From the NCBI GenBank assembly GCA_002816715.1, contig MUCJ01000004.1:1-64000 (forward strand): a DNA stretch of 64,000 nt, in the 5' to 3' direction. A program made the translations under genes and the position numbers. This DNA is from SAR202 cluster bacterium Casp-Chloro-G3. Lineage in GTDB: Bacteria > Chloroflexota > Dehalococcoidia > Lucifugimonadales > UBA3495. The notes below the pieces were generated by a model that saw nothing but the letters and a program-made list of their open reading frames with translations, was not told the DNA's origin and did no database searches. Shown here piece by piece: positions 1-64,000 of the stretch. Positions within the stretch are counted from its first letter, which is position 1, and each line of letters opens with the position of its first letter.

Positions 1-90
1 CGACTGGTTACCAGATGCCGTAGGCTGCGCTCGGCGGCGTTGTTATCGGATGGCACCGCAGGGTCAGCCACAAAGACAAATAGCTCCTTT
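1..90 (-). pseudogene. IS66-type transposase C-terminal fragment (remnant, runs off window)
   Basis: Read on the minus strand, the first ~86 bases give ELFVFVADPAVPSDNN followed by AAERSLRHLVTS. The 'DNN.AERSLR' block is the conserved C-terminal signature of IS66-family transposases. Only this part is present. The N-terminal side of the transposase is missing, because the frame runs directly into trehalose-phosphate synthase-like sequence at about 86-90. The reading continues beyond base 1, so the 3' end of the element lies outside the window. No terminal inverted repeat or target duplication can be seen here. I infer a decayed or rearranged insertion remnant. Confidence 0.7.
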
Positions 91-219
91 CGGGACTTCA
101 TAATGCACCTTACCATCAACTAATTGGTGAACGTAAGGCTGACGGTTAGAAACTACAATCAAACGGTAGTCCCCAAGCTCCCGCCGGACTATCTGTTGCA
201 GGCCCTCTTTGGTCCACAT
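64..219 (-). pseudogene. Truncated N-terminus of trehalose-6-phosphate synthase-like protein
   Basis: Starting from ATG at 219, with AAGGAG seven bases upstream, the frame reads MWTKEGLQQIVRRELG and then YRLIVVSNRQPYVHQ. The 'RLIVVSNR.PY' stretch is the N-terminal beta-strand and sugar-binding start of GT20 trehalose-6-phosphate synthases (OtsA). The resemblance ends after 'VHYEVPKG' near base 86-88, where an IS66-type transposase frame takes over. The frame then stops at 64. The enzyme is normally several hundred residues long, so about 40 residues cannot be functional. The intact ribosome binding site suggests the truncation is recent or that the start is still translated. Confidence 0.65.
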
Positions 220-583
220 CGGGCATCTCCTTGAGACGAGCAATCCTGACACTCTAACTTACTTGGTAAACCACCGCTACAATTGAAAGTATGTGGACGG
301 CATATTGTGCCACGATTCAAAGGTGGAAACAGGAGGCTGGATTTCCAAATGAAAAATGTCCAACTTACGAATAATAGCGAGAAGTTGGCGATTCGACAAA
401 TTAGGTGCCACCTAAATTTATTCTGGCATACACCCCCCAAAAAGGTCAATATTGGTGCCGACTGAGCAGAAATCAAATCGAAAAAGCAAGTGCTGATTCT
501 AATTGACAGTCCTATGCCTAGTGATTACGATAGCCTTGGATCTCCCGCCAAATTAGTTATCATCAATCCAAACGAAAAGGCAA
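220..583. other. Gene-free stretch between the otsA remnant and the first intact gene
   Basis: Short open frames exist on both strands, but none resembles a known family or has convincing coding features. The base composition is visibly richer in A/T than in the genes. It probably holds the divergent promoters of the otsA remnant and of the gene beginning at 584, but no clear -35/-10 pair was found. Confidence 0.4.
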
Positions 584-1513
584 GTGGCTGTATCAGTGAT
601 AAGCAATAGCAGTACATTAAGACCCCTCCGGTTGATGGAGACCTTCCGAACAGTTTTCTATACGCCCATCTATGTTTCCGTCGCTGGTGGTTTCCTCCGG
701 GAAGAGGGGCTGGACGTGACTTTCAGCACCTGTCCCGCTCAATATCCCCATCCACTGAGCGCGCTGAAGCATGGGCAAGCCGACGTTGTAGGGAGCGGAA
801 TTATGCGCTGTATCATCGCGCTGGACTGGGGCGCCGAGTCGGTGCCATTGCATTTCGCCGAGATCAACGCCAGAGACGGCTTCTTTGTGCTTAGCCGACG
901 ACCTAATCCTGACTTCACCTGGGACGTGCTCAATGGGGCCACCGTGATACCGGTGGGGTTCTCGCCCATGCCTTGGGCTTCTTTCCAATATGCATTGCGG
1001 AAGCACAAGATCGACCCCAACAGTCTAACGCTGATACATGGGCTGTCTCTAGACGAAGCGGTTCAGGCCTTCCAGCAGAACAGAGCCGCCTACATCCACC
1101 TGCCCGAACCCGCAGCCGAACAACTCATTGCGGCGGGAACTGGACATCTGGTCTCAGCATTGGGTACTGAGAACGGACACATTGCCTACAGTTCCTTTGC
1201 GGCCACCAGCGAATTCCTGAACCGGGAATCCGACACCGTTCACCGGTTTGTCCGGGGATTCGCCAGGGCTTTAGGGTGGCTGGAAACAAGTAACGAAACC
1301 GAAATAGCCGATGCCATTTCGCCCTTCTTCACCGAAACTCCCAAAGAACTACTCACGCAATCTGTCGCCAGGTACAAAGCCCAGGGAACCTGGCCGGTTC
1401 ATCCCGCGCTGGAGCAGCCAGAGTACGAAGGACTACAGGACATTTTAATGGGCGCTGGCCTGGTCAAAGAGCGCCAACCCTACGAAAAAGTGGTCAGTCG
1501 GGAATTTGCTTGA
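584..1513 (+). CDS. NMT1/THI5-like (PBP2-type) substrate-binding domain protein
   Basis: A 309-residue protein with the fold signature of NMT1/THI5-like periplasmic binding proteins: an early 'LRLMETFRTVFYTPIYVSV' strand-helix unit (about 13-33), 'GGFLREEGLDVTF' (about 35-47), and the 'LKHGQADVVGSGIM' hinge segment (about 61-74). Such proteins bind small metabolites for ABC import or act as pyrimidine-precursor or decarboxylase-like enzymes. The visible N-terminus (GTG at 584, weak AAGG upstream) has no signal peptide or lipobox, so it may be cytoplasmic. No permease or ATPase gene lies beside it. It stands alone, ending at a shared palindromic terminator facing the LLM oxidoreductase. The ligand is unknown and the start is uncertain; an ATG in frame lies at about 635. 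Confidence 0.6.
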   Translation: MAVSVISNSSTLRPLRLMETFRTVFYTPIYVSVAGGFLREEGLDVTFSTCPAQYPHPLSALKHGQADVVGSGIMRCIIALDWGAESVPLHFAEINARDGFFVLSRRPNPDFTWDVLNGATVIPVGFSPMPWASFQYALRKHKIDPNSLTLIHGLSLDEAVQAFQQNRAAYIHLPEPAAEQLIAAGTGHLVSALGTENGHIAYSSFAATSEFLNRESDTVHRFVRGFARALGWLETSNETEIADAISPFFTETPKELLTQSVARYKAQGTWPVHPALEQPEYEGLQDILMGAGLVKERQPYEKVVSREFA

Positions 1514-1552
1514 TCACCACTCACGGGAGCAGCTACGTCCCCTGAATCGAAA

Positions 1553-1576
1553 AGGCCCCTGAACGTTCAGGGGCCT
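1553..1576. terminator. Perfect 24-bp palindrome between convergent genes
   Basis: A perfect inverted repeat with 12-bp arms (AGGCCCCTGAAC and its complement) and no loop bases lies 39 bp after the 584-1513 stop and 31 bp after the facing LLM gene's stop. It is GC-rich and symmetrical and could serve both directions. There is no long T-run on either side, so it may work as a weak hairpin terminator or a transcript 3'-end stabiliser. A dimeric-protein operator is less likely at this location. Confidence 0.55.
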
Positions 1577-1607
1577 ATCTGCAATTAATTGGTCAGCAAG
1601 AGTGCCG

Positions 1608-2741
1608 CTAATCGTCGGCGGTTACTGTTACTGCTCCCGCTTTCTTGGCCTTCTCCTGGAAGTGTGGAATGATGTACTTGCCGAATAGTCGCAAAGATTC
1701 CATCACCTCCTCATGGGAGACCGGCCCCACCTGGAACAGAGGCATGATCTCATCAACGCCCATTGCCTCGTAACTCTCAATGTACTCGATACAATCGTCG
1801 GGATTGCCGATGCAGAACCGCCCGCCGTTTTCGATCAAGTCCAGTGATGTAATCTCATCCCGCCGTGAGGTGTCGCCCTGAGAACGCTGGTAATGCCATT
1901 GATAGTCTTCTGGCACTTTGGCCGGGTCATACCCTTGCCAGACCTTGGCATCGCGCATCCGCTGTTGTTCGCGGTACCAATCGATTAGCTCGGCTCCCCG
2001 GTCAAAGGCCTTCCGGCGGTCTTCGGAGCAGTAAGCTACCGTGTTTCCCGCTACCCGATTGTGAATCAGCTTGGTAGCAGGTTTGGGGTTTTTGATGGCG
2101 TCTTTATAGACTTTAATGATTGCTTCGGCCCGGTCCAGTCCCACGCTGGTCTGCGCCAGACAGCCCAGACCTTGCTCGCCCACCTTGCGGGCGGTATCCT
2201 CTTGGCTGCACGCCTGCCAGATGGGTGGGTGCGGCTTTTGCACCGGCTTGGGGACGACTTCCCGGGGCGGTATGTGGTAATACTGGCCTTCAAAAGAAAA
2301 CTCTTCCTCAGTCCAGGCCCCGGGAATTATCTTCAAGTATTCTTCCAGCATGCCGGAGACGTCTTTCAGGTCGGCGCCGTAGGGTGCCATCTGATAAGGG
2401 TAGCCGGAGCGTCCAATGCCCAGGTCAACCCGACCATTGCTGACCACGTCCAAAGTCGCCATGCGGGCGGCGACGTTCAATGGGTGGTGTAGCGGCACCA
2501 GCACCACCGCGATGCCCAGACGCATCTTAGTGGTGCGCTGGCTGATGGCTGCCAGCGTGATGTCCGGCGCGCTGGAGTGCGACCACTCCGAACGGAAGTG
2601 GTGCTCCACAAACCAGACGCTGGTCATGCCGATTTCTTCGGCGTAGGTTACCTCTTCCAGCATCTCCCAATATCGTTTGGACTCGCTGTCGGTGGACCAG
2701 GGTTTGGGAACCTGAATCTGGTAGAAGAGACCAATGTCCAT
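1608..2741 (-). CDS. LLM-class flavin-dependent oxidoreductase
   Basis: A 377-residue luciferase-like monooxygenase (TIM barrel using FMN or F420). It begins MDIGLFYQIQVPKP, followed by 'EEVTYAEEIGMTSVWFVEHHF', the usual first helix and HH motif, then 'RTTKMRLGIAVVLVPLHHPL' and 'VDLGIGRSGYP' in the cofactor-binding barrel. The C-terminal 'FCIGNPDDCIEYIE' is typical of the family. The ATG at 2741 is preferred over the GTG six bases upstream because GGGAGG lies at proper spacing only for the ATG. It is followed on the same strand by no related gene and lies just downstream of the E1 alpha/beta pair. Members oxidise diverse alkanes, sulfonates or aldehydes; the substrate cannot be deduced. Confidence 0.85.
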   Translation of the reverse strand: MDIGLFYQIQVPKPWSTDSESKRYWEMLEEVTYAEEIGMTSVWFVEHHFRSEWSHSSAPDITLAAISQRTTKMRLGIAVVLVPLHHPLNVAARMATLDVVSNGRVDLGIGRSGYPYQMAPYGADLKDVSGMLEEYLKIIPGAWTEEEFSFEGQYYHIPPREVVPKPVQKPHPPIWQACSQEDTARKVGEQGLGCLAQTSVGLDRAEAIIKVYKDAIKNPKPATKLIHNRVAGNTVAYCSEDRRKAFDRGAELIDWYREQQRMRDAKVWQGYDPAKVPEDYQWHYQRSQGDTSRRDEITSLDLIENGGRFCIGNPDDCIEYIESYEAMGVDEIMPLFQVGPVSHEEVMESLRLFGKYIIPHFQEKAKKAGAVTVTADD

Positions 2742-2794
2742 GAGCACCTCCCTATTTTCTGGTGGCTAACTGACTTTTGCTTGAATTACTAAAT

Positions 2795-3844
2795 CTAACC
2801 GTTGACCAATCGCCGCACTGTGTTGATCACCCGGCTGGCATTGGGCAGGTAGATGTTTTCCAAGGGGCGGCTGTAGGGCACCGGAGTGTGCGGCGCGGTG
2901 ACTCGCGAAGGCGGCGCATCCAGGTACTCGAAGGCTTCCTCAGCAACCCGAGCGCAGATTTCCGAGGCAATGCTACAGACCGGAGTGTCCTCGTCCACCA
3001 CCACCAACCGGTGGGTGCGCTTCACCGACTCGATAACGTGGTCGTAGTCGATGGGCGAAATACTGAGCAAGTCCACTACCTCGGCGTTGACTCCCTCCTT
3101 GGCTAGCTCGTCCGCCGCTTCGGTGCAGACCCAGGTCATGCGGGAGATACCGACCAGAGTGATATCCGAGCCGGGCCGCACGGTGCGGGCCTTGCCTATG
3201 GGAAGAACATAGGGTTCCTCCGGCACCGGCCCTCGATTACCGTACAGCCCTTTGTGCTCAAAATAGATCACCGGGTCGTCGTCCCTAATGGCGGCGGTCA
3301 ACAAGCCCTTGGCGGTGTATGCGTCGGAGGGCACCACACACTTCAGACCCGGTATGTGACTGAAGATCGAATAAAATGACTCCGAGTGCTGGGCGGCGCT
3401 GCCGAAGCCCGCGCCAATGCGGGTCAGCAGCACAAAGGGAACCTTCACCTGCCCACCAAACATGTAGCGCATTTTGGCGGCGTTGTTCAACAGTTGGTCC
3501 ATGCAGACGCCGATGAAGTCAACGAACATCAACTCGGCGACCGCCCGCATTCCAGTGGAGGCCGCGCCAATGGCGGCACCGACAAAGGCGGCTTCTGACA
3601 GTGGAGTGTCCAGCACTCGCTGATTCCCAAACTGCTGGATCAAGCCCACCGTGGTACGGAAGGGGCCGCCCCAGGCATCGACGATACCCAGGTGCTCCCG
3701 GCCCGCGCCACCGGCAATTTCCTCGCCCATGATGATCACGGTTTCGTCGCGCTCCATCTCCTGGCGCAAAGCCTCGTTGATGGCTTCTCGGTACATGATT
3801 TCCCGGGCAACGGTGCTGGTCATTGGTGCGGTAGTTGTGGTCAC
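2795..3844 (-). CDS. pdhB: 2-oxoacid (pyruvate-type) dehydrogenase E1 component, beta subunit
   Basis: A 349-residue transketolase-type E1 beta subunit. It pairs with E1 alpha to decarboxylate pyruvate or another 2-oxoacid with thiamine diphosphate and pass the acyl group to lipoyl-E2. 'REAINEALRQEMERDETVIIMGEEI' near the N-terminus, 'FGNQRVLDTPLSEAAFVGAAIGAA', 'GGQVKVPFVLLTRIG' and the C-terminal domain 'LVVVDEDTPVCSIASEI' are family marks. GTG at 3844 is taken as the start because AAGGAG lies six bases before it; the ATG further upstream has no such site. The alpha subunit lies immediately upstream in the same direction (96-bp gap), so they form an operon. No E2 or E3 is in the window, so acetoin or branched-chain oxoacid specificity remains possible. 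Confidence 0.9.
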   Translation of the reverse strand: MTTTTAPMTSTVAREIMYREAINEALRQEMERDETVIIMGEEIAGGAGREHLGIVDAWGGPFRTTVGLIQQFGNQRVLDTPLSEAAFVGAAIGAASTGMRAVAELMFVDFIGVCMDQLLNNAAKMRYMFGGQVKVPFVLLTRIGAGFGSAAQHSESFYSIFSHIPGLKCVVPSDAYTAKGLLTAAIRDDDPVIYFEHKGLYGNRGPVPEEPYVLPIGKARTVRPGSDITLVGISRMTWVCTEAADELAKEGVNAEVVDLLSISPIDYDHVIESVKRTHRLVVVDEDTPVCSIASEICARVAEEAFEYLDAPPSRVTAPHTPVPYSRPLENIYLPNASRVINTVRRLVNG

Positions 3845-3940
3845 GATGTGCTCCTTGGGGTTCAGTAGATTTCCCTTCAAATCATCTACAGTCGGCCAAT
3901 CCTTTACCCCAATTGGGATAGGGGAAGGCGTGAGGGCAGC

Positions 3941-4948
3941 CTAATCTGCCATGTTGACACCCCGTCGCATCATATCAAGCGGGTAGTCTACGTATACGTC
4001 CTGGTAAAGTTCGGATAGTTCGGGCATTGGACTGTCATCGGCGAAGCGAATAGCCTCTTCCATCAGGTCTTCAGCCTCTTGGTCCAAGCGGTCCAATTCT
4101 TCAGCGGTAATGATACCCTCGGGCACCACGCGCTCACGGAACTGTTTCAGAGGATCGCGGGCGCGCCAGATATCCTCTTCCTCTTTGGTACGGTAGCTCA
4201 GCGGGTTGTCAAAGACGGTGTGGCCGTAGAAACGATAGGTGCGACACTCCAGCAGAGTCGGGCCTTCCCCAGCCCGCGCCCTCGCCACCGCCTGTCCTGC
4301 CGCCTCGTAGACCGCGAACACGTCCATGCCATCGACAGTGAACCCGGGCATGTCGTAGCCGGCCGCTCGGTCAGCCACGTTAGCCACCGAAAGTCCATAC
4401 TCCACCGGCGTAGACTCGGCGTAGCCGTTGTTCTCGCAACAGAAGATGACGGGAAGCTTCCACACCGACGCCAGGTTCATGCTCTCGTGGAGCACCCCTT
4501 GATTGGCCCCTCCGTCACCGAAGAAGGCCACGGCTACCCGGCCAAGTTTACGCAGCTTGGAGGTTAGCGCCGCACCCACTGCCAGGGGCACGCTGGCCGC
4601 GACGACACCGTTGGTGCCGAGCATGCCCTTGCTCATGTCAGCGATGTGCATCGAACCGCCCTTGCCCTGGTTGGTGCCGGTGGCGCGACCGAACAATTCA
4701 GCCATCATCAACTTGGGGTCAACCCCCTTGGCGATGCAGTGGCCGTGACCGCGATGGGTGCTGCCGATGTAGTCGTCTACTGTGAGGTGGGCGCACACTC
4801 CAGTGGGCACCGCCTCTTGGCCTGCTGAAGAATGGACCGAAGCCGACATCTGCCGCTGGCCGGTTTCAGGGATACCCCGCTCCTCAAAATGGCGAATGGT
4901 AGTCATTGTCTTGTACAGATTCAGCAGAGTTTTCTGGTCTAAATCCAT
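3941..4948 (-). CDS. pdhA: 2-oxoacid (pyruvate-type) dehydrogenase E1 component, alpha subunit
   Basis: A 335-residue E1 alpha subunit. The thiamine diphosphate motif runs from 'FFGDGGANQGVLHESMN' to 'ENNGYAEST', the expected GDG...NN spacing. 'STHRGHGHCIAKG' carries the conserved HRGHG loop, and 'YRFYGHTVFDNPLSYRT' is the phosphorylation-loop region. ATG at 4948 follows GGGGGAA at good spacing and gives the usual length. Longer in-frame starts add a non-conserved N-terminus. First gene of the E1 alpha/beta pair; the enzyme is cytoplasmic and supplies acetyl-CoA. Specificity (pyruvate, acetoin or branched chain) cannot be settled without E2. Confidence 0.9.
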   Translation of the reverse strand: MDLDQKTLLNLYKTMTTIRHFEERGIPETGQRQMSASVHSSAGQEAVPTGVCAHLTVDDYIGSTHRGHGHCIAKGVDPKLMMAELFGRATGTNQGKGGSMHIADMSKGMLGTNGVVAASVPLAVGAALTSKLRKLGRVAVAFFGDGGANQGVLHESMNLASVWKLPVIFCCENNGYAESTPVEYGLSVANVADRAAGYDMPGFTVDGMDVFAVYEAAGQAVARARAGEGPTLLECRTYRFYGHTVFDNPLSYRTKEEEDIWRARDPLKQFRERVVPEGIITAEELDRLDQEAEDLMEEAIRFADDSPMPELSELYQDVYVDYPLDMMRRGVNMAD

Positions 4949-5070
4949 GACATTCCCCCGATACTGATAGCTGAAATATGCCCCCATGGTAGCACCAGGC
5001 AAGGCGATGTCAAGAGCTTTAAACCGCCAGGGGCACCTGTGGAATAAGGGGGTGAACAATGCGGCCCCAG

Positions 5071-5922
5071 TTACGCAACGAACCGCACCGACACCGGCTC
5101 GCCAGAACCGACTTTCAGTATTCCTTGAGCGCTGGCGTCGGGCATTGCAATCTCCAAGTAGCCGTTGCTGCCCAGCAAGGCCAGGGGTTCTACAGAAGAG
5201 CGGCCTGGGTTGCCGTGGAACGTACGGCTTAAACCCCCGATGCGGTGGCCCTTGATCTCGACTACCACCTTGGCCGCGCCGCCCAGCATAGACTGGGGGA
5301 TATTGGTGATCAGATTACCAAAATGGTCGGCGTAAATAACTTCGCCAGTAATGCGGTTGTTTGCCTGCACCGGCTTTGACGGCGGACGCCAGACCAGGTT
5401 CAGCAGCGGCTCTCCCATCATATTTGGGTCTACGTCAAGCGATAGGTGCGCGGCGGCGGGAGCGAACACGTCCCGACCGTGAAATGTGTTGCTGACCGGA
5501 TGTAGCCAATAGTCAGGGTTGGTCAACTGGTAGGCGCTACATTGCGGCGGGACTGGCAGCACGCCAGCGACCTCCGGCAGAGAATCCAAGTGCTCCGACA
5601 GAATATAGCTCAAGACTCCGTTATCCGGAGCCAAAAATTTGGCGGTAGGTGTGATCAATAGAACCGCTTTGCGCTCGGTGCCCACTCCTGGGTCAACCAC
5701 CACCATGTGGATGGAGTCCTTGGGGAAGAAGTTATGGCTGGTACCCAACATAAAGGCGGCCTGCCGAATGTTCTGGGGCTGAATCTGGTGGGTCAGGTCA
5801 ATAATCGTGGCTTGGGGGTTGATGCTCAGGATTACTCCCTTCATCACTCCCACGTAGGGGTCGGACAGACCGAAGTCGGTGGTGAGGACTATTGGCGCCT
5901 GGGTGGTAATACCGTTGGTCAT
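5071..5922 (-). CDS. S-adenosyl-L-methionine hydrolase (adenosine-forming), DUF62 family
   Basis: A 283-residue protein of the SAM hydroxide adenosyltransferase family, which cleaves SAM to adenosine and methionine with a water-derived hydroxide. The start 'IVLTTDFGLSDPYVGVMKG' carries the family's DFG motif. 'MVVVDPGVGTERKA', 'APDNGVLSYIL', 'TFHGRDVFAPAAAHL' and 'YADHFGNLITNIP' follow in the normal order for the N- and C-terminal domains. It is first downstream of gatB-secG on the minus strand, with a 20-bp gap to secG. Related fluorinases and chlorinases differ in a loop I do not see here, so hydrolase is the preferred call. Confidence 0.88.
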   Translation of the reverse strand: MTNGITTQAPIVLTTDFGLSDPYVGVMKGVILSINPQATIIDLTHQIQPQNIRQAAFMLGTSHNFFPKDSIHMVVVDPGVGTERKAVLLITPTAKFLAPDNGVLSYILSEHLDSLPEVAGVLPVPPQCSAYQLTNPDYWLHPVSNTFHGRDVFAPAAAHLSLDVDPNMMGEPLLNLVWRPPSKPVQANNRITGEVIYADHFGNLITNIPQSMLGGAAKVVVEIKGHRIGGLSRTFHGNPGRSSVEPLALLGSNGYLEIAMPDASAQGILKVGSGEPVSVRFVA

Positions 5923-5942
5923 ACCGAGTCTTAAGCTACTCG

Positions 5943-6155
5943 CTAAGCCAATCGAACACTGATAATCGACACGGCCAGGAAAACCACTGACAGAACGATG
6001 GTGAACTGAAACAGAGTCTTCTCTAGTCCCCGCCTGGTGCGGCCCGCGCTCTGAGAGCTGCCGAACAGTCCAGCCCCACTTTCCTTTACCTGGGACAATA
6101 TGATCAGCACCAAGACGATTGACACAATGATTTGGGCGGCGTTAAGAAAGGGCAT
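5943..6155 (-). CDS. secG: Preprotein translocase subunit SecG
   Basis: A 70-residue membrane protein with two hydrophobic helices (about 7-22 and 49-66) flanking 'SGAGLFGSSQSAGRTRRG', the conserved cytoplasmic loop with the GLFG motif of SecG. It helps SecYE translocation. It starts seven bases after the gatB stop, with GAGG in the gap, so the two are co-transcribed. secD and secF lie elsewhere in this window (20.8-23.6 kb). Confidence 0.88.
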   Translation of the reverse strand: MPFLNAAQIIVSIVLVLIILSQVKESGAGLFGSSQSAGRTRRGLEKTLFQFTIVLSVVFLAVSIISVRLA

Positions 6156-6162
6156 TCAATCC

Positions 6163-7650
6163 TCAACCGTTTTTGGATGATTCCAATTTTTCTCTGACTA
6201 ATTTCTGGACCAAGTCGGGTTTTGCCTGGCCTCTGGTTATTTTCATCACCTGGCCAACCAGAAACCCGGCGGCCGATTCCTTGCCGCTCCGGTAGTCCTC
6301 TACCGCTTTGGGATTCGCTTCTATTGCGTCGGCCACCGCCGATTCCACCGCCGATGAGTCGCTGATCTGGCTGTAACCCTTTTCTTCGACTATTTTACTC
6401 GGTGAGTCGCCGCTGGCGAAAGCTTCTTCCAGCACGGTTTTGCCCATTGTGACGCTCAAAGTGCCCGAGTCGATCAAATCTACCAGTTCCGCCAGATGGG
6501 CCGGTGTCACCCTAGACTCATTGATTTCCCGGATTTCCTGACCCGCCAGGTTCAGCAACCGGCTGAGGTCTCCCAGCATCCAGTTGCTGACATTCTTGGC
6601 GAAGGCTTCCAGAGTGCTGCCCTTTAGCGGTTTCTGGCCCAGTACATTTTCATAGTAATCGGCCATCGCTTTGGAGTTGGTCAGCAGCCGGGCATCGTAC
6701 TCCGACAGACCGTACTGCTCAATGAAACGAATTTTGCGCTGGGAGGCCAACTCAGGAAGTTGACGGCGTATTTCTTCGACCCAGGCCGGCGCGATCACCA
6801 GCGGCGGCAGGTCCGGCTCCGGGAAATAGCGGTAGTCGTGGGCCTGCTCTTTGCTGCGCTGAGAAACGGTAACATTGCGGTCATCCACCCAACCCCGGGT
6901 TTCCTGCACCACCTTGCCGCCGTCCTCGACAATCATGCGCTGGCGTTCGACCTCGAAGTTCACGGCCAAGTACACCGAGCGAAGACTGTTCATGTTTTTT
7001 ACTTCGGTGCGCGTCCCGTACTCGGTTGCGCCTTTGGGCCGGATGCTGACGTTGGCATCACACCGAAAGTTGCCTTCTTGCATATTGGCCGCCGAAACGC
7101 CCAGATATTGCACCACCGAATGCAGTTTGGTCAGGTAAGCGCGAGCTTCCTCAGCGGAGCGCATATCAGGCTTGCTGACGATCTCCATCAATGGAGTACC
7201 GGAGCGGTTGACGTCCACCAGGCTGTAGGATGCGCCACCAAGGGGGTTAACGTGCTGAAGTTTGGCCACGTCTTCTTCCAGATGCACCCGCTCAATCCCG
7301 ACCAGTTTGGTCTCACCGTCAACTTCTATCTCCAGAGTCCCTTCCACCGCCAGAGGCAGATCGAACTGGGAAATCTGGTAGCCTTTCATCAAATCCGGGT
7401 ATGGGTAGTTCTTGCGGTCAAACTTGGAGTATTCAGGTATCCGGCAGTTGAGGGCCAGGCCGGTGGTGACGGTGTACTCCACCGCCTTGCGGTTGATCAC
7501 CGGCAGGGTTCCGGGCAGACCCAGGCACACCGGGCAGACATTACTGTTAGCGGGCGCAGTTTGGTAGTCCGCAGGACAGGAGCAGAACATTTTGCTCTTG
7601 GTCTGAAGCTGGACGTGGACTTCTAAACCGATGACTGTTTCGTATTCCAT
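6163..7650 (-). CDS. gatB: Aspartyl/glutamyl-tRNA(Asn/Gln) amidotransferase subunit B
   Basis: A 495-residue GatB, the tRNA-binding and ATP-dependent kinase subunit that activates Glu-tRNA(Gln) or Asp-tRNA(Asn) before amide transfer. '[14 protein letters not shown]' and '[15 protein letters not shown]' start the catalytic cradle, with the Zn-site pair at 'MFCSCPADY...NVCPVC'. '[20 protein letters not shown]' is the signature loop. The C-terminal helical/YqeY tail (from about 335) ends '[24 protein letters not shown]'. gatA and gatC are not in the window. No clear ribosome site precedes the ATG at 7650. secG follows directly. Confidence 0.95.
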
Positions 7651-7742
7651 TAATGCTAGCTGGTAATGTTAGCTGGCCCAAATTTTCTGCGTTGATGCGG
7701 CACAGACCAGTATACCAGCGGCGGTTGGGTGGAACAACGAGC

Positions 7743-7775
7743 AGGCCCTTCCTCATTTGGTTGGGAAAAGGGCCT
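7743..7775 (-). terminator. Candidate hairpin terminator after acs
   Basis: AGGCCCTT at 7743-7750 pairs with AAGGGCCT at 7768-7775 across a 17-base loop, about 36 bp downstream of the acs stop on the minus strand and upstream of gatB. No T-run follows, so this is a weak candidate that may equally be a transcript-stabilising stem. Confidence 0.35.
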
Positions 7776-7810
7776 TCAAAGTAAAACGGCTTAGGAAAAT
7801 AATCCTTCGG

Positions 7811-9763
7811 CTAATCTTCATCCCCGTACTGTTCTTTGAGGGACTGCACCACCGCCGGGTCTGCCAGTGTAGTGGTGTCGCCCAGGGTGCGACCTTCGGC
7901 CACGTCGCGCAGCAAGCGGCGCATGATCTTGCCGCTGCGAGTTTTGGGCAGTTCGGCGGCGAAGTAAATGTCGTCCGGGCGGCAGATGGGGCCAATCTTG
8001 GTAGCGACGTGCTGCTTCAACTCGGCGATCAGCGCATCCGATGCCGTTACGTTGTCCTTGATGGTCACAAATGCCACAATTGCCTGGCCTTTGATCTCGT
8101 CAGTGCGGCCAATGCAGGCGGCTTCAGCTACTTTGGGATTGTCCACCAGGGCGCTCTCAACTTCCATGGTGCTGACCCGGTGGGCCGCCACATTAATTAC
8201 GTCGTCCACCCGGCCCAGCAACCAATAGTAGCCTTCCTCGTCGATTTTGGCCCCGTCGCCAGCAAAATAGATATTGGGGTACTTGGACCAGTACGTCTCC
8301 TTGAACCGCTCCGGGTCGCCGTAGATGTTGCGCAGCATGGCCGGCCAGGGCTTGGTCAGCACCAGATATCCCCCGCCGCCTGGCCCCACCGAGTTGCCCG
8401 CTTCGTCCAGGACGTCGGCCTCAACGCCGGGGAAAGTATGAGTGGCCGAGCCGGGTTTTAGTGTAGTTATGCCTGGCAGGGGTGTAATCAGAATCGAGCC
8501 GGTCTCGGTCTGCCACCAGGTATCCACCACCGGACAGCGACCGCCGCCGATGGTCTGCCAGTACCAGACCCAAGCCTCTGGATTGATTGGCTCGCCCACC
8601 GATCCCAGCAAGCGCAGGCTGGACATATCGTGCTTAGCCGGATATTCCTCACCCCAGCGCATGAAGGTGCGAATGGCGGTGGGAGCAGTGTACAGAATAG
8701 TGCAGGCGTACTTTTCCACGATAGACCAGAACCGGTCCCGGTCCGGGTAGTCGGGTGACCCCTCGTACATCACCGAGGTGGCTCCATTGGCCAGCGGGCC
8801 GTACACAATATAGCTGTGCCCAGTGACCCAGCCAATATCGGCGGTGCACCAGTAAACGTCGTCTTCTTTAAGGTCAAAAACCCACTTGGTGGTGGCGTAG
8901 GTTCCGGTGAGGTAGCCGCCGGTGGTGTGGACAATGCCCTTGGGCTTGCCGGTGGTGCCGCTGGTGTAGAGCATGTACAGCATGTCCTCGCTGTCCATAT
9001 GCTCCGGCTCGCAGGTCAGCGGCTGGTCGGCCACCAGGTCGTGCCACCAGATATCTCGACCGGACATCATCTTGTCGTCGGCGGTGCCCGTGCGACGCAC
9101 CACCACCACATGCTCCACCGGAGTTTCTCCGGTAACCGAGTCGTCGGCGTTTTGCTTCAGGGGGACTACATTCCCCCGACGATAGCCGCCGTCAGCTGTG
9201 ATCATCACCCTGGACTGCGAGTCGTTGATGCGGTCGCGTAGAGACTCGGCGCTGAATCCGCCGAACACCACGCTGTGGGGCGCGCCGATGCGGGCGCAGG
9301 CCAGCATGGCGATGGGCAATTCCGGCACCATGGGCAGGTAGATCGTGACCCGGTCGCCCTTCTTGACGCCGAGACTCTTCAGCCCGTTGGCAAACTTGCA
9401 GACTTCCCGATACAGGTCTCGGTAGGTGTACACCGCCCAGTCGCCCGGCTCGCCCTCCCAGATGATGGCGGCCTTGTTTTTGCGGGCCGACTTCAGGTGC
9501 CGGTCAAGGCAGTTGTACGAGACGTTGAGCTTCCCGCCAACGAACCACTTGGCGAAGGGCGGATTCCATTCCAAGACCTTGTCCCATTTCTTGAACCAGT
9601 CCAACTCTTCAGCGAACTTGGCCCAGAAAGCCTCCGGGTCGCGGCGGGCCTCTTCATAGACGTTGGGGTCGCTGATGTTGGCCTGCTTCCTGAATTCTTC
9701 AGAAGGCGGGAATGTGCGGTCCTCGTGAAGCAGCGCCTCGATGCCGCCGGTGTTCTCTACCAT
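7811..9763 (-). CDS. acs: Acetyl-CoA synthetase (AMP-forming)
   Basis: A 650-residue member of the ANL adenylating family. It makes acetyl-CoA from acetate, ATP and CoA. The P-loop-like motif '[19 protein letters not shown]' lies at about 266-284, 'WWQTETGSI' (A5) at about 415, and the hinge/catalytic C-terminal '[20 protein letters not shown]' at about 518. '[15 protein letters not shown]' near 610 holds the Lys usually regulated by acetylation. A strong ribosome site (GGAGG) precedes the ATG at 9763. It stands alone with about 300 bp of spacer before it, suggesting its own promoter. Confidence 0.95.
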
Positions 9764-10071
9764 ACCAGTACCTCCATCGCACTACTGAACCGAGCCTGCG
9801 TAAATTGCAGACGGAAACAGTTTGATTTACAAAAGGATTGACCAGCCATTTTTAACATGGCCCGGCGTACATTGTAAACGTTCCGTGGGCCACATGAGCA
9901 AGAGTCGGCTTGGTCAGGACAGAAGGTCAAAAGGCTGTGGGCATAAAGCGGATAGCACCAGGAAGACGAACAGAGATTCAACTTGACGCTCACCAAGGCC
10001 ATTTCTAAGCTAATTGAGGCATGGGCGGTTGGCTAAGATAGTTGGGCTAGTTTCTCGAAAAGGCAGCCGTG
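9764..10071. other. Spacer upstream of acs
   Basis: About 308 bp between acs and the TerB-like gene, both on the minus strand. Short minus-strand frames are rich in Cys and Ser and have no ribosome site or family resemblance. I see no riboswitch-like or terminator structure. It probably holds the acs promoter. Confidence 0.35.
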
Positions 10072-10605
10072 TTACCAGGCAGATTTTCGGCTCGCCTTTG
10101 TTTTGAAGTACCTATCGGTCTCACCGATCAGCTTTTCCTGTTCCTGGTTGGTTGGGCCATCAAGGGTACTGACCCGGCGCATTAGTGACAATAAGGACTG
10201 AACGTGGGTCTGGGCGAATCCATCAGCGCTCTTCTCCAGTATTTTATGGATGTTGTCGACTAGGTAGATTTCGTTTCGGGTCAGGTACGCGCTGGACACC
10301 AACAATTCAGCTGCATCGTCGGGGGTTTGGTGAAGATCATTCTCGAAAATAGATGTGAGTTCTTTTTTCTGCTCCGAGCTAATCTCGCCTTCACATTTCG
10401 CCACACCAAGGAGCAAGACGGCGGCGGCTTCCACCGGGGTTTCCAAGTTATACAGCGGGTTTATGGCTAGCCTATTCTTCCACTGGGTTAGTCGATACCA
10501 GGCAAATGGGTCGAGATAACTCAGCGTGAAACCGGACCGGTGCAGCGCGACCAACGCCCAAATCAACCCACCAATCGCCGTAATTGCAGCGATGACAATG
10601 TGCAT
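10072..10605 (-). CDS. Membrane-anchored TerB-like protein
   Basis: A 177-residue protein. Residues 1-20 (HIVIAAITAIGGLIWALVAL) form one transmembrane or signal-anchor helix. From about 50 onward 'ETPVEAAAVLLLGVAKCEGEISSEQ', 'LTSIFENDLHQTPDDAAELL' and 'LMRRVSTLDGPTNQEQEKLI' show the paired acidic helices of the TerB (tellurite-resistance/DjlA-type) all-helical domain, a metal-binding or scaffold module. GGGGGTAA precedes the ATG. No ter genes lie nearby, so resistance is not implied. The function is unknown and it is probably monocistronic. Confidence 0.6.
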   Translation of the reverse strand: MHIVIAAITAIGGLIWALVALHRSGFTLSYLDPFAWYRLTQWKNRLAINPLYNLETPVEAAAVLLLGVAKCEGEISSEQKKELTSIFENDLHQTPDDAAELLVSSAYLTRNEIYLVDNIHKILEKSADGFAQTHVQSLLSLMRRVSTLDGPTNQEQEKLIGETDRYFKTKASRKSAW

Positions 10606-10813
10606 TTTACCCCCATTAATTCGAGGTGGATTCGGGGTATTTACCTCTAAACGCTTCAGTTGTTCGACTCCTCAATTCTAGCAAGAGAGGAGGCTATGGG
10701 GAAGGTGCAAGATGCCTACAGGAATTTCCCCCTACAAAATACCATAGACAAACCGGGAACTTTCGGGGAAAATAGATCACGTTGCCTAGTTGACGGTAGC
10801 CTCACAGTTGCAC
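10606..10813. other. Spacer between the TerB-like gene and tRNA-Val
   Basis: About 200 bp without a plausible gene. TTGACG occurs about 20 bp upstream of the tRNA (near 10791) but no matching -10 is clear. No other structure was recognised. Confidence 0.3.
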
Positions 10814-10890
10814 GGGCGGTTAGCTCAGCTGGTTAGAGCACTGCGTTGACATCGCAGAGGTCACTGGTTCGAGTCCAGTACCGCCCACCA
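10814..10890 (+). tRNA. tRNA-Val (anticodon GAC)
   Basis: A complete cloverleaf of 77 bases including a genomically encoded ACCA end. The acceptor GGGCGGT pairs with ACCGCCC. The D-arm is TAGCTCAGCTGGTTAGAGCA, the anticodon stem CTGCG/CGCAG encloses loop TTGACAT with anticodon GAC (Val), and the T-arm is CTGGTTCGAGTCCAG. No other tRNA is adjacent, so it stands alone ahead of the S9 peptidase gene. Confidence 0.95.
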
Positions 10891-10984
10891 CTACGAAACA
10901 AAACATCCCAGTTCAATCCTCATCTTCAGCCAGTCAGAAAAAATATCTAATGCGTCCTCCTGCCCCAAGCTGGATTCGGTTTAG

Positions 10985-10990
10985 TATAAT
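10985..10990 (+). promoter_or_regulatory. -10 element upstream of the S9 peptidase gene
   Basis: A consensus TATAAT hexamer lies 50 bp before the ATG of the S9 peptidase. No good -35 lies 16-18 bp upstream, so support is limited to the hexamer and its location. Confidence 0.35.
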
Positions 10991-11040
10991 CGCTCAAAAG
11001 CCTATGAGGCTGAGCAGCTTACGTAACCGACAGGAGCCCC

Positions 11041-13059
11041 ATGCCCCAACCCATCCTCCCCGACTTAATCCGCCAACTCCAGACCGTCGCCGACCCGTCC
11101 ATTTCCCCGGACGCTTCTCGCCTAGCCTACACCCTGTCATTGGTTGACCCAGAGCAGTGGGAGAGCCGCTCCCACATCATGATGATGGACCTGGCCACGG
11201 AACAGGCGGCGGATTTCACCGAGGGTAATAAAGACTCGGCTCCCCGGTTCTCTCCCGATGGTCATACGGTGGCCTTCCTGCGCGCCGATTATAATGAGCA
11301 CAAACAACTCTGGATTGTAGATATTTTTGGCGGCGAAGCAAGACAGATAACCACCACACCCGTTGGGGTAATTGACTTCGTCTGGTCGCCTGACTCCCGA
11401 CACCTGGTTTTCTGCGCCGACACTAATCCAGAGTCTCCGCCCAGTGCAGGGGATTTAACGGAGCTGCCCCAAGTAAAGGAAGCGCACCGCATCCGCTACC
11501 GTTACGACACTTTGGGCTGGCGTGGCGATTCCCATTTTCACCTTTTCGTTGTCAATCTAAGCGATGGCCCAATTCGCCAACTAACCGACGGCGATTGGGA
11601 CGACCTGTCGCCGGTATGGTCGCCTGACGGCAGCAGAATCGCTTTCATTTCAGGCCGCCGTGACGACCGGGATTTTCTCGCCCTGACTGAAGCGTACGTC
11701 GTTTCAACCTCTGGAGGTGAGGCAAACCTGTGGTCGGAGGGGCTTACCGGCGTCGGCGGGCTGGCATGGTCACCCGACGGCGAGAAACTAATTACCGTCG
11801 GCTCAGAGGCTGCCGCGTTTCAGGTCATCTGGCAGGGGTGGCTCTATGTTTTGGAGCCAGGCCAACCGCCCCGACGCATCACCGACGACTCGTTTCGGCC
11901 CTACATTGCCTTCCCCAGCACCGGGCGTTCGCCGGAAATCCGCTGGGACGACGACGATTGCATCACGATGTTAGGAGAAACTCGCGGCGAGTCCTTCCTG
12001 TACCGAATATCCCTGGCCGATGGTGAACCTCGCCAACTGCTGGGCGGCGGTTGGGCCAGTTCAGATTTATCTTTGGACTCGCCAGCCCACCATGCTGCGG
12101 TGGTGTCGTCCTCACCAACGTCGCCGAGCGACCTGCATTATCTAGACCTGATCACAAGGGAAAGCAAGCAGATCACCAATTACAATCGGGATTTCCTGAT
12201 AGCTCATCCTCCGGCTGGGATGGAGAAATTCACGATCAATAGAAACGGCTGGTACATTCAATGCCGGCTATACTTTCCACCAGACTTTGACCCGTCGCAA
12301 AAGTACCCTCTTGTACTGGATATACACGGCGGCCCCAACGGAGCCTTCTACGACTCGTTCGTCTCCTGGCAGCAAATACTCGCCACCAACGGATACCTGG
12401 TGCTGGCGGTAAACCCCAGGGGTTCCTCCACCTATGGCGACGATTTTATGACGGCGGTGTTGAACGACTGGGGCGGCGAAGACTATCTGGACTTGATGGC
12501 CGCCGTTGACGAAGTAGCGTCCCGGCCTTACGTGGACAACACCCGGCTGGGGGTCCACGGTTACAGCTACGGAGGCTACATGGCCAGTTGGACGCTGGGA
12601 CACACCAGCCGGTTCAAGGCGGCGGTGGTCGGAGCGCCCTGTATCAATCTGCTCAGCATGTATGGAACGTCCGACATCGGCATCAGCTTTGGCGAGGTTC
12701 AATGGGGCACATCGATTGAGAAAGCAGGTGATAAAGCAGGTGAGCAAGCCGGTGAACGGGCCGGGGCCAACGGCTTTGAACAATTTGCGCTGAAGTTGCT
12801 GCAGAAATCGCCAATCTCCTACGTGTCTCAAGTGGAAACGCCAGTCTTATTGCTGCACGGAGAAGCCGACGCTCGATGTCCCATATCCCAAAGCGAGGAG
12901 TATTTTACGATGCTCAAACGCTTGGGCAAGGAAGTTGAAATGGTGCGGTTTCCCGACTGTTCTCATCTCTTCTTGCGTTCGGGACACCCCAAAATGCGGG
13001 AGGAATATCTGGCCCGGACTTTGGCCTGGTTCAATCAATACCTTTATCTATCGAAATAA
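11041..13059 (+). CDS. S9-family (prolyl oligopeptidase / acylaminoacyl-peptidase-like) serine peptidase
   Basis: A 672-residue peptidase. The N-terminal half is a beta-propeller with WD40-like repeats: 'SPDGHTVAFL' (~62), 'WSPDSRHLVF' (~112), 'WSPDGSRIAF' (~193) and 'AWSPDGEKLI' (~240). The C-terminal alpha/beta-hydrolase domain starts about 390 with 'YPLVLDIHGGPNGAFYD'. The nucleophile is in 'HGYSYGGYMASW' (GxSxGG, ~505), the Asp in 'LLHGEADARCPISQ', and the His in 'DCSHLF'. It cleaves short peptides or removes acyl-aminoacids; no signal peptide is seen, so it is cytoplasmic. AGGAG precedes the ATG. A lysine/alanine/glycine/glutamate repeat (about 560-577) interrupts the hydrolase domain and may be a surface loop. 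Confidence 0.9.
   Translation: MPQPILPDLIRQLQTVADPSISPDASRLAYTLSLVDPEQWESRSHIMMMDLATEQAADFTEGNKDSAPRFSPDGHTVAFLRADYNEHKQLWIVDIFGGEARQITTTPVGVIDFVWSPDSRHLVFCADTNPESPPSAGDLTELPQVKEAHRIRYRYDTLGWRGDSHFHLFVVNLSDGPIRQLTDGDWDDLSPVWSPDGSRIAFISGRRDDRDFLALTEAYVVSTSGGEANLWSEGLTGVGGLAWSPDGEKLITVGSEAAAFQVIWQGWLYVLEPGQPPRRITDDSFRPYIAFPSTGRSPEIRWDDDDCITMLGETRGESFLYRISLADGEPRQLLGGGWASSDLSLDSPAHHAAVVSSSPTSPSDLHYLDLITRESKQITNYNRDFLIAHPPAGMEKFTINRNGWYIQCRLYFPPDFDPSQKYPLVLDIHGGPNGAFYDSFVSWQQILATNGYLVLAVNPRGSSTYGDDFMTAVLNDWGGEDYLDLMAAVDEVASRPYVDNTRLGVHGYSYGGYMASWTLGHTSRFKAAVVGAPCINLLSMYGTSDIGISFGEVQWGTSIEKAGDKAGEQAGERAGANGFEQFALKLLQKSPISYVSQVETPVLLLHGEADARCPISQSEEYFTMLKRLGKEVEMVRFPDCSHLFLRSGHPKMREEYLARTLAWFNQYLYLSK
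12724..12771 (+). repeat. Degenerate 12-bp repeats inside the S9 peptidase gene
   Basis: About four 12-bp units encode KAGD-KAGE-QAGE-RAGA, an insertion between the nucleophile and the acid residue of the hydrolase domain. The units differ mostly at third positions, suggesting an older expansion that is kept in frame. Confidence 0.6.
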
Positions 13060-13098
13060 GTGCCGGGACAAAGACTCCAGAATAAACCTTCACCCGGT

Positions 13099-13431
13099 TT
13101 AGGTTCGGTATATTGGCGTGGGCTGAGCATAATTACTGCTGGCTAGGGTAATATCCTGATACCAAGAACCGTCAATCAGGTCTTGGAACAACAGTATTTG
13201 GCGGCCATCCTCGACCATGACCCGAAAGTGCATCCGTATAAATGGCTTTTCTCCGGTGTCATGACCGTCGATGTCCCACAGATTTTTCACCGACACGATC
13301 TTGAGCCACTCGCCCGCCAGATTTAGCCAAGCACATCCTTGAGCATCGTTTTCGACCATCTCGACTGGCGCCGGGCGGTTCAGGCACTCGGTTCTGGTGA
13401 CTTGGGGCTCCCGTTCGGTGACAGTAGTCAT
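13099..13431 (-). CDS. Small conserved protein of unknown function
   Basis: A 110-residue protein, not recognised with certainty. It reads MTTVTEREPQVTRTE and then has a compact beta-rich part, 'GEWLKIVSVKNLWDIDGHD' and 'IRMHFRVMVEDGRQILLFQD', ending with 'GSWYQDITLASSN'. This pattern resembles small DUF6504-type domains, but that is only an impression. The ATG at 13431 has AAGGGA six bases upstream and is preferred over upstream starts. It faces the S9 peptidase convergently and is divergent from the lipoprotein gene at 13631. No membrane segment or catalytic motif is seen. Confidence 0.55.
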   Translation of the reverse strand: MTTVTEREPQVTRTECLNRPAPVEMVENDAQGCAWLNLAGEWLKIVSVKNLWDIDGHDTGEKPFIRMHFRVMVEDGRQILLFQDLIDGSWYQDITLASSNYAQPTPIYRT

Positions 13432-13630
13432 TTCAATTCCCTTATATTCATCGAAATCTTGCATCTTTGTCTTGCCGTGCAGTTTATAGAACGTTTGTGC
13501 GCACATCAATCATCTACTGTCACTAATTCTGGTCTTCATCCCAGGCGCATCAATTTTGACCCGATTGGCGGCACGGTATACTGAACATGTTCCATAAGAT
13601 ATTCGAGATATTCCTTGACGTAGAGGCAAT

Positions 13631-14326
13631 ATGAAGACTATAGGATTAATTTTGTTGGCGGCCTTGCTCCTGGCGTGCCAGACACCAACAGACGGCACTA
13701 ATGTGGCCCCAACGGCGATAGTCCCATCCCCGGCGGCACCGGAGATAGCCGCACCAACTTCCGTGGAAGCGAGTACAACCAACAATCTGGCCTCCGTCGC
13801 AGACTCACCCGATCCAGACCCTAGCATCACGGTGGCTCCCGCTCCAACCACATTCCCGCCAACATCGGCTGCCAGCATGACGCCTGAGACATACCTGTCC
13901 CCAACGGCAGCAGTCGCGCCAAATTCAGTTTCCCACGTTGACCCTGATCGCGCTAACGTGACCAAGGTAACGGTTGGCGGTGGTCCCGACAGTTACACTT
14001 TCTCAGTCAGCGTGGAGAGTCCTGACATTGGTTGCGAACAGTACGCCGATTGGTGGGAGGTGTTATCCCCGCAAGGAGACCTGATCTACCGCCGGGTGCT
14101 GCTGCATAGTCATGTAGGTGAGCAGCCCTTCACCCGCTCGGGCGGGCCAGTAAGCGTTGGCTCAGACGACCGGGTCATTGTGCGGGCGCATATGAACACC
14201 ACCGGATACGGCGGACTTGCCTTCTCGGGTAGCGCCGCCCAGGGATTGGAACCAACGTCATTGGATCCAGACTTCGCTTCACAAGTTTCGACCCAGCAAC
14301 CCCTGCCTACCGATTGCGCTGGTTGA
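13631..14326 (+). CDS. Lipoprotein of unknown function
   Basis: A 231-residue secreted protein. The signal peptide MKTIGLILLAALLLAC ends with a clear lipobox (LLAC), so Cys16 should be lipidated and the protein anchored to the outer face of the membrane. A Pro/Ala/Thr/Ser-rich linker (about 17-105) is followed by a compact domain (about 107-230) with 'TVGGGPDSYTFSVSVESPD', 'CEQYADWWEV', 'LIYRRVLLHSHVGEQPF' and 'VIVRAHMNTTGYGG'. No known family is recognised. GAGG precedes the ATG. A second lipoprotein gene follows 166 bp downstream. Confidence 0.75.
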   Translation: MKTIGLILLAALLLACQTPTDGTNVAPTAIVPSPAAPEIAAPTSVEASTTNNLASVADSPDPDPSITVAPAPTTFPPTSAASMTPETYLSPTAAVAPNSVSHVDPDRANVTKVTVGGGPDSYTFSVSVESPDIGCEQYADWWEVLSPQGDLIYRRVLLHSHVGEQPFTRSGGPVSVGSDDRVIVRAHMNTTGYGGLAFSGSAAQGLEPTSLDPDFASQVSTQQPLPTDCAG

Positions 14327-14492
14327 CCTAAATGTATTACATGTATTGGATAACCCCCTGTCCTCCCATGGGTAGGCACTCCGGTGTTGGACACCCGGGT
14401 CGGATAAACTGGAAGTGTTGGCACCTTTCCCCGAACAAAGCCTTCGCACGATTTATCAAACGATCTATCAATAGGCTGCGCACTTTCAAAGC

Positions 14493-15350
14493 ATGGAATC
14501 ACCCATCAATTCCACATACAACTTCATTCGGGGCCCGCGCCGTTTTTCGGCGTCGCTGTTCATAATCCTCCTTTTATCCGCCACACTATTGCTTGCCTGC
14601 AATCCTTTTAATGGAGACGACGAGGAAGCATTACCCGGCGATGAACCTACTGAAGAGACTTCTCCGGAACTGGCTGAAGTAGGACTGGAACGAATCCTTA
14701 CGGAAGTAGACCAACTGGAACAGGCGGATAAAGAGACGGCTGCCGCCGAACCCGAGCCAAGTCCCACTCCAACGGAAATTCCGGCAGCTGCGATCCCAGT
14801 ACCGACCGTAACCACGCCAGGCAATGATGACCAAGCTCGCAATCTGGTGTGGGCCTACCTGACCCAGTGCGTTTCCATCAAGGTCAACGATCTGGAGGCC
14901 AGACAAATCCAAGGGGAATGGTTTGTGCAAGCCGCCGGTGAGCCATCAGACCAATACGGCCTCTGGAAGGTAGACCCAAGTTCAGGCGTAATCCAGGCCC
15001 ACAATATTCGAGCCCGCCAGTGGGAACCGCTGATTAACCAGGATTGCACCCCCGGGCTATTCAGCGGGTTTTTTACCCCCACCCCATCGCCATTGCTAAA
15101 TTCCGACATCACTGAGGCATCTCAAGCGGTCACCACTCTGTGGGCGACGCTGGTGAACTGCTACCCGAACATGGCAATTGATGACTTGCAAGCCACGTTG
15201 AACTCGGCAAAAGGCGAATGGGTAGTAACGGCCAAGACCAATATCAGCGCCAATTATGGCGTATGGGCGGTGGCAAGCGACGGTACCGTCTCTCCAAAAA
15301 ATCGTCAAGCCCAGGGAGTGTTCGACCAGTTGGACAGCGGTCTGTGCTAA
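14493..15350 (+). CDS. Lipoprotein with a duplicated C-terminal domain
   Basis: A 285-residue secreted protein. A charged N-terminus is followed by the hydrophobic stretch FSASLFIILLLSATLLLAC (about 19-37), giving a lipobox (LLAC). A long acidic, Glu/Pro-rich linker (about 40-105) follows. Two related units come next: 'LVWAYLTQCVSIKVNDLEA...GEWFVQA...YGLWKV' (about 114-160) and 'LWATLVNCYPNMAIDDLQA...GEWVVTA...YGVWAV' (about 213-260). Each has one Cys and the GEW.V.A/YG.W pattern, so I infer an internal duplication. Function unknown. The ribosome site is weak and the N-terminus long; a later start is possible. Confidence 0.75.
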   Translation: MESPINSTYNFIRGPRRFSASLFIILLLSATLLLACNPFNGDDEEALPGDEPTEETSPELAEVGLERILTEVDQLEQADKETAAAEPEPSPTPTEIPAAAIPVPTVTTPGNDDQARNLVWAYLTQCVSIKVNDLEARQIQGEWFVQAAGEPSDQYGLWKVDPSSGVIQAHNIRARQWEPLINQDCTPGLFSGFFTPTPSPLLNSDITEASQAVTTLWATLVNCYPNMAIDDLQATLNSAKGEWVVTAKTNISANYGVWAVASDGTVSPKNRQAQGVFDQLDSGLC

Positions 15351-15375
15351 GGTTCTTAGGGCTAAGGTTCTTAGG
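15346..15375 (+). repeat. 15-bp tandem duplication spanning a stop codon
   Basis: GCTAAGGTTCTTAGG occurs twice in a row. The first copy carries the TAA stop of the upstream lipoprotein gene. The unit length is three codons times five, so slippage would not change the frame after the stop. Confidence 0.85.
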
Positions 15376-15501
15376 GCCGGTCTAAAATGTCCTTCGCCAG
15401 GCTCCCCTAGAGCGGTTGTGGACTTCCGATCCACCCATCCCAAGCCAAATTAGCGGAGTTTTTGGGTAAGGTCTCAGCCGGTTCCAAATCGTCGCCTGGC
15501 G

Positions 15502-15510
15502 TGTTATCAT
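15502..15510 (+). promoter_or_regulatory. Possible extended -10 for rplS
   Basis: TGT followed by TATCAT forms a TGn-extended -10-like element 87 bp upstream of rplS. No convincing -35 lies at normal spacing, so confidence is low. Confidence 0.3.
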
Positions 15511-15596
15511 AGACCCTGCCTCTTCTGAAGAGGCTCCGACCAGCATACCAACATCCCATTGACATCTTTACATCTAACTCTGGAAAGGCGATCAAA

Positions 15597-15989
15597 ATGG
15601 ACGCTTCGCAGCTATTAGGCCTCAAAGTTAATGACAAGATTCCTGACTTTGGGCCAGGCGATTCAGTAAAGGTTAATTTCCGAATTCGTGAGGGCGACCG
15701 AGAGCGAGTGCAGGCCTTCCAAGGCGTGGTAATTCGTCGCCAGAACGGCAAAGGCCCCGCCTCCAACTTCACTGTCCGGCGCATTGCTAACGGCGGTGTC
15801 GGCATAGAGCGCACGTTCCCCCTCCACTCTCCATTGATCGATTCTTTGGAAGTGACTCGCCAGGGTATGGTACGCCGGGCCAAGTTGTACTATCTGCGCG
15901 GTCTACAGGGACGGGCAGCCCGAATCAAAGAGAAGCCCCGGGTTCGCCGCGAGAGGAATCAGCCTGCGGAGCCACCTTCCGAAACTTAA
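15597..15989 (+). CDS. rplS: Ribosomal protein L19
   Basis: A 130-residue large-subunit protein at the subunit interface. '[30 protein letters not shown]' is the family's central SH3-like strand, '[22 protein letters not shown]' is the signature and '[20 protein letters not shown]' is the C-terminal tail. AAAGG precedes the ATG. priA follows 36 bp downstream. Its usual partner trmD is absent here. Confidence 0.97.
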
Positions 15990-16025
15990 CCCGGCGAACG
16001 TCAGCATTCACACGATGGCTGGTCT

Positions 16026-18536
16026 ATGAAATACGCAGAAGTCGTGGTGGATGCTCCGGTTGGCCCATCCCGTAGCTTCTCGTACAGTATTCCAGACACT
16101 TTCACGGTTGAACCCGGCCAGTTGGTCTGGGTTCCGTTCGGTCGCCGCGTGGCCCAGGGAATTGTCTTGGAGCTTTCCGCCACTCCCCAGGTAGAGAACA
16201 CCCGGGACATCCTTCAGCCGGTAGAACCCACACCCTTGGTTACTCCCCTTGGCCTGAAGCTGGCCCAGTGGATCAGCCGTTACTACTTATGCTCCCTCTT
16301 CGACGCTCTGGGGTTAATGTTGCCCCCCAGCTTCAAAGCCCACGTCCGTTCCAGAATCGCCGCGTCAACGGTTTCTGCTGATGCGCTAGCCTCGCTCAAT
16401 CCGGCGACGCAAGAAGCGCTCCGCGCTCTAGGCCAAAAGAACCACCTCAGCGAGGCCGAGTTCACCAAGCTATTGGGACGCGCGGGAACCCGCGAAGTCA
16501 ATCGACTGGCAGAGCGCGGCCTGGTTCAGCGGCAAGTAGACCTGCCTCACCCGGGCCGTTTTCACTACGACTGTTTCCTGATCCCAGCCCAGGCCAATGC
16601 TGCCAACGGCCCTCCCATTGCTTCACACGCCGGCGAGTCGAGCGAGTTATTAATCGAAGGGTTACCTTCGAAACAGGCTGAGCTATTAAAGGCAGTAGGC
16701 TCTACGGAAAAGCCGTACCCGACGTCTCTAGCCAACAAGGAATTTGGCAGCGGCACGGCCAACGCTCTGGTGGATAAGGGACTGCTGGCGATGGAGTGGG
16801 TCAGGGGCAATTCAGAATCGCTGGCATCTATGGAATCACCGACGATAGAATCTCCGGCTATAGAATCGCCAAGCATTGCACCGCCGTTGACTCTCACCGC
16901 CGCGCAAGCCGCTGCCTTGGAGCGGATCACCGCAGGATTGAATGATACTCAACTACTGCCACAAAGCTTTCTGCTGCATGGAGTTACCGGCAGCGGCAAA
17001 ACTGAGGTCTACCTGCGGGCAATGGAACGGGTGGTGTCGCGAGGCCAGCAGGCTATCTTTTTAGTTCCCGAAATTAGCCTCACTGCCCAGACTGTGGAAC
17101 GGGTCAGCGTCCGCTTTCCCGGCCGGGTAGCGATTATACACAGCCGCCAGAAGCCCCGGGAGAAATTTGACCAGTGGTGGAAGATTCGAGACGGCGGCTA
17201 TGACGTGGTGGTCGGGCCGCGCAGCGCACTGTTCGCTCCCCTGCCCAACCTGGGATTGATCGTAATCGACGAAGAACACGAGTGGACTTACAAGCAAGAG
17301 GAGGCGCAGCCACTGTATCACGCCCGCACCACCGCCCTGGAGGTGGCCCGACTCACCGAGGCGGTAGTCGTCATGGGCAGTGCCACACCGGACGTGGAAA
17401 CCTATTATCACGCTCAAAGAGGCAGGCATCATCTATTGGAACTGCCCCACCGCATTAGCCGGAGCAATGCTGCCGAGACGGCGCAGTTGGCCCAAACCGA
17501 AGTCTGCGATATGCGTGACGAACTGCGCGATGGGAACCGCAGCATCTTCAGCCGCCGGTTGGAACAGGGCCTAGTTGAATGCATTCGCCAAGGCCAGCAG
17601 GCGATACTGTTCCTCAACCGGCGCGGCAGTTCGCCCATTGTGCAGTGCCGTGATTGCGGATACGTGGTTACCTGCCCCAATTGCTCGGTGTCGCTGACCT
17701 TCCATTCCGCCGATGCCTCTTCGGACGCATATACCAACGCCCGATTACTTTGCCACCGCTGCAACCGCCGTACTCGAATGCCCCGAAGCTGCCGTCAATG
17801 CGGCGGTACTCGCATTCGACAACTGGGCATCGGCACGCAACGAGTGGTGGATGAGGTCGCTCAACTACTGCCCGGCGTCAATATCGAAAGATGGGACGCC
17901 GACGCCTCCCGCAATGGCCCTGGCCCAAAGGAGACCATGCGCCGCCTGGCCAGCGGGGAGATTCAGGTTCTGGTAGGCACCCAAATGGTAGCCAAGGGAC
18001 TGGACGTGCCCAACGTGACGCTGGTGGGCGTGGTTCTGGCCGACGTTGGCCTGCACCTGCCCGACTTCAGGGCTGGCGAGCGGGCCTTTGGCTTGTTATG
18101 TCAGGTCGCCGGGCGGGCTGGTCGTGGGCTTGCACCCGGACGGGTAATCATTCAGACCTACCAGCCCGACCACTACGCCATCATAGCCGCGTCCCAGCAA
18201 GACTACCCGGCTCTTTACCAACGAGAAATTGAATCTCGGCATCAACAGGGCAACCCGCCCTTTAACCGTTTGGTGCATCTGGTGTGTCAGGACATCAACG
18301 CTACCGTCTGCCAACGCCAGGCGACTGAGACTGCCCGACTGTTCCGGCTGAAGGTGAACGCCCAAGGTCTGACCGACGTTGAAGTAATCGGCCCGGCGCC
18401 GGGTATTCCCCAACGGGTGCGGGGCCACTTCCGCTGGCATGTCACCCTGCGCGGGCGTAACTTGCACCGGTTCCTGGAAGGAATGAAGTTTGCCTCTAAT
18501 TGGACGGTCGATGTTGACCCGGCTCATGTTTTATAG
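16026..18536 (+). CDS. priA: Primosomal protein N' (replication restart helicase)
   Basis: An 836-residue 3'-5' DNA helicase that restarts collapsed forks. The N-terminal DNA-binding 3'BD 'GPSRSFSYSIPDTF' starts the protein. Walker A 'LLHGVTGSGKTEVYLRAM' is at about 318 and the DEEH box 'LGLIVIDEEHEWTY' at about 410. The Zn-binding loops run from 'CRDCGYVVTCPNC' through 'CHRCNRRTR' to 'CRQCGG' (about 540-600), followed by motifs V/VI 'QMVAKGLDVPNVTLV' and 'QVAGRAGRG'. A linker with ESPTIESPAIESPSI repeats (about 270-285) joins the winged-helix and helicase parts and is not typical. The ribosome site is weak. Confidence 0.95.
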   Translation: MKYAEVVVDAPVGPSRSFSYSIPDTFTVEPGQLVWVPFGRRVAQGIVLELSATPQVENTRDILQPVEPTPLVTPLGLKLAQWISRYYLCSLFDALGLMLPPSFKAHVRSRIAASTVSADALASLNPATQEALRALGQKNHLSEAEFTKLLGRAGTREVNRLAERGLVQRQVDLPHPGRFHYDCFLIPAQANAANGPPIASHAGESSELLIEGLPSKQAELLKAVGSTEKPYPTSLANKEFGSGTANALVDKGLLAMEWVRGNSESLASMESPTIESPAIESPSIAPPLTLTAAQAAALERITAGLNDTQLLPQSFLLHGVTGSGKTEVYLRAMERVVSRGQQAIFLVPEISLTAQTVERVSVRFPGRVAIIHSRQKPREKFDQWWKIRDGGYDVVVGPRSALFAPLPNLGLIVIDEEHEWTYKQEEAQPLYHARTTALEVARLTEAVVVMGSATPDVETYYHAQRGRHHLLELPHRISRSNAAETAQLAQTEVCDMRDELRDGNRSIFSRRLEQGLVECIRQGQQAILFLNRRGSSPIVQCRDCGYVVTCPNCSVSLTFHSADASSDAYTNARLLCHRCNRRTRMPRSCRQCGGTRIRQLGIGTQRVVDEVAQLLPGVNIERWDADASRNGPGPKETMRRLASGEIQVLVGTQMVAKGLDVPNVTLVGVVLADVGLHLPDFRAGERAFGLLCQVAGRAGRGLAPGRVIIQTYQPDHYAIIAASQQDYPALYQREIESRHQQGNPPFNRLVHLVCQDINATVCQRQATETARLFRLKVNAQGLTDVEVIGPAPGIPQRVRGHFRWHVTLRGRNLHRFLEGMKFASNWTVDVDPAHVL
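16834..16881 (+). repeat. IESP-coding repeats in the priA linker
   Basis: Four 12-bp-like units encode repeated (I/M)-E-S-P/S-I-A-P residues just before the helicase domain. It is a low-complexity interdomain linker that probably arose by in-frame slippage. Confidence 0.55.
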
Positions 18537-18543
18537 GCCCGCC

Positions 18544-18573
18544 TTTACACTGACAAAAATCCCCGGCTATAAT
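18544..18573 (+). promoter_or_regulatory. Sigma-70-type promoter for def
   Basis: TTTACA (18544-18549) and a perfect TATAAT (18568-18573) are separated by 18 bp, directly after the priA stop and 54 bp before the def start. The match to the consensus is good and the location sensible. Confidence 0.6.
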
Positions 18574-18627
18574 CGTGGTTATTATCACCTACGTATTCGC
18601 CGTAGCATAACCTGGAGGTAGGTCAGC

Positions 18628-19209
18628 GTGTCGCTTTTGTCCATGAGATTCGTCCCCGACGGGGTTCTCCGCGAAAAGGCCAAGAAGATCAGCAAAATCC
18701 CACCCACCATGAAAAAGTACACCGATGACATGGTTGAGACGATGCACGCCGAGGAAGGCGTCGGACTGGCGGCCAACCAGGTCGGGTCATTACAGAAAGT
18801 CGCGGTGATTCAATTGCCGGACTGGGACGAACCCCTGGTCCTAATCAACCCGGAAATAATACGACGGGAGGGCGAGCGGGAAATCGAAGAGGGTTGCCTC
18901 AGCATTCCCGGTTATCGAGGCACGGTCAAGCGGTCTGAAAAGGTGCGCGCGCGGGCATTGGACCTGAGCGGCAAGGTGATACGCATTAAGGCCGAGGGAC
19001 TGCTGGCCCAAGCATTGGAGCATGAGACCGACCACTTGAATGGCATTCTATACATTGACCGGCTGGTTTCACGAGAAAAACTTTGGAAAATTACCTATAA
19101 TCCGCAAGAAGGCAACCCCCAAGAAGAAGCGGAGACTCAAAAATCAGACGACGCCTCGCCTGAGTCTGAGCTACCAGAAAGCGGTACGCCAGGAAAATCC
19201 CAGGAATAG
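18628..19209 (+). CDS. def: Peptide deformylase
   Basis: A 193-residue metalloenzyme that removes the formyl group from nascent N-formylmethionine. All three catalytic motifs are present: 'EGVGLAANQVG' (motif I), 'EEGCLSIPG' with the metal-binding Cys (motif II) and 'ALEHETDHLNGIL' (HExxDH, motif III). The C-terminal tail is rich in Glu/Ser/Lys and non-conserved. A strong GGAGG site precedes the GTG start at 18628. The gene has its own promoter. Confidence 0.95.
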   Translation: MSLLSMRFVPDGVLREKAKKISKIPPTMKKYTDDMVETMHAEEGVGLAANQVGSLQKVAVIQLPDWDEPLVLINPEIIRREGEREIEEGCLSIPGYRGTVKRSEKVRARALDLSGKVIRIKAEGLLAQALEHETDHLNGILYIDRLVSREKLWKITYNPQEGNPQEEAETQKSDDASPESELPESGTPGKSQE

Positions 19210-19292
19210 ACCATCTGATGCATTCTACTTTATTATGTCATCTATTATTCATGTCATCCCCCCGGCTAGCCTAGCCTCAGGCTAACTTCTTT

Positions 19293-20780
19293 GTGATTGC
19301 CGCAAATAATTCCCCAGACATACTGGCCAAACTGAGCGCATTCCTTGATTCTCGCCAATGCTCCGCCTTCCTGGTGGGCGGCTACCTAAGAGATTCGCTC
19401 ATTTCTAAACCTTCCAAAGACATTGACGTCGCAATGCCCGGCGACCCCCAGGCATTGGGTCAAGCCTTGGCCCGGGAGTTGGACGGCACCTATGTACCGC
19501 TCAGCCGAACCCACAGCGTTTGCCGGATAGTGTCAACCGACCAGGACGGCCAGCAGTGGAACATTGACCTGGCCGGATTCTCCGGGAGCATTGGGGAAGA
19601 CCTGCACCGCCGAGACTTTACCGTAGATGCCTTGGCATTGCCATTGGCTAGCTGGTTGAGCGACCAGTGGCGAGATGCGGTCATTGACCCGACCGGCGGC
19701 ATCGCCGACCTGGCCCAAAAGCGGATTCGGGTTACGCACCCCCAGGTATTTGCAGCAGACCCCGGTCGGCTGCTGCGGGCGGTCCGTCTGGCATCTCGTC
19801 TACGGTTTCGTCTGGAACCGGAAACCGCCAGCCTGATTCGCTCCGAAGCTCACCGTATCGAGAAAGTCTCCCCGGAGCGGGTGCGGGACGAGTTCCTGGC
19901 GATCCTGGCCGGAGACAATGCCAGCAGCCAACTGGAAATTCTCGACCGGCTGGACTTGCTTTGCCGGGTCATCCCAGAGTTGGCGATCACCAAAGGAGTA
20001 GAGCAGCCCATAGTCCACTACTGGGATGTTTGGGGGCACTCAATTCATACGGTGGAGACTGCGGAACTAGTCACCAAGGGTCACCAGAATTCGGCCATAT
20101 ATTCCCATGTCCCCTGGACACAAGAGTCGGTGGATTACTTCAATCAACAGGCCAGCGACGGCCACACCCGGCGCACTATTCTCAAGCTGACCGCGTTACT
20201 CCATGACATCGCCAAGCCTCAAACCAAGGCCCAGGACGCAACGGGTAGGACTAGGTTCCTGGGGCACTCGGAAATGGGCGCCGAGATGGCTCACCAGCGG
20301 CTGTCCCACCTGAGGCTGAGTTCTCGGGGGATAGCGATGGTGTCTAAAATGGTGGAGCAGCACCTGCGTCCCAGCAATATGCACCACGGGGAGGATTTGC
20401 CCACCAATCGGGCGGTCTACCGCTATTTCCGTGACCTGGGAGACGTGGCCATCGACACCTTGTACCTGGCAATGGCCGACTATCTGGCGGCAAAAGGCCC
20501 AGAAGTGCTACCTGATGACTGGGCCAGACATGCTAGAATGATGACGCACATTTTACAAGGCGGGGCGGATCAAACTAAACCGGACAGTTCGGCCCGTTTG
20601 CTAACTGGACATGACCTGATCCAAGAATTCAAACTAACCCCCGGCCCGCACATTGGGACGTTGATTGAGCAAATCAACGAGGCCCAAGCCGCCGGAGAGA
20701 TCACTACCCGCGAGCAAGCCCTTAACATGGCGGCGGAATTTCTCAACAATCAACGCAACCAGAACAGCAACCAGGAGTAA
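19293..20780 (+). CDS. CCA tRNA nucleotidyltransferase / polyA polymerase family protein with HD domain
   Basis: A 495-residue protein with a class II nucleotidyltransferase head 'FLVGGYLRDSL' and the catalytic Asp pair in 'KDIDVAMPG' (about 27-52). 'DLHRRDFTVDALALPL' is the RRDF..NA motif, and 'DPTGGIADLAQKRIR..P' follows. 'ADPGRLLRAVRLASRLRF' is the RxxR..F motif. The HD domain has 'LTALLHDIAKPQTK' and 'FLGHSEMGAE' (about 305-335). The family adds CCA or poly(A) to RNA 3' ends. Since the tRNA here already encodes CCA, repair of tRNA ends is likely. GTG start at 19293; the ribosome site is weak. secD follows 3 bases later, so they are co-transcribed. Confidence 0.85.
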   Translation: MIAANNSPDILAKLSAFLDSRQCSAFLVGGYLRDSLISKPSKDIDVAMPGDPQALGQALARELDGTYVPLSRTHSVCRIVSTDQDGQQWNIDLAGFSGSIGEDLHRRDFTVDALALPLASWLSDQWRDAVIDPTGGIADLAQKRIRVTHPQVFAADPGRLLRAVRLASRLRFRLEPETASLIRSEAHRIEKVSPERVRDEFLAILAGDNASSQLEILDRLDLLCRVIPELAITKGVEQPIVHYWDVWGHSIHTVETAELVTKGHQNSAIYSHVPWTQESVDYFNQQASDGHTRRTILKLTALLHDIAKPQTKAQDATGRTRFLGHSEMGAEMAHQRLSHLRLSSRGIAMVSKMVEQHLRPSNMHHGEDLPTNRAVYRYFRDLGDVAIDTLYLAMADYLAAKGPEVLPDDWARHARMMTHILQGGADQTKPDSSARLLTGHDLIQEFKLTPGPHIGTLIEQINEAQAAGEITTREQALNMAAEFLNNQRNQNSNQE

Positions 20781-20783
20781 TCA

Positions 20784-22586
20784 ATGCGCGGACGCAGTAT
20801 CCGGCTGTCAATTCTAATATTGGTTATCTTGGCCATCTCAGTGGCCTCGCTGGCCTTCTACGAGATCAACATCGATATACCCGGGTTCCCAGAACTGAGG
20901 AGAGGCGGCTCCGGTCCTGCCGGGCTGAAACTTGGTCTTGACCTGAAGGGCGGAGCGCACCTGGTATACCAGGCTGATGTAGGTACCCGGACTCGGGCCT
21001 CCTTCCCCCAGCCAGTAAATGAAGCTGGAGTCTCCACCATTCTAACCGACCTTGGGCTGACCGATTTCGAGGTGCGGATTGCAGACTCCAACACAGTGGT
21101 CATCAAGACGGTTCTGCTTGACGATACCCTACGGCAGGAAGTGAAGGCCGGGTTGGAACAGGCCTTTGGCGTAGCCAATAACTTTCGAGTGACCGATACC
21201 ACGCCACCCACTGCCGATGATATGGATGGTGTGATCAGCATCATCTCCCGACGGGTTAACTCCTTCGGGACTGACGAACCCATTGTGCAGCAGTTTGGCG
21301 ACGACCGCATCATCGTTCAACTCCCCGGTGCCAGCGGATCGGTAACCGATGTTCAATTCACCGAGCCGGTGGACATTGAAGAGATTAACGCTCTGCTGAC
21401 CAATCGGGGATTTCGGGACTACACCAATGACCAGCAGGATGACGTCAGCTATCGAATACGAACTCAGGTTTCCTTGAGTCGCGACGATCAACAGGACTTA
21501 CGGAACGCTCTGGCGGTGGAAATCGGCGCCATTGAGTCTTTCCGGGTTACCGGAGGCATCGAATCCGCTAAATCGTCGATAGGGCAGACGGCGCGGCTGG
21601 AGTTCAAAGAACGTACCTGCCCCGACACCACCTGCATTACGTTCACCGACACCGACCTGGGCCTGACCGGTGATGACCTGGTCGATGCCTTCGCATCTAC
21701 CGCTCAGACCACCGGAGAGTGGACGGTGAATATACAGTTTGGCAGCCGGGGCGCTGATATTTTTTCCACGCTCACGCAACGCATTGTGGGGGACCCCACC
21801 AAACGCATTGCGGTTTTTCTGGATGACGAGTTGCTGATCGCTCCGGTGGCGCGAGGGTGGATCCGCAATGGTCAAAGCCAGATTACCGGCAACTTCACGC
21901 GTGAGGAGGCCCGCATCCTATCTATACAGCTTGAGTCGGGCCGCCTGCCGGTGCCGCTGGTGCTGATTCAGGAGAGTCAGGTTGACGCCCTGCTGGGGTC
22001 GGCGTCCCTGGAGCGGAGCCTGCTCGCCGGTCTGGCCGGCTTGGGGCTGGTGATGATCTTTATGATCGCCTACTACCGCATGGCCGGGGTGGTCGCCTCT
22101 CTGGCGCTGGTGTTCTATGCCGTCGTCCTGCTGGCGATATTCAAGCTGGTCCCCATTACCCTGACTTTGCCGCATATTGGCGGGTTCATCCTGTCTATCG
22201 GTATGGCGGTAGACGCTAACGTCCTGATATTTGAGCGGTTGAAGGAAGAGTTGCGGATAGGGCGAACGCTGGCATCATCAATGGAAGTGGGATTCAGCCG
22301 GGCCTGGCCCGCGATACGGGACGGCAACGTGTCCACAATTATCACCTGTGGCGTCCTGCTCTGGTTCGGCAGTCGCCTCGGGGGCGGGTTGATTAACGGC
22401 TTCGCTCTGAGCCTCTTCATCGGCGTGGTGGTCAGCATGTTCACCGCCCTGGTGGTGAGCCGAAATCTGCTGCAACTGCTGGCCTGGATCGGCCTAGGCC
22501 ATCGCGTCAACCTGTTCTCACCGGAAAAGATTCAGCGGCAATCTCAGCCTACGGGTAGACCGCGTACCGCGCAAGGAGGCAGATAG
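20784..22586 (+). CDS. secD: Protein translocase subunit SecD
   Basis: A 600-residue inner-membrane protein that uses the proton gradient to complete Sec-dependent export. It has one N-terminal helix (about 7-26), then the periplasmic P1 domain beginning 'GLKLGLDLKGGAHLVYQ' (D1 motif). The five clustered C-terminal helices start about 408. 'GFILSIGMAVDANVLIFERLKEELRIG' is the proton-path motif. AGGAG precedes the ATG, which nearly touches the upstream gene. secF follows after 2 bases. No yajC is adjacent. Confidence 0.95.
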   Translation: MRGRSIRLSILILVILAISVASLAFYEINIDIPGFPELRRGGSGPAGLKLGLDLKGGAHLVYQADVGTRTRASFPQPVNEAGVSTILTDLGLTDFEVRIADSNTVVIKTVLLDDTLRQEVKAGLEQAFGVANNFRVTDTTPPTADDMDGVISIISRRVNSFGTDEPIVQQFGDDRIIVQLPGASGSVTDVQFTEPVDIEEINALLTNRGFRDYTNDQQDDVSYRIRTQVSLSRDDQQDLRNALAVEIGAIESFRVTGGIESAKSSIGQTARLEFKERTCPDTTCITFTDTDLGLTGDDLVDAFASTAQTTGEWTVNIQFGSRGADIFSTLTQRIVGDPTKRIAVFLDDELLIAPVARGWIRNGQSQITGNFTREEARILSIQLESGRLPVPLVLIQESQVDALLGSASLERSLLAGLAGLGLVMIFMIAYYRMAGVVASLALVFYAVVLLAIFKLVPITLTLPHIGGFILSIGMAVDANVLIFERLKEELRIGRTLASSMEVGFSRAWPAIRDGNVSTIITCGVLLWFGSRLGGGLINGFALSLFIGVVVSMFTALVVSRNLLQLLAWIGLGHRVNLFSPEKIQRQSQPTGRPRTAQGGR

Positions 22587-22588
22587 AA

Positions 22589-23578
22589 GTGCTAGATATA
22601 GTAGGGAAACGAGGCTGGTATTTTATAATCTCAGCGCTGATAATTCTGCCAGGGCTGATCTCCATGATTATCCCGCCCGGCTGGTCAACTCTACACTCGG
22701 GCCTTAATCCGGGAATCGACTTCACCAGCGGCTCGGTGATGGACGTTACCTTTGACCGACCGGTGAGCCAGGCCCAAATTCAGGAGCGCATGAACGCGCT
22801 GGGCCATCCTGAGTCACTAATTCAAAGCACCGGCAGCCGCTCGGTGCTAATACGCACCAAGGTTTTGGCAGAAGGCCTAGAGGGCGGCACGTCAGAACAA
22901 CAACGCGTGCAGGATGACCTGGAAGCCAATGTCGCGCCAATACAGTCGGTGGCCTTTGACTCAATATCGCCCATCATAGCTCAAGAGACGATACGCAATA
23001 CCTTCCTGGCATTGCTGGCGGCATCGGTGTTTATTCTGCTGTACATCTGGTACGCCTTCCGGCGCGCGCCCAAAGCGTATCGCTACGGCATTGGCGCGGT
23101 GGCTGCGCTGGCCCACGATACTCTAATCGTACTGGGGATATTCTCAATTTTGGGGCGGGTCATCAACCTGGAGGTCAACGCCACCTTTATAATCGGCATA
23201 CTGACCGTGGTCGGTTACAGCGTTAACGACACCATCGTAGTCTTCGACCGGATCCGGGAGAACGTGATACGCCACCCGGAGCGGGCCTTCGCCGCATTGG
23301 TGAACCTGAGCATTATCGAATCCATTGGGCGGTCCTTGAACACCAGCTTTACCACCCTGATGGTGCTGCTGGCGATGCTGCTGATCGGCGGCCCCAGCAT
23401 TCGAGGGTTGCTATTGGTGGTCGCCATTGGCGTGATAGTGGGAACCTACAGTTCCATATTCATTGCCGCCCAATTCCTGGTGATCTGGGAGCGCCGCGAG
23501 TTTGGCCGGGCGTTGCGCTGGGGGCGCAACGCGCCAGCCGCAGTTGGTGCCAGCTTGATGTCTTTGATCGGACGGTAG
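22589..23578 (+). CDS. secF: Protein translocase subunit SecF
   Basis: A 329-residue partner of SecD. 'GLNPGIDFTSGSVMDVTF' (about 36-52) is the SecF start motif, and 'VGYSVNDTIVVFDRIRENV' (about 207-226) is the proton-relay helix. Five further helices are visible. GTG start at 22589 with AAGGAGG upstream. The secDF spacing of 2 bp implies translational coupling. A dispersed inverted repeat lies immediately downstream. Confidence 0.95.
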   Translation: MLDIVGKRGWYFIISALIILPGLISMIIPPGWSTLHSGLNPGIDFTSGSVMDVTFDRPVSQAQIQERMNALGHPESLIQSTGSRSVLIRTKVLAEGLEGGTSEQQRVQDDLEANVAPIQSVAFDSISPIIAQETIRNTFLALLAASVFILLYIWYAFRRAPKAYRYGIGAVAALAHDTLIVLGIFSILGRVINLEVNATFIIGILTVVGYSVNDTIVVFDRIRENVIRHPERAFAALVNLSIIESIGRSLNTSFTTLMVLLAMLLIGGPSIRGLLLVVAIGVIVGTYSSIFIAAQFLVIWERREFGRALRWGRNAPAAVGASLMSLIGR

Positions 23579-23613
23579 CCAAGAATATATCCCATACTGC
23601 ATTTGATTATGTT

Positions 23614-23670
23614 CCGTCCTTCGACAGGCTCCGCGCGAGCGGGTTAACCTGTTCGTGTTGAGCTTGTCGA
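23614..23670. repeat. Dispersed inverted repeat, copy A
   Basis: The arms 'TTCGACAGGCTCCGCGCGAG' and 'TGTTCGTGTTGAGCTTGTCG' face each other. They match the arms of the copies near 33964 and 47289. It resembles a REP-like intergenic element or the remnant of a miniature mobile element. Confidence 0.65.
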
Positions 23671-23710
23671 CTATTAGTGTCCCTCAAATTGGTAGAGTTT
23701 TGACCAAGCC

Positions 23711-23749
23711 ATTAAGGGGTCGAGGCTATGTCATTAAGGGATCGAGGCT
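23711..23749 (+). repeat. 17-bp direct repeat just before nfo
   Basis: ATTAAGGGGTCGAGGCT and ATTAAGGGATCGAGGCT occur with a 22-bp period, ending 4 bp before the nfo start. The second copy supplies the GAGG used as its ribosome site. Confidence 0.75.
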
Positions 23750-23753
23750 TTAA

Positions 23754-24611
23754 ATGAAAATAGGCGCTCACGTATCGGCATCCGGCGGGATCAGCAAAGC
23801 GGTTGGCCGGGGCGTGGAAATTGGCTGTGAAACGATTCAGATATTCGGCTCTTCGCCGCAAAGCTGGGCGTTCAAGCCAATCGCCGACGCTGAAGTTGAG
23901 TCCTTCCGGCAGCAGGCCAGCGAGACTGGGCTGGGGCCAGTGTTCCTGCACGCCATCTACCTGATTAACCTGGGCACTACCAACCAAACGAACCTGACAA
24001 AGGGGATTGACTCTCTGGTCAATTACATGACCTTGGCCGCAAATATTGGGGCGGGCGGGATCATCTTTCACCCTGGGAGCCACAAGGGAGCGGGTTACGA
24101 CGCTATTTTTGACCAGGCGGTAGATTCAATAAAAACGGTGCTGGACCAGTCGCCGGAGGGTCCGTATCTCTGTCTGGAAAACATGGCCGGTATGGGTCAA
24201 CACATCGGCGCCAAATTCCAGGAGTTGGGGGACATAATCAAAGCGGTAGACAACCCCAGACTTAGAATTTGCCTGGACACCCAACACAGTTTTGCCGCTG
24301 GTTACGACTTGACGACGCAAAAAGGCGTCAACTTGATGATGACCGAGTTCGACCAGGCCATTGGCGTGGACAAACTGGCGGCGGTGCATGCCAATGACTC
24401 CAAGCAGCCCTGCGGCTCTGGTGTTGACCGGCACGACAACATTGGCGAGGGTCTGATTGGCGAGGCCGGTTTTGAGGCGATCATGGGCCACCCAGCCTTT
24501 CGTGACGTACCTTTCTTCCTGGAAGTCCCCGGTTTCGATGGCAAAGGCCCAGACCAGCGCAACATCGAGATACTGAAAGACATTCGTCATCGAGTAGGCA
24601 TCAACGATTGA
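23754..24611 (+). CDS. nfo: Endonuclease IV (AP endonuclease)
   Basis: A 285-residue TIM-barrel zinc enzyme that cuts DNA at abasic sites. Signature segments: 'IGAHVSASGGISKAVGRG' (His ligand), 'VFLHAIYLINLGT', 'GGIIFHPGSHKGA', 'LCLENMAGMGQHIG' (Glu ligand), 'LRICLDTQHSFAAGYD', 'AVHANDSKQPCGSGVDRHDNIG' (D/H/H ligands) and 'FFLEVPGFDGKGP'. The ATG at 23754 is preceded by a repeat that contains its ribosome site. The next gene overlaps its stop by 4 bases. Confidence 0.96.
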   Translation: MKIGAHVSASGGISKAVGRGVEIGCETIQIFGSSPQSWAFKPIADAEVESFRQQASETGLGPVFLHAIYLINLGTTNQTNLTKGIDSLVNYMTLAANIGAGGIIFHPGSHKGAGYDAIFDQAVDSIKTVLDQSPEGPYLCLENMAGMGQHIGAKFQELGDIIKAVDNPRLRICLDTQHSFAAGYDLTTQKGVNLMMTEFDQAIGVDKLAAVHANDSKQPCGSGVDRHDNIGEGLIGEAGFEAIMGHPAFRDVPFFLEVPGFDGKGPDQRNIEILKDIRHRVGIND

Positions 24612-24973
24612 TCCGGTTGTCGCAGCGGGAATTCGCAAAATTGGTGCGCCAGGCTTACTATCAACTGCCCCCAAGAGTGCGGCAGAGGTTGGATAACGTC
24701 GACATATCCGTGGCAGACTGGCCCGACGCAGACGACCTTGACCTGCCGGAAGATAGCACCCTGTTTGGTTTGTATACGGGCGTGCCACTGACCGAACGAG
24801 AAGGCAATGGGCCCGGTCTCCCCGACCAGATAATCGTCTTTCGACGGCCTATCCTGGAGCATTGCGCCACCCCCGAAGAAGTGGTGCGAGAAATCCAGGT
24901 TACGCTGTGGCACGAGGTCGGTCACTATCTGGGCATGGACGAGGATGATCTGCATCGGTTGGGCTATGGTTAA
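24608..24973 (+). CDS. Small zincin-like metallopeptidase
   Basis: A 121-residue protein of the 'metallopeptidase family protein' group (zincin-like). The metal motif is 'LWHEVGHYLGMDEDDL' (HExxH...G.D/E) at about 98-113, with the 'FGLYTGVPLTERE' and 'DQIIVFRRPILEHC' segments typical of the family. The TTG start overlaps the nfo stop by 4 bases, so it is translationally coupled. The substrate is unknown. Confidence 0.75.
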   Translation: MIRLSQREFAKLVRQAYYQLPPRVRQRLDNVDISVADWPDADDLDLPEDSTLFGLYTGVPLTEREGNGPGLPDQIIVFRRPILEHCATPEEVVREIQVTLWHEVGHYLGMDEDDLHRLGYG

Positions 24974-25454
24974 GGAAACCCAATCAACCACTGGACTTTT
25001 TCTTGATAAACTCGGCTGGATGATCGGCACCGGCTTCGGGTCGGGACTTTTTCCCATCGCCCCGGCCACCGCGGGCAGTTTTGTCTCGCTGCTTATTTAT
25101 TACTTCCTGCCCATCTCCAGTGATTCTATCGCCCTTTACTTGCTAATTGTCGTTGGATTCCTGTTGGGAGTCTGGGCCACTGGAACCCTCAGCACCAAAG
25201 CAGACGAAGACCCCAGCAAGGCAGTCTGGGACGAATTTGTGGGTCTTTGGGTCACCTGCCTGTTGCTTCCCAAGGAAATAGGATGGCTGGCAGCCGCCTT
25301 TATCATCTTCAGAATCCTGGACATTCTAAAACCCTGGCCGGCCCGCCGCTTGGAAGGACTCCACGGCGGACTGGGTATCATGGCTGACGACCTGATGGTA
25401 GGCGTCTACGGAGCCATTCTGTTGAACGCGGCTCGCCTGGCGTTCTTTTCCTGA
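24966..25454 (+). CDS. pgpA: Phosphatidylglycerophosphatase A
   Basis: A 162-residue membrane phosphatase that dephosphorylates phosphatidylglycerophosphate. 'GTGFGSGLFPIAPATAGSF' is the N-terminal signature, 'TKADEDPSKAVWDEFVG' is the catalytic Asp-rich region, and 'LHGGLGIMADDLMVGV' is the C-terminal motif. Three to four hydrophobic helices are visible. The ATG at 24966 overlaps the end of the upstream gene; an upstream in-frame ATG at 24945 lies deeper inside it. It could also act in quinone or other lipid steps, but the motif fit is good. Confidence 0.88.
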   Translation: MVKETQSTTGLFLDKLGWMIGTGFGSGLFPIAPATAGSFVSLLIYYFLPISSDSIALYLLIVVGFLLGVWATGTLSTKADEDPSKAVWDEFVGLWVTCLLLPKEIGWLAAAFIIFRILDILKPWPARRLEGLHGGLGIMADDLMVGVYGAILLNAARLAFFS

Positions 25455-25485
25455 TAGTGAACTCTTTTTCCTGATAGAGAAGTCT
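25446..25485 (+). repeat. 20-bp tandem duplication spanning the pgpA stop
   Basis: Two 20-bp units, TTTTCCTGATAGTGAACTCT and a copy with two changes, follow each other. The first copy contains the TGA stop of pgpA. Confidence 0.75.
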
Positions 25486-25562
25486 ACAGAGCCAAAATTC
25501 ACGTTGCCCACCTCTAGCGCCTATGATATACTCCACCCCAATTGGCGTTAGTGTTCCCCAGT

Positions 25563-25586
25563 AACCAGAGCAACCAGAGCAACCAG
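25563..25586 (+). repeat. 9-bp tandem repeat in the rpsB leader
   Basis: AACCAGAGC occurs two and two-thirds times. It lies in the 294-bp spacer upstream of rpsB, where no other structure is clear. Confidence 0.7.
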
Positions 25587-25748
25587 TTTCGAGCAAGCAA
25601 CTCATCATTCGCCCTGTATTGACGGCTTTCATTTGACCGTTATCTGGATTGGGTGAGGGACTGCAATTTATGTCGGGGCTATGTTATTATGACTGTGGAG
25701 TGCTAAAGGCGTTCTGAACACGACAGGAGATTTGGAAAGGCAGGATTT

Positions 25749-26699
25749 ATGGTACAGTCCCTAGAGCGACCGGCAGGGCAAAGCGCTGCGCCCGCTAGAG
25801 AACCTATGACGATGAAGTCCCTTCTGGAGGCTGGTGTCCACTTTGGACATCAAACCAGGCGCTGGAACCCTCGCATGAAGCGCTACATCTTCACCCAGCG
25901 CAACGGCATCCACATTATCGACCTCCAGCAGACCTTGGGCATGGTCAACGACGCCTACCGGGCCATGGTGCAGGTAGCCGCCGATGGTGGAAAAGTCCTC
26001 TTCGTCGGCACCAAAAAGCAGGCGCAAGAAGTTGTGCAGAGCGAAGCTGATCGCTGCGGAATGTGGTACGTCAATCAGCGCTGGCTCGGCGGCACTCTAA
26101 CCAACTTCCAGACCATCCGCACCCGCATCGACTATATGATTGAGTTGCAGCAGAAGCGAGATCAGGGTTACTTCAGGTTGCTTCCCAAGAGGGAAGGCGT
26201 GAAACTTGAAGAGACCCTGGCCAAACTGGAAAAGTACTTCTTGGGCATCAAGGACATGACCGCGCCGCCCCAGGCCATGTTCGTCATTGACATTGCCAAA
26301 GAGACTCTCTGCATTGCCGAAGCCCGAAGACTGGGAATCAAGATATTCTCCTTCGTCGATAGCGACTGCAATCCTGATTTGATTGACCATGCCATTCCGG
26401 GCAATGACGACGCCGTCCGGTCAATTCGGTTGATTACCGGTCGGTTGGCTACCGCCATCATCGAAGGCAAAGCTCAACGCGAGGCCGTGATCCAAGAGCA
26501 GATCGCCGTGGCAGCCGCCGAGGCCGAGGGTCAAGAAGAGCCCAGTGACCTCTCCGATGCGGAGTTGGAGCAAGTCGCTGTCAACTCCATCCCATTGGAC
26601 GAATTGGGCGCATTGATGGAGCAAGCGGCGGCAGAAAAAACTGGAACAGATCCCGAAGCAGTAGAAGAAATAACACAACCTGAGACCTCTCCGGAGTAA
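25749..26699 (+). CDS. rpsB: Ribosomal protein S2
   Basis: A 316-residue small-subunit protein. '[20 protein letters not shown]' and '[12 protein letters not shown]' start the conserved core, followed by '[10 protein letters not shown]', '[12 protein letters not shown]' and '[18 protein letters not shown]'. The N-terminal extension (about 20 residues, Ala/Pro/Arg) and the long acidic C-terminal tail (about 250-316) go beyond the common ~235-260 residue core. It heads the rpsB-tsf-pyrH-frr operon. Confidence 0.96.
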
Positions 26700-26729
26700 T
26701 CAGGAATTGTCCACATAGGAGGACTACCC

Positions 26730-28566
<1,837 letters not shown>

Positions 28567-28569
28567 CCT

Positions 28570-29319
28570 ATGCAGGCCCAGCCTGACCCGACTCAACAAG
28601 CCAACTCATCACAACTGGGAATCCCCCAACACGTAGCATTCATTATGGATGGCAACGGGCGCTGGGCCGCGCAAAGAGGACTCCCTCGTCTGGCCGGCCA
28701 CAAAGCCGGCGTAGACCGGCTGGAAGGGGTCTTGGAGTTCCTCGCTAATAAAGGCGTAAAGTACGTCACCGTTTACGCCTTCTCAACGGAAAACTGGAAT
28801 CGCCCTGCCGAAGAAGTCCAGGGCATCATGGAATTACTTGGCGACGCCCTGCAAAGCCAGACCCAAGCCCTCCATGAGAAAAACGTCCGGGTTCGCCACA
28901 TCGGTAGGTCCAATCACTTGAGCCCCGAGCTTGGTCGAGCGGTGGATCACTCCGAAAGCCTGACTGAAAACAACACCGGAATCACTCTGAACGTAGCCTT
29001 CGATTATGGAAGTAGGGACGAGATACTGGAAGCGGCCAGGAACATCGTTCGAGACGGCGTACCTGCCGATGCAATCGATGAAACTCTGTTCACCAGCTAC
29101 TTGTACACCGCTCAGACACCCGACCCAGACTTGATTGTTCGAACCGGCGGTGAGTTGCGTCTGAGCAATTTTTTGCTTTGGCAATCGGCCTACAGCGAGT
29201 ACTACCACACGCCAGTCCTGTGGCCCGACCTGGATGAAGCGGAGTTGGGTAAGGCTTTAGACGCCTACCAGAGCCGCCAGCGGAGATTCGGCAAAGTAAG
29301 CCCCAACTCCCAGGCCTGA
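28570..29319 (+). CDS. uppS: Isoprenyl (undecaprenyl) diphosphate synthase
   Basis: A 249-residue cis-prenyltransferase that extends farnesyl diphosphate for peptidoglycan carriers. 'FIMDGNGRWAAQRGLPRLAGHKAG' contains the catalytic Asp and the phosphate loop, 'VYAFSTENWNRPAEEV' is motif III, and 'DLIVRTGGELRLSNFLLWQSAYSE' with 'LWPD' is motif V. It starts 4 bases after the frr stop. Confidence 0.96.
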   Translation: MQAQPDPTQQANSSQLGIPQHVAFIMDGNGRWAAQRGLPRLAGHKAGVDRLEGVLEFLANKGVKYVTVYAFSTENWNRPAEEVQGIMELLGDALQSQTQALHEKNVRVRHIGRSNHLSPELGRAVDHSESLTENNTGITLNVAFDYGSRDEILEAARNIVRDGVPADAIDETLFTSYLYTAQTPDPDLIVRTGGELRLSNFLLWQSAYSEYYHTPVLWPDLDEAELGKALDAYQSRQRRFGKVSPNSQA

Positions 29320-29321
29320 CC

Positions 29322-30143
29322 TTGTTGCGACGGGTGCTCACAACCCTGGTGGGCATACCAATCCTGTTAGCCGCCATCTGGTGGGGCACTCCCTGGCTGG
29401 TATTTCTGCTGGCCGTTGCGGTCATCATAGGCGTCCGAGAATTCTACCGTCTTTACCGTGCCGAAGATGCTTCTTTGCCGACACTGCTGGGAAGCCTCTG
29501 GGCGCTGGCGTTTGTCCTGGGCGCGCAAGCATCCTCCGACCTGACCAATTTCCTGACCATCTCCTCAGGCATTTTTATCGTAGGTGCATTTGTCTCCTTC
29601 CTCTGGCTGGTCGCCTTCCATAAAAGCCCCGGTTTTACTCAGGCATCGGTCTATCTGATATTAGGGCCAGTCTACGTAGGGTTCTTGCTGAGCCACGCTT
29701 TGGTTCTTCGAGAAACAGGAGAGTCAGCAACATTTGGGCGGGACTGGCTCCTTTTCGCTCTGCTAGTGACCTTCGCCACCGACACCGGCGCTTTCCTAAC
29801 TGGCCGAAGTATCGGACGGCACAAGATGGCCCCGGCCATCAGTCCCAACAAGACCTGGGAAGGGGCAATTGGAGGATTTGTCCTGGCGGTGCTAGCTTCA
29901 CTGGCCTTGGGGCAACTGCTGGATTTAGAACTGGCCCGCTGGCAACAGGGCCTGATTGGTGCTACAGTGGGCGTGGTTTCGCAACTGGGAGACCTGTCAG
30001 AATCCGCACTCAAGCGCATCTCACAAGTCAAAGATGCAGGGAGTATAATTCCAGGGCACGGCGGGATTTTGGACCGGGTAGATAGCCTAGTATTGTCAAT
30101 CCCGGCCGTATACTACCTTATAAACCTGGTATTTAAACCATGA
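29322..30143 (+). CDS. cdsA: Phosphatidate cytidylyltransferase
   Basis: A 273-residue multi-helix membrane enzyme that makes CDP-diacylglycerol. The C-terminal signature runs 'DTGAFLTGRSIGRHKMAPAISPNKTWEG' then 'QLGDLSESALKRISQVKDAGSIIPGHGGILDRVDSL'. Six or seven helices precede it. The TTG start lies 2 bases after the uppS stop. dxr overlaps the end by 4 bases. Confidence 0.95.
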   Translation: MLRRVLTTLVGIPILLAAIWWGTPWLVFLLAVAVIIGVREFYRLYRAEDASLPTLLGSLWALAFVLGAQASSDLTNFLTISSGIFIVGAFVSFLWLVAFHKSPGFTQASVYLILGPVYVGFLLSHALVLRETGESATFGRDWLLFALLVTFATDTGAFLTGRSIGRHKMAPAISPNKTWEGAIGGFVLAVLASLALGQLLDLELARWQQGLIGATVGVVSQLGDLSESALKRISQVKDAGSIIPGHGGILDRVDSLVLSIPAVYYLINLVFKP

Positions 30144-31279
30144 AAAAAATAGTAGTCCTTGGCTCCACCGGGTCCATCGGCTGCCAAACCCTTGACATTG
30201 TCAGGGCGTTCCCCGACCAATTTGAGGTTGTGGGACTGGCCGCTGGAAACAATCGGGCGCTGCTCACCGATCAGATCCAAGAGTTTCACCCCAAGCACAT
30301 ATGCTGCATTGACCCTCCAAAATCAATACCCTCAGACATAACTTTCACTTCTATGGAAGACATGGTCGGCTTGGATGAAGTAGACGTGGTTATGGTGGCG
30401 ACCATGGGAGCGGTGGGTCTGGTTCCCACCCTAAACGCACTGAAGCACCAGAAAGCCGTGGCCCTTTCCAACAAAGAACCCATAGTCATGGCCGGACATA
30501 TCATCAAAGCCTATGAGCGGAAATACGGGGGTACTGTTCTGCCCGTGGACAGCGAACCGAGCGCCATTTGGCAGTGCTTGCGGGGAGAAGCTAACGAAAT
30601 ACGCCGGTTGATCATCACCGCCTCCGGTGGGCCTTTCCGGGAAACTGCCCTGGAAGACCTGGCTTCAGTTACGCCCGCCGAGGCCCTGAATCACCCCACA
30701 TGGAAAATGGGAAAGAAAATAACCATTGATTCTGCTACCATGATGAACAAGGCCTTTGAAGTCATTGAAGCGCACTGGTTATTCGACGTCGCCTGGGATA
30801 ACATAGAAGTAATGATTCACCCGCAAAGCACCGTCCACTCAATGGTCGAGTTTGGCGACGGGTCGGTAAAAGCCCAGTTAGGGCCTCCCAGTATGCGACT
30901 GCCGATACAGTACGCGCTGTTTTACCCTGACCGGCGGGTTAATGAAGCGATTCCAAGACTGCCTACCGATCGGCCATTATCGTTGGACTTTCGCCCGCTG
31001 GATGAAGGACGCTACCCCTGCTTTGGGCTGGCGCTGAATGCGGCGAAGCAAGGCGGAACCTATCCAACAGTGCTGAGTGCCGCCGACGAAATCGCGGTGA
31101 GCGCCTTCCTGGCGGGAAAGATTGGGTTCACCGACATTTACCGAGTGGTGGAAAGGGTTCTTGCTCAGCATGATTCGTCTGCTGGGGAAAGCGTGGCCGA
31201 GTTGCTGTCTGCAGATGCCTGGGCGACCCAGCAAGCCACCGCAATCGTTGAAGGATATAATTTGAGGGATATAATTTGA
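30140..31279 (+). CDS. dxr: 1-deoxy-D-xylulose 5-phosphate reductoisomerase
   Basis: A 379-residue NADPH-dependent enzyme, second step of the MEP isoprenoid pathway. 'VLGSTGSIGCQTLDIV' is the NADPH loop, 'ALSNKEPIVMAG' and 'PVDSEPSAIWQCL' contain substrate and metal residues, and 'GKKITIDSATMMNKAFEVIEAHWLF' is the family signature. The ATG overlaps the cdsA stop. A 14-bp tandem duplication at the end determines its present stop. Confidence 0.96.
   Translation: MKKIVVLGSTGSIGCQTLDIVRAFPDQFEVVGLAAGNNRALLTDQIQEFHPKHICCIDPPKSIPSDITFTSMEDMVGLDEVDVVMVATMGAVGLVPTLNALKHQKAVALSNKEPIVMAGHIIKAYERKYGGTVLPVDSEPSAIWQCLRGEANEIRRLIITASGGPFRETALEDLASVTPAEALNHPTWKMGKKITIDSATMMNKAFEVIEAHWLFDVAWDNIEVMIHPQSTVHSMVEFGDGSVKAQLGPPSMRLPIQYALFYPDRRVNEAIPRLPTDRPLSLDFRPLDEGRYPCFGLALNAAKQGGTYPTVLSAADEIAVSAFLAGKIGFTDIYRVVERVLAQHDSSAGESVAELLSADAWATQQATAIVEGYNLRDII
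31253..31279 (+). repeat. 14-bp tandem duplication at the dxr/rseP junction
   Basis: GGATATAATTTGA occurs twice with a 14-bp period. The second copy provides the dxr stop and the TTG start of rseP. Since 14 is not a multiple of three, the duplication changed the dxr end. Confidence 0.8.
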
Positions 31280-32613
31280 TCGAAGGCTTCTTAATCGCTA
31301 TCGGCACCTTTGTGCCAATGCTAGTAATTCTGGTGGTAGTCCACGAATTTGGCCATTTCTTTACCGCCAAGGCCTTCGGGGTTAAGGTCCTGGAATTCGG
31401 CATTGGTTATCCCCCAAAAGCTTTCGGATTCTACACCGGCAACACAACAGTGCTGCTGAACCAGGAAACCCAATTTATTAACTTGAGCGGCCCGCAAGAC
31501 CTGACCAGGGGACGAGTTATTAAGGTCAGCTCTACAGAGGACGCCAGCGGTAACCTGGTGGCCCGAATCATCGAATCCCCACAGAAAGGCTCCAAAGCCA
31601 AAGGCATTCAGTCTCTTCAGGAATTGGGCAGCGATGAGTACCTCAAGCACGAAGGCAAGGTTCGAGAAGCATCAAGTAACTCCATGATCATCGCCGATAT
31701 GGTCTACTCCGTGAACTGGACGCCCCTGGGCGGGTTTGTGAAATTGGCCGGAGAGAGCAACCCGGCGGTGCCCAAGAGCCTAGCCAGTAAGGGAGTGGGG
31801 CCAAGGGCGATCGTGTTGGCGGCTGGCTCTTTTATGAACGCTCTACTGCCAATAGTCTTTTTCACCATCTTGTTCATGCTTCCCCATGATGTGCCCATCG
31901 GAGACACCGGCGACGTAACGGTGGTTAACGTCGTCGCCGGATCAGCCTCTGAAGCGGCGGGGGTTCAACCCGGAGACATTATCGTAAGGGCCAACGGGTT
32001 TGGCATGGACAAAACCTCTGATCTAGCCGAAGTGGTGCAGGAGAGCGCTGGCTCTCCGATAGAATTGCTGGTGGTGAGAGGGGACGGACAAGAGGTACTC
32101 CAGGTTACTCCTCAGTTCGATGCACCGGGCAACCGCTGGTTGGTCGGGGTTAGCATGCAACTAATCAACGTTGCGGTGGAGCGCAGGTCTGAAGCGCCCT
32201 GGACTGCCGTTGGAATGGCCTTTAGCAGCACCTGGGATATGCTGGTGCTGCTCAAACAAGAGGTATCAGGCTGGATCAGCGGCAATGGCGCGCCAGAGCT
32301 TTCCGGCCCGATCGGAATCGCGCAGATTACCGGCGAAGTGACCCAACAGATGGGCATACAAGGCTGGTTGCTGCTGGCTATCCTGTTCAGCATCAACCTG
32401 GCAATCCTGAACATTTTGCCAATACCCATGCTGGATGGTGGCCGGTTGCTCTTCGTCGGAATTGAGTGGGTGCGCCGGGGCAAGCGAGTGTCCCCAGAGA
32501 GAGAAGGGCTGGTACACCTCATTGGGTTTATCGTGCTGATCAGCCTCATTGTCTTGATCAGCGCCAACGATATCAGTAAGTTGATTCAAGGGGTCAGCCC
32601 ACTCGCGGGCTAA
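31276..32613 (+). CDS. rseP: Site-2 (RIP) zinc metalloprotease RseP-like
   Basis: A 445-residue intramembrane protease. 'VVVHEFGHFFTAKAFGVKV' (HExxH, about 22-40) and 'NLAILNILPIPMLDGGRLLF' (second metal motif, about 374-393) are the catalytic helices. A PDZ domain with 'GSASEAAGVQPGDIIVRANG' lies at about 216-290. Between 'GIGYPPK' and 'YSVNWTPLGGFVKLAGE' there is an extra ~85-residue insert, where most homologs have only ~15-20 residues. The TTG start overlaps the dxr stop. It cleaves membrane-bound anti-sigma factors or signal peptides; the target is unknown. Confidence 0.93.
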   Translation: MIEGFLIAIGTFVPMLVILVVVHEFGHFFTAKAFGVKVLEFGIGYPPKAFGFYTGNTTVLLNQETQFINLSGPQDLTRGRVIKVSSTEDASGNLVARIIESPQKGSKAKGIQSLQELGSDEYLKHEGKVREASSNSMIIADMVYSVNWTPLGGFVKLAGESNPAVPKSLASKGVGPRAIVLAAGSFMNALLPIVFFTILFMLPHDVPIGDTGDVTVVNVVAGSASEAAGVQPGDIIVRANGFGMDKTSDLAEVVQESAGSPIELLVVRGDGQEVLQVTPQFDAPGNRWLVGVSMQLINVAVERRSEAPWTAVGMAFSSTWDMLVLLKQEVSGWISGNGAPELSGPIGIAQITGEVTQQMGIQGWLLLAILFSINLAILNILPIPMLDGGRLLFVGIEWVRRGKRVSPEREGLVHLIGFIVLISLIVLISANDISKLIQGVSPLAG

Positions 32614-32806
32614 CTCCCGATCTCTGCCGCCCATTAGCCATTTTACCCAAGGCCTTGCTGCCCATGTTCCGCGGCGTTCGCGGTTGTTCCTCCACTGGAT
32701 TCACGTCCTGGTTTCTTGTAAGATTTACCGGGCCATCCTGGGCGTAACGTCGCCAAATTCCTCCACATCGCGAGGCGAATCAAACAGTTAGATGGGGGTT
32801 GCTGCC

Positions 32807-33946
32807 ATGTCCAAGCGCCGGGTTACCAAACCGGTATATCTGGGCGGGGTCAAAGTCGGCGGCGGCGCTGACATCACCGTTCAGTCGATGACCAAGACCG
32901 ACACCCGGGACGTGGCCGCCACCGTCCGTCAGATCCACGAACTGGAAGAGGCTGGCTGCGAAATCATCCGCAGCGCAGTTCCTGACATGGTTGCCGCCAA
33001 AGCCATGCGGGAGATCAAGAAGAAGATTCACATCCCGCTCATTGCCGACATCCACTTTCACTATCAGCTGGCCCTGGAATGCGCCGAAGGCGGCGTCGAT
33101 TGTCTCCGGCTCAATCCCGGCAATCTGCGCAATGAAGACCAGGTGCGCCAGGTGGTGGCCAAGGCCAAAGAGCGTAACATCCCCATCCGCATCGGCGTCA
33201 ACTTCGGGAGTCTGCCCCCGGTGGGCGGCATTGGCCGCACCCGGGGTTTTTCGCGCCATCTGGATTTGGTCAACCGCTTGCCCAAAGCTGGCGAAGCCCA
33301 GGAAGGCCAGTACAGCATCGTCGATCACATGTTGGCCACGGCCTTGTGGGAGATCAGCTTCCTGGAGCAGCTCGACTTCGACCAGATCAAGATTTCCATG
33401 AAGGCTTTTGACGTGCCAACCACCGTTGAAGCCTACCGTCGGCTGGCCGAGATGGTGCCCTACCCTATGCACCTGGGCATCACCGAGGCCGGTACCGTCC
33501 AGTCCGGCTCCATCCGCACCGCCGTGGGGCTGGGAGTGCTGCTCTACGAAGGCATCGGCGATACGATACGGGTCTCGCTGAGCGGAGACTCCACCGAAGA
33601 GGTAGCCGCCGGATACGAGATTCTCAAGTCGCTCAACCTGCGCAGCAAAGGCACCACGCTGGTGGCCTGTCCCAGTTGCGGCCGGGCCGATGTCGACGTG
33701 GTCAAGCTGGCTAACGACGTTGACCAGCTGCTCAAGAAGAGCGACAAGAAAATCAAGGTCGCGGTGATGGGTTGCGAGGTCAACGGCCCCGGCGAAGCCA
33801 AAGACGCCGACGTGGGCATCGCCGCTGGCGCTGGCCGGGCGGTTATCTTCCGTAAAGGAGTTAAGGTGCGGGTGGTTGCCGAGGCCGACATGCTCACCGC
33901 GCTGATGGAGGAAGTGGAGAATACCCCATCCACAGTGAGCGACTGA
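32807..33946 (+). CDS. ispG: 4-hydroxy-3-methylbut-2-enyl diphosphate synthase (IspG/GcpE)
   Basis: A 379-residue iron-sulfur enzyme of the MEP pathway. 'VQSMTKTDTRDVAATVRQI' and 'PLIADIHFHYQLAL' belong to the TIM-barrel part; 'CPSCGRADVDVV' and 'GCEVNGPGEAKDADVGIA' carry the [4Fe-4S] cysteines. The ATG at 32807 follows GGGGG at normal spacing; an ATG 15 bases upstream also exists. It follows rseP and precedes proS in an isoprenoid/translation block. Confidence 0.95.
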   Translation: MSKRRVTKPVYLGGVKVGGGADITVQSMTKTDTRDVAATVRQIHELEEAGCEIIRSAVPDMVAAKAMREIKKKIHIPLIADIHFHYQLALECAEGGVDCLRLNPGNLRNEDQVRQVVAKAKERNIPIRIGVNFGSLPPVGGIGRTRGFSRHLDLVNRLPKAGEAQEGQYSIVDHMLATALWEISFLEQLDFDQIKISMKAFDVPTTVEAYRRLAEMVPYPMHLGITEAGTVQSGSIRTAVGLGVLLYEGIGDTIRVSLSGDSTEEVAAGYEILKSLNLRSKGTTLVACPSCGRADVDVVKLANDVDQLLKKSDKKIKVAVMGCEVNGPGEAKDADVGIAAGAGRAVIFRKGVKVRVVAEADMLTALMEEVENTPSTVSD

Positions 33947-33963
33947 GAATCTATCTAAAAACA

Positions 33964-34029
33964 TGGTTCGACCGGCTCACCACGAACGGATCACAATCCA
34001 TAGTCCGCTCATCCTGAGCTTGTTGAAGA
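33964..34029. repeat. Dispersed inverted repeat, copy B
   Basis: The left arm 'GGTTCGACCGGCTCACCACG' and the right arm 'CCGCTCATCCTGAGCTTGTT' face each other after the ispG stop. The sequence matches the other two copies in this window. Confidence 0.7.
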
Positions 34030-34097
34030 ATAATCTCGTCAATTAGCGCTTTAATTTGCTGGTTCGCCCAAGATAGGTGAATCAGCTTTTATTTTGC

Positions 34098-34106
34098 TGG
34101 TACAAT
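34098..34106 (+). promoter_or_regulatory. Extended -10 promoter for proS
   Basis: TGG-TACAAT forms an extended -10 element 58 bp upstream of proS. A -35 is not evident, as is common with extended -10 promoters. Confidence 0.45.
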
Positions 34107-34164
34107 GCGGTATCAACTCCGTATCATCACCAATTAAGGTTTCAAGAAAGGACAACCCCCCGAT

Positions 34165-35871
34165 ATGAAATTCACCCAGCTAGTTTCCAGGACTTTGCGG
34201 GAAGACCCACCGGACGCTGAAACCGCCAGCCATCGGCTAATGCTCAAGGCGGGACTGATCCATCAGGTCGCGGCCGGGGTCTACGCCTACCTGCCTTTGG
34301 CCTGGCGTTCCCTACGCAAAATTGAAAATATCATCCGCCAGGAAATGGATGCCGCTGGCAGTCAGGAACTGCTGATGCCCACGCTCCAGCCAGCGGAGTT
34401 GTGGGAGCAGACCGGACGCCGCGCGGCCTTTGGCGACAACTTGTTTGAATTGGAAGACCGCCGGGGGCGCTCTATGGTGCTGGCGCCAACGCACGAGGAG
34501 GTAATCACCAACATCGTCAAGGCCAACGTGCAGAGCTACCGGGACTTGCCGATAATCCTGTACCAGATCCAGACCAAGTTCCGGGACGAGCCACGTCCCC
34601 GGGCTGGATTGATTCGGGTGCGCGAGTTCGCCATGAAGGACGCCTACTCTTTCAACGGCGACGAGGAAAGCTTGGAGCAGAGCTACCAGGCGATGGCCCA
34701 GGCTTATCGCAACATTTACCAGCGATGCAATCTGCCGGTCTTGATGGCCGAGGCCGACAGCGGGGCCATTGGCGGTAAAGACTCCCACGAGTTCATCCTG
34801 CCCACCGCCGTCGGCGAAGACACGGTGATAACCTGTCCGTCCTGCGGCTATACGGCCAACGCCGAGAAAGCCAGCGCGGTTTACCCAGACCAGGGCACTG
34901 AACCGGAACTGCCTTTGGAAGAAGTCAGCACCCCCGGTGTCAAGACCATCGCGGCGCTGGCCGAATTACTGAATATTCCTGAGTCTAAAACCCTGAAAGC
35001 AGTGTTCTATACCGCCGATGCCGAGTTGGTTTTTGTCACGGTCCGGGGCGATTTAGAGGTCAACGAGATTAAGCTGAAGAACCTGCTCCACGCCCACGAC
35101 CTTCGCCTGGCCACTGACGAGGAGGTCAAAGCGGCCGGGCTGGTAGCTGGCTCCGCGTCACCCATCGGCATTGAGGGACTCCGACGCGTTGCCGACCCAT
35201 CTATCGCCAAAGGCAGCAACTTCGCAGTAGGAGCCAACCAGCCGGACACCCACCTGAAAAACGCCAACTACCCCAGAGACTTCCAGGTGGACGAACTGGC
35301 CGATATTGCGCTGGCTCAGCAGGGACACCTGTGCGGCCACTGTGGACAGGCTCTGGAAGCCACCCGAGGGGTAGAAGTGGGGCATATCTTCAAGCTGGGC
35401 ACGTTCTTCAGCGAAACGCTGGGCGCGCTGTACCTGGACCAGAACGGCCAGCAGCAACCCATCATCATGGGCTGCTACGGCATTGGCGTGGGTCGGCTGC
35501 TGGCGGCGGCAATTGAGCAGAATCACGATGAAAAAGGAATGATATTCCCGGCTCCTATCGCACCCTATCAGGTGCATCTAGTAGGGCTGAACCTGAACGA
35601 TGCCACAGTGTCGTCAGCCGCGGAGCAACTCTACCGAGAACTTTGGGCGCAAGGCATCGAGACACTGTACGACGACCGGATTGACCAAACGCCCGGGGTA
35701 AAATTCAACGATGCCGACCTGCTGGGGCTGCCGATACGTTTGGTGGTCAGTCCGCGCAATCTGAGCAGCGGGATGGTTGAAGTGAAGGGCCGCCGGGACG
35801 AAAAGGCGGAGCAAATCGCCAGGGAGAGCGTCGTGGATGTGGTCGCCCAGAGACTAACCAAACTTGGCTAG
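34165..35871 (+). CDS. proS: Prolyl-tRNA synthetase
   Basis: A 568-residue bacterial-type class II synthetase with an insertion (YbaK-like editing) domain. 'LVSRTLREDPPDAETASHRLMLKAGLIHQVAAGVYAYLPL' is the start; motif 2 'FRDEPRPRAGLIRVREFAMKDAYSF' and 'HEFILPTAVGEDTV' lead into the editing domain (about 225-400). Motif 3 is 'MGCYGIGVGRLLAAAIEQ'. The C-terminal anticodon-binding domain starts about 470. AAAGGA precedes the ATG. Confidence 0.95.
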   Translation: MKFTQLVSRTLREDPPDAETASHRLMLKAGLIHQVAAGVYAYLPLAWRSLRKIENIIRQEMDAAGSQELLMPTLQPAELWEQTGRRAAFGDNLFELEDRRGRSMVLAPTHEEVITNIVKANVQSYRDLPIILYQIQTKFRDEPRPRAGLIRVREFAMKDAYSFNGDEESLEQSYQAMAQAYRNIYQRCNLPVLMAEADSGAIGGKDSHEFILPTAVGEDTVITCPSCGYTANAEKASAVYPDQGTEPELPLEEVSTPGVKTIAALAELLNIPESKTLKAVFYTADAELVFVTVRGDLEVNEIKLKNLLHAHDLRLATDEEVKAAGLVAGSASPIGIEGLRRVADPSIAKGSNFAVGANQPDTHLKNANYPRDFQVDELADIALAQQGHLCGHCGQALEATRGVEVGHIFKLGTFFSETLGALYLDQNGQQQPIIMGCYGIGVGRLLAAAIEQNHDEKGMIFPAPIAPYQVHLVGLNLNDATVSSAAEQLYRELWAQGIETLYDDRIDQTPGVKFNDADLLGLPIRLVVSPRNLSSGMVEVKGRRDEKAEQIARESVVDVVAQRLTKLG

Positions 35872-35909
35872 CCAGTCTTGAGCGATCATTGCCGAGTCTG
35901 CCCAGAACT

Positions 35910-36392
35910 TTACTCTGCCGGTGCCATTACCGTTTGATATAGCCTCAGGTTCTCAATCAACTGAGGCGCAAGTCTTCCCTCTCGGCTGGTAGACAGCAGC
36001 AACAACAGACGAAACTGGGCAGCCAAGTCTCGCGCCAAATTCTGCTTTGCTTCAGCCTCGGTATCACCCTCAATCGGCACCCGCAGTCCATTCAGCGGCA
36101 GTACCCTTCGGGACTCGCCAGCCCAGAATTTGTCCAAGCTGTCGATAATAGTGATCGGAATATCCCGGATCAGGACAAATGGGGATTCCTTCGGCATATC
36201 GGCAGGCCGCAGCATACCAATCTTGACCCCGGTAACGTCGGTGTGGCTAACGTGGAAGGTAGCGCGGTTGGGCTGACTGGTGCTCACCATCCTCCAGTCC
36301 AAGTCCTTTGGCGAGGCATGGTCAACGCCAGGCTCCACCAGAACGGGAAGGGCCAAGTCTTCAGCTATTGGGCGGTCTTCCGGCTGGGACAC
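35910..36392 (-). CDS. Unknown protein overlapping a DUF3467-like gene
   Basis: A 160-residue protein of no recognised family. It starts GTG at 36392, whose G is shared with the TAG stop of the upstream gene, so they are translationally coupled. 'ESPFVLIRDIPITIIDSLDKFWAGES' and 'GDTEAEAKQNLARDLAAQFRLLLLLS' are the most ordered-looking parts; the latter is a likely helix, and the protein has no membrane segment. It resembles the N-terminal and helical parts of some small chaperone-like or antitoxin-like proteins, but no specific call is supported. Last gene of a four-gene minus-strand cluster. Confidence 0.6.
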   Translation of the reverse strand: MSQPEDRPIAEDLALPVLVEPGVDHASPKDLDWRMVSTSQPNRATFHVSHTDVTGVKIGMLRPADMPKESPFVLIRDIPITIIDSLDKFWAGESRRVLPLNGLRVPIEGDTEAEAKQNLARDLAAQFRLLLLLSTSREGRLAPQLIENLRLYQTVMAPAE

Positions 36393-36754
36393 TACTGGTT
36401 CTCCATCTTTTCTGCTTCCAATTCCCAGGCAGAATATACCTGGTCTGGCAGCGCAATCGGCCCCACTGCCTCTTCGTACTCGCGCACGTGCTTGTTGGTC
36501 AACAGAGCGATAGCCTTGAGCATCTGGGGGCTGACCTTGATCCGCGTCCGCAAGATTGGCTCCCGCTCTTCCATCTGTTCGCCAAAGAAAAGCACCGCCG
36601 AGTAAAGGCTGCTGAAGATGTGCATAGAGTCGGCGTAGAAAGTAACCGGCTCGCCCGAAGCGCCATCGGACTGGGTGTCGCCCGGGTTCACATAGCTTTC
36701 TTCCTGGGGAACCTGGTCTTCCGGGGGCACATAGGGTCGCTGTATGATGGGCAT
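36392..36754 (-). CDS. DUF3467-like small protein
   Basis: A 120-residue protein. 'VTFYADSMHIFSSLYSAVLFFGE' followed by 'TRIKVSPQMLKAIALLTNKHV' and 'EYEEAVGPIALPD' matches the layout of DUF3467 (a strand 'YAN...', acidic middle, 'SP.HAK.....L..N...YE...G.I'). The similarity is by eye only. ATG at 36754 with GGAGG upstream. It overlaps by one base with the next gene. DUF3467 proteins have no established role. Confidence 0.6.
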   Translation of the reverse strand: MPIIQRPYVPPEDQVPQEESYVNPGDTQSDGASGEPVTFYADSMHIFSSLYSAVLFFGEQMEEREPILRTRIKVSPQMLKAIALLTNKHVREYEEAVGPIALPDQVYSAWELEAEKMENQ

Positions 36755-36909
36755 TGGGGCCTCCTTATCAAGAACCGGCTCCGCGTGTCGGCGACAGTTC
36801 CGCGGGTTGCAGATAGCCGGTTTTCCTGGCTGCTGGACTCAGGTGTAATTATACACACGTTGAGCCGTTGTTCAATCTGACCAAGCGGTGACTAAACAAA
36901 CCTGTCCGG

Positions 36910-37392
36910 TCAATTTGCCCAGCGACGCAGGTGGTAGCCGCCAATGGAAATGGCTTCCCATTCGTGCGTCGTCTTGCTGAGTCCGATCAGCCCAAACCGC
37001 ATCATCACCGCGTATCCCAGGTCTCCCCGAGAGGCGTTTGGGTGTCCCGCCACCGCGGTCCTCACCTCTTGGGCGGTGTAAGAGTACAAACCCAGCCGGT
37101 GCCCAGTCGACCATTCCGCCAATGCCTCATCCAATAACACCAATGCCGGGACTTTCCAGCCGATACCGGTCGGCTGGGAGCAGGCCACCGCGTCGGGGTT
37201 CCACCTGGCCATCAAACTGTCCAGAGACTCGATCAAATGAGCGACCCTCACCAAAGCGTCAACGCGATGCCGGGAACGCACTGCAATAGTCCCGGTGGCC
37301 TCAATTTGCCCGTTGCAAAACACCGCCCAGCCGGTTTCCCTCACCCCTGCGTCCAGGGCGATCAATGTCCCATTTTCGGCAACCTCGGTCAC
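36910..37392 (-). CDS. RuvC-like (RNase H fold) protein with altered catalytic residues
   Basis: A 160-residue protein with RuvC layout: 'IALDAGVRETGWAVF' (like RuvC 'GIDPGLR.TGYGV'), then 'PDAVACSQPTG' (like 'PD.VAIEEVF'), 'QEVRTAVAGHPNASRGDLGYAV' (like 'QVK.AVTG.G.A.K.QV') and 'HEWEAISIGGYH' (like 'DAADALA.A..H'). The first catalytic Asp is kept, but the usual Glu appears as Ser, and the two C-terminal Asp as His and Glu. It may be an inactive or altered nuclease. GTG start overlaps the zinc-ribbon gene by 4 bases (GTGA). Confidence 0.65.
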   Translation of the reverse strand: MTEVAENGTLIALDAGVRETGWAVFCNGQIEATGTIAVRSRHRVDALVRVAHLIESLDSLMARWNPDAVACSQPTGIGWKVPALVLLDEALAEWSTGHRLGLYSYTAQEVRTAVAGHPNASRGDLGYAVMMRFGLIGLSKTTHEWEAISIGGYHLRRWAN

Positions 37393-37655
37393 TTGATTAC
37401 CGAACCGCTGGCGAATAGCACAGAAGCAAAGACGATGCCCATTGTAACCCCATGCCGATTCGCCAAAATTGAGGTGGCGCGTTCTGTACGTTCATCGTCA
37501 CGCCGATGCTGATCTTCTCCAGGATGCTGCACCTCCGGCCACTGATATAGACCTACATAGTAATAGGTGCCACACTGCAAGCAAATCCAGTCACCATCAT
37601 CCATTGCCAGGTCACCACCGCATTTGACGCACGCCTTGAAACGAAACTGTGGCAA
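37389..37655 (-). CDS. Small zinc-ribbon protein with C-terminal hydrophobic segment
   Basis: An 88-residue protein. 'CVKCGGDL' and 'CLQCGTYY' (about 9-36) form a Cys4 zinc ribbon. A charged middle (about 45-64, many Arg, Asp, Glu) precedes a weak membrane helix 'GIVFASVLFASGSVIK' at the end. TTG start at 37655 with GGGGGGAG upstream. First gene of the cluster with the RuvC-like, DUF3467-like and unknown proteins. Function unknown; zinc ribbons of this type often bind nucleic acid or proteins. Confidence 0.6.
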   Translation of the reverse strand: MPQFRFKACVKCGGDLAMDDGDWICLQCGTYYYVGLYQWPEVQHPGEDQHRRDDERTERATSILANRHGVTMGIVFASVLFASGSVIK

Positions 37656-37805
37656 TTCTCCCCCCTTTTGCCCTCAACGGAATAAGCTTAAATTCACTCT
37701 TCAGGTTAGTCCGTCAAAGCGTTTTCTAACGCACAATTGGTAAGGAAACTGTAACAGAACAATTGTTCTTAATCAACTAGAATAGGTCATTAATACCGTT
37801 TCGGC

Positions 37806-37827
37806 AGCTTTGTATGGAGCTTTGTAT
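37806..37827. repeat. 12-bp-period short tandem repeat
   Basis: AGCTTTGTAT occurs twice with a 12-bp period in the spacer between the zinc-ribbon gene and the MFS gene (37656-37887). No gene is apparent in that spacer. Confidence 0.7.
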
Positions 37828-37887
37828 ATCGAAGGTTGTGAGGTGGAGAACCGAGGCATCAGGGGAGGGACGCCGAGGCAAGTCAGG

Positions 37888-39177
37888 TCAGTAGCGGGCC
37901 TCGCCCTGAGCCAGCCTGACTCCCCACATGGTCAAAATTGACCCAAAGGTCAGCCCGGCCGCCAGCGAAAAGGCCACCAGGTAGTCGCCCTGCAGGTCAA
38001 ACAGGAATCCAGCCAAAATCGGTCCCAGGGCAATGCCAATGCCGCGGCCGACTTCGACCACGCCCATAACCGTGCCCAGGGCCCGAGGTGGGTATAAATC
38101 GGCGGCCTTAGCCCCAATCAGCAGACCGCTCAGACCATCGCTAAGCCCGGCCAGAGCGACGAATACTACCAACACCGCCAGGTTTCCGCCGCCGCTGAAG
38201 AACAGCACTACTAGAATGGAAACCACGCTCATTGACATGCAGAGGGTAAAAACCAACTCCCGGCCGATCACATCAGACAGCAGACCAAAACTAGGACGCC
38301 CGGCCATTCCGACCAGACCGGACAGCCCGATGGCCACCGCCGCCTGCAACTCGCCGTACCCGGCCAGCACGAAAAAGAGGATCATATGCACCTGGGTCAT
38401 CTGGTTGGCGGTGGACGCCACCGCCCGGGTCGCCAGCAGTAACCACACCGCTGGTTGTCGCAGCATCACTTTTACCGGCAGCGTACCGGAAACCGCGGGT
38501 CGCCCGGCATCGCCTTTGATTGTCTCTGGTGTCTCTGACGGCAGCGGCGCGGCCAGCCCTGGGTCGGGCAATGCCTCTGAAAACACCGGCGGGCGTCGCT
38601 GGAAGAGCAGGTTCAGCGGCGCGGCCACCAGGAAGAAGGCGATGCCAAATATCTGGTAGGCGGCCCGAAAACCCAGCGTGGAGACGATAACCTGCGCCAT
38701 TGGCGTCACAATAGCCTGCCCGGTGGGATTGCCCGAGTCGGCCATGCCCAGCACGATGCCCTTGGAGTTAGGAAACCACGGCGCCAGCGTAGCCGTGGCG
38801 GAAAAGGAAGAGACCATGGTCTGGCCCAGAGCGGCGAACACGCTGTAAAAGATGAACAACTGCCAGAGGTGGGTGGCAAAACTGCTGGCTAGCCAACCCG
38901 CCAGGATGAACGCCCCGGCCAGCGGAAACATAACCCTCGGCCCGAAGCGGTCCAGCAGCTTGCCCAACAAAGGGGAGGAGAAGGCCCCCACCAGCCCGGC
39001 CACCGAGAATATGGCCGAAGTAAGCGTAACGCTGCTGCCAAAGCTGTTGCGCAGGGCTACCAGGAACACCGGTTGGCTGTTCTTGGCCCCGCCCTCAATG
39101 GTCAGGTTGGCGAAGGTCAGCCCAAATATGACCCAGCCGTAGTGCAACTTGCGTTTGAATGCGGTAAGTAAAACCAT
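37888..39177 (-). CDS. MFS transporter (OxlT/monocarboxylate-like)
   Basis: A 429-residue polytopic protein with about 12 membrane helices. 'HYGWVIFGLTFANLTIEGGAKN' opens helix 1, and 'FSSPLLGKLLDRFGPRVMFPLAG' is the loop 2-3 signature (G.L.DR.GPR). The central loop (about 205-235) is Pro/Glu-rich, followed by 'GMAGRPSFGLLSDVIGRE', the second-half counterpart. The family exchanges oxalate/formate, monocarboxylates or similar anions; the substrate is not predictable. Monocistronic, divergent from pheS. Confidence 0.85.
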   Translation of the reverse strand: MVLLTAFKRKLHYGWVIFGLTFANLTIEGGAKNSQPVFLVALRNSFGSSVTLTSAIFSVAGLVGAFSSPLLGKLLDRFGPRVMFPLAGAFILAGWLASSFATHLWQLFIFYSVFAALGQTMVSSFSATATLAPWFPNSKGIVLGMADSGNPTGQAIVTPMAQVIVSTLGFRAAYQIFGIAFFLVAAPLNLLFQRRPPVFSEALPDPGLAAPLPSETPETIKGDAGRPAVSGTLPVKVMLRQPAVWLLLATRAVASTANQMTQVHMILFFVLAGYGELQAAVAIGLSGLVGMAGRPSFGLLSDVIGRELVFTLCMSMSVVSILVVLFFSGGGNLAVLVVFVALAGLSDGLSGLLIGAKAADLYPPRALGTVMGVVEVGRGIGIALGPILAGFLFDLQGDYLVAFSLAAGLTFGSILTMWGVRLAQGEARY

Positions 39178-39365
39178 TCAATCCAGCCCGATGCCCGTGG
39201 CATCTAGGCACTTATCACGTATTTTCGCGTTTCGGGTGACCACGCCCCTGAAATTATACACTCACGCTACCCACACCTTGACCCGCCCATTTGCCGAATC
39301 CTATAATGGCGTGACGAAAGGTGACACTTTTTGTCCCCAAATATCTACACCAAGGCGGCTTCAGC

Positions 39366-40424
39366 TTGACCCAACCTTCCGCCCAGTCCATTGAGCAGCT
39401 AACCCAGCAGGCTACCCAGGAACTGGACCGCATCAACGACCTGGAATCCCTGGACCAGTGGCGCATCTCCTACCTGGGACGCCGGGGCAGTCTCACCAAC
39501 GTCCTGCGGGGTTTGTCCCAGCTAGACCTGGAACAGCGGCGGGAACTGGGCGCATTGGGCAACCAGTCCAAAAACCTGCTGGATGAGCGCCTGGCCCAGA
39601 AGACTCAGGAAATCGACCAGGCCCAGCAGGTCCAGGCCTTCGCGCGCGACCGTATCGACGTTACAATGCTGGGGCGGCCCACGCCGATTGGCCGACTCCA
39701 CCCCACTACCCAGATCGTTAAAGAAATCACCGACGCCTTTGTGTCGATGGGTTTCAGTATCGTGGAAGGCCCGGAGGTCGAGTGGGATCACTACAACTTC
39801 GAGATGCTGAATATCCCGGAAGGCCACCCGGCCCGGGATATGTGGAACTCGATGTGGATTGACTACCGCAACGAGGCGGGCCAGCAGCCCATGTTGCTGC
39901 GCACCCACACCTCGCCGATGCAGGCGCGGGTTATGGAGAACACTCAGCCGCCGATACGGGTGGTGGTGCCCGGCAAGTGCTACCGCTACGAAGCCACCGA
40001 CGCGACCCACGAGTGGCACTTTTACCAGATTGAAGGCTTGGCGGTTGACGAAGGCATCACCTTCGCCGACCTGAAGGGCACACTGTACGAATTTGCCCGC
40101 CGTTTGTTCGGCGAAGAGCGCAAGGTGCGTTTCCGCTGTGACTACTTCCCCTTTGTTGAGCCGGGCGTTGACATGTCCATTGACTGCTTTGCCTGCCAGG
40201 GCGGCGACAACCGTTGTCGCATTTGTCGGGGCAGCGGCTGGATTGAGATTATGGGCGCCGGGATGGTGCACCCCAAAGTGCTGGCCAGCGTGGGGTACGA
40301 TACCGAAAAATACACCGGCTTCGCCTTTGGCATCGGGCCGGAGCGCGTCGCCATGCTCAAGTACGGCATCGACGACATCCGGCATTTCTATACCAATGAC
40401 CTCCGATTCTTGCGCCAATTCTGA
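39366..40424 (+). CDS. pheS: Phenylalanyl-tRNA synthetase alpha subunit
   Basis: A 352-residue class II catalytic subunit. 'YRYEATDATHEWHFYQIEGL' is motif 2 and 'GFAFGIGPERVAMLKYGIDDIR' is motif 3; 'GRPTPIGRLHPTTQIV' and 'VEGPEVEWDHYNFEMLN' precede them. TTG at 39366 is chosen because it gives the usual length; the GTG at 39321 is an alternative. pheT follows after a 141-bp spacer that holds a tandem repeat and a possible -10. Confidence 0.94.
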   Translation: MTQPSAQSIEQLTQQATQELDRINDLESLDQWRISYLGRRGSLTNVLRGLSQLDLEQRRELGALGNQSKNLLDERLAQKTQEIDQAQQVQAFARDRIDVTMLGRPTPIGRLHPTTQIVKEITDAFVSMGFSIVEGPEVEWDHYNFEMLNIPEGHPARDMWNSMWIDYRNEAGQQPMLLRTHTSPMQARVMENTQPPIRVVVPGKCYRYEATDATHEWHFYQIEGLAVDEGITFADLKGTLYEFARRLFGEERKVRFRCDYFPFVEPGVDMSIDCFACQGGDNRCRICRGSGWIEIMGAGMVHPKVLASVGYDTEKYTGFAFGIGPERVAMLKYGIDDIRHFYTNDLRFLRQF

Positions 40425-40454
40425 TACAATCATCTCCGCCCACCTGATCTCACT

Positions 40455-40482
40455 CAAATCTAAACTTCCAAATCTAAACTTC
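40455..40482 (+). repeat. 14-bp tandem duplication between pheS and pheT
   Basis: CAAATCTAAACTTC occurs twice in a row. It lies in the 141-bp spacer, which also begins with a TGATACAAT extended -10-like sequence overlapping the pheS stop. Confidence 0.8.
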
Positions 40483-40565
40483 GAACACGGTGTGGTTGAT
40501 CTCCGTAAAAGAGCATCGCTTCTCATAAGGTAAAAGGATGCTGGCGGCAAAATAGTCGAGAATTT

Positions 40566-42971
40566 ATGCGGGTACCCTTAAGCTGGCTAAAAGAATACGT
40601 TGACGTTGAAATGTCAGCCCAGGAACTGGCCCACCGTCTGACCATGGCGGGAGTGGAAGCGGGCGACGTGATCGAGTTGGGCGGCTGGACTGGCTGTTAC
40701 GTCGGGCACGTTCTGTCAGTCGAGCAGCACCCCAACGCCGACCGGCTGTCCCTGTGCCGGGTGGACATCGGATCAGAGCAGATGCAGGTGGTCTGCGGCG
40801 CGCCCAACGTCGCCGCCGGACAGAAAATCTGCTTCGCCAAGGTTGGGGCCTACCTGTACAACACCCACAGCGAAAAGCACGAAAACCTCAAGCCCGCCCG
40901 CATTCGGGGCGTGGTCTCAGAAGGGATGATCTGCTCCGAGTTGGAGTTGGGTCTGGGCGACGGCCATGAAGGCATCGTGGTGCTGCCCGATGACGCGCCC
41001 ATCGGCGTTACTCTGGACAGCTACCTGGGCGACACTGTGATCGATCTGGAAGTCACCGCCAACCGTCTGGACTGTTTCTCGATTTTGGGCGTGGCCCACG
41101 AAGTCGCCGCCATCACCGGCAAGACCGTTCGAGAGCCGGACATCAGCTATCAGGAGGGGAACACCCCCATCGCCGAACTGGCCACCGTCTCGGTTGCTGA
41201 TCCCGACCTGTGCCCGCGCTATACCGCCAGCGTAATCCAGGGCATCAAAATTGGTGATTCACCGCAGTGGCTGCAAGACCGCCTGACCAAGGCCGGGCTG
41301 CGTCCCATTAACAACGTGGTTGACGTGACCAACTACGTGATGCTGGAGTTCAACCAGCCGCTGCACGCATTCGATCTGGACAAACTGCGCGACCACACCA
41401 TTATTGTGCGTCGGGCCAGGCCCGGTGAAGTTCTGGATACTCTGGACGGTGCGGGACGCATACTGAACCCCGATGTGCTGGTAATCGCCGACTCCCATGA
41501 CCCGGTGGGCATCGGCGGTGTTATCGGCGGGGCCAACAGCGAGATTGGCCCGGATACCACCAACGTGTTGCTGGAGTCGGCGACCTTCGACAACTACAAC
41601 AACCGCCAGACCGCCGAGACCTTCCGGCTGCGCACCGACGCGACCCAGCGGTTCGAGAAGGGCCTGCGCCCGGAACTGGCTCCCATCGGGTTACGCCGGG
41701 CCACCCAGCTAATCCAGCAGGTTTCTGGTGGTGAAATCGCTCAAGGTATCGTCGATATATACCAGGGCCGGGACGCGCCACACCCAACAGTACCGCTATC
41801 TCTCAAACGGTTGAAGCAGGTTCTAGGCATGGAGTTGGACATTGAGAAGGCCGCCCAGGTGCTGCAATCCCTGGGCATCCAGACCAAACCAACCGAGCCG
41901 GGGAGCCTCAATGCCACCATACCCTATTGGCGCAATGACATTAACATTGAGGAAGACCTGATCGAAGAAGTGGTGCGCATCATTGGTTACGATGAGGTTC
42001 CCACCACCATGCTGTCGACGCCCATACCCAATCATCATCCGTCGCCCATGACCGAACTGAAATGGCGGGTTCGGGAAGCCATGGCGGCGGCAGGACTGCA
42101 AGAGACCATCAGTTATCCTTTAGTCAGTCTGGAAAGCCTGGAAAAGGTCAACCAACTAGACCAGGAAAACCTGCCTCTGCATGTGGCCAACCCGATGAGC
42201 GTGGGACAGGAATATTTGCGCCCCACCCTGCGGGCCAGCCTGCTGCAAACCCTGCTTTACAATCAGGAACACATGGACGCCCCTTTCCGACTGTTTGAGG
42301 TGGGTCGAGCCTTCTTGCCGCGTAAAGACGAACTGCCGGTGGAGCAGGAAATTGCCGCCGGAGTAGTGTCGGGCCTGCGCTCCGAACCTTCCTGGCTGGA
42401 ACAAGACGGCTATTTAGATTTTTTCGACGCCAAAGGCATCTTATCCTCTGCGCTGGAGCGCCTCGGCGTCACCACGTCCTATCAGCCTACCGAAGACCCA
42501 ACTTGCCACCCCGGACGATGCGCCAGGATCATCGCTGGCGATACTGAATTGGGTATCATCGGCGAAGTCCACCCGGAAGTCCTGGCACGGCTTGATCTCA
42601 AGCCTCTGCCGGTGGTGCTGTTTGAGCTACAATTAGAGCAGATACTGAAAGTAACCCGGCATTCCCGCGATAGCTTCCGTCCCTTGTCTCGCTTTCCGGC
42701 GGCTACTCGTGACCTGGCGTTGATTGTCGCGGCTGACCTGCCAGCAGGCAAGGTACAGGAAATTCTCGGACGGCACCGGTTGGTCGAGAATGTTGAGCTT
42801 TTCGACGTCTACACTGGGGACAATATTCCGGCTGGAACCAGGTCGCTGGCCTGGCATGTGTATTTTCAGTCTCAGGAGCGTACACTTACCAACGAGGAAG
42901 TCAATCGCACTCTGGAAGGCCTGCTTCGCGCTCTGGAAAGGGAAGTAGGGGCCACCTTGAGAGGCAGTTGA
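40566..42971 (+). CDS. pheT: Phenylalanyl-tRNA synthetase beta subunit
   Basis: An 801-residue subunit with a tRNA-binding OB domain at the start ('GHVLSVEQHPNADRLSLCRVD', about 44-65). The B3/B4 editing part contains 'PLHAFDLDKLR' and the B5 helix-turn-helix 'DINIEEDLIEEVVRIIGYDEVP'. The C-terminal anticodon-like fold 'SRFPAATRDLALIV' ends the protein. It pairs with PheS as alpha2-beta2. No strong ribosome site is visible. Confidence 0.95.
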   Translation: MRVPLSWLKEYVDVEMSAQELAHRLTMAGVEAGDVIELGGWTGCYVGHVLSVEQHPNADRLSLCRVDIGSEQMQVVCGAPNVAAGQKICFAKVGAYLYNTHSEKHENLKPARIRGVVSEGMICSELELGLGDGHEGIVVLPDDAPIGVTLDSYLGDTVIDLEVTANRLDCFSILGVAHEVAAITGKTVREPDISYQEGNTPIAELATVSVADPDLCPRYTASVIQGIKIGDSPQWLQDRLTKAGLRPINNVVDVTNYVMLEFNQPLHAFDLDKLRDHTIIVRRARPGEVLDTLDGAGRILNPDVLVIADSHDPVGIGGVIGGANSEIGPDTTNVLLESATFDNYNNRQTAETFRLRTDATQRFEKGLRPELAPIGLRRATQLIQQVSGGEIAQGIVDIYQGRDAPHPTVPLSLKRLKQVLGMELDIEKAAQVLQSLGIQTKPTEPGSLNATIPYWRNDINIEEDLIEEVVRIIGYDEVPTTMLSTPIPNHHPSPMTELKWRVREAMAAAGLQETISYPLVSLESLEKVNQLDQENLPLHVANPMSVGQEYLRPTLRASLLQTLLYNQEHMDAPFRLFEVGRAFLPRKDELPVEQEIAAGVVSGLRSEPSWLEQDGYLDFFDAKGILSSALERLGVTTSYQPTEDPTCHPGRCARIIAGDTELGIIGEVHPEVLARLDLKPLPVVLFELQLEQILKVTRHSRDSFRPLSRFPAATRDLALIVAADLPAGKVQEILGRHRLVENVELFDVYTGDNIPAGTRSLAWHVYFQSQERTLTNEEVNRTLEGLLRALEREVGATLRGS

Positions 42972-43035
42972 TACCCCTTGCCACGGAATTGCGGGTTATA
43001 GTAAATTGGCATCAGGTTTAGCTCCGGGGAGCAAC

Positions 43036-44358
43036 ATGCAAGCTCACGAACACAGTCATAGCCACTCCCACGGTCACAGTCATGTGGCCGAGGATATGCT
43101 TACCGTGGAAGAGGCTTTCGAGCGTATCATTGCCAGCTTCAGTCCACTGGAACCGGAAGAAAAATCCATTCTTGATTGCCTTGGGCAGGTCTTGGCAGTA
43201 GACGTAAATTCGCCGCTGGACCTACCGCCGCTGGCCAATTCGGGCATGGACGGCTACGCTGTAATACAGTCAGACATCAAGGGCGCGTCCAGCGATGCCC
43301 CTAAAATGCTGAAGGTCATTGGCACCGTCGCCGCCGGACACGTATCGTCCCAAGCCGTGCAGGCGGGCACCGCCATCAGGATTATGACCGGCGCTCCCAT
43401 ACCCGACGGGGCAGACACGGTGGTTCCTTTTGAAGAGACCGACGAAGTGGAACGCCGCCAGGCTGGCCGGACTCTGGACGAAATCAACATCGCATCCGAC
43501 CTGCCGATGTACTGCAACGTTCGTCCGCCGGGCGAGGATGTGCGGCGAGGCCAACTGGTACTGAAGGCAGGGACGCTGATACGGGCATCTGAAATCGGCG
43601 TGCTAGCTTCCCTGGGCCTGAGTCGCGTATCGGTGATCCGCCGTCCGATAGTCGCCATTCTGTCCACCGGCGATGAGCTTGAAGCAGCGGGACAACCGTT
43701 GAGTCCCGGCAAGATTTACGACGCCAACGGTTCCAGCATCGCCGCCGCCGTGATCGCGGCTGGTGGTGTGCCCCGAATCCTGGGCATTGCCCGCGACAAC
43801 TTGGAAGACATGCACCGCAAACTGGAGCAGGTCGCCGGGTCGGACTTGTTGGTTACCTCCGCTGGGGTCTCCAAAGGCGACTATGACATCGTGAAGGATG
43901 TTCTTACCCAGCGAGGCAGTATGAATTTCTGGTCGGTGCGGATGCGACCGGCCAAGCCGCTGGCCTTCGGTCATCTGAATTACCCAAGCCAGAAGCCGGT
44001 CCCTCTGCTTGGTCTTCCCGGTAACCCGGTCAGCGCGATGGTTGCATTTGAAATGTTCGGCAGGCCGGCCATATCGACCATGTTGGGGCGCGGCGCTTTG
44101 GCGAGACCGGCTGTTGAAGGCGTGCTCACCGGCCCCATTTACAACACCGACGGTCGGCGGGTGTATGCCCGCGTAGAAGTAGAGCATCGGGACGGCGCTT
44201 ATTATGCCAACCCAACTGGCCCCCAGGGATCAAATATATTGACGTCAATGTCCCGCGCTAACGGACTGGCAATCTGCCCGGCAGATGAGACTAGTAAAGC
44301 TGCTGGCGAAAAAGTTACAATTATAATGTTGGATTGGAATGAAGAGGTTGATATATGA
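43036..44358 (+). CDS. moeA: Molybdopterin molybdotransferase with His-rich N-terminus
   Basis: A 440-residue MoeA, which inserts molybdate into adenylylated molybdopterin. 'LPPLANSGMDGYAV' (about 64-77), 'GAPIPDGADTVVPFEET', 'RPPGEDVRRGQLVLKAGT', 'ILSTGDELEAAGQPLSPGKI' and 'SAGVSKGDYDIV' are family motifs. Unusually the protein starts MQAHEHSHSHSHGHSHV, with seven alternating His, likely to bind metal ions. GGGGA precedes the ATG at 43036. The next gene overlaps the stop by 4 bases. Confidence 0.92.
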   Translation: MQAHEHSHSHSHGHSHVAEDMLTVEEAFERIIASFSPLEPEEKSILDCLGQVLAVDVNSPLDLPPLANSGMDGYAVIQSDIKGASSDAPKMLKVIGTVAAGHVSSQAVQAGTAIRIMTGAPIPDGADTVVPFEETDEVERRQAGRTLDEINIASDLPMYCNVRPPGEDVRRGQLVLKAGTLIRASEIGVLASLGLSRVSVIRRPIVAILSTGDELEAAGQPLSPGKIYDANGSSIAAAVIAAGGVPRILGIARDNLEDMHRKLEQVAGSDLLVTSAGVSKGDYDIVKDVLTQRGSMNFWSVRMRPAKPLAFGHLNYPSQKPVPLLGLPGNPVSAMVAFEMFGRPAISTMLGRGALARPAVEGVLTGPIYNTDGRRVYARVEVEHRDGAYYANPTGPQGSNILTSMSRANGLAICPADETSKAAGEKVTIIMLDWNEEVDI

Positions 44359-44795
44359 CCATGCCGTACTCGGATTTGTCGCCGCAGAATGGCAATTCGC
44401 CGCAATACTTTATAAGCTTTGAACGCTTGACCCAACTGGGGCGCTCGCCCATTCATATGCTAGCTTCCCGCCGAGGGCCGTCGGCTCCATCGCGCGTAAA
44501 GCCGGACCATGAACTGGACAACCCAGCCGAGTTAGTCGAAGAAATCGCCGAATATGGCGTAAAGGAAACGGACTACATCCGCTCCAGCATGCCGTTGCAA
44601 GAGATCGTGTTTCGCATATTGTTGGGGCGTCGCAATGAACCCACCTCGCTGCGAGACTTACACTACGAGCTCACTGAAAAGTGGTCAACTCCTATGCGGC
44701 CAATCAACATCACCGAAGAGGGCTTGGAGCGCATTCTAGATGGCGACACCTTCTATGGCTTTGACCACAAGCATGAACCGGGAGACGAGAATTAG
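44355..44795 (+). CDS. Unknown protein coupled to moeA
   Basis: A 146-residue protein of no recognised family. ATGACC overlaps the moeA stop (ATGA), so the two are probably translated together. The N-terminal third is low in order (Ser/Pro/Asn); the rest has 'DNPAELVEEIAEYGVKETDYI' and 'PLQEIVFRILLGRRNEPTSLRDLHYELTEKW', which look helical and acidic/basic mixed. No membrane segment or Cys. A role in molybdenum cofactor use is only suggested by position. Confidence 0.6.
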   Translation: MTMPYSDLSPQNGNSPQYFISFERLTQLGRSPIHMLASRRGPSAPSRVKPDHELDNPAELVEEIAEYGVKETDYIRSSMPLQEIVFRILLGRRNEPTSLRDLHYELTEKWSTPMRPINITEEGLERILDGDTFYGFDHKHEPGDEN

Positions 44796-44829
44796 AACTC
44801 CGGTTAGTCTCTACACCAGAAGGCAAGAA

Positions 44830-44859
44830 AAAGAGAGTGCGGCTCACCGCACTCTCTTT
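44830..44859 (-). terminator. Rho-independent terminator after rplT (bidirectional)
   Basis: A perfect 13-bp stem (AAAGAGAGTGCGG and its complement) closes a 4-base loop. Read on the minus strand it is followed by TTTTTCTT, giving a strong intrinsic terminator for infC-rpmI-rplT. It also lies 34 bp after the stop of the facing moeA-linked gene and probably serves both. Confidence 0.85.
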
Positions 44860-44886
44860 ATATTCTACCAAATTATTGAAGTCAGC

Positions 44887-45246
44887 CTAATTATTCAAAT
44901 GCTCTGAGGCTACTCCCACCAGCTTTTCAAACCCCGCAGCATCATGTACTGCCAAGTCCGCCAACATCTTTCGGTCCACTTCCACTCCAGCCAGCTTCAA
45001 CCCATGCATGAACTGGCTATATGTCAGACCCGCACTGCGACTAGCCGCACCGACACGCACGATCCACAATCGGCGGAATTCTTGCTTGCGCTCCCGACGA
45101 TGTCGGTAGGCATGGCTCCAAGCATGCAAAAGGGCCTCTTTAGCCCACTTGTAATTCCTACTTGAGGAACCTTGAAACCCTCTGGCCGCCAACATCACTT
45201 TCTTATGCCGACGGTGTTTTGTTACTCCGCGTTTTACTCTGGGCAA
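44887..45246 (-). CDS. rplT: Ribosomal protein L20
   Basis: A 119-residue large-subunit assembly protein. 'PRVKRGVTKHRRHKKVMLAARGFQGSSSRNY' and 'AYRHRRERKQEFRRLWIVRV' with 'GLKLAGVEVDRKMLADLA' are the family marks. The start codon is TTG (45246) with GGAG upstream. Last gene of infC-rpmI-rplT. Confidence 0.97.
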   Translation of the reverse strand: MPRVKRGVTKHRRHKKVMLAARGFQGSSSRNYKWAKEALLHAWSHAYRHRRERKQEFRRLWIVRVGAASRSAGLTYSQFMHGLKLAGVEVDRKMLADLAVHDAAGFEKLVGVASEHLNN

Positions 45247-45275
45247 ACCAAATCTCCGAAACTAGAATCCCTCGG

Positions 45276-45473
45276 CTAACCGTAGGGAAGCAATCGCTTG
45301 AACCTCTTGATATCCTTGGCGTCAACCAGCAACTTGTCGGCAAACTTCCTGGTCACCTTGTTGGGCTTCTTCCGACGCAGGTGGCTGCTCATGCGCTTGC
45401 GTCTCATCAACTTGCCGGTACCGGTTATATGCAGGCGCGCCTTGGCGCCCTTATGAGTCTTAAGCTTTGGCAT
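45276..45473 (-). CDS. rpmI: Ribosomal protein L35
   Basis: A 65-residue basic protein starting PKLKTHKGAKARLHITGTGK, with 'SHLRRKKPNKVTRKF'. Its ATG lies inside the end of infC (14-base overlap), and GGAAG within infC can act as its ribosome site. Co-transcribed with infC and rplT. Confidence 0.96.
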   Translation of the reverse strand: MPKLKTHKGAKARLHITGTGKLMRRKRMSSHLRRKKPNKVTRKFADKLLVDAKDIKRFKRLLPYG

Positions 45474-46026
45474 CTGCTAAATCTTCCATCTTGTCTTCAG
45501 CTTTCTCAATCTTGGTTGGAGCGTTGGGAATCAGGATCATATAAAGTGATCGACCCTCCATTGAAGGAGGCTTCTCCAATCTTACATCATCCTTCATGTC
45601 ATCGGCCACCTTTTTCAGCACCGATAGCCCTAATTGCTGATGGACTGATTCCCGACCGCGGAAACGAACAGTGAGCTTTACCTTGGAGCCATCATCAATG
45701 AACTCTCGCACCTTCCGCATTTTGGCTTCCAGGTCATGGATGCCTATATTCGGACGAAACCTGATTTCACGGAGTTCAGTGCTTTTCTGGCCTTTCTTGG
45801 ATTCTCGATCTTTCTTGGCGTAAAGATAGCGCAGTTTACCATAGTCCAGAAGCCGGCACACTGGAGGGTCAGCGTTAGGAGCTACCTCCACCAGATCTAC
45901 TTCTTGTTGGCGAGCCAATTGCATGGCCTTGTCGGTGTCCATCACACCCAATTGCTCGCCGGCTTCACCAATAAGCCGTATCTGAGGAGACCGGATCTGT
46001 TCGTTAACCTTGTACTGCCTAGCTAT
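45460..46026 (-). CDS. infC: Translation initiation factor IF-3, probable ATA start
   Basis: The N-domain begins 'ARQYKVNEQIRSPQIRLIGE', followed by 'LGVMDTDKAMQLARQQEVDLVEVAPNADPPVCRLLDYGK' and the C-domain 'RFRPNIGIHDLEAKMRKVREFIDDGSKVKLTVRFRGRE'. Conventional starts inside the gene (TTG at 45951) would cut away the conserved 'VNEQIR..QIRLI' N-domain. The only start with a good ribosome site (GGAGG, seven bases upstream) is the ATA at 46026, giving 188 residues. infC commonly uses a rare start (AUU in E. coli) for self-regulation. It is followed by rpmI (overlap) and rplT. Confidence 0.93.
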   Translation of the reverse strand: MARQYKVNEQIRSPQIRLIGEAGEQLGVMDTDKAMQLARQQEVDLVEVAPNADPPVCRLLDYGKLRYLYAKKDRESKKGQKSTELREIRFRPNIGIHDLEAKMRKVREFIDDGSKVKLTVRFRGRESVHQQLGLSVLKKVADDMKDDVRLEKPPSMEGRSLYMILIPNAPTKIEKAEDKMEDLADAKA

Positions 46027-46073
46027 ACTCTTACCTCCGACGTATGACCGTCAGCCACCTGGAAAGATGGTTC

Positions 46074-46102
46074 AATCTACCATAAGGCTAAAGGTCAGTC
46101 AA
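46074..46102 (-). promoter_or_regulatory. Sigma-70-type promoter for infC-rpmI-rplT
   Basis: On the minus strand TTGACT (46102-46097) and TAGATT (46079-46074) are 17 bp apart, 48 bp before the ATA start of infC. The predicted leader is only about 40 bases, too short for a long attenuator. Confidence 0.5.
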
Positions 46103-46229
46103 TGCGCTTGTCAATAGCGCGTTTCCTATTGGACACATTCGGAATTTATGCACTATTTTCCGACATAAAAAACTGTTGGGAGACTTAAAACCGTTGGTCA
46201 CTAATGAATAACCGTAATTAATATCCGCC

Positions 46230-47111
46230 TCAATTGGTCGGACTGAAACCCTCATCCAAGTCTTTCAGGAATTCCTCTATATTGGCCGACAACGGAGGTA
46301 GCTCCGGCCCTTCATCCTGCTGGTCTTTGTCGTAACGCTCTTCCAAGCGCCCCAAAAGCGAACCAACCCCAGAGGTGTCGTCGACCATGCCCTGGAGTTT
46401 TTCGTACTGTTCCTTGCCCAGATTAGGCTCAATCAGTCGCTCGGGCAATTCGTAAATATCACAGAGGATTTCCGTCAACCGGGCAGTACCGGTCAGGTCA
46501 TCCTCAACTTGGAAGTATTGAGGAAGGTGCACCACAAACGTCCTGGTTTCCATCCCTAGCTGTATCGCTTCTTGAGTGATCAAATAGGTGATAGTGGTTG
46601 GCCCTTCATAATTACTGGTTTGCACCCGTGCCTGTTGCCGTTCCTCTTCCACGTTCCCGCCGCTGCCCAGACCTGAGACCAGCAGTGGCCTGGTGTGCGG
46701 TACCATATCGTACATCCCGCCGACCAGTGAGTAACGTTTGACTCCCAAGAACTTCAGCACGTCCAGCATAGTATTGGTGAAGTCTTCGCCATAAAGGTGA
46801 GGCTCCAACAAATGCATGAACAGAAGGTCACGCCCATCTTCTTGGGTAGCATACCGAATGATGGTATTGGGGACTGTGACCTCCCGACGACCCTCATTGA
46901 ACAATGAGCGGGGTCGGTACCGTGTGAAGTCGTAGAACATGCCGGGCTGAGCAATTCTACCCAGCTCCTTGGCCTGCAGGTGACGCTCCAACCGGCCGAG
47001 CGCCAAAGTACCGACATTACCCACATCAATCCACGGCCTTAGCACCGCAATTGCGTGCGGATCTTTCAGGTCAGGAATAGGCTCTGAAAATTCAAACTCG
47101 CCGATACGCAT
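46230..47111 (-). CDS. PAC2-family (proteasome assembly chaperone-like) protein
   Basis: A 293-residue protein of the PAC2 superfamily. 'HAIAVLRPWIDVGNVGTLALGRLERHL' is the start signature; 'DLLFMHLLEPHLYGEDFTNTMLDVLKFLGVKRYSLVGGMYDMVPHTRPLLV' and 'TYLITQEAIQLGMETRTFVVHLPQY' match its beta-alpha layout. The C-terminus is acidic (Asp/Glu/Gln). ATG at 47111 gives the normal start 'MRIGEFEF'; no ribosome site is evident before it. Bacterial PAC2 proteins have no proven role; a proteasome is not visible here. Confidence 0.8.
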   Translation of the reverse strand: MRIGEFEFSEPIPDLKDPHAIAVLRPWIDVGNVGTLALGRLERHLQAKELGRIAQPGMFYDFTRYRPRSLFNEGRREVTVPNTIIRYATQEDGRDLLFMHLLEPHLYGEDFTNTMLDVLKFLGVKRYSLVGGMYDMVPHTRPLLVSGLGSGGNVEEERQQARVQTSNYEGPTTITYLITQEAIQLGMETRTFVVHLPQYFQVEDDLTGTARLTEILCDIYELPERLIEPNLGKEQYEKLQGMVDDTSGVGSLLGRLEERYDKDQQDEGPELPPLSANIEEFLKDLDEGFSPTN

Positions 47112-47397
47112 TGGTACAGTTTGACAGTCTCCATCTATATTTACAAGTACCGAACAGTCAGGGACGGCGCTTCTACATACGACGTGCGCTGAGCCATATT
47201 TGGGGCAGACCGAAACAAGCCGCAACGCCTCACGGCCCGTTACTTGATCAAAGTCTGTCTAAAACCTCTACAGATTTATCCTTTTTATCCATCGCCGAGC
47301 TCAGGATAGGCAGACTGGAAGTTTGCACCCGCTCGTGGTGAGCCTGTCGAACCACAATTTAGACAGTACACTATAGAAGCTGAGGCGCTACTGCCGC
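47112..47397. other. Spacer with a dispersed repeat
   Basis: About 286 bp between the amidohydrolase and PAC2 genes on the minus strand. It contains dispersed repeat copy C. No gene is supported. Confidence 0.45.
47289..47355. repeat. Dispersed inverted repeat, copy C
   Basis: The left arm 'CGCCGAGCTCAGGATAGGCA' and right arm 'CGCTCGTGGTGAGCCTGTCG' face each other. The right arm equals the complement of the left arm of copy B apart from a few changes. Confidence 0.65.
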
Positions 47398-48579
47398 CTA
47401 GCAGTCACCCATCTGTGTCAAACGTCCCTCGCGCCACACGATTGAGCCATCGCGGACGGTCAGGAAGGTGTCGAGGCGCACTTTTCCTTCTACATTGTGT
47501 CCCGCCATGTCATGCCACACGAACCGCCCCTCCCTCAAATCAAAAACGGCGGCGTCGCCCGCCATGCCGACAGCCAAAGACCCCAGAGACTCTTGCAACC
47601 CCAGAACCTTGGCGGGACGGATAGTGCTGGCGGCCACCGCATCTTCCAGCGTCATGCCCAATGCGTGGAACTTACTCACCAGATCATTCATCAGGTACAC
47701 CGTCCTACCCTCTGGCGGGACGTGGATGTCGGTGCTGATGGTATCGGGATTCATGCCCTGCTGCATCGCTGCCCTCACCACCTCGACATCGCAATGGACA
47801 CCGGCGTGACCGACATCCATCACCACTCCCCGCTTCACTGCTTCGCGAACTTCGGGGCGGATCTGGTTGTTTCGGTCTAGAATTGATTCGGCGTCACCGT
47901 TGAAGGCGTGGGTCGAAATATCTCCCGGGCCGAGGAACTCGAGCACATCGGGCAGGGGTATCGGAGTCCCGCTAACGTGCACCATCAGCCTGACTCCGGC
48001 CTGATCCGCTGCCGCGCGCGCCTTTTTCATAGCGGTGTGGGCATCCCAGCGGGCCACCGCGTCATGATGCATCCGTACCTTGACCCCAAAGAAGAAGCCG
48101 GGGTTGCTCTTGATGGCATCAATAGTACGGTCAACATCGATGATCCGCAGGTCATGCAGTCCTCCGCCCAAAACCCGATTCGCGGCCAGGCCCACCGATC
48201 CAATGTGGATAAATGCCAGCAGCCGGGTCTTGTGTGCCGGGAAAACGTAGTCCCTCATCGCACCGTAGTTCATGCATCCAGAACTCCCGGCGTCGACTCC
48301 AGTAGTCACCCCGGCCGAGAGGCAGTTGCGGTCAGCGTGCACCGCGCTGCCAGTGCCACCATGATAAAAGTGTCCATGCAGGTCTATCAGTCCCGGAGTA
48401 ACCAGCTTGCCGGCAACGTCCACCACATTCTGCGCCGAAGTTGGATCAATACGCTCCGCCACTGCCGCAATTTTCCCATCCTGAAATGCGACATCCCGAC
48501 GGTCGTGAATCCCCTGACCCGGATCCAGGAGGGTGCCTCCCTTGAGCAACAATTCATATATCGGCGGTACGCTAGTCAT
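47398..48579 (-). CDS. Amidohydrolase/deacetylase family metallohydrolase
   Basis: A 393-residue TIM-barrel hydrolase of the dihydroorotase-like group. 'GLIDLHGHFYHGGT' carries the HxH metal motif (about 61-74), 'FFFGVKVRMHHDAV' includes the Lys likely to be carboxylated, 'VHVSGTPIPLPDVL' and 'STHAFNGDAESI' give His ligands and 'DTISTDIHVPP' the catalytic Asp. The end 'LGSLAVGMAGDAAVFDL' is typical. GGGGGAAG precedes the ATG. Related enzymes deacylate N-acyl amino acids or hydrolyse cyclic amides; the substrate is unknown. Confidence 0.85.
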   Translation of the reverse strand: MTSVPPIYELLLKGGTLLDPGQGIHDRRDVAFQDGKIAAVAERIDPTSAQNVVDVAGKLVTPGLIDLHGHFYHGGTGSAVHADRNCLSAGVTTGVDAGSSGCMNYGAMRDYVFPAHKTRLLAFIHIGSVGLAANRVLGGGLHDLRIIDVDRTIDAIKSNPGFFFGVKVRMHHDAVARWDAHTAMKKARAAADQAGVRLMVHVSGTPIPLPDVLEFLGPGDISTHAFNGDAESILDRNNQIRPEVREAVKRGVVMDVGHAGVHCDVEVVRAAMQQGMNPDTISTDIHVPPEGRTVYLMNDLVSKFHALGMTLEDAVAASTIRPAKVLGLQESLGSLAVGMAGDAAVFDLREGRFVWHDMAGHNVEGKVRLDTFLTVRDGSIVWREGRLTQMGDC

Positions 48580-48704
48580 CTTCCCCCCATTTAAACATGC
48601 TTATTCCAAAATAATATCCGACGCACCAATTCTAGGTGAACCGGTACGTCGTCAATGGCGCCAACTTGAGTGGGCCGCTCCCGCCCAGAAACTTTCTGCA
48701 AGAT

Positions 48705-49166
48705 TTAATCGTCGGAGTAATCGTCGTCGTCATCGTCATCTTCGGCGTATTCTAGACGACGCAACCTGGGATAGACCAATTCTTTGGGACGGCGCAGATC
48801 GGCATCGGAGATGTCCGGCGAATCAGCCAACGGTTTGGCTTCCCATTTTTCCACTGATTCTCTAACCAACCGCCGCACCAGTTGAGGCGAACGGCCTTCC
48901 AAACGACCCAACTGGTAGGCCAGCGTTACCGCCAACTGCGTGCTGGTAATCTGATCAAAGGCATCGGAATCTCTCAGGTCCTCGGGCATGCAGCCAGACT
49001 GATCTATAAAGTCATCCAACACTTGACCAACAATGTCGGGCATCCCGCCCAATTCGATCTCGGTCATGTATTCGGTCAACTTATCGGTAAGGTCAACCAC
49101 CCCCTCTTCGGGCAGTACCAATTCAGCAAATTCTTCATTAAGAGTTTGGGGGTTATCATCGACCAT
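48705..49166 (-). CDS. Unknown acidic protein with Asp-rich tail
   Basis: A 153-residue protein of no recognised family. It is strongly acidic and ends 'YAEDDDDDDDYSDD'. The middle 'TQLAVTLAYQLGRLEGRSPQLVRRLVRESVEKWEA' looks helical. GGAG lies before the ATG at 49166. It lies 125 bp upstream of the amidohydrolase on the same strand. Acidic tails often bind basic proteins or nucleic-acid-binding partners, but no function is supported. Confidence 0.6.
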   Translation of the reverse strand: MVDDNPQTLNEEFAELVLPEEGVVDLTDKLTEYMTEIELGGMPDIVGQVLDDFIDQSGCMPEDLRDSDAFDQITSTQLAVTLAYQLGRLEGRSPQLVRRLVRESVEKWEAKPLADSPDISDADLRRPKELVYPRLRRLEYAEDDDDDDDYSDD

Positions 49167-49322
49167 TTACAACTAACTCCTTCACCTGCTCCCAAGCGGG
49201 AACAGGGTGGATATCGGCTAATTTTGCAACTATTATTTTAGCATGCTTGGGCCTTGCTCACTAAAAGGGATTTCTACGCCAACACGGACTTGAAAATAGC
49301 CCGTTGCCGCGACGGCGGTTCC

Positions 49323-49352
49323 TTGAAGCCCCCGGTTGGCCCATGCTATGAT
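49323..49352 (+). promoter_or_regulatory. Promoter for ybeY-dnaX
   Basis: TTGAAG (49323-49328) and TATGAT (49347-49352) are 18 bp apart, with TGC just before the -10, 57 bp upstream of the ybeY start. Confidence 0.5.
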
Positions 49353-49408
49353 GGCCATAGACTTCTCATCCCCAGATTTCATCGCACAATTTAAGGAGCA
49401 TTGCATCG

Positions 49409-49963
49409 GTGTCGCGCTTCCCAACCAGGGAAATTGACATCATCATCGACGAACCATTCGATAATTTGGCGTCTGAAGATTGGCTCAATATGGTGATGCA
49501 ACAGGCCATGCGAGTAGCTTTGGCCGATGATAAAGCCGGGCAGGTGAGCCTGCTGTTGACCGACGATGCCACGGTGCGGGATCTGAACCGTAAATACCGG
49601 GGGCTGGACGAAGTAACCGACGTGCTTTCCTTTTCTGCAGATTTTTCGGGGCACTGGGAAGGGCCAGACGAGCCTGAGGACAACGCTCAAGCCGGCGACC
49701 AAGCCTCTGCAATTTTCCCGTTTATCCTGCCTCCCGACCAGATACCACCTTTGGGTGAGGTTATCGTTTCCTACCCGCAAGCACAGCGGCAGGCATCCGA
49801 AAAGGGTCATGATTTGAAGAATGAACTGGCGTTGCTCATGGTCCATGGGGTGCTCCACCTGGTGGGCCACGACCACCTTGAAGCCGCTGACACTGAACTG
49901 ATGCAAGGCCAGGAACGTTTGGCTCTTCAGTCCATATTCGAGCCTGGCGCGGTGAGTCAATGA
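49409..49963 (+). CDS. ybeY: rRNA maturation endoribonuclease YbeY
   Basis: A 184-residue zinc endonuclease for 16S rRNA 3' processing and ribosome quality control. The metal motif is 'MVHGVLHLVGHDHLEAAD' (HGxLHLxGHDH) at about 144-161; 'VSLLLTDDATVRDLNRKYRGLDEVTDVLSF' is the family start and 'LGEVIVSYPQAQRQA' the ..GDI..... segment. GTG start at 49409 with AAGGAG somewhat far upstream. dnaX overlaps the stop by 4 bases. Confidence 0.93.
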   Translation: MSRFPTREIDIIIDEPFDNLASEDWLNMVMQQAMRVALADDKAGQVSLLLTDDATVRDLNRKYRGLDEVTDVLSFSADFSGHWEGPDEPEDNAQAGDQASAIFPFILPPDQIPPLGEVIVSYPQAQRQASEKGHDLKNELALLMVHGVLHLVGHDHLEAADTELMQGQERLALQSIFEPGAVSQ

Positions 49964-51696
49964 CCTCGCAAGTCTACTACCGCAAGTGGCGGCCAACCAG
50001 CTTTAGTGACCTGGCGGGACAGGAACACGTCGCCACTACGCTGCGGCATTCCATCCAGCAGAACCGGGTCTCCCATTCCTACCTGTTCTGCGGCCCACGG
50101 GGCACCGGAAAGACCAGCACAGCGCGGGTGCTGGCCAAAGCGGTCAACTGCCTTGCCCCCCAGGAAGGCGACCCTTGCAACGCCTGCGCCATGTGCATAT
50201 CAGTCAATGATGGCCGCTTTATGGACATCATTGAACTCGACGCGGCCAGCAATCGGGGTATCGACGAGATTCGGGACATTCGCGACAAGGTCAACTTCGC
50301 GCCGGTGGAAGGCAAGCGCAAAGTCTACATTATCGACGAAGCCCACATGCTCACCGATCAGGCCTCCAATGCCTTCTTGAAAACCCTGGAGGAGCCGCCC
50401 AGCCATGTCATTTTTATCCTTTGCACCACTGAGGCCAGCAAGATTCTGCCGACCATCATTTCTCGCTGTCAGCGGCATGATTTCCGCCGCCTGCCCGCCG
50501 AGATAATCTACCAACGGCTCAGCCAGATCACCGAAGGCGAGGGCGCTACCGTGGAGCCAGAAGCCATACGATTGGTGGCCCGCTACGCCGCGGGCAGCCT
50601 GCGGGATGCTGAGAATCTACTGGAACAACTGGTGCTGTCCTACGGCGAAGGCGTTGGTCTGCATCAGGTAGAGGAACTGCTGGGGCTGGGCCATGGCGAC
50701 CGCTGGCTGGAACTGGTCAAGAGTCTGCTGATGGGCAATACCGCGGCTTGTTTGGGAGCGATTAACCAGGCGGCGTGGGACGGCACCGACATGCGCCAGT
50801 TGCACCGACAGACCTTGGAACTGCTGCGGGCCGCCCTGCTGCTGGAGTGGGGCTCCAGCGAAGGCCTGGACCTGCCCGATCATGTTATTAGCCAGCTTCG
50901 AGAATTGGTCAACCAGCTACCATCATGGCGGATTGTAAAGGCCCTCAAACTTTGGGGCGAGTTGAATATGCGCTATGATGCTCCATCGACTTTGCCGCTG
51001 GAACTCGCCGTGGTTGAAATCTGCAATGGCGACGTCTCCCCACCGGTTACTCAGTCAACCGTTGCGGAAACTGCGCCCCAGGTAGCCCGCCCGACCAACC
51101 GGTCTTCGGCCACTGTTCAAAGCAATAATCGACCAGCGACAGCGTCTCCACCGACCCGAGCATCGACGCCAACCGAGCGGCCTCCGGCAACTTCACAAAA
51201 CCCACCGGTTGCCGAAACTGACAACACCAGAATTGCCCCGCCTGCGCCCGAAATGTCGCCGGTGGCATCCAATACTAACCCAGACCTGCCGACAGCGGGT
51301 CTATCCGTAGCGGATATTCCCGCCGAAGGAGACTTTCGGACGCGCTGGATGGCAACCGTGAAAGCCCTGAACCGTTACAAGGGCAAAAAGTACAACCTGG
51401 GCGCTTTGCTCCGCGACTGCAAGTCCGACTCCATAGTAGTCCAGGATGACACCATGGTCCTGAGTTTCAGCCATCGCACCAACATGGAGCGGATGCAGGA
51501 GGAGATGGAAGACCCCAACGGTCGCCGTATGGTCGCTGAGGCGGTGGAGAAATTCTTCGGCACGCCCTATACTTTTCAGTTAGTTCTCATGGAAGAAACT
51601 GGCGACAGCGGCTCCACCCGCTCCGCCCAGCAAAGTCCACTGGTGCGCGCCGCTTTGGGCATGGGCGCCAGGATTATACAGGAGCAGTCAGAATGA
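49960..51696 (+). CDS. dnaX: DNA polymerase III subunit gamma/tau
   Basis: A 578-residue clamp-loader ATPase. 'RKWRPTSFSDLAGQEHV' starts it; Walker A 'FCGPRGTGKTSTARVLAKAVNC' is followed by the Zn cluster 'PCNACAMC'. Walker B 'KVYIIDEAHML' and the sensor 1 'EEPPSHVIFILCTTE' follow. A Pro/Thr/Ala-rich linker (about 360-440) leads to the C-terminal domain. Neither an extra slippery site nor a strong frameshift signal was noticed. ybaB overlaps the stop by 4 bases. Confidence 0.95.
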   Translation: MTSQVYYRKWRPTSFSDLAGQEHVATTLRHSIQQNRVSHSYLFCGPRGTGKTSTARVLAKAVNCLAPQEGDPCNACAMCISVNDGRFMDIIELDAASNRGIDEIRDIRDKVNFAPVEGKRKVYIIDEAHMLTDQASNAFLKTLEEPPSHVIFILCTTEASKILPTIISRCQRHDFRRLPAEIIYQRLSQITEGEGATVEPEAIRLVARYAAGSLRDAENLLEQLVLSYGEGVGLHQVEELLGLGHGDRWLELVKSLLMGNTAACLGAINQAAWDGTDMRQLHRQTLELLRAALLLEWGSSEGLDLPDHVISQLRELVNQLPSWRIVKALKLWGELNMRYDAPSTLPLELAVVEICNGDVSPPVTQSTVAETAPQVARPTNRSSATVQSNNRPATASPPTRASTPTERPPATSQNPPVAETDNTRIAPPAPEMSPVASNTNPDLPTAGLSVADIPAEGDFRTRWMATVKALNRYKGKKYNLGALLRDCKSDSIVVQDDTMVLSFSHRTNMERMQEEMEDPNGRRMVAEAVEKFFGTPYTFQLVLMEETGDSGSTRSAQQSPLVRAALGMGARIIQEQSE

Positions 51697-51995
51697 ACAA
51701 AAACATGATTCGCCAGGCCCAAAAATTACAGGCCCAGTTGCAAAAGGTGCAAGAGGAGCTAGAAACCCTCACCGTTATTGGTACTGCCGGCGGTGGTGTG
51801 GTCAAAGTGGTAATGACCGGCAAGCAGAGCGTTGAATCGGTAACCATTGACCCCGAAGCCGCCGAAGATGTGGAACTGCTCCAGGACCTGGTCGCCGCCG
51901 CGGTCAACGACGCCTTCAACAAGACCCAGGAATTGGCCTCCCAGAAAATGAGCTCAGTCACCGGCGGCATGAACATTCCCGGTCTGGGATTTTAG
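51693..51995 (+). CDS. ybaB: Nucleoid-associated protein YbaB/EbfC
   Basis: A 100-residue DNA-binding protein. 'MIRQAQKLQAQLQKVQEEL' is the N-terminal helix, 'GTAGGGVVKVVMTGKQSVESVTIDPE' the beta core, and 'LQDLVAAAVNDAFNKTQEL' with 'GGMNIPGL' the tail. AGGAG lies before the ATG. It is next to dnaX and recR, its usual place. Confidence 0.94.
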   Translation: MNKNMIRQAQKLQAQLQKVQEELETLTVIGTAGGGVVKVVMTGKQSVESVTIDPEAAEDVELLQDLVAAAVNDAFNKTQELASQKMSSVTGGMNIPGLGF

Positions 51996-52038
51996 ATTCG
52001 GTGGTCTCTCACGAGATTGCCATGCAACGAGCGTCCGT

Positions 52039-52653
52039 ATGACCACCGAGCACCTGCCCTCGGCGGCGCCGTCGCTGGCCCGGTTGATACAGGAATTGAA
52101 CAAACTGCCGGGCGTCGGCCCCAAGAGCGCCCAGCGGTTGGCTTACTACATCATACGTCTGCCCAATGAAGAGGCCTTCGACCTGGCTGAGGCCATCAGC
52201 GCGGTCAAGCACAACATTGTATTTTGCCAGGAGTGCCAGAACCTGACCGACGCTGATCCCTGCACCATCTGCGCCAACCCGCAGCGAACCCGCGAGCAGA
52301 TTTGTGTCGTCGAAGACCCTCTAGACGTGCTGGCCCTGGAACGCACCCACTGCTATCACGGACTGTACCATGTGCTGCACGGGGTGATCTCTCCGTTGAA
52401 CGGCATCGGCCCGGAACAGCTCAAACTGAAGGAGCTTTTCCCCCGTCTGGCCAACACCGACGTTAAGGAACTGATCATCGCCACCAACCCTACATTGGAG
52501 GGCGAGGCCACCGCCATGTACATCTCCCGCCATCTGCAAGGGGCCAACATCAAAGTAACCCACCTGGCCCGGGGACTGCCCGTGGGCGGGTCTCTGGAAT
52601 ACTCCGACGAACTGACGCTGAGCCGCGCGTTTCAGGGCCGCCAGGAAGCGTAG
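52039..52653 (+). CDS. recR: Recombination protein RecR
   Basis: A 204-residue RecF-pathway protein. 'PSLARLIQELNKLPGVGPKSAQRLAYYI' is the helix-hairpin-helix, 'CQECQNLTDADPCTIC' the Cys4 zinc motif, 'ICVVEDPLDVLALERT' the Toprim start and 'GLPVGGSLEYSDELTLSRAF' the end. Together with RecO it loads RecA at gaps. Confidence 0.96.
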   Translation: MTTEHLPSAAPSLARLIQELNKLPGVGPKSAQRLAYYIIRLPNEEAFDLAEAISAVKHNIVFCQECQNLTDADPCTICANPQRTREQICVVEDPLDVLALERTHCYHGLYHVLHGVISPLNGIGPEQLKLKELFPRLANTDVKELIIATNPTLEGEATAMYISRHLQGANIKVTHLARGLPVGGSLEYSDELTLSRAFQGRQEA

Positions 52654-52669
52654 GTTAGGAAGTATAAGT

Positions 52670-53449
52670 ATGCCTCCCCCAAAAACTTACCGCGCCGAGG
52701 GCCTGGTGTTGAAGAACATCCCCTTTGGCGAAGCCGACCTGCTGGTGACCCTGTACTCCAGAGAATTTGGCAAGCTGAAAGCAGTCGCCAAGGGCGCGCG
52801 ACGTTCCAACAGCAAGATCGTCGGCCATTTTGAGCCGCTGACGGTCGCCAAACTCTCAATGGCCAGAGGCCGCACCCTGGACATCGTCAACCAGGTAGAA
52901 GTCACCGAGAATTTTTCTTCGCTGAAAAGCGATTTGACCACCCTGGCTCGGGGGTTGTACGTTGCCGAACTGGTGGATGGCTTCGGCTCGGAGGCCAGTT
53001 CTAATCAACAACTGTACGACTTGGCCATCGAAACCTTGGGAGCAATCCAACAGCATCCCTCCTGGGAATTGGTTCTGCGACGCTTTGAGTTGCATCTAAT
53101 GCGTGCTTCCGGCTTCATGCCTGAGCTATTCCACTGTGTTGATTGCCGGAAACCATTGGAGCCAGAACAGCATCGGTTCAGCCCAGATGCCGGGGGCACG
53201 CTTTGCTTGGACTGCGCTCCTTATGGCGTTCAAATTCGATCACTTTCGCTGCGAGCATTGAAAGTACTGCGACTGCTGCACCGCAGTAGAATCGCTGATC
53301 TGCCCCAACTACAGGCCCACGAGTCTCTTGAACAAGAGGTCAAATCCCTGCTTAGCACCGCCATCAGCTACTGGATGGATAAAGAAATTCGCACCAACTC
53401 GTTCCTCAATCACCTTGAGCGCTTACCAAAGGCTGAAGTATCCTCATAA
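52670..53449 (+). CDS. recO: DNA repair protein RecO
   Basis: A 259-residue protein. 'YRAEGLVLKNIPFGEADLLVTLYSREFGKLKAVAKGARR' is the OB-fold; 'CVDCRKPL..........SPDAGGTLCLDC' is the zinc motif (about 158-182). AGGAAG precedes the ATG. With RecR it promotes strand annealing and RecA loading. Confidence 0.93.
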   Translation: MPPPKTYRAEGLVLKNIPFGEADLLVTLYSREFGKLKAVAKGARRSNSKIVGHFEPLTVAKLSMARGRTLDIVNQVEVTENFSSLKSDLTTLARGLYVAELVDGFGSEASSNQQLYDLAIETLGAIQQHPSWELVLRRFELHLMRASGFMPELFHCVDCRKPLEPEQHRFSPDAGGTLCLDCAPYGVQIRSLSLRALKVLRLLHRSRIADLPQLQAHESLEQEVKSLLSTAISYWMDKEIRTNSFLNHLERLPKAEVSS

Positions 53450-53612
53450 CCAGTCTCAAGCACGGCATTTCTTAAGACTAATACCCAAACAGAATCCAAG
53501 CTTTACCTGTGTCTTTTCTCGTTCAATGCCGGGCCGAGTTGGAAAGTTCATATACTGAATTCTCCGTCGGCTAACCGGCGGAACATATCTCTGAGAAATT
53601 AGAGGACGATTA

Positions 53613-55172
53613 GTGTTTAGCAAAATTTTAATAGCGAACCGCGGCGAGATCGCCTGCCGAATTATAAAAACCTGCCAGAAACTCAACATCAAAACCGTAG
53701 CCGTCTATTCGGAAGCAGACCACAAAGGGCGCCACGTTAAAATGGCCGACGAGGCCTACTTGCTGGGCGCGGCTTCACCCCGGGAAAGCTACCTGAACAT
53801 CGACAGAATACTGGAAGCTGCCAAGACCAGCGGCGCGGAAGCAATCCACCCCGGCTACGGGTTCCTCTCGGAAAATCCGGTCTTCGCCGCTCGTTGCGAA
53901 GAGGCGGGCGTCAAGTTTATCGGACCCAACCCGGATATCATGGCCAAAATGGGCGACAAACTCCGCGCCCGTAAACTGGCCCGCAAAGCCGGACTGCCCG
54001 TCCTGCCCGGCACCGACGACGCCGTCGAGGACACCCACGCGGTAGACCGAGCCTGGGAATTAGGATTCCCGCTAATGGTCAAGGCCTCCGAGGGTGGCGG
54101 CGGCATCGGCATCCATATCATTGAGAGCATGGACCAACTATTACCGCTGGTAGAGCGCACCCGTAAAGTGTCGGCCAACGCCTTTGGCAGTACCCGGCTC
54201 TTCTTTGAACGTTACCTCCAGGGAGCGTCCCATATCGAAGTGCAGCTAATCGGCGACGAACAGGGCAATCTGGTGCATCTCTACGAGCGAGACTGCTCAA
54301 TGCAGCGTCGCAACCAGAAACTCATCGAGGAAACTCCTGCCGTCAAGCTGAACCCTCAACTGCGTCAAAAACTTTGCAACTTGGCCCTGAAACTGGCCCG
54401 GCACATTGGCTACACCAACGCCGGGACCGTAGAATTTCTGGTATCGTCGCAGGGGCAAATCTACTTCCTGGAAATGAACACCCGCCTTCAAGTCGAACAC
54501 GGTGTCACCGAGATGATAACCGGTCTCGATTTGGTGGAACTTCAGATCAGAGTAGCCTGCGGAGAATCCCTTCCCATCACCCAGGATGAAGTCAAAGTGA
54601 CCGGTCACGCCATCCAGGCCCGGGTCTATCCTGAAGACCCCGACACTTTCATGCCCGACATCGGCACCATCACCGGCCTGCACCTGCCCACCTGCCGCAA
54701 CGTGCGGGTGGACACCGCTCTTTGCAAAGGCTATGAAGTTACGCTACACTACGAGCCGCTGCTAGCCAAGGTGATGGCGTGGGGCAAGACCAGGGACGAA
54801 GCAATCAAGCGTCTGCACAAGGCCCTGCTGGCTTTTCGGTTGGACGGAGTCAAATCGAACATTCCGCTCCTACGAGACATTCTCACCGACAAAGGATTTG
54901 GGGAGGCCACCCACCACACCGGCTCATTACCCGCGCTGGTTGCAGCGCGGACGCAGCGTCAGCATTACCCGGGGGTCAACATCCGCATGAACGGCAATGG
55001 TCACGAAAAGGCAAACCGGGAGACAGCGGCGGCCATCGGCGCAGCTCTAGCGTTGGCAATGCAGGGGTCTCAGGCTCAAAGCTCCACAACCCCGGAAACC
55101 GCCCCCTGGCGGGTCATTGCCCGTAGGGAACAAACCCTCTCCCGCACGCTGGGGAGCCGAGGTTGGCGTTAA
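53613..55172 (+). CDS. Biotin carboxylase (acetyl-/propionyl-CoA carboxylase type) with C-terminal extension
   Basis: A 519-residue ATP-grasp enzyme. '[18 protein letters not shown]' is the start, '[22 protein letters not shown]' and '[14 protein letters not shown]' the glycine loop, '[19 protein letters not shown]' and '[20 protein letters not shown]' the catalytic parts. It carboxylates biotin on the next gene's product. About 70 residues beyond the usual ~450 form a Gly/Asn/Ala-rich tail ('[20 protein letters not shown]'). GTG start with GAGGA upstream. No carboxyltransferase is in the window. Confidence 0.9.
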
Positions 55173-55594
55173 CCACGCTACGGGTTAAAGTCGGCGAACA
55201 TTGGTATACCGTAGATGTAGGAGACCTCACTCAATCCCCAGTGGAGGTCACCGTCGATGGTGAGACCTTCCTGGTCGAGATTGAGGCCCTAGCCCAACCA
55301 ATCAGACGCCCACCCCGACCGGGTCGCTCTGGAAATGATACACCGCAAGCCGCCAGCGCCACACCAACCGCCGCCGCTTTAGACAAAATACTCCGCTCAC
55401 CCATGCCCGGCCGGGTAATGTCAATTCTGGTGCGCCCCGGCGACCGTGTCTCCGCTGGCGACGAGGTCTGCGTAGTGGAAGCCATGAAAATGGAGCAGAG
55501 CATCCGCTCGCCAAGAGACGGTGTGGTCAAAGCGGTTCACGTCCAGCCGCTGGACTCGGTCAGCGCCAACGATCCGCTGGTTGAGTTGGAGTAA
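55163..55594 (+). CDS. Biotin carboxyl carrier protein-like
   Basis: A 143-residue biotinyl-domain protein. '[18 protein letters not shown]' (about 103-120) has the lysine to be biotinylated (AMKM). A Pro/Arg/Ala-rich linker separates it from an N-terminal beta domain '[19 protein letters not shown]'. TTG start overlaps the carboxylase end by 10 bases, so they are coupled. It could serve acetyl- or propionyl-CoA carboxylase or pyruvate/oxaloacetate decarboxylase. Confidence 0.9.
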
Positions 55595-55764
55595 TCTCCA
55601 CCCACTTTCGTTTAATACCCATGCAGTTACCACTCCGTCATTTTCTTACTATTTTCCGTTAATCCTGACATCCCACCCAAACGCGAAACTCCGCTGAGTG
55701 GTAAAATTAGAGCCAACACGCTAGGCCATTGTCTATCCCCAGATTTAGCCAAGGATGCAGCTTT

Positions 55765-58695
55765 ATGCCCCAGGAATTCATCCACATCAAGGGCGCCCGC
55801 GAGCACAACCTCAAGAACGTTGAGGTCAGCATCCCGCGCGAAAAATTGGTGGTAATCACCGGCGTTTCCGGCTCGGGCAAAAGCTCGCTGGCCTTTGACA
55901 CCATCTACGCGGAAGGGCAACGACGTTATGTTGAGTCGCTGTCTGCCTATGCGCGCCAGTTCTTGGGTCGCATGGACAAGCCCGATGTGGACTACATTGA
56001 AGGACTGTCCCCGGCCATTTCCATCGACCAGAAAGGCGTGTCCCACAACCCTCGCTCCACGGTGGGCACCGTTACCGAAATTTACGACTACCTGCGGCTG
56101 CTGTTCGCCCGGGTGGGTCACCCTCATTGTCCCAAGTGCGGTCGTCCGGTGGAACGCCAGACGATACAGCAAATCGTCGATGCCATCACGTCCCTGCCAG
56201 AGGACAGCCGCATTACGCTGCTGGCCCCCAAAGTCCGTCGCAAAAAGGGCGAGCACAAGGATGTGTTCGAGGCGGCGCGCAAGGCTGGGTTTGTCCGCAT
56301 CCGGGTCAATGGAGAAATCCACCAGTTGGATGAAATCGACAATCTGGCCCTGAACAAGCAGAAATGGCACTACATTGAACTGGTCATCGACCGGCTAATA
56401 ATCCGCGAAGAAACCGAGCACAGCCGCGTGGCCGAGTCGGTGGAGACCGCGCTGCGGGAGGGCGATGGCGTGGTGCAGGTGGTGAAACAAGCAAAAGAGG
56501 CCGGTGACAAAGAAGAAGAGCTAGTCTTTTCCGAGCAATTCGCCTGCGTCCGTTGCGGAATCAGCCTGCCGGAAATAGAACCGCGCACCTTCAGCTTCAA
56601 CAGCCCCCACGGGGCCTGCCCGGCCTGCACCGGCCTGGGCTACAAGTTGGAAGTTGACCCCGAGTTGGTTATACCCAATAAAGAGTTGTCTTTGGCCGAG
56701 GGAGCGGTGGCGCCCTGGATGCGCTCCGGGGCCTCCAGCGGTTGGTACCTCAGCATGATGGAGTCGGTAGCCAAAGCCAGCGGCTTTTCATCCAAAACTC
56801 CCGTTAAGGACCTGGATGACGAACAAATCAACCTGATTCTGAACGGCAACGATAACCAAAGTGTAACCATTCGCCACCGCACCCGGCGCGGCCAAAACTA
56901 TAGTTGGGACACAAACTTTGAGGGCGTAATCCCCAATCTCCAGCGTCGCTACAAAAACACCGACTCCGACTACACCCGTCATGAAATTGAACGGTATATG
57001 TCGGCCCGGCCCTGCCAGTCGTGCGGGGGCAAGCGTCTCCGGCCCGAAGCCCTGGGCGTCAAGGTCTGCGGTCAAAACATCATTGAAGTTACATCATTAA
57101 ACATCGGACAGGGGTTGGAATGGGTGCAGCGTATCGACCCGGACGTGCCCTGGAAAGGTCGTCGGGAGACTCTAACCGCCCGGGACAAGACCATTGCCAA
57201 CCAGATATTCAAAGAGATTGAGGGTCGGCTGCGCTTCCTGGAAGGCATCGGCCTGGACTACGTCACCATGGATCGCACCGCCCGCACCCTTTCCGGCGGC
57301 GAGGCCCAGCGGGTGCGTCTGGCCACCCAGATCGGCTCCGGATTGACCGGGGTGCTTTACGTCTGTGACGAGCCGACCGTGGGGCTGCACCCCCACGATG
57401 ACTATCGCCTCATTGGCACCTTGAGCAGACTGCGGGACATGGGCAATACAGTGATAGTCGTAGAGCATGACGAGGCCATGATGCGGGCCGCCGACTACAT
57501 AGTGGACATGGGCCCAGGAGCAGGCGAACATGGCGGTCAGGTGGTGGCCACCGGCACCATTGACCAGATAATGGGCAATTCGGCATCGCTAACCGGACAG
57601 TATCTCAGCGGCCAAAAGCAAATACCCTTGCCCACGGTCAGGCGCAGCGGCAACGGCAGCGCTATCACCGTAACCGGCGCCAGAGAAAATAACCTGAAGG
57701 GCCTTGACGTTTCCATACCGCTGGGCCTGTTGATCTGTGTCACCGGCGTTTCCGGTTCCGGCAAGAGCACCCTGGTATACGACGTCCTCTATAAGAAGCT
57801 GGCCCAGGTACTCAACAACTCCCGGGAGCGCCCCGGCGATCACGACAGCGTGTCCGGCATTGAAAACATCGACAAAGTGGTCAACATCGACCAGTCACCC
57901 ATCGGACGCACTCCCCGCAGCAACCCCGCCACCTACACCGGAGCGTTCACGCCCATTCGGGAACTCTTCGCCAGCCTGCCCGAGGCCCGGGTTCGCGGTT
58001 ACAAGCCGGGCCGGTTCTCCTTCAATGTTAAAGGCGGCCGGTGCGAAGCCTGCCAGGGTGAGGGCTACATTCAAATCGAGATGCAATTCCTGCCCGATGT
58101 TACCGTCCCCTGCGAAATCTGTCTCGGTCGCCGCTATAACCGGGAAGCGATTGAAGTGACCCTGCACGGCAAAAGCATAGCCGATGTGCTGGAGATGACT
58201 GCCGAGCAAGCTCTGGAGTTTTTCTGGAATTTCCCCCGCATCCGGCCCAAGCTGGAGACTTTGCGGGACGTGGGCCTGGGCTACATCCGGTTGGGCCAGC
58301 CCGCCACGACACTCTCCGGCGGCGAAGCCCAGCGGGTCAAGCTGTCTACTGAGCTATCCCGCCGGGCCACTGGCAAAACTCTGTACCTGCTGGATGAGCC
58401 GACCACCGGCCTGTCCTTTGAAGACTGCGCGGCCCTGCTCCGCGTTTTGCACCGCCTGGTGGACAACGGTAACACTGTGCTGCTGATTGAGCACAATCTG
58501 GACCTGATCAAAAACGCCGATTGGATCATTGACCTGGGGCCTGGCGCCGGCGACCGAGGCGGGGAGATCATTGCCTGCGGCACCCCCGAGGAGCTAGCCC
58601 ACGTGAGTGAATCCCACACCGGGTACTACGTCGAAAAAATATTGTCCGGCAGCCGCCAACCACTGGCCGACGCAATGGCCGCCGCTGGCAATTAA
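55765..58695 (+). CDS. uvrA: Excinuclease ABC subunit A
   Basis: A 976-residue damage-recognition ATPase of nucleotide excision repair. First Walker A '[21 protein letters not shown]', then '[21 protein letters not shown]' and the zinc motifs 'CPKCGRPV', 'CVRCG.....[10 protein letters not shown]', 'CQSCGGKRL'; ABC signature '[16 protein letters not shown]' and the second half Walker A '[16 protein letters not shown]', with '[28 protein letters not shown]'. The ATG at 55765 has AAGGA upstream. The ABC1/ABC2 layout is complete. Confidence 0.97.
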
Positions 58696-58843
58696 CCATT
58701 CCGTCGGTATCACTTTTCGGCCAGATTGGGTAGATTCAGTCGGATTTCTGCTTAACCTGAACCATTCCCTTTGAGCTTCCGCTGATCCGCGCCAATATCG
58801 CGACAGACCGCATTTTTCTGATTTCTTGTTCTCTTCGGCGGTT

Positions 58844-58852
58844 TGATACAAT
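58844..58852 (+). promoter_or_regulatory. Extended -10 promoter for the MBL-fold gene
   Basis: TGA-TACAAT occurs 37 bp upstream of the MBL-fold hydrolase ATG. A -35 box is not clear, as for proS. Confidence 0.45.
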
Positions 58853-58888
58853 GATGTCTGTCCCTGATAATTAGTTTGGAGAGTAATT

Positions 58889-59527
58889 ATGTCGCTCCAT
58901 TTTGATGGCGAAATAAAGATCACCAAAATCAACATGGGCCCCTACAATAACAACGGCTATATTGTTGTTTGCCCAGAAACCAATGAGGGAATAATCATCG
59001 ACACTCCCGCGGAACCAGAAAAATTGCTCAGCGAAATAGGCAACGTGAAAATCAAGGCCATCCTGATCACCCACGGCCATCAGGACCACCTCGTGGGCTT
59101 TGCTGAGATCCGGAGCAAGGTGGGATCAGTCGTTGGCGCCGGGGTTGATGACATCGAACTTCTGCCGACTCCACCGGAGCTCGGCCTGAGCGACGGAGCC
59201 GTCATACAGTTCGGCAAGCGCCGCATCCAGGCGCTTTCGACGCCGGGTCACACCCCTGGCTCAACCTGTTTCCTGGTGGGTAACCACCTCTTTTCCGGCG
59301 ACACACTCTTTCCCGGCGGGCCTGGCAAGTCACGCACCCCGGAAGCCTTCCGTCAGGAAATCGACAGTATTACCAAAAAGCTGTTGGTGTTGCCCGATGA
59401 AACAGCGGTCTATCCCGGACATGGGGATGACACTACCATCGGTGAAGCGCGAGAACAGTACCAGGCATTCGCATCACGGCAGCACCCTGACGACCTGCAC
59501 GGGGATGTATCTTGGCTAGAAAGTTAA
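58889..59527 (+). CDS. MBL-fold metallo-hydrolase
   Basis: A 212-residue metallo-beta-lactamase fold protein. 'LITHGHQDHLVGFAEI' (HxHxDH) at about 52-67, 'LSTPGHTPGSTCFLVG' and 'LFSGDTLFPGGPGK', and 'VYPGHGDDTTIGEAR' at about 170-184 are all metal ligands. Small glyoxalase II-like hydrolases of this type break thioesters or lactones; the substrate is unknown. GGAGAG precedes the ATG. Confidence 0.88.
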   Translation: MSLHFDGEIKITKINMGPYNNNGYIVVCPETNEGIIIDTPAEPEKLLSEIGNVKIKAILITHGHQDHLVGFAEIRSKVGSVVGAGVDDIELLPTPPELGLSDGAVIQFGKRRIQALSTPGHTPGSTCFLVGNHLFSGDTLFPGGPGKSRTPEAFRQEIDSITKKLLVLPDETAVYPGHGDDTTIGEAREQYQAFASRQHPDDLHGDVSWLES

Positions 59528-59654
59528 TGCCTTTCGGTTGATTCTGGTCCGAGGCATCCAAGCCTGGGAAAGAGCCCCAGTGTCTTTGAGGGATCCGATT
59601 GGTTATCCCCTCTATGTATAAATTCGATTCTCGATAGTCTGGTTTTGAGGTTCT

Positions 59655-60917
59655 ATGTTCCAACGCACCGTCCTGGATAACCAACTCCGCATTCTTACCG
59701 ATACAATGCCCCACACACCTTCAGTTTCCATGATGATTTGCGTTGGCGCGGGATCCCGATACGAGCCCAAAGATTTGGCGGGACTATCCCATTTCCTGGA
59801 GCACCTGCCCTTCAAGGGCACCAAAAGCTGGCCGACCGCGAGAGCAGTGAGTGAAGCCATTGAAGGTGTTGGCGGCCTGATGAACGCCAGCACTGACCGG
59901 GAAATGACCATTTTCTGGGTCAAGGTGGCCCGTCTGCACTACCGCCAAGCCTTCTCAGTGCTGTTGGACCTGCTGCTCAACCCCCTCTTGGACCCGGCGG
60001 AGATGGAAAAGGAGCGGGAGGTCATTCAAGAAGAACTGCGCATGACCAATGACTACCCAACTCAGTTAGTAGACCTACTGATCGACGACACCCTATGGCC
60101 CGACCAGGCCATGGGCCGTGACGTTGGCGGCACTCCGGATACGGTAAACCAAATAACGGTAGATGACGTTCGTAAGTATATGGAGCGACAGTACAACCCG
60201 GCCAACACCGTGGTGGCGGTTGCCGGAAACATCACTGAGGAAGAAGTCATTGAACTGGTGGGCAACGCTACCCGAGATTGGAAACCCCAGGAAGCATTGG
60301 CCTGGGAGCCGGTAACCGTTGGGCTGAACGAGCCGTTGGTGCGCATAGATAACCGCCGCACTGACCAGTCGCACGTCTGTCTAGGACTGCCCGGGCTGTC
60401 CCTATCTGACCCAGACCGTTACTCCTTTTCCCTACTCAACGGACTTTTGGGCGACGGCATGAGCAGCCGGTTGTTCTTGAACCTGCGGGAACGCCAGGGT
60501 CTGGCCTACGACGTATCCAGCTCGATCAACAATTTCCGCGACTGCGGCTCGCTGGTGGTCTACTGCGGGGTGGAGCCCAAGAAAACCCGTGAAGCAGTGC
60601 AGTCCATTGTCAGCGAACTGCACGGCATGCACCAGGAAGTCCCTTACCCGGAGTTGAACAAGGCCAAAGAGTATGCCAAAGGGCGCTTGTTGCTGCGTAT
60701 GGAAGATAGCCGTTCAGTGGCAGCCTGGTTGGGCACTCAGGAACTACTGCTGGGCGAAATCGACACTGTTGATGAAGTAATCCAGCAGATTGACGAAATT
60801 ACCACCGCTGACGTCGCCCGGGTCGCGCAACGAGTGCTGGAGGAAGACAAGATGAGGCTGGCGATTGTTGGCCCTCATCGTAGCGATAAGTTGCTGCGCA
60901 AGCTACTGCGATTTTAA
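59655..60917 (+). CDS. M16-family (insulinase-like) zinc peptidase
   Basis: A 420-residue peptidase. 'LSHFLEHLPFKGTKSW' (HxxEH, inverted zinc motif, about 46-60), 'KEREVIQEELRMTND' (third ligand Glu) and the second half 'GLSLSDPDRYSFSLLNGLLGDGMSSRLFLNLRERQGLAYDVSSS' are family marks. It resembles YmxG/PqqL-type processing peptidases. GAGG lies before the ATG. Its partner subunit is not visible. Confidence 0.9.
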   Translation: MFQRTVLDNQLRILTDTMPHTPSVSMMICVGAGSRYEPKDLAGLSHFLEHLPFKGTKSWPTARAVSEAIEGVGGLMNASTDREMTIFWVKVARLHYRQAFSVLLDLLLNPLLDPAEMEKEREVIQEELRMTNDYPTQLVDLLIDDTLWPDQAMGRDVGGTPDTVNQITVDDVRKYMERQYNPANTVVAVAGNITEEEVIELVGNATRDWKPQEALAWEPVTVGLNEPLVRIDNRRTDQSHVCLGLPGLSLSDPDRYSFSLLNGLLGDGMSSRLFLNLRERQGLAYDVSSSINNFRDCGSLVVYCGVEPKKTREAVQSIVSELHGMHQEVPYPELNKAKEYAKGRLLLRMEDSRSVAAWLGTQELLLGEIDTVDEVIQQIDEITTADVARVAQRVLEEDKMRLAIVGPHRSDKLLRKLLRF

Positions 60918-60967
60918 TGTCTCTGGCGGGCAGAATACCGCCGCCTGAACTATATTACCCAGAAATT

Positions 60968-61000
60968 GAATAACCCCTCAAATGTTAAGAGGGGTTATTC
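60968..61000. terminator. Bidirectional hairpin between M16 peptidase and FAH genes
   Basis: A 12-bp perfect stem (GAATAACCCCTC and its complement) with a 9-base loop lies 51 bp after the M16 stop and 55 bp after the FAH stop. No long T-run follows in either direction. Confidence 0.6.
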
Positions 61001-61054
61001 ACGTCTGTCACCGTTCATTTCATAGTACTAGAACCGATTAATAGGTCCGAATTG

Positions 61055-61855
61055 CTACGGGGCATTAATATCGAACTCAGCCTCTACCGGGTTGGATAAA
61101 ATACCGATGCCCGGTATCTCCACCTCCACCACATCTCCCGGCCTGATCGCGGTAGTGGTGCCGGTAGCTCCGGAGAACACCATGTCTCCAGGACGCAAAG
61201 TCACGTGCTGGCTAATGTAGCTGACAATCTCGGGGAAGGTGAACAGCATGTCGCTGGTATTGCAATTCTGGACTTGCTTGCCGTTAATCCGCACCATCAA
61301 GTCCAGGTTCTGCGCGTCAATGTCGGTTTCGATCCAAGGCCCTACCGGCGCGAAAGTATCAGAACCTTTGGCGCGCCAGAAAGTCCAGTCGTCGCCCTGC
61401 CAGGTGCGCTCGCTGACGTCGTTGCCGCAGGTGTAGCCTAAGATGAAGCGAGGAGCTTGGGCGGGACTGATCCGGCGGCAGTCTTTGCCAATAACCGCCA
61501 CCGCTTCCCCCTCGTAGTGCACCTCACCCGTGGAGTCTTTGGGAATAATAATGGGGTCGTTGTTTCCGGTAAGGGAATTACGACCCTTGCGCCAGGGGTT
61601 TGGGTGTTGGGGAATTGGAGGAGTTTCCACTCCCAAGACGGTTCCAGCGTACTCCAGATGGTCAGCGAAGTTAAGCCCCGGACACCACAACTCCATCGGT
61701 TCGCTGGGAGGCATTAACCGGACTTCACTCAGGGGATATCTGGCATCGGTCATGCGGAACTTGGTGTAGATGCTGCCCCGTATTTCGATAACCTCGTCCC
61801 CCTTGACCACTCCATAGGCCACCCTTATACCGGTCCGAAAGCGAGCTATCTTCAT
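61055..61855 (-). CDS. Fumarylacetoacetate hydrolase family protein
   Basis: A 266-residue FAH-fold enzyme. 'GLNFADHLEYAG' starts the active site; 'VHYEGEAVAVIGKDCRRI' holds the metal Glu ligands, 'YTCGNDVSERTWQ' and 'AKGSDTFAPVGPWIETD' complete the pocket. The family cleaves C-C bonds in aromatic catabolism (homoprotocatechuate branch), or decarboxylates oxaloacetate. The ATG at 61855 follows GGGGA with good spacing; the one six bases upstream is too close. Confidence 0.88.
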   Translation of the reverse strand: MKIARFRTGIRVAYGVVKGDEVIEIRGSIYTKFRMTDARYPLSEVRLMPPSEPMELWCPGLNFADHLEYAGTVLGVETPPIPQHPNPWRKGRNSLTGNNDPIIIPKDSTGEVHYEGEAVAVIGKDCRRISPAQAPRFILGYTCGNDVSERTWQGDDWTFWRAKGSDTFAPVGPWIETDIDAQNLDLMVRINGKQVQNCNTSDMLFTFPEIVSYISQHVTLRPGDMVFSGATGTTTAIRPGDVVEVEIPGIGILSNPVEAEFDINAP

Positions 61856-62098
61856 CCACATCCCCTATGATCCGAACCAATGCTGCAACTACTAGCCGCG
61901 ATTGTAACCCGTCCTCAAAATCGTCGCAAGGCTTGATTTTGTGAGCGAGTTGTGATTATCCTGTGAGACCAGTAAGCATTCTCAGGATCCATTGATTTTT
62001 AGAAAAATGCTGCCAAAACCTGATGGCTGATAGTATCATCCGGGTTATGTAAATGAAAAGACCCAAATATAGCCTTAATAGTTCTAAATGGGGTCAAT

Positions 62099-63109
62099 TT
62101 GAAATTAGGATTCTTCGTAACTAACCAATACCTACCTGGTGAATCCATGCCCCGCAAGATACAGGAGAGCGTAGAGCAGGTGCAGGCGGCCCGCGAAGCC
62201 GGATTCGATTTGATCTGCACCGGCCAGCACTACCTGGCTGCTCCTTATCAGATGAGCAGCAGCTTGCCCCTGCTAGCGCGGCTGGCCGCCGAAGCCGGGG
62301 ACATGTCCGTGGCCGCCACCGTGATTCTCGTGCCGCTGCACAATCCGGTTGAATTGGCTGAGAGTATCGCCACTATGGACGCTATCTGTGACGGTAGGTT
62401 CATTTTCGGGGTGGGACTGGGCTACCGCGAAGAAGAGTATACCGCTTTTGGCATTCAGCGCGGCGAGAGGGTTGGCCGTCTTCGGGAAGCCCTGGATGTG
62501 ATGAAGCTGCTCTGGACGCAGGATGAGGTGGAGTTCCAGGGCAGATATTATCAGGTTCCCAAATGTTCTCCCGCCACTCGTCCGGTACAGCTGCCCCATC
62601 CGCCCATCTGGGTGGCCGCCAACAACGATGCTGCCATTCGACGGGCGGCCCGTTGGGGGTACCCTTGGATAATTAACCCCCATGCGACTGTACCGATGGT
62701 TGCCGACCAATGGGCCAAGTACAAAGAGACCCTGGCACAGTCGGGGAATCAGTTGCCCGACACCTTGCCCATGATGCGGGAACTCTACATCGCAGAGGAC
62801 CGGGAGACGGCCTACGTGGAAAGCGAGCCCTATCTGGCGCCCAAGTACCAGGCCTACGCTGCCTGGGGTCAGGACAAGGCTTTGCCCGGCGAAGAGAGCT
62901 TCAGCATTCCCTATCAAGAATTGGCCAAAGACCGGTTCCTGCTGGGTTCACCGGAGGAGGTCGTGCAGGAGATACGGCGATACGAAAAAGAACTGGACGC
63001 CAACTGCCTGATCTTCCGGATGCAATGGCCTGGAATGGCGCAAGCCCAAGTGTTGCGTCAGATCGAGCTTCTGGGCAAAGCGGTGATACCCCGCATCAAG
63101 GGCGTTTGA
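62099..63109 (+). CDS. LLM-class flavin-dependent oxidoreductase
   Basis: A 336-residue luciferase-like oxidoreductase. 'LGFFVTNQYLPGE' is the first strand, 'EQVQAAREAGFDLICTGQHYLAAPYQMSSSLPLLARLAAEAG' and 'VAATVILVPLHNPVELAESIATMDAICDGRFIFGVGLGYREEEYTAFG' give the family helix and cofactor-binding loop. TTG start at 62099. It is distinct from the 1608-2741 homologue. Cofactor (FMN or F420) and substrate unknown. Confidence 0.85.
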   Translation: MKLGFFVTNQYLPGESMPRKIQESVEQVQAAREAGFDLICTGQHYLAAPYQMSSSLPLLARLAAEAGDMSVAATVILVPLHNPVELAESIATMDAICDGRFIFGVGLGYREEEYTAFGIQRGERVGRLREALDVMKLLWTQDEVEFQGRYYQVPKCSPATRPVQLPHPPIWVAANNDAAIRRAARWGYPWIINPHATVPMVADQWAKYKETLAQSGNQLPDTLPMMRELYIAEDRETAYVESEPYLAPKYQAYAAWGQDKALPGEESFSIPYQELAKDRFLLGSPEEVVQEIRRYEKELDANCLIFRMQWPGMAQAQVLRQIELLGKAVIPRIKGV

Positions 63110-63122
63110 ACGGCCAGCGCAG

Positions 63123-64000
63123 CTAGCGTGCTGGAGCCAGACTCCCATCCTGTCCATACACAATGTGGCCATCGGACATGACCGTTCCGTCTTCACACTC
63201 GCATTCCACCTGACCGCCTTGGAACTGCTGCAAATACAAGCTGGCATACAGTCCCCCTTTAGCCAGCAACTGGGGATGGGTGCCTTGCTCGACAATCCGG
63301 CCTTGATCCACCACAAAAATTACATCGGCGGCCAATATGGTGGACAAGCGGTGGGCGATGGCAACAGTAGTGCGTCCCTTCATTAGAGGCTCCAGTGCCG
63401 CCTGAACCAGTCGTTCGCTGCCGGTGTCCAACGCCGAGGTTGCTTCATCCAGAATCAATATTCGAGGCTGGTGCAGAATCACCCGGGCTAAGGAAAGCCG
63501 CTGACGCTCACCGCCGGACATGCGGTATCCGCGTTCTCCGACCACTGTGTCGTAGCCTTCAGAAAACCCCAGAATTCGATCATGGATATTCGCGGCTTTC
63601 GCCGCCGCTACCATCTCTTCCTCGGTGGCATCGGGTCTTCCATAGCGCAGATTGTCCCGGATGGTGGCGTGGAAAAGGTAGCTTTCTTGAGACACGTAGC
63701 CAATAATGTTGGCCAGTGACCGCTGTTTCACCTTGCGAACATCGTAGCCGTCAATGATCACTGTTCCCTCGGTGGCATCGTACAAACGGGGAATCAGGTA
63801 GGAAATAGTAGTCTTGCCCGCCCCACTGGGGCCGACAAATGCCGCCAGTTGACCCGGCTGGATGTCGAAACTGACTCCATCCAATGCCCAGCGTGATTCT
63901 TCCCCGACTTGAGCGACCTTCCCTTCAGCCCCTACTTCGGTCGCGCCATAGTTAATCCTGACCGAATCAAACCTGACCGAACCAGCGATTTGCTCCGGTT
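63123..64000 (-). CDS. ABC exporter, ATP-binding part (partial, runs off window)
   Basis: Reading continues in frame from base 64000 to the stop at 63123, so the gene is cut by the window end. Upstream of the ATPase start the frame reads '[16 protein letters not shown]', as in the linker of exporters. Walker A '[16 protein letters not shown]', Q-loop 'YVSQESYLF', signature '[17 protein letters not shown]', Walker B '[12 protein letters not shown]' and the H-loop 'AIAHRLST' are all present. The missing N-terminal part probably holds six membrane helices. Substrate unknown. Confidence 0.88.

Follow-up and report, generated by a model that had tools for sequence, protein, structure and literature searches.

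Genes A and B of this locus (Table 1) are very probably, on the evidence of a predicted operator, a LexA/SOS operon in which a protein of RuvC fold with a degenerate catalytic site is encoded next to a small zinc-ribbon protein. RuvC is the textbook junction cutter of bacteria, and its fold and LexA-type regulation are both already known; our checks turned up no earlier description of a stand-alone pseudo-RuvC that is maintained by selection and shares an SOS operon with a zinc-ribbon protein. The computation supports the conservation of the locus, an operator shared with lexA and recA, the catalytic loss, the fold, and a separate intact RuvC in the genome, and we hold predicted LexA control of A-B and catalytic loss of B, taken together, with high confidence. 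A sequence-only reading of the window, that is, of the whole 64,000-nt stretch analyzed here, had grouped genes A to D as a single system; we concluded instead that they are two units, A-B and C-D, and that C-D merely neighbours A-B.

Table 1. Genes and predicted control elements of the locus, in window coordinates.
Feature	Position	Strand	Description
Gene A	37389..37655	-	conserved Cys4 zinc-ribbon core of ~40 aa (CxxC...CxxC), unconserved tail, TTG start
Gene B	36910..37392	-	RuvC-fold protein with degenerate catalytic site D14, S72, H143, E146
Gene C	36392..36754	-	DUF3467-like; core gene of the Dehalococcoidia family, outside the A-B unit
Gene D	35910..36392	-	unknown family; adjoins C wherever examined, outside the A-B unit
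Predicted LexA-box-type palindromic operator AGAACAATTGTTCT	37756..37769	.	in the spacer of the gene A promoter-like TTGATT-17-TACAGT
Predicted sigma-70-like promoter TTGAAC-16-TATAAT of the C-D unit	36848..36875	-	10/12 consensus

The window belongs to a 1.36-Mb assembly that is 67% complete. All four minus-strand open reading frames were verified at the coordinates of Table 1, and the layout first read from the letters was borne out: A and B overlap by 4 nt (GTGA), C and D overlap by 1 nt (TAGTG), and 155 nt lie between B and C, a gap that is often several hundred to more than 2000 nt long in relatives. A conserved neighbourhood, for which the sequence-only reading had asked, was found as well, with the order ispG-proS-D-C-B-A-(MFS)-pheS-pheT kept in most relatives. 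Median dN/dS values were 0.09 for residues 1 to 38 of A, 0.16 for B, 0.07 for C and 0.12 for D; these low values and the shared order between pheS and proS-ispG indicate that A, B, C and D are conserved genes and not chance open reading frames. No Rfam match indicated an RNA element between the genes.

The idea that all four genes make up one nucleic-acid module is favoured by their order, which most of the family shares with G058, a genome from another family. However, C was found in 47 of the family's 49 genomes, among them all 18 good ones and many g2 genomes that lack B, so that it occurs with or without A-B. D adjoined C or lay within about 1.1 kb of it in all 12 extra C loci, most of which are away from A-B or in genomes that lack it, and C-D was far from A-B in several genomes. 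In G004 (L229), G008 (L228), G011 (L227) and G022 (L231) the site lacks A-B but keeps C-D and the genes on either side. C-D also has a promoter-like site of its own in the 155-nt gap before C (a scan of the region found two sites where 0.6 were expected), and the operator was absent upstream of it. As C-D persists where A-B is lost, we take C-D to be a core pair conserved throughout the family, with its own predicted promoter, and A-B to be a separate, losable unit; the one-module explanation is already largely refuted and now hardly credible. Adjacency on a contig, in short, need not mean one module.

Against Pfam DUF3467 (PF11950) the window's C scored 22.0 bits and did not reach the gathering cut-off of 25.0; each of the 16 C relatives scanned also matched this family weakly, the best with an E value of 9.5e-5. 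D had no family match in profile searches, its structure prediction was unusable (pLDDT 42), and a resemblance of its C-terminal half to HicB was an impression that no library confirmed. Matches of C and D to profiles of solved structures were at chance level. Distant C-like (DUF3467-type) proteins occur in other families of the class (L214, L215 and L216), and in L214 and L215 their genes lie near apparent toxin-antitoxin genes (RelE-like and HTH), as judged by eye.

B matched the Pfam RuvC family (PF02075) with 24.2 bits at a cut-off of 22.2, and its AlphaFold model (pLDDT 85.8; five sequences) showed the RuvC fold over its whole length. The best structural match was Deinococcus radiodurans RuvC (Z 19.4, 148 residues, rmsd 2.5), with junction-bound Thermus RuvC at Z 19.1; phage, poxvirus and chloroplast resolvases, TEFM, Tex and Spt6 came next. 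The last three, matching the model at Z values from about 14 to 11, bring in the possibility that B is a transcription pseudonuclease of their kind, with the ribbon of A contacting RNA polymerase and the pair aiding its passage over damaged DNA during SOS. The C-terminal domain of TEFM and the RuvC-like domains of Tex and Spt6 do combine a RuvC-type fold with absence of cleavage, and the pseudonuclease core of TEFM forms a sliding clamp (PMC9950373). Nevertheless, RuvC itself matches B better (Z 18-19), and those domains are parts of multidomain transcription factors, whereas B is a lone domain of 160 aa that lies nearer to RuvC and leaves no space for helix-hairpin-helix or S1 domains. As no link of A-B to RNA polymerase genes was seen either, we regard a transcription role as quite improbable.

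Aligned with the genome's own canonical RuvC, a separate protein with D-E-D-D at the catalytic positions (107 bits), B reads D14, S72, H143 and E146, so the D-S-H-E set first noticed by eye was right. Canonical RuvC proteins of the same order carry D-E-D-D in 17 of 17 cases. Among the 27 B proteins compared, the first position is D in 23 and S, A or N in the others; at the second, S, C, G or R takes the place of Glu in every case, so that alignment with RuvC does not restore the four acids; the third is mostly H and the fourth is E in 26, with Asp at neither in any of them. Both C-terminal Asp residues of RuvC are thus missing along with the catalytic Glu. In RuvC the first Asp and the second-position Glu are strictly conserved, and His at the third position occurs naturally in the Thermus and Deinococcus enzymes (PMC3834835). 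B could accordingly be imagined as still a nuclease, its metal site re-arranged from D14, H143, E144 and E146, the more so as E144 is found in 27 of 27 sequences. This is hard to reconcile with the replacement of the one strictly conserved Glu in every B, with the use of the E70Q change to inhibit cleavage by Thermus RuvC (PMC3834835), and with the loss of D14 in four of 27 proteins that conserve the rest; we therefore consider retained nuclease activity very doubtful. From its residues, B should be unable to hold the catalytic metals.

With RuvC-DNA contacts taken from the literature (PMC3834835), the equivalent of Thermus R47 is R49 in all 27 B proteins, that of K111 (R111 in the window's B) is R or K in all 27, and that of K122 (R122; K118 equivalent) is R or K in only 18. 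B thus shares with RuvC the R47 and K107/K111 equivalents, and also a DNA-contact segment around VR-x-A-x-x-G-H-P-N-A-S-R. The position of the Phe/Tyr wedge, which stands at the exchange point (F69 in Escherichia coli), is T75 in the window's B and S or T in 26 of 27, so the Phe wedge is lacking. New conserved motifs, PSGI.WPVPALELL and HEWEA (the latter containing E144), have appeared, and helix B has been heavily rewritten (PxPALELL). Helix B makes up the greater part of the dimer interface of RuvC (PMC3864405), and for this reason a RuvC-like dimer of B is not assured. The divergence of this helix bears as well on the proposal that B is an SOS-induced antagonist of RuvC, delaying resolution during repair by forming inactive heterodimers with it or by occupying its sites. 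An intact D-E-D-D RuvC is present in the same genomes and has the same fold as B; but with the main dimer interface (PMC3864405) so strongly diverged, heterodimers look unlikely, and we rate this proposal as unlikely overall.

In a tree, B formed one clade apart from RuvC (100/100), although long branches meet at the base. One genome that has both canonical RuvC and B encodes a second intact D-E-D-D RuvC (L180; G027:C56:5700-6700), which branches basally on the RuvC side of this tree. B is under purifying selection, and its median dN/dS given above shows that, where intact, it is no relic. Close relatives of B (43-61% identity) were found in about 30 genomes of the same family; outside the family but within the order, only one sampled genome, G058, has a clear B relative. 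When the whole class was searched with a B profile, the 28 best-scoring loci read outside the family held intact RuvC and no pseudo-RuvC. A mobile or phage origin of B was also considered and rejected, as IMG/VR gave no relative by pattern or tblastn searches and phage and plasmid records gave none that was convincing. Many g2 genomes have no A-B and several g5 genomes have a broken one, so the pair is dispensable. In L057, L060, L064, L065, L069 and L070 B is broken, shortened or fragmentary, and the operators are weakened or missing.

Upstream of A lies a 14-bp palindrome of the AGAACAATTGTTCT type. In 31 scorable loci of the Dehalococcoidia family (window included, two contig-end loci left out), its 10-nt core was matched at 10/10 in 16 and at 9/10 or better in 26. 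Its usual setting in relatives, TTGtatt-[AGAACAnnTGTTCT]-GATAnt, places it between the two elements of what resembles a promoter; the TTGATT and TACAGT elements of the window's gene A were read by eye and were not listed by the consensus promoter scan. Loci without A-B also lacked the operator, and two g2 loci and the single locus from another family had a weak operator or none. Within genus g5, operator scores were 31-32 where B is intact (six genomes) and 17-26 where it is broken (five genomes; Mann-Whitney p 0.004), a difference that kinship may reduce to fewer independent events and in which some of the frame breaks may be assembly errors.

LexA is encoded in the window's genome (LexA DNA-binding domain at G000:C58, 58.8 bits). 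A Gram-positive-type LexA box was reportedly described in Dehalococcoides in 2002. The GAAC-N4-GTTC pattern is the LexA box known from Bacillus and other Gram-positive bacteria (PMC3323433), and A-B resembles that type of SOS regulon in that its palindrome also stands before lexA and recA of these genomes. A weight matrix built solely from the sites upstream of A was applied to other promoters, with a score of at least 7 as threshold. Sites were found upstream of lexA in 11 of 18 A-B genomes (shuffles, 12/580) and upstream of recA in 10 of 23 (shuffles, 14/580), whereas only one of 103 control regions from the same loci, upstream of ispG, proS, pheT, C and D, contained one. The Fisher p values for lexA and recA against controls, 3e-10 and 6e-8, count related genomes as independent and so overstate the strength of the association. 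In the window's genome the lexA site, AGAACATAAGTTTT, stands immediately before the lexA start. The exact sequence AGAACNNNNGTTYT occurs only four times in the whole assembly, and two of these are the A-B and lexA sites. No genome-wide excess of the GAAC-N4-GTTC core was found in this genome, and the case thus depends on where the sites stand and not on how many there are. It is the occurrence of the palindrome before lexA and recA, together with its near absence from control promoters, that led us to assign A-B to the predicted LexA regulon.

Two further observations concern these sites. The other two exact AGAACNNNNGTTYT matches are at G000:C34:8232-8245 (L234) and G000:C1:12317-12330 (L232), and the genes beside them may be additional SOS genes. 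In genus g2, whose genomes mostly lack A-B, the lexA promoters (L117, L121, L123 and L125) carry a different repeated motif, ATTAGCATATyGGTGCCGAA, in place of the AGAACATAAGTTTT of other genera, which may reflect a changed LexA box in g2.

The conserved part of gene A is only its Cys4 core of about 40 residues, for which the profile libraries gave only weak, sub-threshold ribbon matches. Beyond residue ~38 the length and sequence of A vary freely (dN/dS about 0.54); the membrane tail ascribed to A by the sequence-only reading is accordingly not a conserved feature. Its coupling of the zinc-ribbon gene to the RuvC-fold gene held up better, as the 4-nt overlap of A and B recurs in 16 relatives and makes translational coupling of the two likely. 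In L064, where B is damaged, one of the four cysteines encoded by gene A is lost as well.

Taking B and its control together, we propose that B is an SOS-induced, non-cleaving binder of junctions or forks, a reading of the sequences and models to which we give about an even chance. LexA, sitting on the palindrome in the promoter spacer, would keep A-B off until DNA damage led to RecA-stimulated cleavage of LexA and released the operon, whereupon A and B would be made together by coupled translation. B would then act as a RuvC-derived pseudo-resolvase, with the fold and two backbone-gripping basic residues kept and the Phe wedge gone, that could bind branched DNA such as regressed forks and Holliday junctions without cutting it. 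It might shield this DNA from the genome's active RuvC or pass it on to further proteins of DNA repair, and A would be its zinc-ribbon partner. We infer, in this scheme, the binding of LexA itself, DNA binding by B, the A-B complex, and a protective or regulatory role in SOS. The fuller proposal, a non-cleaving branch of RuvC in which a stand-alone pseudo-RuvC, SOS-induced along with a zinc-ribbon partner dedicated to it, would protect stalled forks and Holliday junctions or send them along another route, is a tentative one whose chances we put a little short of even.

B also differs from RuvC in having the additional partner gene and a LexA-type operator. To our knowledge the SOS genes described so far include no pseudo-RuvC paired with a zinc ribbon, and we found no paper describing one. 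A-B is a concrete, testable two-gene system. If the proposal is true, a damage-controlled sister of RuvC that has lost cutting and kept its grip on DNA would mean that, in the SOS response, some bacteria need junctions to be held or hidden.
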